Positions 1-44,186 of a DNA stretch of 44,186 nt are shown in pieces. Every line of letters begins with the position of its first letter. The first letter of the stretch is position 1. Source of the stretch: Amycolatopsis keratiniphila subsp. keratiniphila (GTDB lineage Bacteria > Actinomycetota > Actinomycetes > Mycobacteriales > Pseudonocardiaceae); assembly GCF_001620365.2 (NCBI RefSeq), contig NZ_LQMT02000006.1, positions 1 to 44,186 of the forward strand, given 5' to 3'. A model generated the notes under the pieces. The model was not told where the DNA came from, searched no databases, and saw only the letters and a list, made by a program, of their open reading frames with translations. Both the position numbers and the translations under genes were made by a program.

Positions 1-21
1 GGCGGGGCCCTCGGGGTGCGT
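1..21 (+). repeat. Terminal inverted repeat, left copy
   Basis: The first 21 bases (starting GGCGGGGCCCTCGGGG) are the exact reverse complement of the last 21 bases. Identity stops at base 22. Bases 22-81 hold no gene; the first gene ends at 82. Confidence 0.85.
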
Positions 22-81
22 CTTGTCTACTACTCGTGGAAACGGCCCGTTTTCGACGTCGGACCATCCAGGTTCAGCCGA

Positions 82-666
82 TCAGGGGGTCAGCTCGGCC
101 AGGGCGATCCGGACCGGGACGGGGCCGGCCAGCTCGATCTCCGCGCCGGCGGTGCGGTGCGGGCGCTCGCGGTAGCCGCCCGCGCTGTGGAGCTGCAAGG
201 CGCGCAGCTCGACCCGACCGCCGCGGGCGAACTCGAGCAACCACAGGAACGGGATGCCGGCCTCGGCGTAGGCGGCCACCTTGGTCTCCCGTTCGGCCGC
301 GGTGTTGCCCGGTGACCAGACTTCCACCGCCAGCTCCAGGTCCTCGGCCGGGAAGCTGGTGGCGGTCGGCGGCCGCCGAAGGAGCGCCACGTCCGGGATG
401 AGCGCGGTTCGGAGTGCCGTGGTGATCTCGACGCCGACGCCGAGCACCGGGTACAGATCGGTCCGGCCGGCGGCCTTCACCGCGTCCCACAGTGCCCTGT
501 ACAGGGCCCCGGTGGCGTACTGGTGGGGACCTCCAGGAGGCGGCGACACGTGCCAGTAACCCCAAATCAGCTCAAGGCGGCCGCCGTCGTCGGGCCGGTC
601 GGCGGTACGCCACTCGTCTACGGTGTGCGGGCCCAGCGGGTGCTGGAGGTCGGCGACTGCGGACAC
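82..666 (-). CDS. Uma2-family putative endonuclease (DUF820)
   Basis: A 194-residue protein matching the Uma2/DUF820 family, which has a PD-(D/E)XK nuclease fold and whose biological role is largely unknown. The pattern is visible as IPDVALL (the acidic residue), ELAVEVWSP (E-x-E/V followed by SP) and the ETKVAAYAEAGIPFLW block typical of the family. Length is normal. Start is GTG at 666 behind GGGAGGTG. It is the leftmost gene and would be transcribed toward the left terminus. A copy of the start-associated repeat lies at 746-768, about 80 bases upstream. Family call is good; substrate unknown. Confidence 0.75.
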   Translation of the reverse strand: MSAVADLQHPLGPHTVDEWRTADRPDDGGRLELIWGYWHVSPPPGGPHQYATGALYRALWDAVKAAGRTDLYPVLGVGVEITTALRTALIPDVALLRRPPTATSFPAEDLELAVEVWSPGNTAAERETKVAAYAEAGIPFLWLLEFARGGRVELRALQLHSAGGYRERPHRTAGAEIELAGPVPVRIALAELTP

Positions 667-745
667 CCAGCATCACCTCCCGTCGTCGTCTGCTGGCCAG
701 TGTCCCACACCCGGCCGCGGCGAAGGAGCGCCGCGACCGGGGCGG

Positions 746-768
746 GTGTGCTGGCGTGCTGGTGGGCT
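746..768 (-). repeat. Start-associated repeat, copy 1
   Basis: Minus-strand copy of the dispersed repeat (core CCCACCAGCACGCCAGCACA), between the stop of the 788-1183 gene and the start at 666. Confidence 0.8.
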
Positions 769-787
769 CATGCAGGTGGAAGGCGTG

Positions 788-1183
788 TCAGCTTGTGGTG
801 GCGTGGGTGATCGCGGCCGCGACGTCGGCGGCGTGGGCACGGCCGAGGCTGTTGGTGGCGTTCTCCCGGAGGTTGACGGGCACGCCGCCGCCGAGGCTGG
901 CGGCGATCCGCAGGGTTCGCCCAGGGCCTCCGGAGGCGCGCAGCTCCCCGGAGTCGAGCGCGGCCACGACGTCGGCCCACAGAACACGGGCCAGCGGCGA
1001 CCCGTCGCCGGTCAGGTCGGGGTCGTCGGTGTAGTCCACGAACAGACGGAAGTCGGCCCGGTCGAGCCAGCCGCCGCTGATCAGCAGATCGGCGGCGGCT
1101 TCGTCCGGCGGGCTTCCGGCGGCACGTGCCCGCACCGCGGCGGCCAAGTCGTCGGTGCTCAGGTTCGCGGTGTCGCTGCTCAT
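788..1183 (-). CDS. Hypothetical protein, 131 aa
   Basis: Not recognised. The open frame extends upstream to 1276, but the ATG at 1183 is preceded by GAGGAGCG at a good distance and directly follows a diverged start-associated repeat, so this start was chosen. The protein is acidic and alanine-rich, with a central stretch containing WLDRADFRLFVDYTDD. No transmembrane segment or metal-binding motif is visible. It belongs to a leftward run of small genes. Confidence 0.6.
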   Translation of the reverse strand: MSSDTANLSTDDLAAAVRARAAGSPPDEAAADLLISGGWLDRADFRLFVDYTDDPDLTGDGSPLARVLWADVVAALDSGELRASGGPGRTLRIAASLGGGVPVNLRENATNSLGRAHAADVAAAITHATTS

Positions 1184-1208
1184 CGGGTTGAGCGCTCCTC
1201 GGTGTGGT

Positions 1209-1235
1209 GGTGTGCTGTCGGTCTGGTGCTGGTCA
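1209..1235 (-). repeat. Start-associated repeat, copy 2 (diverged)
   Basis: Begins on the minus strand with TGACCAGCACCAG; its first three bases are the stop codon of the upstream 1233-1409 gene. The next gene's Shine-Dalgarno follows directly. Confidence 0.6.
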
Positions 1236-1409
1236 CAGCTGCGGGCCTCCGTCTGTGAGGGGACTGGCGCACTCAACGTAGACCCGAACCAGGGTGCTCG
1301 TGCCGCGGTTGGGGCGGGGCTCGGAGACTTCCTGGACGTCGAACTCCCGGCGGAGTCGGGCCACGGTGGTCTCGGCCTCCGCGGCGGTGCACATGATGCG
1401 GATCTTCAC
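1233..1409 (-). CDS. Hypothetical small protein, 58 aa
   Basis: Not recognised. The GTG at 1409 overlaps the stop of the preceding gene by four bases (GTGA), implying translational coupling. The product begins VKIRIMCTAAEAE and alternates hydrophobic and charged residues in a way that suggests a small alpha/beta fold (strand, helix, and a strand near LVRVYVECA). Its stop codon is the first three bases of a start-associated repeat. Confidence 0.6.
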   Translation of the reverse strand: MKIRIMCTAAEAETTVARLRREFDVQEVSEPRPNRGTSTLVRVYVECASPLTDGGPQL

Positions 1410-2095
1410 GCCGAGGCCGCCGCAGGTTCGGCAGTGCCGTCGATCGTGGCCACCGCGGCCTGGCGGCGGGCCTGGTGGGGCATCTCGGCCAGCCGACCGG
1501 TTCGGGTCTGGCACTCACGGCCGGGCTCGGCTCCGCACGTGGTGCACGGCTCGGCGCGGGTCTGCTCGCGGATGCGCTTCTCCCGTTCGGCCGCCCGGCG
1601 CTTGTCGGCGCGTTTGGACTCCCACCGGTCCAGCTCGGGCAGCCCGTCCAGGCCCTCCAGGTACGGGATACCGGGCTCGGCCTGGTCGGCCCGCCACGGC
1701 GTGTCCGGCCGGGCCAGCGCGGCGACCTGGTGATGTGTGAGCACAGTGGAGAGCCGTTTTCCGTACCGGGTCTTGTCGGTGTCCGCCCCGTACGCGGCGA
1801 AGCCCCAGGGCTCGGTCCCGCCGAAGGTGCGGGCCAGCGGCCGCTCCTCGGTGATGATGTTGTCCACCTCGGCCAGGGTCTCCGCCAAGCCGGAGATCCG
1901 GCTGGCCTGGCCGCTCAGCTCGTCGCAGACCTGCTCCAGCTCGACCGGCACCGCCGGCCGCTCGGCGGCCACCGCCAGCTGGCGCAGCCAGACCGCGGCC
2001 GCGGACAGGTGCGTGACCAGTTCCTCCAAGGTGATCCGGTCCCCCGCGCGCAGGTGCGCCGTGTCGGCCGGGTCTGTGCTTCCTTGCGTAGTCAT
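1406..2095 (-). CDS. Phage/plasmid-type zinc-finger protein, 229 aa
   Basis: The C-terminal third carries CTTCGAEPGRECQTRTGR followed by MPHQARR, the CxxCxxxxGxxC...G...PHxxR pattern of a short zinc-finger domain seen in many actinobacteriophage and plasmid proteins. The N-terminal half is helical and mentions no catalytic motif. Start is ATG at 2095. The promoter region contains the CACACATGAT operator-like site at 2152-2172, shared with the gene at 2885. It is coupled by a GTGA overlap to the next gene. Molecular function unknown; nucleic-acid binding is inferred from the zinc finger. Confidence 0.65.
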   Translation of the reverse strand: MTTQGSTDPADTAHLRAGDRITLEELVTHLSAAAVWLRQLAVAAERPAVPVELEQVCDELSGQASRISGLAETLAEVDNIITEERPLARTFGGTEPWGFAAYGADTDKTRYGKRLSTVLTHHQVAALARPDTPWRADQAEPGIPYLEGLDGLPELDRWESKRADKRRAAEREKRIREQTRAEPCTTCGAEPGRECQTRTGRLAEMPHQARRQAAVATIDGTAEPAAASA

Positions 2096-2151
2096 GCGAC
2101 CACTGTAGCGGGCTATGTCAAATGAAACACCAGGTCAAACGGCATGGTCTG

Positions 2152-2172
2152 GCGGGTTATCACACATGATTA
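2152..2172. promoter_or_regulatory. Operator-like site, TTATCACACATGATTA
   Basis: One of three sites in the window sharing TTATCACACATGATTA with flanks; the arms TTATCA and TGAT(A/T)A form an imperfect dyad with a CACA spacer. It sits 57-77 bases upstream of the leftward gene starting at 2095. Confidence 0.55.
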
Positions 2173-2222
2173 TTGGTCCATTGGAGCAGTGCCGGCCCGG
2201 TTTTTGCCGGTGGTGGCGGTGC

Positions 2223-2885
2223 TCAGCCGCGGGTGGCTCGTTCGGCGGCCGCGCGGAGTATGTCCCCGGTGGTGATGATCTTTCCGCGCAGTTCGCGGCG
2301 GCGGGCCATGTCCTCCTGGCGCGGGCCTTTGCCGAACGCCAGGCTCATGGCGATGGCGAGTCCTTCTGGCCCGCCGATGCGGTCGGCCGCGCCCAGGCCG
2401 TCGCCGAATCGATCGGCCCAGGCTTGTAGCTCGCGCTCGGCGGGCTGGGATTCCCAGTAGGCCGCGCGGCGGACCTGTTCCCACAGCTGGCGCGGCAGGT
2501 TGCAGGCCAGGCGGCCCTGGCCGTCGCCGGCGCGGCCGGAGGCGAGTTCGACGCCGACGCGGCGGCCGGGAATGCTGGCCTTGCCCACTGGGATCGGCTT
2601 GTACTTCCTGTTCCAGCCGTTCTCGGCCAGGACCTTCTCCAGGTGGTAGGCCAGCAGCGCGTCCCGGCTGGCCGGGCACTCTCCCGAGTACCGGCGGCGA
2701 AGCCGTTCGGCCTCCAGGGCGGCGCGGGCATCGCGGCGCGCCGCGGGGTCCTTGATCTCGTGGACTTCGGCCAGGGCGTCGGTCCACCATTCGCCTTCGC
2801 GCTTCTTCTCGGCCTTGACCTTGGCGCGGACAGCGCGCTCCAGCTCGGAGTCACAGGTGGTGGAGAAGCTGCGTCCGTCTGCCAC
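2223..2885 (-). CDS. Hypothetical protein, 220 aa
   Basis: Not recognised. A basic, helix-rich protein: the N-terminal half is dense in K/R/E (RAKVKAEKKREGEWW), the C-terminal half contains LPRQLWEQVRRAAYW and ends with RRRELRGKIITTGDIL. No signal peptide or membrane segment. Start is GTG at 2885. The upstream region has the second CACACATGAT site (2931-2950), so it and the 2095 gene are probably co-regulated, perhaps by a plasmid-encoded repressor. Confidence 0.6.
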   Translation of the reverse strand: MADGRSFSTTCDSELERAVRAKVKAEKKREGEWWTDALAEVHEIKDPAARRDARAALEAERLRRRYSGECPASRDALLAYHLEKVLAENGWNRKYKPIPVGKASIPGRRVGVELASGRAGDGQGRLACNLPRQLWEQVRRAAYWESQPAERELQAWADRFGDGLGAADRIGGPEGLAIAMSLAFGKGPRQEDMARRRELRGKIITTGDILRAAAERATRG

Positions 2886-2930
2886 GGTTCCGTCCTGCTG
2901 GTGTCGGTACTGGCCACGCCCCGCCGGTGG

Positions 2931-2950
2931 CGGTTAATCACACATGATAA
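2931..2950. promoter_or_regulatory. Operator-like site, TTAATCACACATGATAA
   Basis: Second copy of the CACACATGAT site, about 45-65 bases upstream of the leftward GTG at 2885. Confidence 0.55.
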
Positions 2951-3254
2951 ATGGGCCGAACGTTCTGCCGGTGGACCGACTCCCCTCCCCCGCAGTGGTA
3001 GTTCGACCAGGCCGCCCCTACGTTTTGCCGGACGAGACACCGGAGAGGCGAAGGAGGCGCCGGGGTGACTTCCCTTCCCTGCCGTGCGCCAGAGTCTCCG
3101 GTATGTGTCTACACATCCGGCCTCACGTTATCGCGTCTCAGGCGAACTCAGCCCTTGTTTTTCGTCTTGATCTTCACTCGTTGGGCTGGACTTTTATTTT
3201 TAATAATCTAACAAGTGTTTTGACTTCCTCAAAATTAAAAGTCGCCGTAGAGTG
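2951..3254. promoter_or_regulatory. Divergent intergenic region with AT-rich tract
   Basis: No gene. Bases 3188-3245 are strikingly AT-rich against a very GC-rich background. The segment TTGACTTCCTCAAAATTAAA then AGTCG (about 3222-3247) resembles TTGATTTTCTCAAAAATCAA then AGTCG at about 11141-11166. It directly precedes the coiled-coil gene and is the likely promoter/operator, possibly autoregulated. Confidence 0.5.
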
Positions 3255-4427
3255 ATGGGTATGACTGAGCCTGCCGTGACCTCCCCCGAACCTGATTCGG
3301 CCCCCGTCCGCATCTGCGGATATCGCAAGTGCGACCGCCGGTTGCCGGCCCAGAAGGGCCGGGGGCGGCCGCTGGAGTTCTGCAAGGACCGCCAGTGGCC
3401 GCCGGGCGGGAAGTCCTGCCGGGAGATGGAGGCCGAGGCGAAGCAGGCCGAGCAGGCGGCCGGGCTGGACGTGCCGCTGGCGACGTACCGGGAGGTATCG
3501 GAGCCGCTGCTGGAGGTGCTGGACGGGCTGGCTGTGCGGCTGACCGAGCACGCCGGCGCGGTGCGCGGGGTGGAGTCCGGGGCGCTGGCCCGGATCACCG
3601 ACGCCGAGGAGACGACCCTGCGGGCGGTCGCGCGGGCCGAGGAAGCCGAAGGCGAGCGGGCCAAGGCAATCCGCCAGTCGGAGCGGGACCGGGCCGAGGT
3701 GACGCAGGCCCGCGAGGACGTCATGGCCGCCAAGCGCATGGCGCGCGAGGCCGAGGCCGAGAAGGAGCGGGAGGTGAGCGCGGCCTGGCGGAAGACCGTC
3801 GAGCACGAGGGCAAGCGGGCCGCGGCCGAGGCGAAGGCGGAAGCGGTGTCCGGGAACCTCAAGGCGATGACGGACCGGTTCAACACGTTGGCCGAGGAGG
3901 CCAAGGGGCTGGAGAAGCGGAACAAGGAACTTGACCGCAAGGCCGCGGCAGCCGAGGCCGAGGCGACGGCCGCCGAGAAGGCCCGCCAGCAGTTCGAGGC
4001 CACGGCGACGGCGAAGGCGGCCGAGGCGGAACAGGAGCGCGCGGCCGCGGCCGAGGCCCGCGGGGCGGCGACGCGCGCCGAGGAGCGGCTGGCCGAGGTC
4101 CAGGCCGAGCTGACCGAGGCGAACGGCACCGTGGAGCAGCTGCGCAGCGACGTCACCGGGGCCCGCGCCGAGACTGCCGTGGAGAAGGGGCGCGCGGACA
4201 CCGCCGAGCGGGAGCTGGCCGAGGCCCGCGCCGAGGTCGAGCAGACCGGCGGGCAGCTCACGGAGGCGAACCGCACCGTGGAGCAGCTGCGCGGCGACGT
4301 CACCAGGGCCCGCGCCGAGGTCGAGCGGTTGACGACCGAGCTGGCCGCGGCGACGTCGGCCGCGGCGACGGTGGACCAGCTGCGCGGGCTGCTGGCCGAG
4401 GTCACGAAGGGCAAGGGCGCGAAGTAG
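3255..4427 (+). CDS. Coiled-coil protein with N-terminal Cys cluster (KfrA-like architecture)
   Basis: About 390 residues. Residues ~18-60 contain CGYRKCDRRLP and FCKDRQWPPGGKSC, four cysteines that could bind zinc and DNA. From residue ~60 to the end the protein is an almost uninterrupted heptad-rich A/E/R/K coiled coil, with an internal duplication (TVEQLRSDVTGARAE and TVEQLRGDVTRARAE). The layout of a small DNA-binding head plus a very long coiled coil resembles KfrA/KorB-type plasmid proteins, but no homology is claimed. Starts at 3252 (GTG), 3255 or 3261 (ATG) are all possible; no strong Shine-Dalgarno is visible, so the mRNA may be leaderless. It stands alone between an AT-rich promoter and a bidirectional terminator. 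The role, perhaps partition or DNA organisation, is inferred. Confidence 0.65.
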   Translation: MGMTEPAVTSPEPDSAPVRICGYRKCDRRLPAQKGRGRPLEFCKDRQWPPGGKSCREMEAEAKQAEQAAGLDVPLATYREVSEPLLEVLDGLAVRLTEHAGAVRGVESGALARITDAEETTLRAVARAEEAEGERAKAIRQSERDRAEVTQAREDVMAAKRMAREAEAEKEREVSAAWRKTVEHEGKRAAAEAKAEAVSGNLKAMTDRFNTLAEEAKGLEKRNKELDRKAAAAEAEATAAEKARQQFEATATAKAAEAEQERAAAAEARGAATRAEERLAEVQAELTEANGTVEQLRSDVTGARAETAVEKGRADTAERELAEARAEVEQTGGQLTEANRTVEQLRGDVTRARAEVERLTTELAAATSAAATVDQLRGLLAEVTKGKGAK

Positions 4428-4454
4428 GCGCGGGGCCGTCCTCGAGAGCGAACA

Positions 4455-4497
4455 AGCAGCCGGCCCCCGGTCCGCGATGGACCGGGGGCCGGCTGCT
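4455..4497. terminator. Strong bidirectional hairpin terminator
   Basis: Perfect 19-bp arms (4455-4473 and 4479-4497) with a 5-base loop, between the convergent genes ending at 4427 (+) and 4501 (-). Confidence 0.75.
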
Positions 4498-4500
4498 GTT

Positions 4501-5022
4501 CTACGTGGCCACGTCGTACACCTCGGCGAACCCTTCGCGCCGGAGCCGCCGGCGGGTCAGGGTCCGCACGGTCCACCACATCCGCACCACCACCAGCGCC
4601 GGCACTCTCCGCGGCCGGGATCGGTTGCGGCGCAACGTCTCCAGCAGTGAGCACCGGAGCCGGACCGCGACCGGTGCCGCGCCGTGCTCGGCGGCAAGTG
4701 CCCGCCATCGGGCTCGGTCCCGCGGGTGGGCCCCGGTCGCGTCGATCGTGACGTCTCGCCCGGCGGCCAGGTGGTCGGCGGCGCGCGCCTGGACGAGATC
4801 GAACGCCGCGGCCGAGGCCGCCTGGTCCTCCTCGCCGGTGCCGATCTCGGCGCGGGCGCGGTCGGTCGAGAGCACCGCGCCCAGCTCGGCGCGGTCACGA
4901 CACCACGTGCTCTTGCCCGTGCCGGGGGCCGCGATCAGCACTCGGAGCCAGGCCCGAGGCGGGGTCTCCCCTCCCCCGGTGTGCTGGTGTTCTGATGGGT
5001 TGCCGCTGCTCACTGCGGACAT
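4501..5022 (-). CDS. P-loop kinase, polynucleotide-kinase-like AAA ATPase
   Basis: About 173 residues with a clear Walker A, APGTGKST (residues ~32-39), followed by STDRARAEIG and IDATGAHPRDRARWRALA. This order matches the small P-loop kinases of the bacterial Pnkp / AAA_33 type that phosphorylate nucleic-acid ends or small molecules. The C-terminus is arginine-rich. Start is uncertain: ATG 5022 has AAGGGA upstream but overlaps the preceding gene and encodes the start-associated repeat as residues 5-15; GTG 4941, after the repeat and a GGGGGAGGGGAG, is the alternative. Substrate unknown. Confidence 0.6.
   Translation of the reverse strand: MSAVSSGNPSEHQHTGGGETPPRAWLRVLIAAPGTGKSTWCRDRAELGAVLSTDRARAEIGTGEEDQAASAAAFDLVQARAADHLAAGRDVTIDATGAHPRDRARWRALAAEHGAAPVAVRLRCSLLETLRRNRSRPRRVPALVVVRMWWTVRTLTRRRLRREGFAEVYDVAT
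4979..5012 (-). repeat. Start-associated repeat, copy 3
   Basis: Begins on the minus strand exactly with the TGA stop of the HNH gene (5012-5010) and ends just before GGGGGAGGGGAG. Confidence 0.8.
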
Positions 5023-5762
5023 GTGGCCAGTCCCTTCGTGAGCGCGGCCCGCTCGGCCGCGGTGACGGCGAGGCCGTACCGGGCCTTGACGCCGGTGTAA
5101 ATCCGGCTGTACCCGCACGCGAACGCGGGCGGCATGTACTGGTCGGCCGTCTTGTCCCGCTTGTCTCTCGCGTTGGCCTTGTCCTGCACCGCGAGCAGGT
5201 TCCCGAGGTCGTTGGCGGCCTGGATGCGCCGCTCCAGCGGCCAGGCCGCGGCCCCGGCCCGCCACTGGGCGGCGAGCGGGACAACGTGGTCAATCTGGAC
5301 CTTGGCCAGCGGAACCTCGGTGCTGGTGTACGGGTCGTGCAGCACGCCGGCGGTGACCTTGCAGCGGCCGCGGCCGGGTTTGCGCTGCACGTCGTCCAGG
5401 TCGCGGGCCAGCACTTGCGATCGCTGGTCGCAGCCGTCGCCGTCGGTGTCGATCCACGGGCGACCGAACACGCACGCCTTGCCCTTGTCGCAGTCGCGTT
5501 CGTAGCCGTCCATCGGGCCGGGCGCGGCTTCGCGCAGCTGCGCGAGCAGGGTCCGGGCCTCGGCGGCGGCCGGAGTGCCGGCGGGCAGCCGGTCCAGGCG
5601 GACCTGGCCGCCGGGCGCGGCCGGGCTGGTGCTGGTGGTCGGCGCGGCCGTGGTGGTGCCGGCGGCCGCGGAGCTGGTGGGGGTCCGGGGCGGGGTGCAT
5701 CCGGCGAGCAGCGCCAGGACGACGGCGGCCGCGGCCGCGCCGCGGAAGGTTCGGCGGGTCAT
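5010..5762 (-). CDS. Secreted HNH (DUF1524/GmrSD-type) nuclease lipoprotein
   Basis: A 250-residue protein. The N-terminus is a lipoprotein signal: MTRR, a hydrophobic stretch, then LLAGC with Cys22 as lipidation site, followed by a Thr/Ser/Pro-rich linker. Residues ~156-200 carry the family pattern QIDHVVPLA (His159), NDLGNLLAV and a lysine/arginine/aspartate tail before YMPP, as in exported actinobacterial HNH family nucleases. Four cysteines at ~91-134 may form disulphides. ATG 5762 overlaps the preceding stop (ATGA). The role, perhaps degradation of extracellular DNA or effects on donor/recipient contact, is inferred. Confidence 0.75.
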   Translation of the reverse strand: MTRRTFRGAAAAAVVLALLAGCTPPRTPTSSAAAGTTTAAPTTSTSPAAPGGQVRLDRLPAGTPAAAEARTLLAQLREAAPGPMDGYERDCDKGKACVFGRPWIDTDGDGCDQRSQVLARDLDDVQRKPGRGRCKVTAGVLHDPYTSTEVPLAKVQIDHVVPLAAQWRAGAAAWPLERRIQAANDLGNLLAVQDKANARDKRDKTADQYMPPAFACGYSRIYTGVKARYGLAVTAAERAALTKGLATCPQ

Positions 5763-6382
5763 CGGTTCCTCAACCTCCAGACGTGCATGGCGGTGGCCAG
5801 CTCGGCCTCCCGCCGGATCTGCGGGTCCACCAGGTGCGCCCAGCGCTGCCACAGGGCACGGCCGGCCGGGGTGAGTTCGACGCGGCGAGCGGTGAAGAAG
5901 TAGCGGCCGGAGCGGACGCGGATCAGGCGACGGCCGAGGGCGACCAGGCCGGCGCGTTCGAGTTCGCGGACGGCGTTCTCCTCGGCGAGGCCGAAGAACC
6001 CGCCGGTGGTGTCGTGCTTGCGGCGGTCCTGGCGCAGGTTGCACCAGGTGTCAGCCAGATCCGCCTCGGCGGTGTACGGGCTGGCCGACAGCACGATCTG
6101 GCCGAGGCCAACCAGGTGGAGGGCACGGTGGGTCGGCCACGCGCGGTCCGCGCACGGGCGGTGTTCGGGCTCGGCGGCCGGGATCTCCTCGACGGCCCAC
6201 AGCGCCGGCGGTTCCTCGGCCGGTGGCCTCGGCGAGGCCGAGCGGTTCCGCCAGTAGTGGACAGCTCCGCCGCCCCACCGTGGGGACTGGCGTGGCAGGT
6301 TCTCCAGGCCCTCCAGCGGCGGCTGGCCGCCGGGTTCAAGCGTGGCCGCGGCTGTGTGGCCGCGGACGTGGTGCGGGATCAT
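5759..6382 (-). CDS. Hypothetical protein with possible winged-helix C-terminus, 207 aa
   Basis: Not assigned to a family. The C-terminal half (NAVRELERAGLVALGRRL, then VELTPAGRALWQRW) has the helix-helix-wing-helix look of MarR/PadR-like DNA-binding domains. The N-terminal ~65 residues are proline- and glycine-rich and carry a copy of the AGGGGACTGGCG motif on the opposite strand (6282-6294). ATG 6382 lies about 25 bases after a 76-bp leader repeat. Translationally coupled to the HNH lipoprotein gene. Confidence 0.5.
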   Translation of the reverse strand: MIPHHVRGHTAAATLEPGGQPPLEGLENLPRQSPRWGGGAVHYWRNRSASPRPPAEEPPALWAVEEIPAAEPEHRPCADRAWPTHRALHLVGLGQIVLSASPYTAEADLADTWCNLRQDRRKHDTTGGFFGLAEENAVRELERAGLVALGRRLIRVRSGRYFFTARRVELTPAGRALWQRWAHLVDPQIRREAELATAMHVWRLRNR

Positions 6383-6407
6383 CAGCGGTGACTCCGTTCT
6401 CCTTCAA

Positions 6408-6483
6408 CGCGTGTTCGGGGTCCGCCGGTCCGGCGCGGTCGGGGTGGCTTGTCAGGGCGTCCCCGACCGGCCGGCCGGTTGTC
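6408..6483 (-). repeat. 76-bp direct repeat with hairpin, copy A
   Basis: Nearly identical to 6733-6808 (a few changes and one-base shifts). It contains CGGTCGGGG and CCCCGACCG as arms of a stem. On the minus strand it lies just upstream of the start at 6382. Confidence 0.8.
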
Positions 6484-6706
6484 AGTCGTCGCCAAGCACC
6501 TGGTCCCAGAACTGCGGGTCGTCCTCGTAGCGCGGTGCGGTGGTGCACAGCTCGCAATTCTGTTTGCCGTGAGCGCCGCAGATCCCCATGACGGTGGGGT
6601 GGATGCGGGTCGGCGGGATGTTGTTCGGGTGGTGCTTGCAACTGGTGTTGTGGAGCTGGCCTGTGGTCGCTCCGCAGTCGTCGCAGGCGTTGGATTTCCT
6701 GGCCAT
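6482..6706 (-). CDS. Small zinc-ribbon-like protein, 74 aa
   Basis: Contains ACDDCGATTGQLHNTSC and, near residue 42, CGAHGKQNCELC: two Cys/His clusters that could bind one or two zinc ions. No other recognisable domain. ATG 6706 is about 27 bases after the second copy of the 76-bp leader repeat. Flanked by the two copies, so the gene and one copy may have duplicated or inserted as a unit. Function unknown. Confidence 0.6.
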   Translation of the reverse strand: MARKSNACDDCGATTGQLHNTSCKHHPNNIPPTRIHPTVMGICGAHGKQNCELCTTAPRYEDDPQFWDQVLGDD

Positions 6707-6732
6707 GATCGTGTGTCGTCCTCTCGGTTCAT

Positions 6733-6808
6733 CGCGTGTTCGGGTTCGCCGGTCCGGCGCGGTCGGGGTGGCTTGTCAGGGCGTCCCCGACCGGCCGGGC
6801 CGGTCGTC
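6733..6808 (-). repeat. 76-bp direct repeat with hairpin, copy B
   Basis: Second copy; it overlaps the last codons of the 6776-7141 gene and precedes the start at 6706. Its right side abuts a start-associated repeat. Confidence 0.8.
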
Positions 6809-7141
6809 TGTGTGCTGGTGTGCTGGTGGGTTGGTGCTGCTGGCGGGCCCGAAAAGGCGGGTGTGTTCGGTGCCGAGTACGGCGGCCTCGAAGATGGCCA
6901 GTTCGGAGGTCCAGCGCTGGACGGGCCAGTCCGCGGCCAGCTGGAGCTGGCACGCTTCACCGGAGCCGCGGCGGCCGGTGACGGTGACCATGCCGGCGGC
7001 GTCCGGGTCGGTGACGTGCTCGACCTGGACCAGGTGGTCCCAGACGTCGCTCTGGTTCGGGTCCACGATCCGCGCGCCGGTCTCCAGCTGGCCGGCGCGG
7101 GTGTGGTCGGCCCAGAACTCCGCGGCGTCGTGGCTGTTCAT
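6776..7141 (-). CDS. Hypothetical protein, 121 aa
   Basis: Not recognised. ATG 7141 chosen after discarding a long unlikely upstream extension. Residues ~1-90 look like a compact acidic domain (DHLVQVEHVTDPDAAG, then RWTSELAIFEAAVLG). The last ~20 residues are encoded by a start-associated repeat and the beginning of the 76-bp repeat, so the natural stop may once have lain further upstream. Confidence 0.55.
   Translation of the reverse strand: MNSHDAAEFWADHTRAGQLETGARIVDPNQSDVWDHLVQVEHVTDPDAAGMVTVTGRRGSGEACQLQLAADWPVQRWTSELAIFEAAVLGTEHTRLFGPASSTNPPAHQHTDDRPGRSGTP
6810..6837 (-). repeat. Start-associated repeat, copy 4
   Basis: Lies inside the 3' end of the 6776-7141 gene, read as NPPAHQHT, and directly precedes 76-bp repeat copy B. 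Confidence 0.75.
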
Positions 7142-7155
7142 CGTCGCGTCCCTCC

Positions 7156-7566
7156 TCACTCGCCGGGGCAGTCCTCGCCTGGTGCGTACCGCGGTTCTTC
7201 GCCGGGTTCGGGTACCGAGCCCTTGAGCGGGATCACCCAGTAATGCGGGTGCGCCGGGCGGGGGCTGGCGTGGAACTCGTCGACGGGCAGGCACCGCACG
7301 GTGGGGACCGGCCGGTCCAGCGGGCGGCCGCTGGTGTCGCAACAGGTCATGGCCGAGGAGTCGGCGACGATCCAGGGGCCGGAGACGTCCGGGCGGGCCG
7401 GGTGCGCGATCGGCGGCCGCGGTGCCGCCGGGGCGGCGGGGGCGGCCGCGGTGGTGGGGCCGAGGCCGGGGGTGTGCGGGTAGGACAGCCGGATCACGCC
7501 GAAGAACAGGGCGACGATCAGGCCGGCCAGCGCGCCGAGCAGGAGGAGGCGGACGGTGTTGTTCAT
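7156..7566 (-). CDS. Single-pass membrane-anchored protein, 136 aa
   Basis: Starts with a typical N-terminal anchor (residues ~5-28, LLLLGALAGLIVALFFGV), followed by an Ala/Pro linker and an extracytoplasmic part with three cysteines (MTCCDTSGR, VRCLP). No known domain. ATG 7566 is preceded by GGGGGAGGGGAG and overlaps the preceding stop (ATGA), so it is coupled to the upstream gene. Confidence 0.6.
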   Translation of the reverse strand: MNNTVRLLLLGALAGLIVALFFGVIRLSYPHTPGLGPTTAAAPAAPAAPRPPIAHPARPDVSGPWIVADSSAMTCCDTSGRPLDRPVPTVRCLPVDEFHASPRPAHPHYWVIPLKGSVPEPGEEPRYAPGEDCPGE

Positions 7567-8213
7567 GCGCTCCCCTCCCCCGCTGGTGTGCTGGTGGGCT
7601 GGTGGTCCGTACCTGGTGAGGTGGTGGTTTCGGTGTCGTCGGCGCGGTCGTACACCGCGCGGTACGCGGTGTGGCCGAGGTCGCCGAGCAGGCCGCCGGC
7701 CTTGGCGGTGCCCCAGAGGTCGGCGAGCGCGGCGAGCGCGGTCCGGGTGCGGTCGATCGAGCCGGTTTCGGCGTCGGCGGCCGCGGCGGCGTGCAGCTCG
7801 GCGACGGCGGCCGCGTTCGCCGCGGTGTCCACCTTGGGCGGTGCGGCCGGGACGGTGAGCCGGTCGGCGGGGCCGGTGCGGGCGGCCTGCACGAGGGCCA
7901 GGGCGACGTCCCCGACGCGGCGGGCCTGTTCGCGGCGGAGGCGTTCCTGGACCATCCGGACGACCCGGCCGCCGTCCTCGCGGCCGTAGCCGAGCAGGCG
8001 GGCCACCTTGTCCTGGCTGAGGTTGCCGTGGTGGTACAGGGCCCAGGCCAGGGCGTCGGTCGCGTCGCCGACCAGCCACGCGGCCAGTTCGCGCACGGTG
8101 CCGGCGGCCTCGGTGACGGTGGCCAGGTGCCGCTCCCGGTCGGGGTCGTCGGGGTTGTCGAGCGCGGCCGCGGCGGCCAGGGCGGCCGCGACGGTCAGCA
8201 GGTCGTTTCGCAT
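7563..8213 (-). CDS. Putative HTH protein, 216 aa
   Basis: Alanine-rich helical protein. Residues ~60-90 (NLSQDKVARLLGYGREDGGRV) resemble a helix-turn-helix of the kind that starts with an S/T-Q-x-x-V-A-x-L-L pattern. ATG 8213 has GAGAGGA upstream. The last residues (HQPTSTPAGEGSA) are encoded by a start-associated repeat. Regulatory function is inferred from the HTH only. Confidence 0.5.
   Translation of the reverse strand: MRNDLLTVAAALAAAAALDNPDDPDRERHLATVTEAAGTVRELAAWLVGDATDALAWALYHHGNLSQDKVARLLGYGREDGGRVVRMVQERLRREQARRVGDVALALVQAARTGPADRLTVPAAPPKVDTAANAAAVAELHAAAAADAETGSIDRTRTALAALADLWGTAKAGGLLGDLGHTAYRAVYDRADDTETTTSPGTDHQPTSTPAGEGSA
7582..7602 (-). repeat. Start-associated repeat, copy 5
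   Basis: Shortened copy within the 3' end of the 7563-8213 gene, immediately before the Shine-Dalgarno of the gene at 7566. Confidence 0.7.
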
Positions 8214-8256
8214 GGGGTCCTCTCTGGGGTGGTCGTGACAGTGGCGGGCGGGTTCG

Positions 8257-8748
8257 TCACGAGCGGCGGAGGGCATCGGTGATCGAGTCCGCCAGGTCGG
8301 GACGGTTCTGGATCAGGACCGCGGCGGCGGCCTCGATCATGTCCATGTGGTCGAACGCCAGCGGCGTGGCGGTGTTCACCGACGCCAGCGGGAACCACCG
8401 GGCATCGGCGGCGTCATCGGCGGCGAAGATCGGCGGCATTCCGGGGAGGAAGTCGGTGTAGACCACGGCGACGTACCAGCCGCGGGCATCGCGGCCGGGT
8501 GTGTCGAACACGCCCACCTGGGACGCGGTGGTGGTGCTGGCGTCCAGGCCGGTCTCCTCCGCCAGTTCGCGGACAGCGGCCGTGCGGCTGGACTCGTGGG
8601 GGCCGTCCACGTGGCCGCCGGGCAGTGCCCAGGAACCGGCGTGCGGGTTCTTCTTGCGCTTAATGAGGGCCACGTGCGGGACGCCGTGGTCATCGGTGGA
8701 GAAGGCGACGAAATCGGCGGCGTACTTGGGGCGGTCGTGATCGCTCAC
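8257..8748 (-). CDS. Nudix hydrolase
   Basis: A 163-residue protein with a clear Nudix box around residues 44-68: GGHVDGPHE, seven residues, then RELAEETGL (REUXEEXGU). The first half has one extra residue relative to the strict GX5EX7 spacing. Nudix enzymes hydrolyse nucleoside diphosphates linked to another moiety; the substrate cannot be predicted. GTG 8748 is chosen because it follows the start-associated repeat and GGAAGGA; an in-frame ATG at 8802 would place the repeat in the coding sequence. Confidence 0.8.
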   Translation of the reverse strand: MSDHDRPKYAADFVAFSTDDHGVPHVALIKRKKNPHAGSWALPGGHVDGPHESSRTAAVRELAEETGLDASTTTASQVGVFDTPGRDARGWYVAVVYTDFLPGMPPIFAADDAADARWFPLASVNTATPLAFDHMDMIEAAAAVLIQNRPDLADSITDALRRS

Positions 8749-8766
8749 GGTGGGTTCCTTCCGGGT

Positions 8767-8801
8767 GGTGTGCTGGCGTGCTGATGGGTTGTCACTGGTC
8801 A
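8767..8801 (-). repeat. Start-associated repeat, copy 6
   Basis: Full-length copy containing the TGA stop of the 8792-9688 gene; followed by GGAAGGA and the Nudix GTG start. Confidence 0.85.
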
Positions 8802-9688
8802 TGGCGAGTATTTCGGCGGGTTCGGGTGGGATCGCAGCGGGGGCAGTACGCGCCGAACTCCGCGCCTTCGCTGCGATGGACGGCCCAGTGGGGCTCGGTG
8901 AGCAGCACGCCGGCGGTCACCTCGGGCGGGTAGCCGAACACCAGGCCGCGGACCACCTTCGGTAGTTCTCCGTGCTGCTCGGCGGCGTCGATCAGCTCCA
9001 GATGGCCCCAGGCCAGCAGGTCCGCCGCGGCGCGCTCCCCCAGGTCGCCGGGCAGCACCCGGCGGTACTCGGTCGCCAGGCCGGGCAGGTCGAAGCGGTC
9101 GGCGAGCGTGCCGGGCTGTGCGGCGAAGGCCCAGCAGCCGGGCCGCTGGAGCCGCACCACCAGGCCCTCCTCGGTGGCCTGCTCGGCCCAGCTGCGCATG
9201 GCCGAGCGGGGCATGGCGGGATGCTGGCGGATGCCGAAGTACCCGGCCGGTTTCCGGCCGGTGTGGATCGCTTCGCCGATCCACTCCTCCGCGTCCTCGA
9301 ACTCCGGGGCGAGGTTGACCAGCTCGTCCAGGATCACCCCTCGTTGGGCCCTGATCGGATTCCACGGGCTGACCAGCTCGGAGCGCCAGGTCATGCGCGG
9401 GCCACGCCAGCGCCAGATCATCCAGCCGTCCACCGCGGCCGCCCAGTCGGTGAGGCCGTCCGGGCCGGACCGGTGGTAGATCCCGTGGGCCGGGACTCCG
9501 GCGGGTCGCCAAGGCCCGGAGTTGGTCCACCAGGGATTGAGGCGGGTCCGCCAGGTGTCCGGTTCGCACAGGTCCGGGGTGCGCGGGTCGTCGGCGTGGG
9601 CGGGGTCGAGCGTCCAGCCTCCGAGGTCGCGCCAGGCCGGGCTCCGCCGGGTGAGGCGGGCGGGCAGCAGGTCCAGCAGCACGGACAT
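8792..9688 (-). CDS. Hypothetical protein, 298 aa
   Basis: No known domain recognised. Tryptophan-rich N-terminal half (WWTNSGPW, GWMIWRWRG), a central helical part (MRSWAEQATEEGLVV, possibly a winged helix), and a C-terminal YCPRCDP that could be half of a zinc site. ATG 9688 follows a start-associated repeat directly with no Shine-Dalgarno between them; GTG 9751 with GGGGAG upstream is an alternative start that would encode the repeat. Downstream it runs into the Nudix unit. Confidence 0.55.
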   Translation of the reverse strand: MSVLLDLLPARLTRRSPAWRDLGGWTLDPAHADDPRTPDLCEPDTWRTRLNPWWTNSGPWRPAGVPAHGIYHRSGPDGLTDWAAAVDGWMIWRWRGPRMTWRSELVSPWNPIRAQRGVILDELVNLAPEFEDAEEWIGEAIHTGRKPAGYFGIRQHPAMPRSAMRSWAEQATEEGLVVRLQRPGCWAFAAQPGTLADRFDLPGLATEYRRVLPGDLGERAAADLLAWGHLELIDAAEQHGELPKVVRGLVFGYPPEVTAGVLLTEPHWAVHRSEGAEFGAYCPRCDPTRTRRNTRHDQ

Positions 9689-9689
9689 A

Positions 9690-9722
9690 GTGTGCTGGCG
9701 TGCTGGCTGGCCGATGCTGGTC
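9690..9722 (-). repeat. Start-associated repeat, copy 7
   Basis: Ends two to three bases before ATG 9688; upstream of it is an 11-bp tandem repeat. Confidence 0.8.
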
Positions 9723-9745
9723 AAGTGGGTCTTTTTCACTCCGCG

Positions 9746-9789
9746 GTTCACTTCCCGTTCACTCCCCTATTAGTCCCCGTTTAGTCCCC
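9746..9789. repeat. Four tandem 11-bp units
   Basis: On the minus strand: GGGGACTAAAC, GGGGACTAATA, GGGGAGTGAAC, GGGAAGTGAAC, exactly 11 bases each, so all on one helix face. A related array lies at 36052-36094. Confidence 0.75.
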
Positions 9790-9794
9790 GATGG

Positions 9795-10055
9795 TCAGTA
9801 GTCGATCTTCGAGGCGATGAACGCGGCCGGGTTGTTCGCGTTCACCGACCACGCCACGTCCTCCTCCTCGATCGCTGCCAGGACGGCCAGCGGGTCGTGG
9901 CCGGCTTCCTCGGCCTGGTGCAGATGCCAGGCCACCGCGCCGAAGGCGTCGCCTTCCTCGTTCTCCCCGATCACCGCGGCGGCCACCTCCTCCGGGAAGA
10001 CCTCGCGCACGTAGTCCGCCGCGGCTTCCCTGCGCTTCTGGTCGTGCTCGCTCAT
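9795..10055 (-). CDS. Hypothetical acidic protein, 86 aa
   Basis: Not recognised. Small, acidic, helix-rich (EEVAAAVIGENEEGDAFG, then HLHQAEEAGHDPLAVLAAI). ATG 10055. The promoter region carries two identical 18-bp dyads (10077-10094, 10100-10117), so expression is probably repressor-controlled. No partner is coupled to it. Confidence 0.6.
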   Translation of the reverse strand: MSEHDQKRREAAADYVREVFPEEVAAAVIGENEEGDAFGAVAWHLHQAEEAGHDPLAVLAAIEEEDVAWSVNANNPAAFIASKIDY

Positions 10056-10076
10056 GGTCTTGATCCCCTCTCCGTT

Positions 10077-10117
10077 TGACTACTTCAGTAGTCACTATTT
10101 GACTACTTCAGTAGTCA
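10077..10117. promoter_or_regulatory. Tandem operator: two TGACTACTTCAGTAGTCA dyads
   Basis: Two identical 18-bp sites with 8-bp perfect arms, 23 bp apart, 22-62 bases upstream of ATG 10055. The minus strand reads through both as the likely promoter. Confidence 0.7.
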
Positions 10118-10983
10118 TTGCGCAACCCCTCCATTCGGGTGGATGCTTGGGTGAAGCACCGCGTGGTGACCGTGGAGCATGGCGCGTTGTCCCGCGTGGG
10201 CGTGTACGCAAGCCCAGCGTTTCTAAGCGGCCCGGATGGGCGGGTGACCTGCGACCAAGCGGATAAGCACGCGGCACCCCTCCCCCGCCTCCCCTGCTGC
10301 GGACCCGCGAAAACCCGTGCGGCGGGCCGCCGCGGCCGCCGCGTGCTTGACAATGCAGCGGGGGAGCGCGGAGGCACCGGTAGGGCAGGGGAGCCTGTAA
10401 CCCGTTTGGAGTAACCCGCTTGGTGGCCTCGACCTGCGAAAAGAGCGGTTTTCGCTTGGGTGGGGAGGGGTCCGAAAACGATCATTTCGCCGACCGATTT
10501 CGATCCGCGGCGGCCGGCGGCCGAGGCCGTGAACCTCGCTCGGCCGCTCCTGCTCTCGCTCCTGCTGTCCTCTTCGGAACCGCTCCGGGGCTCGAGCTCC
10601 GGAGCCGCCGGCCCGAACCTCGGCCCGGAACCGCTCCCCTCCCCCAACGCTCAACTTCGCCACGCTCCCCTGGTTCGGCACGCGCCACGCCCCCGCCGAA
10701 CCCCAAGCGGCAACGCCAGTCCCAACCGGCCCGAGCGCCGGGGGAGGGGAGTGGATCTTCGACGCGGCGATCCTGGACCCCCGCGGCGAGCACCAGGACG
10801 GCCGACCAGGGGAGTGGGGCCCGGCTCGACCTTCGGGCCAGCTGGCTAGCAGGGGAGCGGAAACGACCTCCGCGGCCTCGGCCCGGCCCGCGGAACCAGG
10901 GGAGAAGGCGACCGGACCCACCCAACAGGCAAGCAGGCCGGGCCGAGATCGAGGTAAACCCGCAGGCCAGGGGCTGATGTAAG
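10118..10983. other. Long non-coding GC-rich region
   Basis: No convincing gene: frames on both strands are open only because of base composition and give low-complexity Arg/Pro/Ser/Gly sequence. CAGGGGAG recurs (about 10385, 10804, 10850, 10898, and 11080 just outside). It may hold a regulatory RNA or part of the replication origin. Confidence 0.45.
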
Positions 10984-11004
10984 GCGGGTTATCACACATG
11001 ATTA
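10984..11004. promoter_or_regulatory. Operator-like site, TTATCACACATGATTA
   Basis: Third CACACATGAT site, identical over 21 bases to 2152-2172, but with no gene start within 900 bases to its left. Confidence 0.5.
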
Positions 11005-11100
11005 CTTCCCTTCCCCCGCGCCGGCCGGGTCGATCAACCCCGACGTTTTCGCAAAAAGCCCAGGTCAAAGCGCTAATGACCAGGGGAGGGGTCACCTTGC

Positions 11101-11170
11101 CCCGTTCGGAAGACTTTTTATGTTGAGAAAATTAAAATGTATTTGATTTTCTCAAAAATCAAAGTCGAAC
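11101..11170. promoter_or_regulatory. AT-rich tract with overlapping palindromes
   Basis: TTGAGAAAAT and ATTTTCTCAA form 10-bp arms separated by 13 bases, and within the right arm TTTGATTTT and AAAATCAAA form a second 9-bp dyad with a CTCA spacer. Candidate DNA-unwinding element or protein-binding site near the iterons. It is related to the tract before the gene at 3255. Confidence 0.55.
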
Positions 11171-11626
11171 CTGCTCGGTCTGGCGACTGGAGCATTTTGG
11201 GCCCTGAGTTGCGCTCTAAGGCGGATTCCTGGCTGTCATCGACCTAAGCGGACACGTTGGTCTTTGGCTGCGTCATGGGGGAGTCTCCCCGATTCCAAAC
11301 TGGCGCGGGGTCGGGTTGACCGCGGAGAGTCGATCATGGGTCCGCTTCCTGGGGCTCCAGAAGCGACGGAGACGGCCGAACTGGTCTTGTCGGGGGTCTC
11401 GGAGGCGGGGGAGGGGTCCCTTGGCCTTCTGGACGTTTTCAGCGGCGTTCGCCAGTGGCGGGCGTCCCAGCTCGCGCGCGCGTTACGTTGCGTAACTTCT
11501 GTTGCTCAACTTGCACCGTGAACGTCACCACCTACGGAAAATGAACCAAGAAAATCGTTGCCCTGTGGGCCGGCGAAGCCGGTTCATAGGGCCTCGCAGG
11601 GAGTTTGAGGGCAGCGTGCCCTCAAG
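11171..11626. other. Non-coding region between AT tract and 13-bp repeats
   Basis: No gene seen. Contains dyads GTTACG/CGTAAC (11482-11496) and TTGAGGGCA/TGCCCTCAA (11605-11625, 3-base loop). Confidence 0.4.
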
Positions 11627-11678
11627 GGGAGAACCCAGTGGGAGAACCCAGTGGGGGAGTTCAGTGGGAGAACCCAGT
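11627..11678. repeat. Four tandem 13-bp repeats GGGAGAACCCAGT
   Basis: Units at 11627, 11640, 11653 (variant GGGGGAGTTCAGT) and 11666, 13 bases each; a decayed fifth follows. About 70 bases from the iterons. Confidence 0.8.
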
Positions 11679-11748
11679 GGGAGGCAACTGCACTCCGAGC
11701 GCCGAAAAGATGGCTCTGACCTGGGGATTCATGGCGGCTTCCTAGGGC

Positions 11749-11868
11749 GGTTGTGGTCTCGGTTTCAAGGGGTGGTTTGGTCCCGTTTTTTGGGGGTGGT
11801 TTGGTCCCGATTTCTAGGGGTGGTTTGGTCCCGTTTTTTGGGGGTGGTTTGGTCCCGATTTCTGGGGG
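11749..11868. repeat. Iteron array, five 24-bp units (candidate oriV)
   Basis: TGGTTTGGTCCCG occurs at 11773, 11797, 11821 and 11845, exactly 24 bases apart, with a diverged unit at 11749. Spacer sequence alternates between GTTTTTTGGGGG and GATTTCTAGGGG types, giving a 48-bp higher-order period. A single related copy lies inside the replication gene at 12667-12692. Position next to two winged-helix genes is typical of theta-type iteron plasmids. Confidence 0.8.
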
Positions 11869-11892
11869 TGCCTCCGACGTGCGTTCGACAAG

Positions 11893-11930
11893 AAAAAAGC
11901 CCGCCCTTGGCTGGTGCCAAAGGCGGGCTT
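11893..11930 (-). terminator. Intrinsic terminator of the replication genes
   Basis: On the minus strand, GCCCGCC...GGCGGGC stem with an inner TTGGC/GCCAA stem, followed by a TTTTTT run, 18 bases after the stop at 11948. Confidence 0.85.
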
Positions 11931-11947
11931 GACCTGCGGATCTGTTG

Positions 11948-12532
11948 CTAGCGGACGGCTCGCTGATCCGGCGGGGAGTCTGGCCGTGCGGTCGGTGTAG
12001 GCGACGGGCCGGCAGTAAGCAGCCGGAGGCCGCCACGTTCGCGTCTGGAGATCATGGGAGCGGAGGGAGTGGCGTCCTCATCGTCGGCGTGCCCGCGCTT
12101 CGTACGGGACGGTTTCAGGGCCTCCCACACCTCCTCGGGGAGGCTGGCGCGAAGTTCCGCGCGGCGTCGGCGGTCTTCGGCGCGCTCTGCGACCTGCTCC
12201 GGGCTCATATGCGGGGCATTGGGATGGTTCAGCCGGACGACCTTGCCGCGGCCGGCCTCATAGACCCCGTGCACCTTGTCCAACTTCTCCACGGTCACCA
12301 GGTCGGCCCTGGCCAAGTTGTTCAAGGCTCGGGAGAGGGTGCCGGTGGTGCTGTGGAGCTTCTTGGCCTCGTTGTTCAGACTCAGCTCTACGGCGAAGTC
12401 ATCGCCAACCCGCCGGGAGAGGTGGACGAGTAGGCCCAGCTCGGCCGCCCCCGGCGGTTCGACGGTCAGTGCCCAGACAATCGCGTCGGCGTTCACGGTG
12501 TCCTCTCGGCCAGCGTTACGCGGTCGCTCCAT
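11948..12532 (-). CDS. Winged-helix replication/regulatory protein, 194 aa
   Basis: Residues ~15-105 form a winged-helix-like domain (ELGLLVHLSRRVGDDFAVEL, TTGTLSRALNNLARADLVTV, then VYEAGRGKVVRL). The C-terminal part is basic and disordered. ATG 12532, behind GGGAGGT, overlaps the end of the larger winged-helix gene, so the two are coupled. Position next to the iterons and terminator suggests replication initiation, copy-number control or autoregulation; which one is not decidable. A longer open frame upstream is ignored because it lies wholly within the other gene. Confidence 0.6.
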   Translation of the reverse strand: MERPRNAGREDTVNADAIVWALTVEPPGAAELGLLVHLSRRVGDDFAVELSLNNEAKKLHSTTGTLSRALNNLARADLVTVEKLDKVHGVYEAGRGKVVRLNHPNAPHMSPEQVAERAEDRRRRAELRASLPEEVWEALKPSRTKRGHADDEDATPSAPMISRRERGGLRLLTAGPSPTPTARPDSPPDQRAVR

Positions 12533-13478
12533 GCTGACCTCCCGCGGCTCCGGTTTTCCAGCCCCGGACCAGGTTCCGCCGGTGTTCGGCGCTTGATCGC
12601 TCCACAAACTCAACTGGTCGGGTCTCCGGTTCGCCTGAGTCGTTTCCGCTGGTAGAAGCGTTGACGTCTCGGTTTTTGGGGGTGGTTTCGTCGTCATCGG
12701 TGGTCGCCTCGTCGGTGGTGGGCTTCCCAGTTCGGGGGCGGTATGGGGTGCGGTCGCCATCACGCTCGGCAAGTACCCCGCGAAGGCATTCGGTCAACTC
12801 CTCGCGCTCCTCGGTGTCCAGCTCTCGCGCCAGGGGCAAGATCACGGCCGCGCGTCCGTCCGCGACGTCCACCAGCACCATTCCGGCCTCCTCCAGCTCT
12901 TGGCGGAGCGCGGGCACGGTCACCGGTGATACCCCGGCCGTCTTCGCCAGATCCGCGGCGGAGACCTCACACCACGGGGGCCTGGTACCGCCGTCGTTGT
13001 TCTTCGGTTGCAACTCCCAGACCGCGCCGAGCAGTCGAAGGGCCTTCGGGCTGATCCCGTTCTCCTCGGCCACCAGCTTGTCCAGCGAGTGAACAGGGAT
13101 CTTGACGTACTGCGCAGCCGTGACCACGGTTCGGGCTGACGCTCGGCCTTGGCCTCGCCGGTGGTTCTGGACGAACGCGGGTTCTTGGCCCTTGCTGTTG
13201 TTGTGGTCGCGCAGCAACGGGGCCATTGCCCGTTTCCACTGCTGTGTGGAGAACCCCAGCCGGGCCGCGCCGACCTCTCGCCGCATTACTGCGGGGGAGG
13301 CCGGGCCCGACCTGCTGTCGATCAGTAGAAATACAGCGACCGAGGTAGCGGGGTGGTTGCGGGAGCGAAGGAGCAGCGTCGGGAGGCGGAGGTGGTGCTT
13401 GCCGACTGTGCTCACTTCGCGCAGTCGATCTAGGGGTGAAAGCTCCCCTTGATCAAGGTGGCGAAGCGGTTCGTTCAT
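12516..13478 (-). CDS. Putative replication initiator, tandem winged helix, 320 aa
   Basis: Residues ~25-110 and ~130-220 both look like winged-helix units (SVAVFLLIDSRSG...FSTQQWKRAMAPLL and EENGISPKALRLLGAVWELQ with AADLAKTAGVSPVTVPALRQ). Two consecutive winged helices are the architecture of iteron-binding initiators (RepE/RepA/Pi type), although no sequence homology is claimed. The C-terminal 100 residues are polar and disordered. ATG 13478 has AAGGGA upstream. An iteron-like sequence (12667-12692) lies inside the 3' part, perhaps for autoregulation. Alternative: a non-initiator regulator, with initiation by the coupled protein. Confidence 0.55.
   Translation of the reverse strand: MNEPLRHLDQGELSPLDRLREVSTVGKHHLRLPTLLLRSRNHPATSVAVFLLIDSRSGPASPAVMRREVGAARLGFSTQQWKRAMAPLLRDHNNSKGQEPAFVQNHRRGQGRASARTVVTAAQYVKIPVHSLDKLVAEENGISPKALRLLGAVWELQPKNNDGGTRPPWCEVSAADLAKTAGVSPVTVPALRQELEEAGMVLVDVADGRAAVILPLARELDTEEREELTECLRGVLAERDGDRTPYRPRTGKPTTDEATTDDDETTPKNRDVNASTSGNDSGEPETRPVEFVERSSAEHRRNLVRGWKTGAAGGQHGATA
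12667..12692. repeat. Isolated iteron-like copy inside rep gene
   Basis: TTTTTGGGGGTGGTTT followed by CGTC matches the iteron TTTTTGGGGGTGGTTT followed by GGTC. Confidence 0.65.
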
Positions 13479-13505
13479 CACGTTCCCTTGCGTGGACCGT
13501 GACAC

Positions 13506-13784
13506 ACGCCGGGGGAGGAGTCTGCAAAACGTCGGCCCGGTCCTATACCCTCGGACGGTGGTGAAAGCGCCCTAAGACTTGTGGCCGATGCTTTGCAGGC
13601 GGTTCCCCCCGCCGCCGCGTGTCATCTGGGTTTCACCGAGGGCCCGGCTGGGAGCTGCCAACTCCCGGACCGGGCCTTTGGTCTGTCTAGCGGTTGATCC
13701 TCGCACCGGAGCCACCCCTGAACAGGGCAACCCGACATGCGCGTGTCGGCGGTCCACCAGGGACTGGCGTGGTGTACGGCATGG
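13506..13784. promoter_or_regulatory. Intergenic region upstream of replication genes
   Basis: Contains a nested hairpin (GGGCCCGG...CCGGGCC with inner GGGAG/CTCCC, about 13640-13678) that can end gntR transcription. On the minus strand GGTATAGG near 13550 is a candidate -10 for the replication genes. An AGGGACTGGCGTGG motif lies at 13759-13772. Confidence 0.45.
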
Positions 13785-14579
13785 TCAGCTCCCGTCAGTC
13801 CGCGGCCAGGCCGCCGAGTCCGCGCGGGGGATCGGGTGGTCAATCTCGAACTTGTCGCCGGAGACGCGCTGGTCCAGGACTTCGACGGGCCGGCCATCGG
13901 GGAGCGAGGTCACGCGCTGCTGGCGGAGAACAGCCGAGGTGCGCGCGATGGACAGGCGCTTACTGGTCTCCGCGGTCGCCAGCTCGGCGGTAACGATCAT
14001 GTGCCAGGCCAGCGGGCCGCCCAGGGTCTCCTCGATGCGGTCGTAAATGCCGCCGGGGCCGGGATCGGCCTTCTTCACCGCGGGAACCTCCTCGGCCACC
14101 CAGCCGGGGAGGTAGGTGGTGGACAGGATCATGGGCTGGTCGTGGTTGCGTCCCTCGGCCAGGTTGCGCGGCTGGCCCAGGGTGCGGTCCCGGATCACCA
14201 CCTCCGCGCCGGGCTCGATGTTGAGCAGGTGCGCGACGTCGGGCGGTGCTTCGCCGAGCTGGACTCCGTAGTGGTGGAGGAGCTGATGCCGGCGGCCGCC
14301 GGACTGGAGGTAGTAGCCGCGTGCGTCGCGTTCGATGGCGGACCGGGTGAGCCGGTCGCGGCCGGTGGGGTCGAGTACCACGGTTCCGCGGTTTTTCCGT
14401 GGCTCGACCAGGTGTTGCTCCCGGAGTAGGCGGTAGGCCCGGCGAACCGTCGAGCGGTTCACGCCGAGCTGGCTGGCCAGGTCGTCCTCACGGGGGAGAA
14501 CGTGGCCGGGCTCAAACTCTCTCGACAAGATGCGTTGCCGCAGGTCGGCGGCCACTTTTGTCGGGTCGGGCGTGGTCAC
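13785..14579 (-). CDS. GntR-family transfer repressor, KorSA-like
   Basis: A 264-residue protein: an N-terminal GntR winged helix (residues ~5-70; VLPREDDLASQLGVNRSTVRRAYRLL) and a UTRA effector domain (~95-250; IRDRTLGQP, ILSTTYLPGWVAEEVP, EILDQ-like VEVLDQRVSGDKFEI). Same architecture and genomic place as KorSA of pSAM2 and KorA-like repressors of Streptomyces transfer operons. GTG 14579 follows AGGAG. Divergently arranged with the spd/tra operon; the shared control region holds TGACAA...TTGTCA, so autoregulation plus repression of transfer is inferred. Confidence 0.8.
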   Translation of the reverse strand: MTTPDPTKVAADLRQRILSREFEPGHVLPREDDLASQLGVNRSTVRRAYRLLREQHLVEPRKNRGTVVLDPTGRDRLTRSAIERDARGYYLQSGGRRHQLLHHYGVQLGEAPPDVAHLLNIEPGAEVVIRDRTLGQPRNLAEGRNHDQPMILSTTYLPGWVAEEVPAVKKADPGPGGIYDRIEETLGGPLAWHMIVTAELATAETSKRLSIARTSAVLRQQRVTSLPDGRPVEVLDQRVSGDKFEIDHPIPRADSAAWPRTDGS

Positions 14580-14613
14580 AGGTCAACTCCTGGTCGGTCG
14601 TCGGTTCGCCTCA

Positions 14614-14670
14614 TTTAACAACCTGGCGCGCCGTATTGACAACTGATCGTTTGTCATGTGAGGGTAGTCC
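14614..14670. promoter_or_regulatory. Overlapping divergent promoters with GntR operator
   Basis: TGACAA (14637-14642) and TTGTCA (14651-14656) form a dyad. Leftward: -35 TTGTCA (14642-14637), 17-base spacer, -10 GTTAAA (14619-14614). Rightward: -35 TTGACA at 14636, with GGTAGT near 14663 as a possible -10. The dyad covers both -35 elements. Confidence 0.65.
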
Positions 14671-14702
14671 TCGTCACCGCGCCACCACGGGCGGTGAGCC
14701 CA

Positions 14703-14750
14703 AAACCAAAAAAGCGGCCCCGGCGGGTGCTGGTAACACCTGCCGGGGCC
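14703..14750. terminator. Leader hairpin / leftward terminator
   Basis: GGCCCCGGC...GCCGGGGCC stem (14716-14750) with an A-run on its left, which is a T-run for leftward transcription. It lies in the leader of the rightward operon. Confidence 0.55.
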
Positions 14751-14763
14751 TGGAGACCGACGT

Positions 14764-14786
14764 TTGAAGGAGGACGGTCCCCGTGG
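14764..14786 (+). promoter_or_regulatory. 23-base ribosome-binding leader, copy 1
   Basis: Begins TTGAAGGAGGACGGTCCCC and includes the GTG start at 14783; identical over 23 bases to 33105-33127. Confidence 0.8.
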
Positions 14787-15115
14787 AACCCATCATCTCA
14801 GGTGGTGCCGCTCGGCGAGCGGTGGAGCAGGTCAACCCGGCTCGGCTGGAGGAGCTGCGCGACCGTGCGGCCCTGCTCGCGGTCGGTGTCGAGTCGGCCG
14901 AGACGTACCTGGCCCAGGGCGAAGTGATCCCGGAGCCGCTGCTGGCCGAACTGACCGAATACCGCCAGATCACCCGCTACCTGTCCCGCGCGGCCGCGTC
15001 GGACCGGCACGCCGAACACCGCACCCACCGCCGTGAAGTCCGCCGGCAGCTGGCGCGCACCTTCGGCCCGGTCACCTCGACCCTGCTCCTCGAGCGCGAG
15101 GAGCAGGCGGCATGA
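14783..15115 (+). CDS. Hypothetical protein, first gene of spread/transfer operon
   Basis: A 110-residue soluble, helical, charged protein (LEELRDRAALLAVGVESAE, then LLAELTEYRQITRYL). Not recognised by family. GTG 14783 has an excellent GAAGGAGG. ATGA overlap with the next gene shows coupling. By position it belongs to the plasmid spread/transfer set. Confidence 0.65.
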   Translation: MEPIISGGAARRAVEQVNPARLEELRDRAALLAVGVESAETYLAQGEVIPEPLLAELTEYRQITRYLSRAAASDRHAEHRTHRREVRRQLARTFGPVTSTLLLEREEQAA

Positions 15116-15483
15116 CCACCACCGGCGTTCGTGAAGCTCTCGCGGTGCTGCCCACCTGGCGCTGGTCGGCGGCCTACGTCGCGGCCGCGGTGGCGGTGCT
15201 GCTGCTCAACCTCGTGGCGCGGGTGTCCGGCGCGCTGGTCGGCGCGGTGGCCGGTTACCTGATCGCCGGTCCGCTCGGCGGTGCCGCGGGCCTGCTGGTC
15301 GGCGCGTCCGCGCAGGACGGGCCGGTGTTCCGGCTGGTCAGCTCCCTAATCCTGGACGGCTCGGCCCGGCTCGGTGGCGCGATGAACCGCGCGGCCGCCG
15401 AGGTCGCCGACCTGGCGCAGGCCGCGAAGGAGACCGCGGAGACCTCCGCTTACGGGCGGCCCCTGGCGGGGGTGAGGGTCTGA
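15112..15483 (+). CDS. Small membrane protein, Spd-type
   Basis: 123 residues with hydrophobic segments at ~20-40 and ~42-65, the second glycine-rich (LVGAVAGYLIAGPLGGAAGLLVG), then an amphipathic tail. Position, size and coupling to a DUF2637 protein suggest a plasmid spread protein (Spd/SpdA class), a loose functional group for intramycelial plasmid movement. Overlaps both neighbours (ATGA before, TGATG after). Confidence 0.55.
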   Translation: MTTTGVREALAVLPTWRWSAAYVAAAVAVLLLNLVARVSGALVGAVAGYLIAGPLGGAAGLLVGASAQDGPVFRLVSSLILDGSARLGGAMNRAAAEVADLAQAAKETAETSAYGRPLAGVRV

Positions 15484-15701
15484 TGCGCCGGAAGAACCCG
15501 CACGTGGACACCGTGGGAGACGGCGGCCTGTTCCTGGCCCTCGGAGCCGGTTTCCTCGCCTTCCTGTTCCTGCTCGGCGTGGTCGCGCTGACGGGGGAGT
15601 GGTTCGGCCGCGGCGTTGGCCAGACGGTGCTGGAGGTCGGCCTGTGCGCGGTGTTCGTCCTGGTCGTCGGGCTGGCGTGCCGCGGTGGTGATCGGCGATG
15701 A
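15483..15701 (+). CDS. Small two-pass membrane protein, 72 aa
   Basis: Two hydrophobic helices (~17-38 and ~48-66) with positively charged ends (MRRKNP, RGGDRR). Coupled on both sides (TGATG and ATGA). Typical of small Spd proteins that sit in the membrane with SpdB and TraB; function by context only. Confidence 0.6.
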   Translation: MRRKNPHVDTVGDGGLFLALGAGFLAFLFLLGVVALTGEWFGRGVGQTVLEVGLCAVFVLVVGLACRGGDRR

Positions 15702-16108
15702 ACCAGCCGACGCCGGTCAGCAAACCGCCGTTGTTGTTCGTGGCGGACGAGCTGCTGGACCTGGACGACTCCGCGCGCAGCGGGTTCGCGGTCACGGTGC
15801 CGTGCCTGGATATCGGCGACGGTCACGTGTCGGTGTGGCCGCGGTTCCGGGTGAAGACGAACCCGCAGGGCTACGCGCTGTCGATGACGCTCGACCTGCG
15901 GGCCTGGTGCATCACGGTGCACGGCCAGGAGGCCGACCTGACGTTGCCGATGGAGTGCCACACCCAGCAGGCCGGCCAGAAGGCCGCCGAGACGTTCCGG
16001 GCGCACCTGCTCCAGAACTACGTGGCCGCGCAGGACCCCGAGGCGGTGCGGCAGTGGTGCCGCTGGTGGGTGCAGAACAGCGACCCGTACGCACGGGTCA
16101 TCGAATGA
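15698..16108 (+). CDS. Hypothetical soluble protein of transfer operon, 136 aa
   Basis: Not recognised. A mainly beta N-terminal half (FAVTVPCLDIGDGHVSVWPRF) and a helical, tryptophan-rich end (VRQWCRWWVQNSDPYA). No membrane segment. ATG 15698 overlaps the previous stop. Likely part of the spread/transfer set. Confidence 0.6.
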   Translation: MNQPTPVSKPPLLFVADELLDLDDSARSGFAVTVPCLDIGDGHVSVWPRFRVKTNPQGYALSMTLDLRAWCITVHGQEADLTLPMECHTQQAGQKAAETFRAHLLQNYVAAQDPEAVRQWCRWWVQNSDPYARVIE

Positions 16109-16140
16109 AAGGGCGCGAAAAATGGCGCTTTTTGGGTTGC

Positions 16141-16174
16141 TGACCAGGCGTAACCCAGCAGCACGACAGCACAA
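16141..16174 (+). repeat. Start-associated repeat, copy 8 (plus strand)
   Basis: Begins TGACCAGGCGTAACCCAGCA, then GCACGACAGCACAA; followed by GGAGGAG and GTG 16197. It shows that orientation follows the gene it precedes. Confidence 0.7.
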
Positions 16175-16196
16175 CGGCACGACGGAGGAGAACCAG

Positions 16197-17726
16197 GTGA
16201 CGGCGGTACTTGCGGAGGTAGAGGCGGAGATCCGCCTTGCTGACGCGGCGGAGGAGCGGCGGCTCCGGGTTCGCCGGGAGGAGCTGGAGCTGGCCCAGCT
16301 GGAGGCCGAGGCAGCCGAGGCGGCCGAGGAGCGCAAGCAGAAGAAAGCCCAGCTCAAGCGCACCACGCGGAAGACCACGCGGAAGACCACGCGGGAGGGC
16401 AACCGTGCTCGTCGACGGGCAGCCCGGAAGGCATGGCGGGAACGGTTCCAGGCCGCGTTGGCCGGTCGCCTGGTGCTGCTGCTGGTGTTCTCGGCGGTGG
16501 TGACGGCCTGGTACGGGCAGGCCGGCTACCTCTCCGGCCCGGTTGACCAGGGCGGTAGGGGACTGGCGTGGCCGTTCGCGGTCACCGGCGCTACCGCGCT
16601 GGAGGTCCTGGGCCTGGCGATGGGCGCGATTGCCCGCGCCGCGGGGGAGCACCGGGACCGCGCGCTCCGCGCCCGGCTGCTCATGTGGGCCGTGATCGCC
16701 TTCTCCGCCTGGTCGAACTGGCAGCACAACGGCGTGGTGCTGGCCGCGCTGTCGATCCTCGGGCCGACGTCCTGGGAGATTCACGAGTGGTGGCAGCGCC
16801 GCGCGAAGCTGCACGAGGACGGCAAGCTCCGGGCTCGGCCGGTGCGGCCGCGGTTCCCGCTGGACCAGGTTCTCCTGTTCCCGGTGCGGACGCTGCTGGC
16901 CTACCGGGTGGCGGTGCGGGATCGGATCGAGGACGCCGAGCTGGCGCTGGATCGGGTCCGGATCGAGCGCGAGACCCGGCGCGCCTTCGGGCGGCGCAAC
17001 CGCCGGCGGTTCGCCAAGGCGGTCCGGGAGTCGATCGATTCGAGCAATCGGGCGTTGGCCGATCGGGCCCGATCCGAGATCGAGGCCGCCCGCGAGATCC
17101 GCGCCGAGGCCGAGGGCATCCTGGCCGCCGGAGCGCTGCTGCTCGGCCCGGATCGGGTCCGCGAGGTCGCCGAGCCGATCACCGCGGCCCTGCCGAGCGA
17201 AGCCGATCCGATCGAGCCGGGGGAGCCGATCGAAGCCAGCCGATCCACCGATGACCAGGGCCATCCGATCCGCCGCCGGAGGTTGTTCCGGTCGATCGGA
17301 CGCCGATCGGACACCCGGCCCGAGCCGATCGAGAACGGCGCGGCCGATCCGATCGAGGCCCCGGCAACCGATCCGATCGAGCCGACCCGATCGGCTCCGG
17401 AGTCGATCGAGCAGCCCGGCCCGATCGGTTCCGGTGAGCCGATCGAGCAGGCCCCGGCCGCCGAGTCGGAGCCGATCGAGCGGACCGCGGACACCACCAA
17501 GGACGCCAGCCGATCGGTTCACCCGATCCGCCGCCGATCCGCTCGCGGGAAGCCGATCGAGCAGCTTCGGCGCGAGGCGGCCGAGCTGATCGAGGCGAAG
17601 GGCTGGACCCCGGAGCAGATCACCGCGGACAACCTGCGGACCGCGTTGCGCTGCTCGCCGAAGCGGGCCCGCGAGATCCGGGACTACTTCCAGCAGCGAC
17701 CGAACACCAGCCAGGCCGCGGCCTGA
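16197..17726 (+). CDS. SpdB/DUF2637-like membrane protein
   Basis: About 509 residues from GTG 16197 (GGAGGAG upstream); ATG 16122 is an in-frame alternative that would encode the start-associated repeat. An N-terminal coiled coil (~5-80) is followed by four hydrophobic segments (~85-200) matching the DUF2637/SpdB type: LLLVFSAVVTAWY, ATALEVLGLAMG, IAFSAWSNWQHNG, SILGPTSWEIHEWW. The C-terminal half is unusual: it is rich in PIE/DPIE and RS units because the DNA is packed with CCGATC hexamers in all frames. It ends in a helical segment (PEQITADNLRTALRCSPKRAREI) resembling an HTH. SpdB proteins assist spread of conjugative Streptomyces plasmids; DNA binding here is inferred. Confidence 0.7.
   Translation: MTAVLAEVEAEIRLADAAEERRLRVRREELELAQLEAEAAEAAEERKQKKAQLKRTTRKTTRKTTREGNRARRRAARKAWRERFQAALAGRLVLLLVFSAVVTAWYGQAGYLSGPVDQGGRGLAWPFAVTGATALEVLGLAMGAIARAAGEHRDRALRARLLMWAVIAFSAWSNWQHNGVVLAALSILGPTSWEIHEWWQRRAKLHEDGKLRARPVRPRFPLDQVLLFPVRTLLAYRVAVRDRIEDAELALDRVRIERETRRAFGRRNRRRFAKAVRESIDSSNRALADRARSEIEAAREIRAEAEGILAAGALLLGPDRVREVAEPITAALPSEADPIEPGEPIEASRSTDDQGHPIRRRRLFRSIGRRSDTRPEPIENGAADPIEAPATDPIEPTRSAPESIEQPGPIGSGEPIEQAPAAESEPIERTADTTKDASRSVHPIRRRSARGKPIEQLRREAAELIEAKGWTPEQITADNLRTALRCSPKRAREIRDYFQQRPNTSQAAA
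17059..17560. repeat. Cluster of 22 CCGATC hexamers (candidate TraB recognition/clt locus)
   Basis: Twenty-two CCGATC and about 36 GATC occur between 16920 and 17730, where base composition predicts about two GATC. The hexamer is used in all three codon phases, so protein sequence does not explain it. It lies immediately upstream of the FtsK-like traB candidate. Confidence 0.7.
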
Positions 17727-17746
17727 TCGAGAGAGAGGAGAGGGAC

Positions 17747-20059
17747 GTGGAGGAGAACGTGGTGGTGAGTTTCGAGCAGGCCCGCCAGGCCCGCGGTCAC
17801 GGTCAGCCGTACGCCGAAGGCGCGACGGCCCCGGCGATGACGACGGACCAGCCCGGCCTGGTCGGCCAGGTGGCCGACTACCCGCAGCAGCCCGAACACC
17901 CCGGCCAGGTGCCGCACACCAGCGCCTACAACTGGCAGCAGCCCGGCCCGGAGACCGGCCCGCAGCAGGTTCACCAGCCCTACGGCTACCCGAACCAGGC
18001 GTACTACCAGCAGGAACAGCAGTACCCGCCCTACGGCTACCCGCACCCCGGCTACGTGCACGCCCAGTCGGAACGGCTGGACCGGCCGGAGGAGACGCCG
18101 ATTCCGGGTATGGAGGTGGTGCCCGCCCCGCGGCGGTTTCAACGGCCGCGCCGCCGAGCTCCACTGGCGGTAAACGGCCAGATCAACGGCGCGGAGCTGG
18201 TGCGCCGAGCCGACCGCCGGGAAGCTCGGCGACGGCAGGCCCGCACCGCCGGCGGCTGGCTTCGTGTCCGGCTGTGGTGGACCGTGCGCGGCCTCGGCGC
18301 GACCGTGCGCGCGGTGTACCGGATCGTCTGGCAGCCGGACATGCCGGAGCTGATCCGCGGCATGAAGGAGACCGACCCCGCCAAGGCCCGCGCGGCCCGG
18401 AAGGAGCTGCGCCGCGAGCGGGCCCGCGCGGTCGCCGGGCTCTGCCTGGTCGGCGCGGCCAGCTACGGCGCGGTCGAATTCTGGGGAGACGACCTGGTGG
18501 AGGCCCTGCCCTGGTGGTCCTACCCGGCCGCGGCCGCGGTGGTGGTGCCGCTGCTGGCCATCGCCGGACGGGTCGAGCAGGAGGAGACCGAGGAGGAGGT
18601 CCAGACGGCCGAGATGCCCGCCGGCCTGGAGCTGTCCAGCTCGGACTCCGGGGTGAAAGCCACGCTCAAGGAGGCGTTCGCGGACCTGAAACTCCGCGCG
18701 AAGGTCCACGATGTCCAGCGCGACCCGGCCGGTTGGGGCTGGACCGTGGTGGTTGCCGTGCTCGAAAAGATCACCGAGGGCAAGCTGGAGGACCTGGAGC
18801 GGTTCCTGAACACGCCGGTGGGCGGGCTGGTGCTCTCGCCGGAGAACCGGGCCGCGCGGGTGCGGACACTGCGGATCGTCATGGCCGACCTGCTGGCTAC
18901 GCCGAGCGCGGCACCGCGGCGGCCGCCGCTGTCGCTGAGCGTGCGCCAGCCGGTCGAGCTGGCCACCCGTTTCGACGGCGGCCGCCTGGCCCTGGCCCTG
19001 TTCGCGCGCCACATTCTCCTCATCGGGCGCACCCGCTCCGGGAAGTCGAACGCCCTCCACGACATTCTGGACGCGCTGACCGCGGCCGGTGACGTCGTGG
19101 TGGACGGCCTGGACCTCTCGGCCGGCCCCGACGTGCGGACGTGGGAGCCCGTGCTGAGGAAGTACGTCGGCGGCCAGGACTACGTGGCCGCGGAGCGGCT
19201 GCTGACCGACGCCAAAACCCTGATCGAGGACCGGACGGCCCAGCTCGGCGCGCGGGACTGGAACCCGGAGACGGACGGCCCCGCGCACGCCGTGGTGATT
19301 GACGAGTACGGCCTGGTGGCCGCCATTCCGCGGCTGCGCCTGCTGGTGGAGTACGTCGTCACCTACGGCGCGAAAGCCGGTGTGTTCGCCATCCTGGCGA
19401 ACCAGCGCAAGGTCAAGGAGATGATGGGATCGGCCCTGATCGGCTCCCAGGTCCACATCAAGATCTACCTTGGCATGTCCGACGAGGACGCCGAGGCCCT
19501 GCCGAAATCGCTGCGTGAGCAGGGCGTTCGCCCGCAGCACTTCCGCCAGGCCGCGGACAACGACCCCGGCGACGCCGGTAAGGCGTTCGTCCTCGGCGTC
19601 GAACCCCTCCCGGTCCTGGTCCGATTCGACCGCACCACCCGCGAGGAGGCCGCCCAGCGCGCCGCCGAGCGCGCCGCGACCCGCCCGCAGCTGCGCGAAC
19701 GGGACCAGCAGATCCTCCGCCGGAACGAGACCGAAGGCGTTCCCGCGTTGCTGCTGGCCACGCGGGAGGCCGTGCTGTCCGCCTCCAGCGCCGCCGGCCG
19801 CGAGCAGGCCCGCGCCTCGGGGGAGGAGATCGTCCGCTACCTCGGCGAACGCGGTCACGCGGTGGACAAGAACGGCTTGACCAGGGCCCTCCGGGAGGCG
19901 TCCGGCGGCCTGATCGCCAAGAGCCGGGACACCAACCTGGCCCCCGGCAGCAACCCGAAGGGCTTCTACCTGGAGGACCTGGACAACGCGATCCGCGCGC
20001 TTCAAGAGCGGGCCCGGCAGCAGGCCGAGGCCCAGACCACGGGAGGTGTTCATGCCTGA
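17747..20059 (+). CDS. traB: TraB-like FtsK/SpoIIIE DNA translocase
   Basis: 770 residues. The first ~120 residues are Gln/Pro/Tyr-rich (QQPGPETGPQQVHQPYGYP). Two membrane segments follow at ~225-245 and ~255-275. The motor domain has Walker A GRTRSGKS (~427-434), Walker B AVVIDEYG (~512) and LANQRKVKEMM, a sensor-like loop. The C-terminal part contains a possible winged helix (EEIVRYLGERGHAVDKNGLTRAL). In Streptomyces a single TraB hexamer moves double-stranded plasmid DNA after binding 8-bp repeats; this protein fits in length, topology and operon position. GTG 17747 follows a purine-rich GAGAGGAGAGGGA. Confidence 0.8.
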   Translation: MEENVVVSFEQARQARGHGQPYAEGATAPAMTTDQPGLVGQVADYPQQPEHPGQVPHTSAYNWQQPGPETGPQQVHQPYGYPNQAYYQQEQQYPPYGYPHPGYVHAQSERLDRPEETPIPGMEVVPAPRRFQRPRRRAPLAVNGQINGAELVRRADRREARRRQARTAGGWLRVRLWWTVRGLGATVRAVYRIVWQPDMPELIRGMKETDPAKARAARKELRRERARAVAGLCLVGAASYGAVEFWGDDLVEALPWWSYPAAAAVVVPLLAIAGRVEQEETEEEVQTAEMPAGLELSSSDSGVKATLKEAFADLKLRAKVHDVQRDPAGWGWTVVVAVLEKITEGKLEDLERFLNTPVGGLVLSPENRAARVRTLRIVMADLLATPSAAPRRPPLSLSVRQPVELATRFDGGRLALALFARHILLIGRTRSGKSNALHDILDALTAAGDVVVDGLDLSAGPDVRTWEPVLRKYVGGQDYVAAERLLTDAKTLIEDRTAQLGARDWNPETDGPAHAVVIDEYGLVAAIPRLRLLVEYVVTYGAKAGVFAILANQRKVKEMMGSALIGSQVHIKIYLGMSDEDAEALPKSLREQGVRPQHFRQAADNDPGDAGKAFVLGVEPLPVLVRFDRTTREEAAQRAAERAATRPQLRERDQQILRRNETEGVPALLLATREAVLSASSAAGREQARASGEEIVRYLGERGHAVDKNGLTRALREASGGLIAKSRDTNLAPGSNPKGFYLEDLDNAIRALQERARQQAEAQTTGGVHA

Positions 20060-20267
20060 ATCAGCCACCAGCGCCGCTCCCGAGCGGCCGCCGGACACGT
20101 GCCCGGCCTGCGGGCAAACCGGCGGCAGGCTGACCGGAGGCGTCTACCGCGGCCGCCGGAGCTGGCCGTCCGGACCGCACCAGCACAGCCACCGCTACCG
20201 GTGCAACCGGCCCGGATGCGGCCGCCGCTGGTCGCACCTGGTCACGACTTCGGCGGGGCATGAGTAG
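20052..20267 (+). CDS. Small zinc-ribbon protein, 71 aa
   Basis: CPACGQTGGRL and, after about 30 residues, YRCNRPGCGRRW form a CxxC...CxxxxC zinc ribbon. ATG 20052 has GGGAGG and overlaps the end of traB, so it is the last gene of the operon. Its 3' end overlaps the convergent 20242-20835 gene by 26 bases. DNA or protein binding is plausible; function unknown. Confidence 0.65.
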   Translation: MPESATSAAPERPPDTCPACGQTGGRLTGGVYRGRRSWPSGPHQHSHRYRCNRPGCGRRWSHLVTTSAGHE

Positions 20268-20835
20268 GGGACGGGGGACCGGCCGGCTGATATCCGGCCG
20301 GTCCCGCTCCGCAGCGTAGGACCGACCCGCGACCCCGAGAAGAACCCAAGCGAGTGGAGGCGGCGGCCAGGCTGGCCGCCGCCTCCACTGTGTCCGGGAG
20401 CGTGGCGCACACCGGCATCCCGTACGCGCGGCCCAGGTGGATCAAGTACCGGTTCCGCCGCGGGTCCGGACAGTCCGGGGGACAACCGAGCACCACGGTT
20501 CGCCCGGCCGCCACGTCGTGCCCGAACTCCACGTTCGTCGTCATCCCCGGCATGTGCACCAGGTCCCGCGGAATCCAGAACAGGACCACGGTAGCCACTG
20601 CCCGCGCCGCGTTCTCCCACTCGAATTGATCCCGGTACCGCGCCGCGCGGACCGGGTTTTCCGGCGTCAGCACCACCAGCGGCTCCGGCTCGCGCCAGCA
20701 CTGGCCGAGCAGTTCGAGCGCCGCCGGCCGCCACGACGGCACCGGCCCGCCGGCTACCGCGGTCGGCCCGGCGAGGAACACGCTCGGCGCGGCCGCCGCG
20801 GGAAGCGGCTCGCGGGCCTGCACGACCCGGATCAC
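20242..20835 (-). CDS. Nucleoside 2-deoxyribosyltransferase-like protein
   Basis: 197 residues. FLAGPT near the N-terminus, SWRPAALELL, RDQFEWENAARA and MTTNVEFGHDVAAGRTVVLG match the N-deoxyribosyltransferase / DUF4406 Rossmann-like family, in which FLAGP binds the nucleoside and an acidic residue in the ExxN/EFG region is catalytic. Such enzymes cleave or transfer the base of (deoxy)nucleosides. GTG 20835 overlaps the HIT gene stop (GTGA). The C-terminal ~35 residues cross the terminator of the convergent operon and may not be conserved. Confidence 0.7.
   Translation of the reverse strand: MIRVVQAREPLPAAAAPSVFLAGPTAVAGGPVPSWRPAALELLGQCWREPEPLVVLTPENPVRAARYRDQFEWENAARAVATVVLFWIPRDLVHMPGMTTNVEFGHDVAAGRTVVLGCPPDCPDPRRNRYLIHLGRAYGMPVCATLPDTVEAAASLAAASTRLGSSRGRGSVLRCGAGPAGYQPAGPPSPTHAPPKS
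20275..20305 (+). terminator. Hairpin after the transfer operon
   Basis: GGGACCGGCCGG and CCGGCCGGTCCC, perfect 12-bp arms with a 7-base loop, starting 8 bases after the stop at 20267. Confidence 0.7.
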
Positions 20836-21233
20836 GCCGGCACCTCCGCCCGCTCCCGCTGCTGGTGCGGTGTCCACGGCAGCGGCAACCCGTCGTCGGG
20901 GGAGCGGGGCACCAGGTGCCAGTGAAGATGTGGAACCGTCTGCGTCGCGCACCGGCCGGAGGACTGGATCAGGTTGTACTCCCGATAGCCCAGCTGCGCG
21001 GCCAGCTCGGCCGCGCACGCCGCGGCGTAGCCGGTGACCAGCGGGTCACGGTGTCCGGATTCCACGTGCGCGTGCGGGGCGACGATCACGTGACCGGGGA
21101 TGGCACGCCGGCGCGGGTAGAACGCCGTCGCCTCGGGCCAGCGCTGCACGATGGCGGCCGGGTCCACCTCGGCCGGATCGTCGCCGGGAGCGGCGGGGCA
21201 GAAGGGGCAGAACCGCAGACGTTCGGAGGTCAT
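20832..21233 (-). CDS. HIT-family nucleotide hydrolase/transferase
   Basis: 133 residues. Zinc-type cysteines at the N-terminus (RFCPFCP), then GHVIVAPHAHVES and the catalytic histidine triad HLHWHLVPR (H102, H104, H106). HIT proteins cleave or transfer nucleoside monophosphates from dinucleoside or adenylated substrates. ATG 21233. Forms a two-gene operon with the deoxyribosyltransferase, suggesting linked nucleotide chemistry. Confidence 0.85.
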   Translation of the reverse strand: MTSERLRFCPFCPAAPGDDPAEVDPAAIVQRWPEATAFYPRRRAIPGHVIVAPHAHVESGHRDPLVTGYAAACAAELAAQLGYREYNLIQSSGRCATQTVPHLHWHLVPRSPDDGLPLPWTPHQQRERAEVPA

Positions 21234-21790
21234 GGTGTCCAGCGTCGGCGGTACAGCCGCGTCTGGACAGGCGTTTCCCGTTGCCCATATCGCGGTCAAC
21301 GGGGAACCGGTCCGGAGCGTTCGGGCGCACCGGGGGAGGGGACTGGCGTGTCCTTAGCGCGTCGTATAACGACCTCAACGGCCGCGCGATGAAGCGTCGA
21401 AACGGTGCCGAGCGCGCCGCCGAACAGAGCGGCCCGTGTTCGCATCTGATGCGATTCAGAGCCGGCGCGCGGGGAACATGCAAGAGGTGCTGTGTGCCCC
21501 GGTCGGTCATCTGCAAGACGTGCTGTGCCGGGTGGAGGCGGCGGCGGGAGCAGGCGGCGGGCAGGGCTGGCGTGACGGTCGCCGGGTCGGTGTGGCGGCG
21601 GGCCAGGCGGCAGGGGAAGGCGGCAGGGGAAGGCGGCCGGGCGCGGGGGCGGAGATGGGTTCGGCGGAGCGGTGGGGCCAGAACTCGCCGGAGCAAACAG
21701 GGCGGTGGGCGGCAGGCTCCCCGCGGCGAGCGAGATAGGCCGTATCCCCTGGATACGGCGGCGGCCGGGCGGCCGCTGGCATGATCGGCG
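21234..21790. other. Non-coding region, candidate oriT
   Basis: No convincing gene. Holds an AGGGGACTGGCGTG motif (21337-21350), dyads CGCATC-T-GATGCG (21441-21453) and CCGTATCC-CCT-GGATACGG (21740-21758), and a near-direct repeat TGCAAGAGGTGCTGTG / TGCAAGACGTGCTGTG (about 21480 and 21512). Lies directly upstream of mobC and the relaxase, where oriT is usually found. Confidence 0.5.
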
Positions 21791-22324
21791 GTGCACGAGC
21801 GGGGGCGACCCCCGGCCCACCTCGTCACCTCGGCCGCCCGCCGGCGGCCGGGACGCCGACACCGGGGGGTGGGCCTGTTGCCCGATTCAGCACGACGTCA
21901 CCGCGGCCGCCAGCCACGCATCTCCGGCGGCTATCCGCACCCGCTGGAGATCCGGCTGACCGAGGCCGACCGGGAGCGGCTGGTGGTCGCGGCCGCGCGG
22001 GCCGAGCTCGCGGACGGCGCGTACGCCTCGCAGCTGGTTCACCGCGGCCTGGCCGCCGACGCCGGCACCATCCCGGCGGACTGGCGCGACGTCCTGGCCG
22101 AGCAGCTGCACCACCGCGCCACGGTCGCCGGACTCCGCGGCGACGTCGCCGCGGTCGGCCGACTGCTCAACCAAGTGGCCCGCGCCGTCAACTCCGGCGG
22201 ACACCCGCCATCGGCCGACGTGCTGGCACGACTCGGCGAACGAGTGGAGGCGGTGCTGGCCGCGGCCGAGGAGGGCCTGGCCGAGCTGGACACCCTGACC
22301 GCCAAGGCGCGGGACCGGCTGTGA
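21791..22324 (+). CDS. mobC: MobC-like relaxosome accessory protein
   Basis: Up to 177 residues. The N-terminal region is a ribbon-helix-helix-like segment (PLEIRLTEADRERLVVAAARAE, ASQLVHRGL), followed by the MobC signature VGRLLNQVARAVNSGGHPP and a helical tail. MobC proteins bind oriT and help the relaxase open the strands. Start uncertain: GTG 21791 gives a basic leader; GTG 21869 is a shorter possibility. Directly upstream of the relaxase. Confidence 0.8.
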   Translation: MHERGRPPAHLVTSAARRRPGRRHRGVGLLPDSARRHRGRQPRISGGYPHPLEIRLTEADRERLVVAAARAELADGAYASQLVHRGLAADAGTIPADWRDVLAEQLHHRATVAGLRGDVAAVGRLLNQVARAVNSGGHPPSADVLARLGERVEAVLAAAEEGLAELDTLTAKARDRL

Positions 22325-22397
22325 ACGGCCGGCCGGGTGACGGCGATACCTTAGTCCAAGTAGTTGATCTTGATTCGCGCGCTGAGCTGGGCAAACC

Positions 22398-23894
22398 GTG
22401 ATCGGCCGGGTTGTGCGCGGCTGGCGCGCCCGCGGCCTGATCGCATACCTGTTCGGCCCCGGCCGCCACCACGAGCACCAGGACCCGCACGTGGTGGCCG
22501 TCTGGGACGGCTGTGAACGGCTGCACCAACCGCGCGAAACCGCGCCGGGCCGGTTCGACGTCGCCGACCTGGCGGCCGCGCTCACCGCCCCGGCCGCGGC
22601 CGCCGGCGTCCCGCAGAACCCGCTGGCGGTGCGCGAAGGCCAGGACCGGCCCCAGGGCCCGGTCTGGCACTGCTCGCTCCGCGCCGCACCCGAGGACCGC
22701 GAGCTGACCGGCGCGGAGTGGGCGGAGATCGTGGCCGAGGTGCTGGACCGGACCGGCATCGCGCCCCGCGGAGATCCCGGCGGGTGTCGGTGGGTCGCGG
22801 TGCGCCATGCGGCCGATCACGTCCACGTCGCCGCGGTCCTGGTCCGTCAGGACACCCTCCGCCGCGTGCATCCGCGGCGGGACTACCACCGCGTCCGGGA
22901 GGCGTGCCTGGCCGCCGAGCAGCGGTACGTCCTGCGCCCGACCAGCCCGGCCGACGCCACCGCCCCGTCCGCGCCGAACCGCGGCGAACAGGAGAAGGCC
23001 GCCCGCCAAGGCCGCGAGCCGAGCCGGGAGCAGCTGCGCCGCCTCGTCCGCTCGGCCGCGGCCCGCGCGAGCGGCCCGGAGGAGTTCCTGGAGACGCTGG
23101 CCGCGCGCGTGCAGGTCCGGGCCCGCCGAACGCCCGGCGGCCAGCTGGCCGGTTACGCGGTGGCCGTTTCCGGCGACCGGGACCGGCAGGCGGAACCGAT
23201 CTGGTTCGCCGGGCGGACGTTGGCCGCTGACCTGTCCGCGGCCCGGCTGACCGAGCGGTGGGCCAGCGCCCCGCGGCCGCCGGCCCCGGCCAGCCGCATG
23301 GAGGAACGGCGGAGCGCCGCGTGGACCTCGGCGACCGCGGCCGCCGAACGGGCCCGCGCCGAGCTGGCCACCGACCCCGCCGGCATCGCGCACGCCACCG
23401 GAGACCTCCTGCTGGTCCTGGCCCACGTCACCGACTCGGCGAGCCAGCCGCCGCTGGAGACCGCGGCCGCCGAGTTCGAGCGCGCCGCCCGCCACCCCGG
23501 CCGCGGCCAGCCGGTCACCTGGAGCCGCGCGGCCGCCGACCTGCGGACCGCGGCCTGGCGGCTGGCGCGGGTGCGCACCGGGCCCAGCACCAGCGCGGCC
23601 GCGGTGCTGGCGCTGCTGCTGGCCGTGGCCGCCCTGGTGGCCGAGCTGGCGGCCTGGCGGGCCCAGCGGAACCAGCTGGCCGCCGCGGCGGCCGCCGACC
23701 GCGCGCGGGAGGCCCTGGCCGGCCACGTCGTCCAGTTCGCCGAGCGGCACCGCGGCCACGCCACGGCCGCCGAGCAGCCCGCGGCCGCCGAGTCGGCGAA
23801 GCGCCGTCCTCGAGGGCGGATCGCCGGGCAGAAGCCGCCGGCGCACCTGCACCGCCCGACCGGTGTCCCTGGTCGTCCTGGCCGTGGCCGATGA
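22398..23894 (+). CDS. mobA: Relaxase / mobilization nuclease
   Basis: 498 residues. The N-terminal pattern LIAYLFGPGRHHEHQDPHVV is that of actinobacterial MobA-type relaxases; Tyr near residue 17 is the likely nicking residue. RHAADHVHVAAVLV (~135-148) supplies the histidine metal cluster (HUH-like motif III). The second half is helical, Ala/Arg-rich, with a hydrophobic stretch near residue 410 (LALLLAVAALVAELAAW). Relaxases nick at oriT, stay bound to the 5' end and are led out by a coupling protein, here probably the translocase at 25008. Confidence 0.8.
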   Translation: MIGRVVRGWRARGLIAYLFGPGRHHEHQDPHVVAVWDGCERLHQPRETAPGRFDVADLAAALTAPAAAAGVPQNPLAVREGQDRPQGPVWHCSLRAAPEDRELTGAEWAEIVAEVLDRTGIAPRGDPGGCRWVAVRHAADHVHVAAVLVRQDTLRRVHPRRDYHRVREACLAAEQRYVLRPTSPADATAPSAPNRGEQEKAARQGREPSREQLRRLVRSAAARASGPEEFLETLAARVQVRARRTPGGQLAGYAVAVSGDRDRQAEPIWFAGRTLAADLSAARLTERWASAPRPPAPASRMEERRSAAWTSATAAAERARAELATDPAGIAHATGDLLLVLAHVTDSASQPPLETAAAEFERAARHPGRGQPVTWSRAAADLRTAAWRLARVRTGPSTSAAAVLALLLAVAALVAELAAWRAQRNQLAAAAAADRAREALAGHVVQFAERHRGHATAAEQPAAAESAKRRPRGRIAGQKPPAHLHRPTGVPGRPGRGR

Positions 23895-23915
23895 TCGCAA
23901 GGGGGAGCGGTCAGG

Positions 23916-23990
23916 ATGCCCCGGCCGGACTCCGGATCAGCCCCGGACGGGTGTGCGGACGGCCTGAGTAGATCTACGCGCCGTCGCTAA
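23916..23990 (+). CDS. Possible 24-residue peptide
   Basis: ATG 23916 is preceded by GGGGGAG eight bases upstream and the frame closes at TAA 23988. It lies directly after the relaxase. No recognisable sequence; may be spurious. Confidence 0.25.
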   Translation: MPRPDSGSAPDGCADGLSRSTRRR

Positions 23991-23996
23991 CGAATG

Positions 23997-24103
23997 CGAC
24001 AAATGGCCCCGTTGACGTGCACTATTGGCGTAAGGGGAGTGACAAATCATGGTCAAGAAAAGTGACAAAACTTGGACACGAAGCGAAGCGGGGGAGGGCG
24101 ACA
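23997..24103 (+). promoter_or_regulatory. Promoter with repeated GTGACAAA half-sites
   Basis: GTGACAAATCATGG (24039) and GTGACAAAACTTGG (about 24062) are direct repeats; a third GACAAATGG lies at 23998. TTGACG at 24012 is a candidate -35. The half-site matches the GntR dyad at 14637. Confidence 0.5.
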
Positions 24104-24391
24104 GTGGCGTTTGGTCCGGGTGACTGGGTGGAACTGGTCCGAGCCGTCGAAGGCGGCGGCTCGGCGGGCCATCGCGGCAAAGTGACGTCCACCGGGTTCC
24201 TCGGCGGGCTGGATATCGAGCTGGAGAACGGGACGCGCCTGCGCGGGGTGGACCCCACGGCCGTGGTGGCCAGCGGGCCGTCCAACGCCTCCAGCTCCAG
24301 CGGTTGGGGCTGCGCCGTGGTGGCGCTGGCCACGTTGGGAGGTGCGGCGGCCGCGGTGGCGGCACTGGTCCCGTGGGGGTGGAGCGCATGA
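24104..24391 (+). CDS. KOW/SH3-like small membrane protein, 95 aa
   Basis: Residues ~4-60 (GDWVELVRAVEGGGSAGHRG, then LDIELENGTRLRGVDPTAVV) resemble a KOW/SH3-like beta barrel; residues ~68-92 are a hydrophobic helix. GTG 24104 follows GGGGAGGG and is preferred to ATG 24017. First gene of a three-gene coupled operon with the RuvC-like and FtsK-like genes. Confidence 0.6.
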   Translation: MAFGPGDWVELVRAVEGGGSAGHRGKVTSTGFLGGLDIELENGTRLRGVDPTAVVASGPSNASSSSGWGCAVVALATLGGAAAAVAALVPWGWSA

Positions 24392-25011
24392 CAGCCGCTC
24401 ACGACGACCTGACCCCGGCCCGTGCCGCCGGCTACCCCGGCGGTCCCGGACCGGAGAGCGCGGTCCGACCGTTGCCGACCATCGGCGTGGACCCCGGCCA
24501 GACCTGGACCGCGGCCGTGCTGCGCGTCGGCGACTTCGGCGAGCACGGCTGGACGATGGGCCCCACCGACAAGTTCGGCACGATCACCCGCGACGCGCTC
24601 AACGAAGTGGACAACTGGGACGGCTTCGCCCGCTACGTCGGCCGCCTGATCGACGCCCTGGACATGCTGGTGGACTACGCCAACACCCGATACGGCGAGG
24701 TCAGGATGGCCGTGGAGGTCCCCGGCGTCCCGATCGGCTACCAGCCCGGCAGCGCGAAGAAGTTCCAGCGGTTGCCGCTGCGGGACTGGATCATCCCGCG
24801 GCAGGTCGCCGCCGCGGTGATCGGCCAGTTCCCCGAAGCCAAGATCGTCCGCCCCGACCACTACGGCCGGCGGCCGAGCAGCGAGTACCCGAAGGAGCTG
24901 CGCGGCACCCGGCCCCCGGAGTGGGGACCGAACGAAACCCCGAGGCGAGAACGCGACCACGAACGGGCCGCGTACGACATTGCAGGCGTAGCGGCGGTGA
25001 TGCCCCGATGA
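24388..25011 (+). CDS. RuvC-like RNase H-fold protein, 207 aa
   Basis: TIGVDPGQTWTAAVL (Asp ~34), MAVEVPG (Glu ~109) and RERDHERAAYDIAGVAAV (Asp ~189 and ~196) give the D...E...D-x-x-D layout of RuvC-type Holliday-junction resolvases and related RNase H folds. The loop VPIGYQPGSAKKFQ may contact DNA. ATG 24388 overlaps the previous stop and its own stop overlaps the next ATG. Placement before a DNA translocase suggests processing of transfer or replication intermediates. The catalytic assignment is inferred from motif spacing. Confidence 0.6.
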   Translation: MTAAHDDLTPARAAGYPGGPGPESAVRPLPTIGVDPGQTWTAAVLRVGDFGEHGWTMGPTDKFGTITRDALNEVDNWDGFARYVGRLIDALDMLVDYANTRYGEVRMAVEVPGVPIGYQPGSAKKFQRLPLRDWIIPRQVAAAVIGQFPEAKIVRPDHYGRRPSSEYPKELRGTRPPEWGPNETPRRERDHERAAYDIAGVAAVMPR

Positions 25012-27281
25012 CTGGACCGAACGATCCTCACCAGGGACAACAGACGCCGCCGCCGGGCTGGCAGCCGCCGCCCGGCGGCGGACCAGCGCGCCCTCCAGGG
25101 CCTCCGTCCGGTCCGCCCGGCGCTCAGCACCAGCCCGGCCCCGGCGGGCCGGGAGCGGGCCACTCAGCGCCTCCTCCGGGCGTAGATCCGCACCTGTGGA
25201 ACCAGTGGCAGCAGTTGCAGCAGGACCCGCAACGGCGAACCGAGTTCGAGCAGTGGCAGCAAGCCCAGCGACAGGCCCCGCCACCGCCTCCACCACCGCC
25301 TCACCAGGCCCCGCCGCAGGCCTCCGCGCCGCCGCCCCCGCAGGCCCAGCAGCAGGCCCAACCATCGGGCGGGGGCGTATCCGTCGCCGAACGGCCAGCA
25401 GGGCCCCCGGAGGGCATCCAGCCCCGTAAAAGGCCCTGGTACCAGCGGTTGCCGCGGTGGATGACCGACTGGCGGACCCTGCGGTCCATCATCGTGAGCT
25501 GGTGGTACTCGACGGGAACCCGTTCGGTCGGCCAGGAGATCCGGGTGGCGTTCTTCGACGCCCGGCGCGCTCCCGGCTGGATCGTGCTCGGCATGATCGC
25601 CGTCTTCTGGCCGCTCTCGGACTGGTCGCTGATGCCGGTCATCATCGCCGCGGCGGTCTGGCTGGCCATGATGTTCGTGACCCGGTTCGTGCCCTGGTGG
25701 TACCGGCGGCGGGTCCGCCGCTGGTTCCGGCCCGGAATCGGGCTGCTCGCCCTGGTCGTGCTCGCCTCGGAGGCCGGGGTGTGGGCCTGGCTGCTGGCGG
25801 TCGGGCTCTGGCTGATCGTCGCCGCGGTGACCGACACCCTGCGGGCCCGCCGGCGGCTGCTGTCGTGGCTGCTGGCCGCGGTGGCCCGCACGGCCCGCGT
25901 GGACCCGGCCGAGCTGCACGTGGAACGCGCCACCTGGGACAACCGGCGGCTTGTGTCCGCCGAGGTCAACCACCGCGGGGTCCTGCGCACCGAAGACGCG
26001 GCATCGCGGGCCCGGATCGAGGAGAGCGCGAAGTGGGCCCTTCGCCACGCCGGTATCTACCGCGTGTCCTGGCCGGCCGGGGTCGCCGCGTTCGAGATCG
26101 AGGCCGATCCGCCGTTGCCGACGAGCCTCCCGGAGATGGCGCTGGAGGGCCTGCCCGGTATCCCCATCGGCGCGACCGACGCGGCCACCGCAGCCGGGGA
26201 GGTGGACGTGGTGGACGCCCAGACCGGGCAACTGGTGTCCTCGATCCCGGTGGCGCTGGTCAACCCCGCGGACGCGCAGCGGCACTACCTGGTGGTCGGT
26301 GGGACCGGCGCGGGCAAGTCGGTGTTCATCCGCGGATTCATCGCCCGCGCCCTGCGTAACGGCTGGTTCCCCGGCGGGGTGTTCATCTTCGACGGCAAGG
26401 GCGGATCGGATTACATCGTCTTCGAGGGACGCGAAGGCGTGCATTGCGTGGCGCGCACCCCGGAGGAATGGGAAGAAAACCTTCCGCCGATCGTGAACAT
26501 GATGCGCCAGCGCTACGACGAGGACGCCGAATACCACCGCGGGAACCGTTCTAAGCCGTCATTCCCTCGGTATCTGGTCGTGTTCGATGAGGTCCAGGAA
26601 ATCCGGAACACCCTCGGTAAAGACGTCTTGGACCCGGTGCTCCAGCAGATCTCGCGGCAGATGCGCGCGAGCGAAGGCCGCTTGATGCTGTGCACCCAGC
26701 GCCCGGACGTTTCCGACGCTATGCCCGGCGCGGTCCGGGACATGCTGGAGGACCGGATTGTCCTCGGATTTATCAGCCAAAAGGGGGCCCAGATGGTCAT
26801 GGACCAGGATTGGCGCTCCGTGGTGGACGAATACGGGAACGAAAGCGTCCCCGGCCGGGGAATGGCCCGGATCGGCGGCCGCCTGCTACGTATCCAAGGG
26901 TTCAATTTGCCGCTGCCGCGGGAGCACCCCGAGGTTGAGTACCTGTACCCGCGCAAGCTCGACGCCGCCGAGCAGGAGGGCGGCCAGCGGCCGCCGGCGG
27001 GGGAGCAGGAGCTACCGCGCAACGTGGCCCGGTGGGCACCGCGCCAGAAGGCTCCGAGGCCCCCGGAGGCCCCGGAGGAGGGCCAGGAGGGCCGCCAGGA
27101 GCGGCTGGCGGACGAGGTGGACGGAGACGCCCCGACCCCGCCGCACGGGATTCCCCGGATCGGTCTGGCGGCCACCGAGCAGGAGGCCGCGGGGAGGCCC
27201 GAGCCGCCCGCCGAGCCCGCTCCGGCCGCGCCGCCGCAGGGCCCGCCGGACGGCGGCCGCCGACGCCGCAGGACCGTCTAG
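25008..27281 (+). CDS. Second FtsK/SpoIIIE-type translocase, putative coupling protein
   Basis: 757 residues. A Pro/Gln-rich N-terminal ~140 residues, three to four hydrophobic segments (~190-300; APGWIVLGMIAVFW, MPVIIAAAVWLAMMF, AGVWAWLLAVGLWLIV), then the motor: Walker A GGTGAGKS (~431-438), FDGKGGSDY, Walker B YLVVFDEVQEI (~525), and LMLCTQRPDVSD. The C-terminus is Pro/Glu-rich and disordered. It is distinct from the 17747 translocase and lies with the relaxase, so a type IV coupling-protein-like role (TcpA class) is inferred. ATG 25008 overlaps the previous stop. Confidence 0.75.
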   Translation: MTGPNDPHQGQQTPPPGWQPPPGGGPARPPGPPSGPPGAQHQPGPGGPGAGHSAPPPGVDPHLWNQWQQLQQDPQRRTEFEQWQQAQRQAPPPPPPPPHQAPPQASAPPPPQAQQQAQPSGGGVSVAERPAGPPEGIQPRKRPWYQRLPRWMTDWRTLRSIIVSWWYSTGTRSVGQEIRVAFFDARRAPGWIVLGMIAVFWPLSDWSLMPVIIAAAVWLAMMFVTRFVPWWYRRRVRRWFRPGIGLLALVVLASEAGVWAWLLAVGLWLIVAAVTDTLRARRRLLSWLLAAVARTARVDPAELHVERATWDNRRLVSAEVNHRGVLRTEDAASRARIEESAKWALRHAGIYRVSWPAGVAAFEIEADPPLPTSLPEMALEGLPGIPIGATDAATAAGEVDVVDAQTGQLVSSIPVALVNPADAQRHYLVVGGTGAGKSVFIRGFIARALRNGWFPGGVFIFDGKGGSDYIVFEGREGVHCVARTPEEWEENLPPIVNMMRQRYDEDAEYHRGNRSKPSFPRYLVVFDEVQEIRNTLGKDVLDPVLQQISRQMRASEGRLMLCTQRPDVSDAMPGAVRDMLEDRIVLGFISQKGAQMVMDQDWRSVVDEYGNESVPGRGMARIGGRLLRIQGFNLPLPREHPEVEYLYPRKLDAAEQEGGQRPPAGEQELPRNVARWAPRQKAPRPPEAPEEGQEGRQERLADEVDGDAPTPPHGIPRIGLAATEQEAAGRPEPPAEPAPAAPPQGPPDGGRRRRRTV

Positions 27282-27302
27282 GAAAGATCAACACCGGGCA
27301 CC

Positions 27303-27340
27303 ACTCGGCCCCCGTTCAAGATCAAGAACGGGGGCCGAGT
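27303..27340 (+). terminator. Terminator of the mobilization operon
   Basis: Perfect 15-bp arms ACTCGGCCCCCGTTC / GAACGGGGGCCGAGT with an 8-base loop, 22 bases after the stop. Confidence 0.85.
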
Positions 27341-27344
27341 TGCG

Positions 27345-27945
27345 TCTAGGGGGTGGGGTGTCGGAACAGTGGTTTACGACCCGGCCGCGATCACGTCAGA
27401 AGATATCTGACGGCTTCGCCGTCAGTATTCTAACGAGTCGGGCGGGTCGGTGAGCGAAGCGACACGGAATGAACCTTTTTCCGCAGGAAAAACGTGCCGC
27501 GCGGGCACCGCGTGGCGGGGGAGGGGAGGGGGCCGTCAGGGCACCCGAGCCGACCCCGCCGGAGGTGCCCGAAGTGGCCTCCAGTGGGGCCGGAGAGGCC
27601 CCACTTGAGGAGAGGGAGGGAAGGGAGAACCCCCGGCTTCCAGGGGAGCGGAGCGGACCCAGCAGGCCCCCGTCCGTCGAGTCCGCTCCCCCTTAACCGG
27701 CGGCGGGGGAGTGCGCCGAGGCCGATGGCGCACTCAGCCGCACGGCACCAGCCGCCCGTCTTCCGAGGCCGGCGGCCGCCCGTCCCGCAGTCCAGGGCAG
27801 GAGGGGACTGGCGTCACCGGTGACCGCGCCAGCGTCGGAGCCGTCATCCGCGGGCCGCGGCCGAGCTCGGCGAGCCCGGACGGCCCCGGACAGCGCGGAG
27901 CCCGGCCGAGGACCGACCGGGCTCCGTGAGGGGACTGGCGTGGCG
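27345..27945. other. Non-coding region with alternative hairpins and G-rich runs
   Basis: No convincing gene. 27395-27425 contains GTCAGA/TCTGAC and CTGACGGC/GCCGTCAG stems that share bases and so exclude each other. 27500-27660 is G/A-rich with CAGGGGAGCGG. AGGGGACTGGCG motifs at 27802 and 27929. Confidence 0.45.
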
Positions 27946-28185
27946 TTACGGGCTACTGCGCCGAGTACGCAAATCGGTTCGACCGGCCGCGAATCCGCGA
28001 ATCCACATATCACGTTTCGCGCGGTCGGTTTCATTCTTGGGGTTGTGCCACGGACAGTTTTCTATCCGTTCGCCGGATAGAGCGGCCCGTTTTCCATTCT
28101 CCTGGATTTCAAGAACGGTTTTCGGCCCCAGTATGTCCGCCGCTGTATTGTCGTGTTTAGGGGACTGGCGTGGGTCGGTGCTCAT
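27946..28185 (-). CDS. RMF-like (ribosome modulation factor) small protein, 79 aa
   Basis: The second half (GERIENCPWHNPKNETDRAK, then RDMWIRGFAAGRTDL) follows the RMF layout: a G...NCP(Y/W) element, a polar spacer and W(I/L)xGF/WxxG/A. RMF causes ribosome dimerisation and hibernation in gamma-proteobacteria; RMF-domain proteins also occur on actinobacterial mobile elements. ATG 28185 overlaps the preceding stop, and the first ten codons span an AGGGGACTGGCG motif. Function as a ribosome factor is inferred from this pattern only. Confidence 0.55.
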   Translation of the reverse strand: MSTDPRQSPKHDNTAADILGPKTVLEIQENGKRAALSGERIENCPWHNPKNETDRAKRDMWIRGFAAGRTDLRTRRSSP

Positions 28186-29015
28186 GCTGTGGCCTCTCCC
28201 AATGACTGGAACTTGGCAGTTCGTGCCGCTTCGCGGTCGGAATCCCGGCCGAGCCACTGATACCGCCACTCGGTGTAGGTGATCCGGCCGTTTCTGGCCC
28301 ACCATGCCCGCAGTTCCTCACTGGAGTATTTGCGGGCTCGCGCGGCCGGACCGGAGAACAGGGAAAGTGGGTCGATCCCCCGCGCCAGTCCCTCCCGGTT
28401 GAGCAGCTGGCCGCGGCATTCGGTCTCGGCATCGAGGTAGCTCGTGTACGTGTGGACGTCGTACTCCTCCCGGCAGGTCTGCTCCGCGGACAGTTGTCGG
28501 CTCGGCCGCCGAGCCGGGTTGGTGAGGGGACTGGCGTCCTCGGCCTCGGCGGCGGCCTGCCAGGCTGCCTCACGCTCTCGGCGCTGGCGTTCCTGCTCCT
28601 GCTCGTGAGCGGCTATCTCGGCGTCCCGCTGCTGGGCCAGCTGGTCGCGCCACTCCAGGGTGTCCAGGACTTGCTCCTGGGCCCGCGGGTCGTCGTCCAG
28701 CTCGGCGAGCGCGGCCGCCAGCTGGTCGTCCGAGAGGTCCACCGTGGCGGCCGGGGTGAACTCGGCGGCCCGGCTCGGCGGCAGGCTGGCCGGCGGTTCG
28801 GTGGCGGCCGCGGTGGCCGCTTCGTGGGCGGCCACATCCCGGTCCAGCAACTCCACGTACCGGAGCAGGGTGTCCCAGTCCTCGGCCTCGTTCGCCCGGC
28901 GGGCGGCACGGTCGTACCGGCCGATCCGCTGGCGGATGCGCGCCAGCGGCCGCCGCGCCGGATCGGTGCACGCCGGGCACCGCCGGCCCCCGTCGTGTTT
29001 CGCTCTGCACATCAT
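28182..29015 (-). CDS. Hypothetical coiled-coil protein, 277 aa
   Basis: N-terminal MMCRAKHDGGRRCPACTD gives three cysteines and a histidine that could bind zinc; this start is typical of many actinobacterial plasmid and phage proteins that begin near RCxxxKxxGxRCxxC. A long charged helix follows (~100-165, RDAEIAAHEQEQERQRRERE) and a C-terminal WWARNGRITYTEWRYQW segment. Not assigned to a family. Coupled to the RMF-like gene by ATGA. The gene contains one direct and one inverted AGGGGACTGGCG motif. Confidence 0.55.
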   Translation of the reverse strand: MMCRAKHDGGRRCPACTDPARRPLARIRQRIGRYDRAARRANEAEDWDTLLRYVELLDRDVAAHEAATAAATEPPASLPPSRAAEFTPAATVDLSDDQLAAALAELDDDPRAQEQVLDTLEWRDQLAQQRDAEIAAHEQEQERQRREREAAWQAAAEAEDASPLTNPARRPSRQLSAEQTCREEYDVHTYTSYLDAETECRGQLLNREGLARGIDPLSLFSGPAARARKYSSEELRAWWARNGRITYTEWRYQWLGRDSDREAARTAKFQSLGEATA

Positions 29016-29161
29016 CGGCCCCCGAAACTTGCGTCTCCCTCATGATCTTGTGTACATCGCGCGGGACTGGCGTGCTTGTGATCTGCGGAAACAGGCGGAC
29101 AACCCGCTGGTAGATCATGGATAGTGGAGATCGGGGAGAAGCCCGTGAACGGGAGCGTGGA

Positions 29162-30163
29162 ATGCAGTGGAAGCTAGCCGCGGTTGGCGGCCTGTTGTGT
29201 GCGGTGGCCGGCGGAGGGTTGTTCGCCGAACATCTCGACGTCCTGGCGGCCGAGGAGGTCTCGGCCGAGCAGCAGCACCAGGAGAACCTGGCCCGGATCA
29301 TGCCCAACACTCCCCAGGAAATGCTCCGCTCGATCCACGATCTCCTGGCCGAGAAGGACCCGGCGCGGGCGTGCCTCCTGTTCGAGGACCCTCTACGGCC
29401 CCAGTTCGGCGCGGCCTTCGGCGAACCGACCTGCGAAGCGGCCATGTTCAAGCTCGCCGCGCAGATCAAGGAGCCGAACAAGTACGTGGAGTTCAACGTC
29501 AACTGGCAGAAGGACGTACGCCTGGAGGGCGACACCGGCGCGTTCATCGACGGGTGCGCGGTGACCTTCGGTGGCGGCCTGCTCGATCCGGAGAACGGCG
29601 GCGGCGACCCTGGTCCCAAGATCGGCAAACTCCACATGAAACGGATCTTGAAACGCGGGCTCGTGGTGGACGGGTTCACCCCGTGTAACACCGCGGCCGG
29701 TCCCGGCGGCACGCCGACACCAGGTGCTCCGCCGCCCTCGGCGGCGCCTCCGACCACCACCGGACCCGGACCGTTGCCGACCTCGCCCCGCGCCCCCGCC
29801 GGGGTCCTGGTCGGCTACCTGGCCAAGGGCAACGACGCCGGCGCGTGCAGGTTGTTCAGCGACTCCGGCAAGGCCGCCTTCGCCAAGGCCCAGGGCGTGG
29901 CGGACTGCCCGGCCGCGGTGGCCGCCTTCCGCACGAAGATCACCGATCCCGACCGCTACGGGAAGCCGATCGGCGGGGACAGCGACGCCACCGCCCGCAA
30001 GGGCAGCTACGGCACGCACGACGTGGACGCCTGCAAACTGAACTGGTCGAACTACACCGTGGACGGCGAGATGCCACCGCCAGGGCCCCAGCTCGGCCGG
30101 ATGGTGGTCGAGCACCCGCCCGGCAACGACGGGTATTGGATCACCGGCTTTAGCAACTGCTGA
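29162..30163 (+). CDS. Exported two-domain protein, 333 aa
   Basis: ATG 29162 (GGGAG upstream) starts a signal sequence or anchor (~4-25, LAAVGGLLCAVAGGGLFA). Two related modules follow: ARACLLFEDPLRPQFGAAFG with EPTCEAAM (~65) and AGACRLFSDSGKAAFAKAQG with VADCPAAV (~225), separated by a Pro/Thr linker (~180-205). Each has the paired cysteines and an (A/G)C.LF....F pattern, so the protein is an internal duplication. ATG 29117 is an alternative start. No named family; extracytoplasmic location inferred. Confidence 0.6.
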   Translation: MQWKLAAVGGLLCAVAGGGLFAEHLDVLAAEEVSAEQQHQENLARIMPNTPQEMLRSIHDLLAEKDPARACLLFEDPLRPQFGAAFGEPTCEAAMFKLAAQIKEPNKYVEFNVNWQKDVRLEGDTGAFIDGCAVTFGGGLLDPENGGGDPGPKIGKLHMKRILKRGLVVDGFTPCNTAAGPGGTPTPGAPPPSAAPPTTTGPGPLPTSPRAPAGVLVGYLAKGNDAGACRLFSDSGKAAFAKAQGVADCPAAVAAFRTKITDPDRYGKPIGGDSDATARKGSYGTHDVDACKLNWSNYTVDGEMPPPGPQLGRMVVEHPPGNDGYWITGFSNC

Positions 30164-30253
30164 CCAGCGGCCCGGCGGCCCGTTCCGCTGTGCTCGCGCT
30201 GATACCGTGCGTGCTCGGCAAGTGGGTACTTCCTGGAGGGGCAGAACACCGGC

Positions 30254-30523
30254 ATGAGCAACCTTGCGCAGGACGAAAACGAGGGGTTGCCGTTCGTCGG
30301 CCCGCTCTTGAGCTGGCTCACGGAGAACGTGATTCCGCTGCTGCTGCTGGTGACCGCGATTGGTCTGCTGTGGCTCGGCGCGGGCAAGGGTGACAACGCC
30401 GGAGTGATGAAGCGGGTTATTGCCCTGGTGATCGTGCTCGGGATCGTCGGCCTGGCTCTGACGAACTTCGCCGGCGTCGATATCTCCAAGTGGCTGCTCA
30501 ACCTGTTCGGAGCGGGGATCTAG
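30254..30523 (+). CDS. Small two-helix membrane protein, VirB2/TrbC-like topology
   Basis: 89 residues; two hydrophobic helices at ~25-44 and ~53-70 separated by a short GAGKGDNAGVMKR loop, ending in an amphipathic helix (WLLNLFGAGI). The helix-loop-helix plan resembles VirB2/TrbC pilin subunits or PrgI-like proteins, but small holin-like proteins look similar. Lies after the exported two-domain protein, and a terminator follows. Confidence 0.5.
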   Translation: MSNLAQDENEGLPFVGPLLSWLTENVIPLLLLVTAIGLLWLGAGKGDNAGVMKRVIALVIVLGIVGLALTNFAGVDISKWLLNLFGAGI

Positions 30524-30527
30524 GCCG

Positions 30528-30552
30528 CCAGCACACCAGCACGCCAGTGGGC
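30528..30552 (+). repeat. Start-associated repeat, copy 9 (rearranged)
   Basis: Follows the TAG of the 30254 gene; shares ACCAGCACGCCAG but with the flanking units in altered order. Confidence 0.55.
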
Positions 30553-30572
30553 CGCCCCAGGTCGGGGCGGCC
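30550..30572 (+). terminator. Hairpin GGCCGCCCC/GGGGCGGCC
   Basis: Perfect 9-bp arms, 5-base loop, 27 bases after the stop at 30523. Confidence 0.65.
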
Positions 30573-30616
30573 TCATGCTGGTGGACTGTCGGTGGCGTCG
30601 GGCATCATGCCCTCTT

Positions 30617-30985
30617 GTGGCAGCTCCTACCGCACCACTCGACCCGACTACGGCGATCCTGGCCGGGATCTCCGCCCACCAGGTCGGCCTCTTCCGCGGC
30701 CGGAACCTGCGCGTCCGCGCGTCCACCGTCGTGCACGGCGTCCGGCTGTGGCCGTGGACGGCGGGGCTCGAGTTGCCGGGCCCGGCGTGCGGGCAGGGCT
30801 GGAGCGGGGCCGGCCTCGGCGGCGAGCTGCACCCGACCGACGACCCGGTGACCTGCCACCACTGCCTCCACTCGTCGCAGGCCCGCGCCGCCTTCCGCCT
30901 GGACGGCAGCGGGCCCGGCCAGCTGGCGCTGGACCTGGACCTGGACGGCCAGACCGTGCTGGACCTTCCGCTCCCCACCGACTGA
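30617..30985 (+). CDS. Hypothetical protein, 122 aa
   Basis: Not recognised. GTG 30617 chosen because residues before it are atypical; no clear Shine-Dalgarno, so possibly leaderless. Beta-rich with one CHHCLHS motif near residue 77 and a Gly/Trp-rich centre (GPACGQGWSGAG); zinc binding possible. Confidence 0.5.
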   Translation: MAAPTAPLDPTTAILAGISAHQVGLFRGRNLRVRASTVVHGVRLWPWTAGLELPGPACGQGWSGAGLGGELHPTDDPVTCHHCLHSSQARAAFRLDGSGPGQLALDLDLDGQTVLDLPLPTD

Positions 30986-31093
30986 CCACCGCGGCCGCTG
31001 GCTGGTGTTCCAGCGGGTTATGCCTGGTCATCTGATCGGTTACGCTGGATTTCGCGGGTTTCCAGCAGGTCGAGGAGGGGAGGCTGGTCCCTC

Positions 31094-31636
31094 GTGAGTC
31101 AACGCCCCGAGATCACCGGCGGTGGGTACCACCACCTGGAGCCCAACGACGGGTACGACCCGGACGGCTGGCAGGACTTCACGCCGTGGCGACCCGGCGA
31201 CCCGAGCACCCAGAACGAAGCACCGCCCGCGCTGGCCGCGGAGTTCTCTGCCGGCACCTACACCACCGGCACCGGCGGCCGCGGCTCCGGCAGTGACCGC
31301 GGCCGCGGACGGGAAGGGCTCACCGAGAGCCAGGCCGAGGCCCCGGACACCGCCCCGCGACGTCGCCAGCCGGAGAAGCCCAACCGCGTCACGACGCGGA
31401 ACACCCTCCAGCACCCCGGACAGGTCCAGAGGTTCGAGCCTGGGGACAAGGTTCGCAGCCGCGGCACGATCGCCGGCCAGCTCGGCATGGACCACGTGCC
31501 CACCCACACCAAAGGCCGCGTTCTGGATACCCGCCAGGGCCTCCTCGGTGGCAGCTTCGCCACTGTCGCGTTCGAGAACGGGTACGTGGAGGAGATCCAG
31601 ACCGACGCCATCGAACGCCGCGGCTTCTTCGACTGA
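31094..31636 (+). CDS. Hypothetical protein with C-terminal KOW/SH3-like domain, 180 aa
   Basis: GTG 31094 follows GAGGAGGGGAGG. The first ~115 residues are polar and disordered. Residues ~116-178 (FEPGDKVRSRG, GRVLDTRQGLLGGSFATVAF, GYVEEIQTDAIE) look like a KOW/SH3 barrel similar in layout to the 24104 and 33101 proteins. Function unknown. Confidence 0.55.
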   Translation: MSQRPEITGGGYHHLEPNDGYDPDGWQDFTPWRPGDPSTQNEAPPALAAEFSAGTYTTGTGGRGSGSDRGRGREGLTESQAEAPDTAPRRRQPEKPNRVTTRNTLQHPGQVQRFEPGDKVRSRGTIAGQLGMDHVPTHTKGRVLDTRQGLLGGSFATVAFENGYVEEIQTDAIERRGFFD

Positions 31637-31653
31637 TCCAGGCCTGTCCCGCT

Positions 31654-31674
31654 GATGTGCTGACGTGCTGGTGG
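31654..31674 (-). repeat. Start-associated repeat, copy 10 (reverse to neighbouring genes)
   Basis: Minus-strand orientation between two plus-strand genes, an exception to the rule. Confidence 0.6.
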
Positions 31675-31802
31675 TCTGTCCCAGCTCACGACCAGGAAAC
31701 GGGGCGCGGGTGTGCCCACCTGGCGGGCGTGACCGGTTCCCCTGGTGGGTACCTTGGGACAGGGCAAGAACAGGCTTCACCGATCGGGCGGAGGTGCGCG
31801 CC

Positions 31803-33038
31803 ATGCAGCACGAGACCAACGACGTCGGCCACCGAGTGCGGGAGATCCGCAACTGGCGGGAGATGAGCCTGGAGACCGTGGCCGGCCTCGCCGGGATCTC
31901 GTACGGGCACCTCGGCAAGATCGAGCGCGGCGAAACGCCGTTGAACACGCGGAATCTGCTGGAGAGCCTGGCCTACGCCCTGCGGGTCGCGCCGTCCGAG
32001 TTCAACGGCCAGCCGTGGGAACGTGCCGCCGATCCGCTGGGAGCCGCGGCCCACGCCGGGCTCGTCGCGGTGGAGAACGCGCTGGACACCTACGAACTGG
32101 GGGAGGACCCCGGCGGCCCGGTGCGGGAATGGCCGGAGATCTGCGCCGACGTCGCCGAGATGCGCAACGCCGGCGCTCTGCACTCGGACTACGCGCTCCA
32201 GGGCGAGCTGGCCCCGAAGCTGCTGGCCGAGCTGCACGCGCTCTACGTGCGCCAGCCGTCGCTCCGCACGGAGGTCCTGCTGGCCCTGATCCACTGCTAC
32301 GCCAGCGCGGTCTGGGTGACCAAGCGACTCGGCGGCCGCGGCCTGTCCATGCTGGCCGCGAAAGAGGCCCAGAAGTGCGCCGAGGAGCTGGACTCGCCCC
32401 AGTGGCGCGGCTACACGACCTGGCTCCGCGGGGACGCCACGGGCGCGCTCTCGCGGCCCCAGCAGCACCAGCGCGCCGTCCGCATGGCCGACGAACTGAG
32501 GCCGCACCTGGACCACCCCGAGGTGATCCAGGCGTACGGCATGTTGCACCTGTCCGCGGCGCTGGCATCGGCGGTCCAGGCCGACAAGGACAACGCCCGG
32601 ACTCACCTGGACGAGGCCGAAGACGTCGCGCGACGGCTGGACACCGAAGTGGGCACCTTCGGGCGGCTCTGGTTCGGTACCACCAACGTCGGGGTGTGGC
32701 GGACCACCATCGGCCTGGAGCTGGGAGAGGGCCAGCGAGTGGCCGAACAGGCCCGGCTGGTGCACATCGACACCATTCCCTCCCAGAGTCGGCGGGCGGA
32801 GTTCTTCGCCGACCTCGGCCGCGTGCTGCTGGCCGAGCGGAAAACCCAGGAGGAGGGCCTGGAGAAGCTGCTCCAGGCCGAAAAGCTCGCCCCGCAGCGC
32901 ATCCACGCTGACGTCTTCGTCCGCGAAGCGGTCGCCGATCGGCTCCGCGCAGCACAGCGCGACGCCGGCGGCCGCGAGCTGCGCGGACTGGCCTGGCGGC
33001 TCGGCATCGCTCCGGCGGGCGTTGCCTCTTCCGAGTGA
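31803..33038 (+). CDS. XRE-family regulator with TPR-like C-terminus, 411 aa
   Basis: The N-terminal HTH (~9-62) is clear: VREIRNWREMSLETVAGLAG, then YGHLGKIERGETPL. The rest is helical, with TPR-like pairs (~190-400) as in large actinobacterial XRE regulators that sense peptides or metabolites. ATG 31803. Followed directly by the 30-bp palindrome at 33044. Possible regulator of neighbouring plus-strand genes; target not known. Confidence 0.75.
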   Translation: MQHETNDVGHRVREIRNWREMSLETVAGLAGISYGHLGKIERGETPLNTRNLLESLAYALRVAPSEFNGQPWERAADPLGAAAHAGLVAVENALDTYELGEDPGGPVREWPEICADVAEMRNAGALHSDYALQGELAPKLLAELHALYVRQPSLRTEVLLALIHCYASAVWVTKRLGGRGLSMLAAKEAQKCAEELDSPQWRGYTTWLRGDATGALSRPQQHQRAVRMADELRPHLDHPEVIQAYGMLHLSAALASAVQADKDNARTHLDEAEDVARRLDTEVGTFGRLWFGTTNVGVWRTTIGLELGEGQRVAEQARLVHIDTIPSQSRRAEFFADLGRVLLAERKTQEEGLEKLLQAEKLAPQRIHADVFVREAVADRLRAAQRDAGGRELRGLAWRLGIAPAGVASSE

Positions 33039-33043
33039 AACCA

Positions 33044-33073
33044 CCTCGGTTTGTCATTAATGACAAACCGAGG
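33044..33073. promoter_or_regulatory. Perfect 30-bp palindrome with TTTGTCA/TGACAAA half-sites
   Basis: CCTCGGTTTGTCATT and its reverse complement meet at ATTAAT. It starts six bases after the XRE stop, so it may be a terminator, but the half-sites match the GntR operator at 14637-14656, suggesting an operator for the next gene set. Confidence 0.65.
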
Positions 33074-33100
33074 TTTCGCCAGCTCATAGCCTCACTCCTC

Positions 33101-33349
33101 GTGGTTGAAGGAGGACGGTCCCCGTGGTCGGACGCCTACGGCGTCCCAGTCACGGAAGCCGCCCGCGTAGTCCAGGACGGCGTGGACAAGACCGGTGGAG
33201 CGCTCAAGTTCCGCCGCGGTCGCGCCGGGCGCGTGGTGACCCTGGGAGCTACGCGGGCGGCGGTCGTGTTCGACGGTGAAACTGCTCCGGTGGCCATCCG
33301 GCCGCACCTTCTGCACGTGATCGAAACCGAGCAGAGGACCGAGGCATGA
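33101..33349 (+). CDS. Small KOW/SH3-like protein
   Basis: The C-terminal ~55 residues (GALKFRRGRAGRVVTLG, AAVVFDGETAPVAIRPHLLHV) look like a KOW/SH3 barrel. Stop overlaps the next ATG (ATGA), which supports the frame. Start is uncertain: the frame is open back to 33035; GTG 33101 and GTG 33179 are possible. A 23-base leader (33105-33127) with ideal Shine-Dalgarno and GTG points into a different frame that closes at 33279. Confidence 0.5.
   Translation: MVEGGRSPWSDAYGVPVTEAARVVQDGVDKTGGALKFRRGRAGRVVTLGATRAAVVFDGETAPVAIRPHLLHVIETEQRTEA
33105..33127 (+). promoter_or_regulatory. 23-base ribosome-binding leader, copy 2
   Basis: Identical to 14764-14786, but its GTG (33124) opens only a 51-codon frame. 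Confidence 0.7.
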
Positions 33350-33840
33350 GCACCGAGACCGCGCTGGCCAGCAGGCCGCCGGCCTCGGTCGAGGGGGAGG
33401 CGACCGTGACGACGCGACAGCCGATCGCCCCGCCCGGATTCCACTGGCACGGCTACATCTCGAAGGCGTCCGCGCTGCTGATCCCGACCGCCGAGGACCG
33501 CGCCGCACGGTTGGCAACCGTGCCCGCGGTTCTCCTCGGCGCGCCGTACGCGGTGTCCGGCTGGCTCGGGCTCCAGATCCAGGGATACGGCGGCCGGTTC
33601 GCCCTGTGGGCCCCCGACCTGCACCGCTGGGAAGACCTGCCCACCGGCGACCCGGCCCGGCTGCGCATGGAGTTCCTGCTGGCCGCGGCCCGCGCCGAGA
33701 GCGTGTACGTGTCGGTGAGCGCGGACCCGTTGCCCGAGGTGCGGCTGGTGTTCGCCGAAGCCGTCAGCGACGCGACGTGCAGCGAGCATCGCGGCCAGTT
33801 CTCCACGTCGCTCGATGAGCACTACGGGAGGGCCCGGTGA
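33346..33840 (+). CDS. Hypothetical protein, 164 aa
   Basis: Not recognised. Contains PPGFHWHGYISKASALLIP and a Trp-rich alpha/beta segment (GWLGLQIQGYGGRFALWAP). Coupled to both neighbours (ATGA before, GTGA after). Confidence 0.6.
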   Translation: MSTETALASRPPASVEGEATVTTRQPIAPPGFHWHGYISKASALLIPTAEDRAARLATVPAVLLGAPYAVSGWLGLQIQGYGGRFALWAPDLHRWEDLPTGDPARLRMEFLLAAARAESVYVSVSADPLPEVRLVFAEAVSDATCSEHRGQFSTSLDEHYGRAR

Positions 33841-34031
33841 CCGAGCTGTCCGCGCGTCGTCCCGCCCTTCCTGCCATGCCGGACGGCAGCCAGCCGAGCA
33901 CCCCGCAGGAGTGGGCGGCCGCGGTCGGCGAGTGGTGGGCGGACGCCTCCGACGAGGACCGCCTGGCAATCCTGGAAACCAGCTACCACCAGCACAGAGC
34001 GAGAAAAGACGGCGAGCGCGCCGGCACCTGA
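33837..34031 (+). CDS. Hypothetical small protein, 64 aa
   Basis: Acidic, helical, with EWAAAVGEWWADASDEDRLAI. GTG 33837 overlaps the previous stop. A hairpin terminator follows. Confidence 0.6.
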   Translation: MTELSARRPALPAMPDGSQPSTPQEWAAAVGEWWADASDEDRLAILETSYHQHRARKDGERAGT

Positions 34032-34070
34032 AAAGCCCCCGCCTCATCCCCCCTGCGGGCGGGCCCCGGT

Positions 34071-34111
34071 TCGGCCCCGGCACCACCTCCCCCCTCGGGT
34101 GCCGGGGCCGA
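34071..34111 (+). terminator. Hairpin terminator
   Basis: Arms TCGGCCCCGGCACC and GGTGCCGGGGCCGA with a 13-base loop, 40 bases after the stop. Confidence 0.65.
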
Positions 34112-34148
34112 GCCACGTTCAGGGCCGGGCGGAAGAGAGCGAGTACGG

Positions 34149-34637
34149 ATGATCGAGGACCAGGCGACCGAGTACCAGCGGGTGCTCGGAGACGAACTGC
34201 GCACGCTCCGCCGCGGGCGCGGCTGGACCCGGAAGCAGCTGGCCGCCGCGCTCCAGAGCGACCTGTCCCTACAGACCTTGGCCACCTACGAACTGGGCAC
34301 GCGGCATTGCTCGGTGGTGCGGCTGGCCGAGCTGTGCCTGGCGATGGAGGAGCAGCCCCAGGACCTCCTGGCCAGGGTCCACCGCCGGGTATTCGCCGAG
34401 CCGCCCGCCGGCGTGCTTCGGCTGAACCTCGCGGCCATGCTCGTCGACGACCAGGCGCACCTCGGCCCGCTGGGCCCGCTGTACCGGTGGGCCCGCGAAC
34501 GGTTCGACAGGGGGCCAGCCGAGGTTGAGCTGGAGCTGGCCGTGGTGGAGTTCTTGGCGAAGCTGTGCGAGACCTCCGTGGAGCAGCTGCTCCACCTGCT
34601 CCGCCCGTATCTCCCCGCGGCGGTCGCCCTGGCATGA
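34149..34637 (+). CDS. XRE-family regulator, 162 aa
   Basis: HTH at ~12-70 (LRTLRRGRGWTRKQLAAALQ, TLATYELGTRHCSVVRLAEL), then a helical C-terminus. ATG 34149. Stop overlaps the ATG of the next gene, so it probably regulates its own two-gene unit. Confidence 0.75.
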   Translation: MIEDQATEYQRVLGDELRTLRRGRGWTRKQLAAALQSDLSLQTLATYELGTRHCSVVRLAELCLAMEEQPQDLLARVHRRVFAEPPAGVLRLNLAAMLVDDQAHLGPLGPLYRWARERFDRGPAEVELELAVVEFLAKLCETSVEQLLHLLRPYLPAAVALA

Positions 34638-34948
34638 CCAGGGGCGTGACCTCGATCGGAACCCAGCGCGGGCCCTGGATCGTGTGTACCTCGGGGCTGG
34701 CCGCGGCCGGGTTCTACGACCTCGTACGGCGGCCGCGGTGCTCGACCGCTCCGGAGCACGACCTGGCGGACGTCGTGGATCTCGGCGTCCGCCAGCTGGA
34801 CGCGGCCGCCCCGTTCGAGCCGGGCCAGGTGACCGTCATCCGCGGTGAGCCGGTGCGGCTGGTGCCGGTCACCTGGCGGTGGCGGTGGTGGATTCGGTGG
34901 CACCTGAACAGCTGGCCGGGGCCCATGCTGCGCGTGGTGCCGCTGTGA
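34634..34948 (+). CDS. Hypothetical protein, 104 aa
   Basis: Not recognised. ATG 34634 coupled to the XRE gene. Ends in a Trp/Arg cluster (WRWRWWIRWHLNSW) that could be membrane-active or nucleic-acid-binding. An XRE gene followed by a small coupled gene is a common regulator/effector layout; toxin activity is only a possibility. Confidence 0.55.
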   Translation: MTRGVTSIGTQRGPWIVCTSGLAAAGFYDLVRRPRCSTAPEHDLADVVDLGVRQLDAAAPFEPGQVTVIRGEPVRLVPVTWRWRWWIRWHLNSWPGPMLRVVPL

Positions 34949-35015
34949 TCGGCTGGATTGCCGCGGCCGCCGGGCTACGGTGAAAGGAACAACAGCACGC
35001 CAGAGGGGGCCTCCG

Positions 35016-35444
35016 TTGACGAGCGAAAAACCGCACCCGAACCGGATCTATCACGGCCTGGCCGAGATAGACGACGACAACGGGCACTTGATCGTGGTGG
35101 AGCTTGGCGGCGGTGGGCCGACCCAACGGGACCAGGCGCAGCGTCTCTACCAGCTGGACAACCCGCACCGATTCAACGGCTATCGGACCTTCCTGTGGGG
35201 CTACAACGGCACCAACCCGCGCGAAACGGCCCAGGTCATCCTCACGGACGCGCTCGGCGTCGACCCGCCGGACATGCTGCGCGAGGCGTTCACCAACGAC
35301 TTCGTGGCCCACTGGGACGAGGAAAGCGAATGGTGGTTGCCGCGGCGAACGATCCTGCGATGGGTCAAGGGCTGGTGCGCCGAGAACCGGGTGGACATCC
35401 CGCCCGGCGACGCGGCCGCCACTGACTACCTGGTGAGCCGCTGA
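35016..35444 (+). CDS. DUF6166-like protein, about 142 aa
   Basis: NRIYHGLAEID, FLWGYNGTNPRETAQVILTD, LREAFTNDFVAHW and WWLPRRTILRWV match the order of the small DUF6166 family (function unknown; common on plasmids and phages). TTG 35016 with GAGGGGG is likely; GTG 34980 is in frame. Convergent with the next gene, 8 bases apart. Confidence 0.6.
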   Translation: MTSEKPHPNRIYHGLAEIDDDNGHLIVVELGGGGPTQRDQAQRLYQLDNPHRFNGYRTFLWGYNGTNPRETAQVILTDALGVDPPDMLREAFTNDFVAHWDEESEWWLPRRTILRWVKGWCAENRVDIPPGDAAATDYLVSR

Positions 35445-35452
35445 AGACCCCC

Positions 35453-35998
35453 TTACAGGGTGAAGGCCGGGCCGATCCGGCGGGCCTCGTCGGGCAAAGG
35501 CCGGCCGACGTCGGCCAGGGCGTCCTCGGGCAGGCCGTCCCGGAGCAGGGTTTTCACCGGCGGGCCCCACAGCAGCGAGACGCACTTGGTGGCCTGCTGG
35601 CGGGCGTGCCGCCAGGCACCGGTGACCGGAACGCCGAGGTAGACCTGGCCGTCCGGCCACGTCGGGTCCAGCGCGGCCGCGCCGGCGGCGCACCAGGCGT
35701 GCTCGTCGCTGATGCCGAGGCAGCCCGCGCGGACCGCCAGGCCCTCCGCGTAGAAGACGGCGGGGTGGTCGGTGGCGTACAACGTGGCGTTGAGGTAGCA
35801 GCGGCCCATTTCGCCGAGGTCGGCCGCGGGAAGGGCCTGCGGGGTGAACAGGCGGCCGACGTCCAGCAGCAGCTCGGCGACCGAGTGATACCGCCAGCCC
35901 GCGGCCGCGGAGTCGTGCGCGGTGTTGGACTTCGCCGCGGCGGCCAGCCCGCGCGCCCAGGCGATCAGGTGGCGCTCATCCTCGGTCAGCTCGGCCAC
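35453..35998 (-). CDS. Conserved actinophage/plasmid hypothetical protein, 181 aa
   Basis: The segment GRCYLNATLYATDHPAVFYA, with EGLAV, ISDEHAWC, DPTWPDG and YLGVPV, belongs to a hypothetical family common on actinobacteriophages (pattern Y.EGYA...HAW....DG...DPTW...YFG). Catalysis has not been described. GTG 35998 follows GAAGGGAC and a start-associated repeat. Confidence 0.65.
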   Translation of the reverse strand: MAELTEDERHLIAWARGLAAAAKSNTAHDSAAAGWRYHSVAELLLDVGRLFTPQALPAADLGEMGRCYLNATLYATDHPAVFYAEGLAVRAGCLGISDEHAWCAAGAAALDPTWPDGQVYLGVPVTGAWRHARQQATKCVSLLWGPPVKTLLRDGLPEDALADVGRPLPDEARRIGPAFTL

Positions 35999-36011
35999 GT
36001 CGGTCCCTTCG

Positions 36012-36046
36012 TTGTGCTGGTGTGCTGGTGGGTTGCCGCTGGTCAA
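36012..36046 (-). repeat. Start-associated repeat, copy 11
   Basis: Full-length copy ending at GAAGGGAC, 14 bases before GTG 35998. Confidence 0.85.
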
Positions 36047-36051
36047 CGACA

Positions 36052-36094
36052 GGGGAGTAATGCGGCGAGTAATGGGGAGTGAACGGGGACTATT
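36052..36094. repeat. Four 10-12-bp tandem units related to 9746-9789
   Basis: Plus strand: GGGGAGTAAT, GGCGAGTAAT, GGGGAGTGAA, GGGGACTATT. The last unit runs into the 3' end of the 36090-36362 gene. Confidence 0.65.
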
Positions 36095-36362
36095 CCGCGG
36101 AGCGGTCCGGCAGGGGCCAGCCGATCGCCGCGAGCGTCCAGCCCTGCTCGGCGTGCGAGTACACCAGAGGCGATACGGCCGAGATCGAGCAGTGCGCGCC
36201 CGTGGTCGGGTGCCGACCGGCGACGGTCAGCTGCGGAACCTGCTCGGCGGTGGCCTCGGCGAGCGCACGGGAGCGGTGCGCGCGGACGGCCAGCTGGCCG
36301 CCGGCGGCCGCGGTGGCCACGCCCCAGACCATCAGGGCCGGATCATGGTTGGCGAAGTTCAC
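36090..36362 (-). CDS. Hypothetical protein, 90 aa
   Basis: Not recognised. Alternating strands and helices (NFANHDPALMVWGVATAAAG, then HRSRALAEATAEQV). GTG 36362 follows CTGGAGG after a start-associated repeat; ATG 36410, overlapping the upstream stop, is the alternative. Confidence 0.55.
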   Translation of the reverse strand: MNFANHDPALMVWGVATAAAGGQLAVRAHRSRALAEATAEQVPQLTVAGRHPTTGAHCSISAVSPLVYSHAEQGWTLAAIGWPLPDRSAE

Positions 36363-36374
36363 GCGGGCCTCCAG

Positions 36375-36405
36375 GGTGTGCTGGCGTGCTGATGGGCTGG
36401 TCCTG
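36375..36405 (-). repeat. Start-associated repeat, copy 12
   Basis: Between TGA 36409-36407 and CTGGAGG. Confidence 0.85.
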
Positions 36406-36406
36406 C

Positions 36407-36775
36407 TCATCGCGTCTCGGCGGCCTGGCCGTCCTCGGCGGCCCGCCAGTCGCGGATCTCGGACAACGGCCAGAACAGCCGGTACAGGTACCGCCTGGCG
36501 GGCGGGAACGGGTTCCGCTTCGGCTTTCCCGTGGTGAGGTAGGAGCGGATGGTGGACGGGCTCAGGCAGGCGATCACCGACGCGCCGGCCATGTCCACCC
36601 AGACCTCCCCGTCCGGCAGTTCGGGCAGGCCCCACAGGCCGCCGCCGCTCGGCGCGGCCGCGCCGGAGCTGATGGTCTTCCAGCGCTCGGCGAGGTCCGC
36701 GCGCTGTTCGTCCATCGTGGCCGTTTCGGCGTGCTCGGTGGGCTGGTGCTCGACGGGGGCGCGGTCGCCGGTCAT
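36407..36775 (-). CDS. Excisionase/MerR-type HTH protein, 122 aa
   Basis: Residues ~65-115 (ACLSPSTIRSYLTTGKPKRN, then FWPLSEIRDW) follow the MerR-like HTH_17 / excisionase layout. Xis-type proteins bend DNA for integrase excision; a tyrosine recombinase lies 4 kb away, but regulation of small operons is equally possible. Confidence 0.6.
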   Translation of the reverse strand: MTGDRAPVEHQPTEHAETATMDEQRADLAERWKTISSGAAAPSGGGLWGLPELPDGEVWVDMAGASVIACLSPSTIRSYLTTGKPKRNPFPPARRYLYRLFWPLSEIRDWRAAEDGQAAETR

Positions 36776-36805
36776 CGTGGGGAGCCTTTCGTCCAGGGGA
36801 GCGGG

Positions 36806-37033
36806 TCAGACGGTGAGCTGAAACGCCAGCTCGTCGGCGTCCTCGTCGGGCAGCGCCAGACGGGCGGGGAACAGGGCGACGTCCCGGAGCGGCCGGTGGG
36901 GCGGCTCGGGGAGCGGGCCGTGTTCGGCGGCCGCGGGCACCGCGGCGTTGTCGGGCAGCTCGAACAGCGGGGCCGTGGTCGGGGCCGGCGCGGGCTCGGG
37001 GGCGTCGAACTGGGGGAAAAGGGAGCCGGTCAT
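36806..37033 (-). CDS. Hypothetical small acidic protein, 75 aa
   Basis: Pro/Ala-rich N-terminus (APEPAPAPTTAPLFELPD), then RDVALFPARLALPDEDADELAF. Not recognised. ATG 37033 follows CTGGAGG. The 26-bp palindrome at 37067-37092 is its likely control site. Confidence 0.5.
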   Translation of the reverse strand: MTGSLFPQFDAPEPAPAPTTAPLFELPDNAAVPAAAEHGPLPEPPHRPLRDVALFPARLALPDEDADELAFQLTV

Positions 37034-37066
37034 GGTGTCCTCCAGGGCGGTAGCTTTAACGCTTCT

Positions 37067-37092
37067 GTCTGGCAGCTTTAAAGCTGCCAGAC
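37067..37092. promoter_or_regulatory. Perfect 26-bp palindrome
   Basis: GTCTGGCAGCTTT followed by its reverse complement, 34-59 bases upstream of ATG 37033. AGCTTTAA occurs again at 37052, a second half-site. Operator preferred over terminator, as there is no T-run. Confidence 0.65.
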
Positions 37093-37118
37093 ATGGCGGG
37101 AGGTTGTCAAGCGTTTGA

Positions 37119-37150
37119 GTGTGCTGGTGTGCCAGTGGGCTAACGCAGCT
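37119..37150 (-). repeat. Start-associated repeat, copy 13
   Basis: About 30 bases after the stop of the 37179 gene, with an ACCAG-to-ACTGG change. Confidence 0.7.
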
Positions 37151-37178
37151 CACAGGCACACCAGCGCGCCGCGTGCGT

Positions 37179-38096
37179 CTACTCGATGGCCGCGAGCACC
37201 GCGCGCCGGTGATCCGGCCACATGCGCGGCAACACGTCGTCGTACAGCTGGTCCACGGTCACCCAGTACGCGCCGGCGGCCTCGTTCACTGCGGGCGCGG
37301 GCCCGTCCCCCAGGTTCACGTGGACGGTGTACGTGCACGTCCAGGCGTTGAGGGTGTGCGGGCTGCTGACCGGCCGGATAGCGCGGACCAGTCGCGGCGA
37401 GACGTCCCGCGGGACCTCGAATCCGGTTTCGTCGCGCAGCTTCCGCGCCGCGGTGGTCAGGATGCCCTCCCGCGTCACGGCCCGGTCGCCGGCGCGCCAC
37501 TGGGCCACGGAACGGCCCTCGTCGCTGGGCAGCGCATAGCCGCCCGGCAGAGCCGGGATGACGCCCTGATCGGTTGCCCGCGGCACCAGAAGGACCTGGC
37601 CGGCCGCGGTGACCACGCTGTCCGCCACGGTGGCCTCTCCCCAGAAGTAGCTGAATCCGAGGCCCACGGGGAGGCCGATCCGGTCGTCGGCGAGTAGTTG
37701 CGTGTGGTGCGGGTGCATCGGCCGCCCGTGTTGATCGAGCAGCCAGCCGCGGCTCCGGCTGTACTCCTGGACCCCGGTGTCCACCTGTACCGGGTCGGAG
37801 CCGAGGGAGGTCGGGATCTCCGGGTCCATCGACTCCGGCGAGCCACCGGCGCGGTTCGGGTGGTGCCTCGCGTCGAAGCCGGGCGGCACCTGCGCGCGGT
37901 CGCCGCCGGGCACGTAGCCCGCGCTGGTGCTGTGCAGGCGGTCCCCGTATCCGGGCTGGCGGGTCTCGGCGATGTAGCCGGCGATCTCGGCCAGGGTCTC
38001 GGCCGGGTACGGGCGGTCCGATCCGAAACCGGGCCCCCAGGTCCGCTCGTCGGGCAGGAGTTCGACGTCCAGGGCGTGCGCTGAGGTGATGGTCAT
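37179..38096 (-). CDS. Nudix-fold protein with degenerate Nudix box, 305 aa
   Basis: The C-terminal ~150 residues have Nudix features: VLLVPRATDQG, LPGGYALPSDEG, then AARKLRDETGFEV. In the REUXEEXGU helix the first Glu is Lys and one Glu is Asp, so metal binding may be weak. The N-terminal ~130 residues are of unknown type (TWGPGFGSDRPYPAETLAEI). ATG 38096. Possibly a sensor rather than an enzyme. Confidence 0.65.
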   Translation of the reverse strand: MTITSAHALDVELLPDERTWGPGFGSDRPYPAETLAEIAGYIAETRQPGYGDRLHSTSAGYVPGGDRAQVPPGFDARHHPNRAGGSPESMDPEIPTSLGSDPVQVDTGVQEYSRSRGWLLDQHGRPMHPHHTQLLADDRIGLPVGLGFSYFWGEATVADSVVTAAGQVLLVPRATDQGVIPALPGGYALPSDEGRSVAQWRAGDRAVTREGILTTAARKLRDETGFEVPRDVSPRLVRAIRPVSSPHTLNAWTCTYTVHVNLGDGPAPAVNEAAGAYWVTVDQLYDDVLPRMWPDHRRAVLAAIE

Positions 38097-38171
38097 GCAC
38101 TCCAGGTAACCGCGTCGGTACCCGCTGCGGGAGGGGTTTCCTGTTTCACGTTCGGACCAGGAAACCCTCCC

Positions 38172-38207
38172 GGTGTGCTGGCGTGCTGGTGGGCTATCGC
38201 AGGTTGC
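38172..38207 (-). repeat. Start-associated repeat, copy 14
   Basis: Starts five bases after TGA 38213 and precedes the 38096 gene by 75 bases. Confidence 0.8.
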
Positions 38208-38212
38208 CGACG

Positions 38213-38908
38213 TCAGAAAGGCGGGGATTCGGTGGAGTACTGCACGGGCGGTTCAGTGGATTTGCGGCGCAGGTTGGCGAAGGCGTCCGCCACGGTGTCG
38301 CCGGTGCCTTCGCCGATCAGGCCGCCGGTGGGATCAGTTGCACGAGCCAGCACGAACTCCGGTTCTCCGGGGTCGGGGAAAGCCGGGTCGTTGCTGTGCG
38401 GAGTGCCGGGATCGTGGGTCAGGGTCACAGTGGCACCGGCGCGGATCAGCTCCTCAACGTCGAGGTATTCGCCGGGGGCCGCGGTAATCACGCGGTCAGC
38501 GCACATCAGCGCGGCCACGGCCCGGTGGTGCCGCTCCAGAATCCGCGGGGAACCGGATTGAACCGCCCGAACGTGGTCCCCGAGTTCGGCGCGGGCCTTC
38601 GACACCGGCACCACCTGTAACCAGGTCTGCGGCTCGTACAGCTCGGCCAGCGGCACCAGTACCGCCCAGGCCAGTTGTTGACCGTCTCCGCAGGTCAGAA
38701 GCGTAGCGGTCGGCTTCGCGTCGTCTCGCCCCTCGGCCGCACCAACCAACTGGCTCCACTCGCCGCGGGCCTGCTCGACGCCGACCGGCTGGCCCCATCG
38801 CCGGACGGCCGCGGCCAGCTGCACCTCCCGATTACTCGTGTACGTCGTGACCTGCTCCGGCTTCGGCTCTGCCGGGCTTGGCCGGCCGCGCATCTCCCAT
38901 TCCCACAT
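38213..38908 (-). CDS. Tandem Phd/YefM-like antitoxin protein without adjacent toxin
   Basis: About 231 residues. VPVSKARAELGDHVRAVQSG followed by PRILERHHRAVAALMCAD is a clear Phd/YefM domain (~100-140), and VGVEQARGEWSQLVGAAEGR with AWAVLVPLAELYE (~40-85) is a second, diverged copy. The C-terminal part (~150-231) resembles a HicB-like segment (LVARATD-type FVLARATDPTGGLIGEGTG). ATG 38908 lies five bases from a 29-bp palindrome, so the mRNA may be leaderless and autoregulated. No toxin gene is adjacent. Confidence 0.65.
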   Translation of the reverse strand: MWEWEMRGRPSPAEPKPEQVTTYTSNREVQLAAAVRRWGQPVGVEQARGEWSQLVGAAEGRDDAKPTATLLTCGDGQQLAWAVLVPLAELYEPQTWLQVVPVSKARAELGDHVRAVQSGSPRILERHHRAVAALMCADRVITAAPGEYLDVEELIRAGATVTLTHDPGTPHSNDPAFPDPGEPEFVLARATDPTGGLIGEGTGDTVADAFANLRRKSTEPPVQYSTESPPF

Positions 38909-38912
38909 GACC

Positions 38913-38941
38913 ACCACCTTACAAAACTTTTGTAAGGTGGT
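38913..38941. promoter_or_regulatory. 29-bp palindromic operator
   Basis: ACCACCTTACAAAA-C-TTTTGTAAGGTGGT, perfect 14-bp arms, overlapping the promoter of the Phd-like gene. Confidence 0.8.
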
Positions 38942-38990
38942 GGCTCAGCGGATCGGGTGAACCATCCGGACGTCGGCGGTTGCCTGCCGT

Positions 38991-39026
38991 GGTGTGCTGG
39001 CGTGCTGATGGGCTACCGCAGGTTGT
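38991..39026 (-). repeat. Start-associated repeat, copy 15
   Basis: Contains the TAG stop of the NrtR-like gene (CTGCGGTAGCCCATCAG). Confidence 0.85.
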
Positions 39027-39660
39027 CCCGCACGATGGCGGGGTGAATGGGCGTACTTGGGTCCGCCCGATAGAGCGCGGGAGGGCGGCCCGTGTGGCCT
39101 TCCGCGCGATCCCCTGTCGGCTCCAAGACCCCGGCCGCGGCCAGCTTGCGGTGGAAGTTCGCCGGGTCGAGCCGAACGCCCCAGACCGCCTCGTACACCT
39201 CGCGCAGCCTGGTCACGGTGAACGCCGGCGGGCAGAGCGCGGCGGCCGCCGCGGTGTGCTCCAGCCGGGTCCGGACCCGTTCGGCCGCGGCCGCGATGAT
39301 CCGCCCGTGATCGAGGGCCAGCCGGGCCGGATCGGCCAGGATCTCCTCCACCTCGTGCCACCGGTCTCCGGTCCTCGAGGACGGGGCTCCGGCGACCAGG
39401 GCGACGTACGCGATTGAGACGACTCCGCCGACCGGGCCGACGGTGGCCAGCTGCTCCAGCTGGCCACCGCGGCCGCCGGCGACGTCGGCCAGCAGCTCCC
39501 GCGCGGTCGTCGCCAGTTCGTCGTCCGGGCCGAGGAACCGACCGGGCAACGCCCAGCGGCGGCCGCCGAAGCCGCGGCCCGCTCGGCGGCCGAGGAGGAC
39601 CTGGAGGCGGTTGTCCGCGACGGTGGCCAGCACCAGGTCCACCGTGATCGGAATCGGCAC
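39013..39660 (-). CDS. NrtR-like transcriptional regulator (Nudix-related plus winged helix)
   Basis: 215 residues. The N-terminal domain is Nudix-like without the catalytic box (VDLVLATVADNRLQVLLGRR, WALPGRFLGPDDELATTARE), and the C-terminal winged helix has ALCPPAFTVTRLREVYEAVW, ANFHRKLAAAGVLEPTG and GRPPALYRAD. This is the NrtR family that represses NAD-metabolism genes and responds to ADP-ribose or NAD-related ligands. GTG 39660 chosen after the start-associated repeat. Confidence 0.8.
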   Translation of the reverse strand: MPIPITVDLVLATVADNRLQVLLGRRAGRGFGGRRWALPGRFLGPDDELATTARELLADVAGGRGGQLEQLATVGPVGGVVSIAYVALVAGAPSSRTGDRWHEVEEILADPARLALDHGRIIAAAAERVRTRLEHTAAAAALCPPAFTVTRLREVYEAVWGVRLDPANFHRKLAAAGVLEPTGDRAEGHTGRPPALYRADPSTPIHPAIVRDNLR

Positions 39661-39678
39661 CGCGGCGGACAACTCCCC

Positions 39679-39713
39679 GGTGTGCTGGCGTGCTGATGGG
39701 CTGACGCTGGTCA
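39679..39713 (-). repeat. Start-associated repeat, copy 16
   Basis: Its first bases are the TGA stop of the 39711 gene. Confidence 0.85.
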
Positions 39714-40148
39714 ATCCTGCTCGCTAACGTCGCGGTGGCTGACCTTGGCGAGCGTTTCAAACGCGCTGTTGAAGGCGGCCGCGAGGTCTTCGGCCAGGGC
39801 GGCAGCACGGGCGAAGTCCGCACCGGCCGCGGCGGTGTGCGTGCTGGCGTCGCCGGTGTGGGCGTAGAGCGTCGGGTCCGTCGCGGAGATCTTGGCCAGG
39901 CGGCCGGAGAGCATCTGCGCCAGCTGCGGAAGCCGCCCGGCCAGTTCGTACAGGCGGTACGCGACGTCCTGGACGTCGGTGGTCTGCGGCACCGCGACCG
40001 CGCCGGAGTTGAGCACCGCATGGTTGGTGAAGCGGGCCAGCTCGGCCGCGGTGCCCAGCGCGGAGGGCACGCTGTCGCGGTCGGGCGGGAGCGGCCAGTA
40101 CTTGCCCACCAGGGCATCCGCGGAGGGCCGGATTTCGGGCTGGGGCAT
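39711..40148 (-). CDS. Hypothetical helical protein, 145 aa
   Basis: Not recognised. Mostly helical (VAYRLYELAGRLPQLAQMLS, FARAAALAEDLAAAFNSAFE), of the size and type of WXG-like or small regulatory plasmid proteins; no motif. ATG 40148 with GAGAGGAA. Confidence 0.55.
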   Translation of the reverse strand: MPQPEIRPSADALVGKYWPLPPDRDSVPSALGTAAELARFTNHAVLNSGAVAVPQTTDVQDVAYRLYELAGRLPQLAQMLSGRLAKISATDPTLYAHTGDASTHTAAAGADFARAAALAEDLAAAFNSAFETLAKVSHRDVSEQD

Positions 40149-40170
40149 GGGGTCAAGTTCCTCTCGGTGG

Positions 40171-40196
40171 TCTGGCGTGCTGGTGGGCTACTGCTG
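40171..40196 (-). repeat. Start-associated repeat, copy 17
   Basis: Contains the TAG of the 40188 gene; the last CACA is shortened. Confidence 0.75.
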
Positions 40197-40577
40197 TTCG
40201 GTGGTGGTTTCCGGGTACAGGTAGACGCCTTTTCGTTCGCGTTCGAGTCGGCCGCGGGTGACCCAGTACCCGAGTGCGTTGCTCACCTTGTGCGCGGGAT
40301 CGGCTCGGCCGAAGTCGGCGAGGCGGGCGGCTACCTCGGTGACGGTGACCCGTTCGCCGGGGTCGAGCACGTGCCAGAGGGCCCGGCGCAGCGGGAGCAG
40401 CCGGGCCATGCTGCCCGGCGACGCCGGGGCGTCCGGGTCCTGCTCGGCCAGGCGGATCACCGCGGCGCAGGCGTCGAGCAGGGCGGGCGGGATCTCGACC
40501 GCGAGGCCGGCCGCTCGTGCGGTGTCGCGGGCGTTGGCGATGCGTTCCAGCTCGGCGGTTACTTGCGTGACGTGCAC
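40188..40577 (-). CDS. Winged-helix-like hypothetical protein, 129 aa
   Basis: Helical N-terminus; residues ~70-125 (GERVTVTEVAARLADFG, HKVSNALGYWVTRGRLERER) have a winged-helix appearance. GTG 40577 follows GAAGGA and a start-associated repeat. Confidence 0.55.
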   Translation of the reverse strand: MHVTQVTAELERIANARDTARAAGLAVEIPPALLDACAAVIRLAEQDPDAPASPGSMARLLPLRRALWHVLDPGERVTVTEVAARLADFGRADPAHKVSNALGYWVTRGRLERERKGVYLYPETTTEQQ

Positions 40578-40590
40578 GGCGGTTCCTTCG

Positions 40591-40623
40591 ATGTGCTGGC
40601 GTGCTGGTGGGTTGGCGCTGGTG
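40591..40623 (-). repeat. Start-associated repeat, copy 18
   Basis: Nine bases after the TAA of the recombinase gene, ending at GAAGGA. Confidence 0.85.
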
Positions 40624-40631
40624 AAGGTGGG

Positions 40632-41696
40632 TTAGTGGTCGGTGTGGGTGTTCTCCACCGCGGCCTCCAGCTCCTCCTCGGAGGGCAAGGTGTAGAGCCG
40701 GGTTGTGTCCAGCGATTCGTGGCCGAGCAGTTCGGCGACGGTGACGATATCGACGCCGGAGCGGAGCATCTGGCGGGCGAAGGTGTGCCGGGCGACGTGC
40801 GGGCCGAACGGGTCGCCGTTGTCGCTGGGGCCCAGGCCGGCCTCGGCCCCGATGGTGTGCACGACCTCGTACACGGTGCGGGCGGACAACCGGTGGCCGC
40901 GCTCGGCGAGCAGCAGCGCCGGGGACTCGGCGGCACCGGGCCAGCTCGGCCGGACGTCCAGCCACGCCTGAACCCGTTCCCGAAGTGCGGCATTGATCGG
41001 AACGTCCCGATCCTTGCCGCCGTCCGCGCCCTTGCCGCGCAGGTAAAGCCGCCCCTTGCGGGCGGACAACCGGACGTCGGCCAGGTCGAGCGCCGCGATT
41101 TCGGAGGCGCGCGGGCCCGCGTGGTACGGCAGTTCGGCTATCAGCCGGTCCCGGACGCCGCGGGCCCGGCGCAGTGCCGAATATTCGGCGGCCGCAGTCC
41201 GTTCGCGGGCCTCGGCCGCGCGCAGGTACCGGAGGGCCTGGCGGTCGTTCATGCTGCGCGGTGCGCGCCGGCGCTTGACGTGCTCGCGCCGCGCGCTGGC
41301 CCGGCCGAGACCGCGGCGGGTGTGGAAGTCGTCCAGGGCCGCAAGGACGTTGTTCAGCGTGGCCGGCGATCGGCGGCCACCGCGGCGGCCGGGGGTGGTC
41401 TTGAGGTGGGCGCGGTAGTCACGCACGGCCCAGTCCCGCGCGGCCGGGTCGGTCAGCGGGTCGCCGTCGCACTCGCCGAGTTCGAGCCACAGCAGGTAGC
41501 CGCGGACGTTGCGGCGGTACTTGTCGCGGGTGCTCGCGCCGAGCGGGGAGCGGGCCAGCCCGGTCTCGTACTCGGTGAGCGCCGCGGCGTAGCGGCCGGT
41601 GGGTAGCGGAGTCGGAGCCGGTTCGGCGGAGCCCGTGTTTCCAGAAGTCGATCCGGGGGCCTGCTCGGCGGCTGTGGCCGCGTTTCCAGAAGCCAT
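40632..41696 (-). CDS. Tyrosine recombinase / phage-type integrase
   Basis: 354 residues. A SAM-like N-terminal core-binding domain (~35-130) and a catalytic domain with Arg196 (GPRASEI), His300 and Arg303 (HVARHTF), His326 (GHESLDTTRLYT) and Tyr335. All catalytic residues are present. May resolve multimers or integrate the element; no tRNA-like attP was found nearby. ATG 41696 lies 14 bases from a dyad at 41711, and TTTCCAGAAG sites recur inside its first codons. Confidence 0.85.
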   Translation of the reverse strand: MASGNAATAAEQAPGSTSGNTGSAEPAPTPLPTGRYAAALTEYETGLARSPLGASTRDKYRRNVRGYLLWLELGECDGDPLTDPAARDWAVRDYRAHLKTTPGRRGGRRSPATLNNVLAALDDFHTRRGLGRASARREHVKRRRAPRSMNDRQALRYLRAAEARERTAAAEYSALRRARGVRDRLIAELPYHAGPRASEIAALDLADVRLSARKGRLYLRGKGADGGKDRDVPINAALRERVQAWLDVRPSWPGAAESPALLLAERGHRLSARTVYEVVHTIGAEAGLGPSDNGDPFGPHVARHTFARQMLRSGVDIVTVAELLGHESLDTTRLYTLPSEEELEAAVENTHTDH

Positions 41697-41733
41697 ACCG
41701 CAGTCTACCCCTGGAAATGAGTATTTCCAGAAG
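41638..41733. promoter_or_regulatory. TTTCCAGAAG sites and dyad at recombinase promoter
   Basis: TTTCCAGAAG at 41638, 41683 and 41724 (spacings 45 and 41); the last is half of CTGGAAAT-GAGT-ATTTCCAG (41711-41730). Operator or recombinase arm-type sites. Confidence 0.6.
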
Positions 41734-41738
41734 TGGCC

Positions 41739-42020
41739 CTATCGGGGGTTCGGGTGGGTCTCCTCTGTCGACAGCAGCGCCACCACGTCCGGCTCGTCGG
41801 CGAACGCCTCGCGCAGCTGGACCAGGAAGGGCTCGAACATCAGCGGGGCGAACATCTCCACGCCGGCGTTCTCCTCGCTCGCCCACTGGAGCATCCCGGC
41901 CAGCGTCAACGCGGTGTGCGGGCCCAGTTCGAGCGTGAGCCGTTCGCCGCGGTCCTGCCGTCGCTGCATGTCCGCCATCAGGCGAACCGCGCCCGCCAGG
42001 TTCGTCTCGGTGCCGGTCAT
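41739..42020 (-). CDS. Hypothetical small protein, 93 aa
   Basis: Not recognised. Helical, acidic (LTLELGPHTALTLAGMLQWA, FLVQLREAFADEPDVV). ATG 42020 behind GAGGGGGAG. An AGGGGACTGGCGTG motif lies at 42101-42114 upstream. Confidence 0.55.
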   Translation of the reverse strand: MTGTETNLAGAVRLMADMQRRQDRGERLTLELGPHTALTLAGMLQWASEENAGVEMFAPLMFEPFLVQLREAFADEPDVVALLSTEETHPNPR

Positions 42021-42220
42021 CGGCTCCCCCTCGTTCGAGTTCGCGCGTCGGATCTCCAGCCTGGCAGCTCGGCGAGTCCGGTCGGTACTCCTGTCACCCG
42101 AGGGGACTGGCGTGGGCCGAACGCGACAGGATGAGCGCGCCCCCGGCACAAGGCCGGAGGCGGGTGGGGGTCCTCGGTGGCCGGCCGGATGGCATGGCCG
42201 CCGAGGACCGCTCGTGTCCT

Positions 42221-42256
42221 GGTGTGCTGACGTGCTGGTGGGCTACCGCTGGTTGT
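42221..42256 (-). repeat. Start-associated repeat, copy 19
   Basis: Contains the TAG of the 42243 gene (CAGCGGTAGCCCACCAG). The next gene starts 200 bases away. Confidence 0.8.
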
Positions 42257-42665
42257 CGCGCTGTTGGTCGCGTAGCTCGTCCGAGAGCAAGCGCAGGGCA
42301 GCCACCCCGAAGTCCCACAGCCCTTGCAAGCCGTGGGCGGTGATGTACGCGTCCACGACGGCATCGGCGGTATCGGCTTCGCCGGATAGGTGCCGCGCGA
42401 CCGCGCGGACTGCGGCCAGCTGCGCGGCGGGCACGTCCGTACGAGCAGGCCCGTAGACGTCGGGCTGGGCCCATCCGTCGCGGAGCAGCGCGTCAGCCAC
42501 CAGCCGCGGCGCAAGGTGGGCTATCTGCTGCATCCGGGCCTCCCCGGCCGGGGAAGGCTCGCGGCCGATCCAGTCGGCGAGGCGCGCCCCCGCGGAACTC
42601 GGGTTGTCGATCGCTTCGGCGGCGATGCTGGTCAGCACCGCGGCAACCTCGCCGGATGCGGTCAT
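42243..42665 (-). CDS. Hypothetical helical protein, 140 aa
   Basis: Not recognised. Alanine-rich, all-helical (AAVLTSIAAEAIDNPSSAGA, ARLADWIGRE, YITAHGLQGLWDFGVAALRL). ATG 42665 with GGGGG upstream. A dyad ACGTCA-CA-TGACGT lies 94 bases upstream. Confidence 0.55.
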   Translation of the reverse strand: MTASGEVAAVLTSIAAEAIDNPSSAGARLADWIGREPSPAGEARMQQIAHLAPRLVADALLRDGWAQPDVYGPARTDVPAAQLAAVRAVARHLSGEADTADAVVDAYITAHGLQGLWDFGVAALRLLSDELRDQQRDNQR

Positions 42666-42758
42666 GACCGGCCCCCGATGTACCGATCTGCGGCGATATT
42701 CGCGGCTCCACCTGGCGCTGTATCGAGCGTTTGCATGTCCGATCACTCCACCCCAGTT

Positions 42759-42772
42759 ACGTCACATGACGT
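42759..42772. promoter_or_regulatory. Dyad ACGTCACATGACGT
   Basis: Perfect 6-bp arms with flanking T/A in the promoter region of the 42665 gene. Confidence 0.45.
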
Positions 42773-42840
42773 TTTAGGCGTTCTGGTCGGCACTGTCCCC
42801 TACCTGCGCGGTACCGCTGGCGTTGTGACGTGCTGTCTGG

Positions 42841-42878
42841 CTGACGTGCTGGTGGGCTGGTGGGCTAACGCTGCTCAA
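42841..42878 (-). repeat. Start-associated repeat, copy 20
   Basis: Begins with the TGA of the parA-partner gene; the CCCACCAGC unit is partly duplicated. Confidence 0.8.
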
Positions 42879-43267
42879 CCTGCATTTTCGGACTGTTTCA
42901 GGCTGCCGAGGAGTTCCACGAGTGCCGAAGTCTTCTCCGGGTCCTTCGGCCCGGTCTCCGGCATGAAGCTCTCCACGTCGAACCCGCGAGCGCTCATCAG
43001 CAGCACCAGGCCGGCCGCGTGAAGATCCTGGAGGTCCTGGTCCTCCTCGTCGGCGAAGGCCCGTGCGGCGCTGCGTACCCACCGGGGCACCTTCGAGTTG
43101 AAGGCGGTCCGCTCCCACGGGTCCACGCGCGGAATCCGCCGGCGACGCGGACGCGCCGCCGCGCTCTCTTTCGTGCTGGCTTCGTCGCGGGCGGCGTTGG
43201 CCTGCGCCACCAGCGACACCGCCACGTTGTCCCCCAGGAGGTTCTGGGCGGTGAATCGCTCGCTCAT
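42875..43267 (-). CDS. ParA partner, candidate centromere-binding protein
   Basis: 130 residues. A basic linker (RPRRRRIPRVDPWERTAFNS), then KVPRWVRSAARAFADEEDQD and a helical C-terminus. Size, ATGA overlap with parA and lack of ParB motifs fit the small DNA-binding partners of actinobacterial plasmid ParA proteins. The binding site is unknown. Confidence 0.6.
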   Translation of the reverse strand: MSERFTAQNLLGDNVAVSLVAQANAARDEASTKESAAARPRRRRIPRVDPWERTAFNSKVPRWVRSAARAFADEEDQDLQDLHAAGLVLLMSARGFDVESFMPETGPKDPEKTSALVELLGSLKQSENAG

Positions 43268-44088
43268 GCTGCTTTCTCCAGTGCTCGGTCCAGCCAGGCG
43301 TCCAGAACCTTGGTGACTTCCGGCTGGCGTGGGTGCTGGTAGTCATGGATCGGCTTCCCCGCCGAGGTGGCCTGGCTGACCACCTGCCGACGCGGGAGCA
43401 CGTCGTCCCACATCACGCCACCGAACGCGGTGCGGATCTCGCCGAGGCGGGTCCGGTGCTCCTGCAAGTTCTCGTCATGCTGGGTGACCACCGCGGCGGC
43501 CTCGCGCATCCGGGGAAGCCCGTTGTTGCCCATCAGCTTGGTGAGCTGAGTCCAGGTGGAGGCGAGCCCCTGTACGCCGAACCGCTCAGGTTCGCACACG
43601 GCCAGCACCACCTCGGACTCGCGCGCGCCCATCGTGGTCAGCATGTTCATGGCGGGGCGGCAGTCGCAGATGATCAGGTCCACCAGCGGCCGGGCGTGCT
43701 CCATGAGCAGGCTGAACGTGTTCATCACGCCGGGGTCGGACCGCTCGATGCGCTCCAGGCCGAGAGTGGCGGGCAGCAGGTGCACCCCGGACCACTCCGG
43801 CCGGGCCGGGTACATGGCCTGTTGGAGGTCAGCCGCGGTCGGCCTGTTCATCTCCAGCAGGTCCACCAGGGCCAGCGGTGCCTCTCGGGGCCGGTCCGCG
43901 GTCTCCGCGACCTTCTCAAGGTATTTCGGGTGCGCGATGACGTCTGTCCCGTTGTTCTGCGGGTCCAGGTCCACGTACAGCACCCGCTTTCCGCGAGCAC
44001 GGGCGGCGGAGGCCAGGCCGAGGGACACAGTGGTCTTGCCGATACCGCCCTTTAGGCCGAGGACGGCGACGCTGGGGGTAGAAGTCAC
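43264..44088 (-). CDS. parA: ParA-family partition ATPase
   Basis: About 274 residues with the deviant Walker A KGGIGKTT (~13-20), LYVDLDPQNNGTDV, and a Walker B-like VDLIICDCRP (~130). ParA ATPases segregate low-copy plasmids together with a ParB-like partner, here the overlapping 42875 gene. GTG 44088 places KGGIGKTT at the usual distance; GTG 44106 and 44127 are in frame. It is the last gene before the right terminus. Confidence 0.85.
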   Translation of the reverse strand: MTSTPSVAVLGLKGGIGKTTVSLGLASAARARGKRVLYVDLDPQNNGTDVIAHPKYLEKVAETADRPREAPLALVDLLEMNRPTAADLQQAMYPARPEWSGVHLLPATLGLERIERSDPGVMNTFSLLMEHARPLVDLIICDCRPAMNMLTTMGARESEVVLAVCEPERFGVQGLASTWTQLTKLMGNNGLPRMREAAAVVTQHDENLQEHRTRLGEIRTAFGGVMWDDVLPRRQVVSQATSAGKPIHDYQHPRQPEVTKVLDAWLDRALEKAA

Positions 44089-44128
44089 CGGGGCATTGTG
44101 GCGCACTTTCTCCGGCGTCACCAGCACG

Positions 44129-44168
44129 GGCCCACTAACACGCCAGCACGTCAGCCCACCAGCACACG
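44129..44168 (+). repeat. Start-associated repeat, copy 21 (reverse of parA)
   Basis: Plus-strand orientation: CACGCCAGCACGTCAGCCCA then CCAGCACACGC, running into the terminal repeat. Opposite to the downstream parA. Confidence 0.7.
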
Positions 44169-44186
44169 CACCCCGAGGGCCCCGCC
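44166..44186 (-). repeat. Terminal inverted repeat, right copy
   Basis: Exact reverse complement of bases 1-21. Confidence 0.85.

Follow-up and report, generated by a model that had tools for sequence, protein, structure and literature searches.

A clt- or centromere-like repeat array within an spdB-like gene of Amycolatopsis keratiniphila, likely read by the helix-turn-helix domain of its own product

Introduction

Does a dense cluster of one hexamer inside a protein-coding gene act as a site on the DNA, and if so, which protein reads it? This question is raised by the window analysed here, the whole 44,186-base contig (C56) of the 9.09-Mb genome of Amycolatopsis keratiniphila subsp. keratiniphila. 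A preliminary description of it reported 22 copies of CCGATC at 17059–17560 (+), in a gene just upstream of a traB candidate, and proposed a clt-like loading site for the translocase embedded in coding sequence. Recounting returned the same 22 copies, as well as the 36 GATC described for 16920–17730, and CCGATC occupied every codon phase (12/4/6 in the ORF 16122–17726).

Results and discussion

Excess of CCGATC over protein and codon usage

The earlier expectation of roughly two GATC in this stretch holds for base composition (2.1) but not for the local background, because the remainder of the window carries 5.5 GATC per kb, giving about 4.4 expected at 16920–17730. The statement that the hexamers are beyond what codon choice or repeats in the protein could produce was too strong: synonymous shuffles keeping both the protein and the codon counts (5000 shuffles) yielded a mean of 11.4 CCGATC, so the protein and its codons account for about half of the copies. 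Nevertheless, such shuffles, which had been named as a possible refutation, did not reach the observed density (maximum 17 versus 22), and under the downstream gene's codon usage the mean dropped to 6.0. When all 6–8-mers were allowed to compete, the spdB-like gene scored z 7.2, which none of the 300 null shuffles equalled (p 0.0033, the lowest value this test can give); among the 26 other window ORFs serving as a control, the best z was 4.2 and p fell under 0.05 in three.

The suggested 8-mer does not appear to be fixed: the copies have in common a core, CGATCG/CCGATC, with varying flanks. As regards an 8-bp word such as that of the pSVH1 clt, the core CGATCG is palindromic. On the gene's strand there are 17 non-palindromic CCGATC versus 4 non-palindromic GATCGG, plus 5 CCGATCGG. 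All eight window copies of CCGATCGA and 9 of the 13 copies of AGCCGATC lie inside the cluster, and 14 of the 30 places (partly overlapping) in the whole genome at which three CCGATC follow one another at gaps of at most 30 bases fall within it.

Architecture of the module

The array-bearing gene (16122–17726, +) encodes a 534-aa protein with a DUF2637 domain (PF10935, E 8.5e-10, 39.2 bits against a curated cut-off of 22.8); an alternative start at 16197 is possible (509 aa, as in protein P0001). Its name, SpdB-like, is that of the preliminary description and rests on DUF2637 and on the place beside a TraB-like gene, and the spreading role is putative. The structural model comprises a long N-terminal helix, more helices, a disordered stretch and a confident three-helix C-terminal domain. 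The predicted disordered linker (model residues 333–447, only two of which reach a pLDDT of 50) corresponds to bases 17193–17537 (+) after conversion by hand, and 18 of the 22 CCGATC start within this stretch. It is followed by the predicted helix-turn-helix (HTH)-like domain, here called type I, which contains LRCSPKRAREIRDYF (17556–17696, +; residues 454–500, pLDDT about 92) and whose predicted structure bears a weak likeness to winged helices. Judging from the DUF2637/SpdB family and the hydrophobic helices, the protein probably resides in the membrane.

As had been described, the cluster lies directly upstream of the traB candidate: the spdB-like gene ends at 17726 and a putative TraB/FtsK-like ATPase of 770 aa begins at 17747 (17747–20059, +). 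The best Foldseek match of the ATPase is the FtsK motor 6t8g (E 4.9e-12, from a low-confidence model with mean pLDDT 55), and its translation contains the P-loop GRTRSGKS, in keeping with an FtsK motor fold, while Pfam FtsK_SpoIIIE scored 15.9 bits, below its cut-off of 24. A small gene upstream of spdB (15698–16108, +) has relatives at the equivalent place in loci L031 and L032, and a GntR/UTRA regulator (13785–14579, −) has relatives near the SpdB-like genes of the same two loci.

Arrays at the equivalent place in related genes

Matches to the SpdB-like protein were found in 15 of 199 related genomes, its own included, the closest being on a 110,438-base contig of G002, a genome of the same genus; further relatives were added beyond this search. 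Among these relatives, protein divergence is strong in the stretch that joins the N-terminal part to the C-terminal domain, but in several of them the DNA of this stretch forms an array once more, built on a different word. L032 contains 30 copies of CGGCCAGC (phases 7/13/10; 2 in reverse complement), L059 (S. spinosa) 47 copies of CGACCG (phases 4/25/18; 7 in reverse complement), L057 (S. pogona plasmid) 40 copies of TCGATCGA (phases 30/4/6), and L075, whose gene is truncated by the contig end, 12 copies of TTCCGGCA (phases 0/5/7). L031 (A. thailandensis) has 15 CGATCG (phases 3/7/5) in a weaker array, in which the top word is CCGATC with 8 copies (family-wise p 0.037). The S. pogona plasmid (86 kb) has 42 TCGATCGA copies in all, 40 of them in the L057 gene, and three Streptomyces plasmids show a like layout, with GTCCGGAC, TCCGGTCC and CGGAACG ahead of the C-terminal domain. 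The annotation of this TCGATCGA plasmid, NZ_CP031143.1 of Saccharopolyspora pogona (L154/L155), also lists genes for phage tail, minor capsid, RecT and exonuclease proteins, so its SpdB/TraB-like module looks to sit on a phage-plasmid. Contig G144:C1 has four equal-scoring copies of the SpdB-like match.

A survey across the phylum found PF10935 in 16 of 246 genomes (own included), at 63 places. The 61 genes surveyed comprised 58 of these places and three from Streptomyces plasmids, hand-picked among 53 records; the window's own gene, G499, G480:C80, G480:C99 and G605:C1:3094410 were left out. Multi-phase arrays (at least 7 copies, z at least 5) occurred in seven of these DUF2637 genes (L117, L123, L131, L140, L151, L152 and L153), and the other 54 were without a multi-frame array at z 5. 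The arrays of L151–L153 lie mostly just ahead of the C-terminal domain and that of L117 in the N-terminal part.

These relatives bear on the idea that the window's hexamers serve a host GATC-binding factor such as Gbn, or GATC methylation or restriction. Streptomyces Gbn, a nucleoid protein, does bind GATC, best as GATCWT, and resembles the reader proposed below in being an actinobacterial protein with a three-helix HTH, as modelled in the same source (PMC9239103); however, it is described there as chromosomal, GATCWT is absent at 16920–17730, and arrays lacking GATC occupy the equivalent place in related genes. We regard such a host factor as extremely improbable.

Spacing and polarity of the arrays

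In L032, 29 of 32 successive spacings measure 11–13, 22–24, 35, 45 or 56 bases, and L075 is similar. The best period is 11.40 bp in both loci, of a strength never reached in 1000 random placements, and in L059 it is 11.60 bp (p 0.006 for CGACCG and 0.061 for GGCGACCG). A period of the 11.4-bp type is not a codon period and is about one DNA turn. The arrays of the window (p 0.75) and of L031 showed no spacing period, and L057 has one of 8.9 bp (p 0.004), which fits its three-codon SIE/SID repeats. The arrays of L032 (30 versus 2) and L059 (47 versus 7) are polar; sites that shared a helix face and an orientation would be well matched to a protein array that binds cooperatively. The unrelated words CGGCCAG and TTCCG share the identical 11.40-bp period (L032 and L075).

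Could the repeats simply be low-complexity coding DNA, kept for the protein or expanded by slippage, with no role for the DNA itself? About half of the window copies are expected from protein and codons, the L057 period matches a peptide repeat, and GCGGAAGC keeps to a single frame in L037 (phases 17/0/0) and L038 (9/0/0), all of which would suit such an origin. It fails to account for words that occur in all frames with unequal spacers and above the codon shuffles, for the 11.4-bp period in two arrays, and for words that track the HTH type (see below), and we consider it very unlikely. The GCGGAAGC repeats of L037, L048 and L038, in one codon phase only and encoding an AEA coiled-coil-like stretch, show codon choice beyond synonymous shuffles. 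With the readings summed, we judge some DNA-level function for the array to be very likely.

Association of two repeat words with the type of the predicted C-terminal HTH

Two HTH types were distinguished by profiles built from seven type I and six type II genes. The class test covered 94 distinct genes, after genes matching an earlier gene in the last 300 bases had been dropped and with L045 left out, where the gene pattern found none; 15 genes passed the type I profile and 12 the type II profile. CGATCG had a median density of 5.7 per kb in type I versus 1.1 in type II (p 0.005), and in the 64 genes with neither type the median was 0. For CGACCG the figures were 6.2 per kb in type II versus 2.1 in type I (p 0.02), with 1.5 among the 64 genes of neither type; both p-values ignore the relatedness of the genes. 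All nine genes encoding an L[RK]C[SA]P helix contain more CGATCG than CGACCG, and 8 of the 12 type II genes contain at least 4 CGACCG.

The association is incomplete on either side. In all six type I profile genes that lack L[RK]C[SA]P, CGATCG numbers 0–3 and forms no array, and one gene of this kind, L163, has 4 CGACCG. Four of the 12 type II genes (L032, L039, L173 and L174) have 0 or 1 CGACCG, and L032 scores as type II yet carries CGGCCAGC. The LRC[SA]P genes L042, L043, L044, L046 and L047 have 2–5 copies each, none beating every shuffle, and among the type II genes CGACCG exceeds every shuffle in L059 and L040 only. Nor are these genes independent of one another: some of the type II loci are close kin (the TraB proteins of L033, L072 and L073 are at 90–93% identity), and seven type I and six type II genes had already served to build the profiles. 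The association between word and HTH has few independent lineages behind it.

Decoding from protein alone placed CGATCG at ranks 2–15 of 4096 words in five of six further type I proteins, and CGACCG at ranks 1–13 in all four type II proteins, with types assigned by eye and the fragment P0002 left out; in the remaining type I protein, P0010, CGATCG ranked only 165th, though CCGATC was in the top ten. A type I HTH profile search of 197 genomes of the class, in which the word was not used, gave eight places in six genomes besides the window's own. The best new match, in another family, contains 15 CGATCG (phases 5/7/3), and the other seven, weaker matches have no CGATCG array. Judged by eye, the C-terminal domain of P0008, an SpdB homologue with a TQ-rich linker, belongs to a third type, and AACCCA/ACCCAA-like words were obtained by decoding this protein.

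Repeat words and the neighbouring TraB-like ATPases

The type I HTH with the CGATCG core stands beside at least three TraB-like types, namely those of the window and L031, of L057 and, weakly, of L042–L047; by blastp these types share 23–27% identity over parts, or nothing. The L059 ATPase, beside CGACCG, has no blastp match to other TraB-like proteins. Conversely, the TraB of the window type adjoins a type II HTH with CGGCCAGC in L032, and probably one with CGACCG in P0013/P0021, for which the word comes from protein decoding and the neighbour status is presumed; the tables give P0013 and P0021 an identical longest contig of 17,208 bases.

These neighbourhoods speak to the translocase reading put forward in the preliminary description, taken here as a classical clt: its reader would be the winged helix at the C-terminal end of the adjacent TraB-like protein, and it would load this translocase for double-stranded DNA transfer like the TRS repeats in Streptomyces plasmids. 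Loading sites of FtsK-type motors are polar (KOPS), as several of the arrays are. The array is directly upstream of the TraB-like gene, TraB-type proteins have been reported to bind clustered short repeats at clt (PMC4170104, PMC3583192, PMC12857230), and TraB C-termini also differ within the window-type group, between L031/window and L032/P0021. Against this, the CGATCG core recurs beside barely alignable TraB-like types while the SpdB HTH type stays constant, CGACCG accompanies the unmatched L059 ATPase, and L074 and L076 (array or type II loci) have no P-loop ATPase ORF close downstream by pattern search. What stands of the earlier proposal is a DNA-level, multi-frame array in coding sequence beside a TraB/FtsK-like gene, as at clt sites, and TraB as its reader is less supported; we hold this reader possible but rather improbable. 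Because two words track the HTH type and recur across unlike TraB-like neighbours, the SpdB-like HTH is the more plausible candidate. From these sequence comparisons we infer a docking array akin to clt sites or centromeres, with the SpdB-like HTH rather than TraB as its likely reader.

Comparison with known systems

The nearest known precedents appear to be clt and sps sites. The clt/TRS sites of the Streptomyces plasmids pSVH1, pIJ101, pJV1 and pWTY27 are described as read by TraB-type proteins (PMC4170104, PMC3583192). Like the window array, they group short repeats beside a tra gene, with words that vary from plasmid to plasmid, and the clt of pWTY27 overlaps traA by 16 bp (PMC3583192). 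In contrast, these clt sites have few copies (for example, four TGACACC or nine CCGCACA[CG][CG]) and the translocase as reader, whereas the window has 22 copies (relatives up to 47) in all frames of an spdB-like gene, and its word tracks the SpdB HTH.

The sps sites of spdA/spdA2 resemble the array as proposed here in having a DNA-binding Spd protein, SpdA2, as reader and, in most plasmids, a position in the reader's own gene, and we count the mild effect of SpdA2/sps on plasmid stability among the likenesses; as described, they differ in comprising 2–3 copies of one conserved 12-bp palindrome, equivalent to one amino-acid motif, in being read by a different, small protein and in being invariant between elements (PMC4170104). 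An sps site proper was rejected for the window, where 22 hexamers lie in a DUF2637 gene instead of 2–3 conserved 12-bp palindromes in an spdA-type gene.

A regulatory role, in which SpdB or a small regulator bound within the coding sequence would keep down transcription from the spdB-traB operon, would find a parallel here. Many DNA-binding proteins have sites within or close to the gene that encodes them, and a GntR regulator lies near the module; yet 12 to 47 sites over about 0.5–1 kb exceed the usual need of an operator, and GATC counts in 500-base bins gave no second peak in the window ahead of the genes. SpdA2/sps is itself one case of such binding (PMC4170104). We consider regulation unlikely.

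As recounted in PMC4170104, SpdB2 of pSVH1 is integral to the membrane, has DNA-binding activity, forms oligomers and interacts with TraB. These properties fit the tethering half of the proposal given below; SpdB2 differs in that its DNA binding is described in the same source as non-specific, and no site array is part of that description. The parC centromeres of ParMRC systems likewise consist of direct repeats (11 bp in R1), whose word and spacing vary by family and set specificity, but as described they usually lie upstream of parM, are read by a typically ribbon-helix-helix ParR and are not multi-frame coding arrays in the reader's own gene (PMC9426499). The window array is also an array of direct repeats, with regular spacing found only in its relatives.

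A proposed self-addressed tethering array

We favour, as rather likely, that the array provides binding sites for the predicted C-terminal HTH of the gene's own product, tethering the element's DNA at the membrane. The putatively membrane-seated SpdB-like protein would hold its HTH through the flexible linker, and the HTH would bind the many-copy array within its own gene. Element DNA could thereby be brought to the TraB-like pump at the cell pole or septum, for conjugal transfer or for spreading between cell compartments. With reader and sites in one cassette, one recombination could swap specificity.

Whether this extends to SpdB-like proteins of actinobacterial mobile elements in general seems to us evenly poised. 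In that case one gene would comprise both reader and address, the linker amino acids would be largely by-products of the array, linker and HTH would move as a specificity cassette, and a private address would exclude foreign DNA from the transfer or spreading machine. If true, an element's address could be read from its spdB linker, partly from protein sequence alone, and two overlapping codes would coexist, with DNA sites shaping a disordered stretch of protein.

Other features of the window

Besides the TraB-like translocase, known relatives of which are reported to move double-stranded DNA (PMC12857230), the contig encodes a putative MobA/VirD2-like relaxase (22398–23894, +; PF03432, 36.1 bits, cut-off 24.6). 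At the contig end, the ORF 43264–44127 (−) contains a ParA-like P-loop, GGIGKTT, going by its translation. The ORF 3200–4708 (−) has a GCCGAG/GGCCGAGG cluster near 3501–4200 and gave no multi-phase signal in the codon-shuffle test (p 0.78). A conserved word, approximately AGCCCAYCAGCACGNCAGCACAYC, occurs at 11 places in the window: at 16161 on the forward strand and at 42235, 40604, 39693, 39005, 38186, 36389, 31668, 9703, 8781 and 759 on the reverse strand. Nine of these are no more than 100 bases away from a same-strand ORF start (the exceptions are 36389 and 31668), and the word translates to an odd N-terminal ARQHT/ARQHN. A copy of its core is found 24 bases ahead of the DUF2637 gene in L032, and the word may act throughout the element as an upstream control or leader signal.
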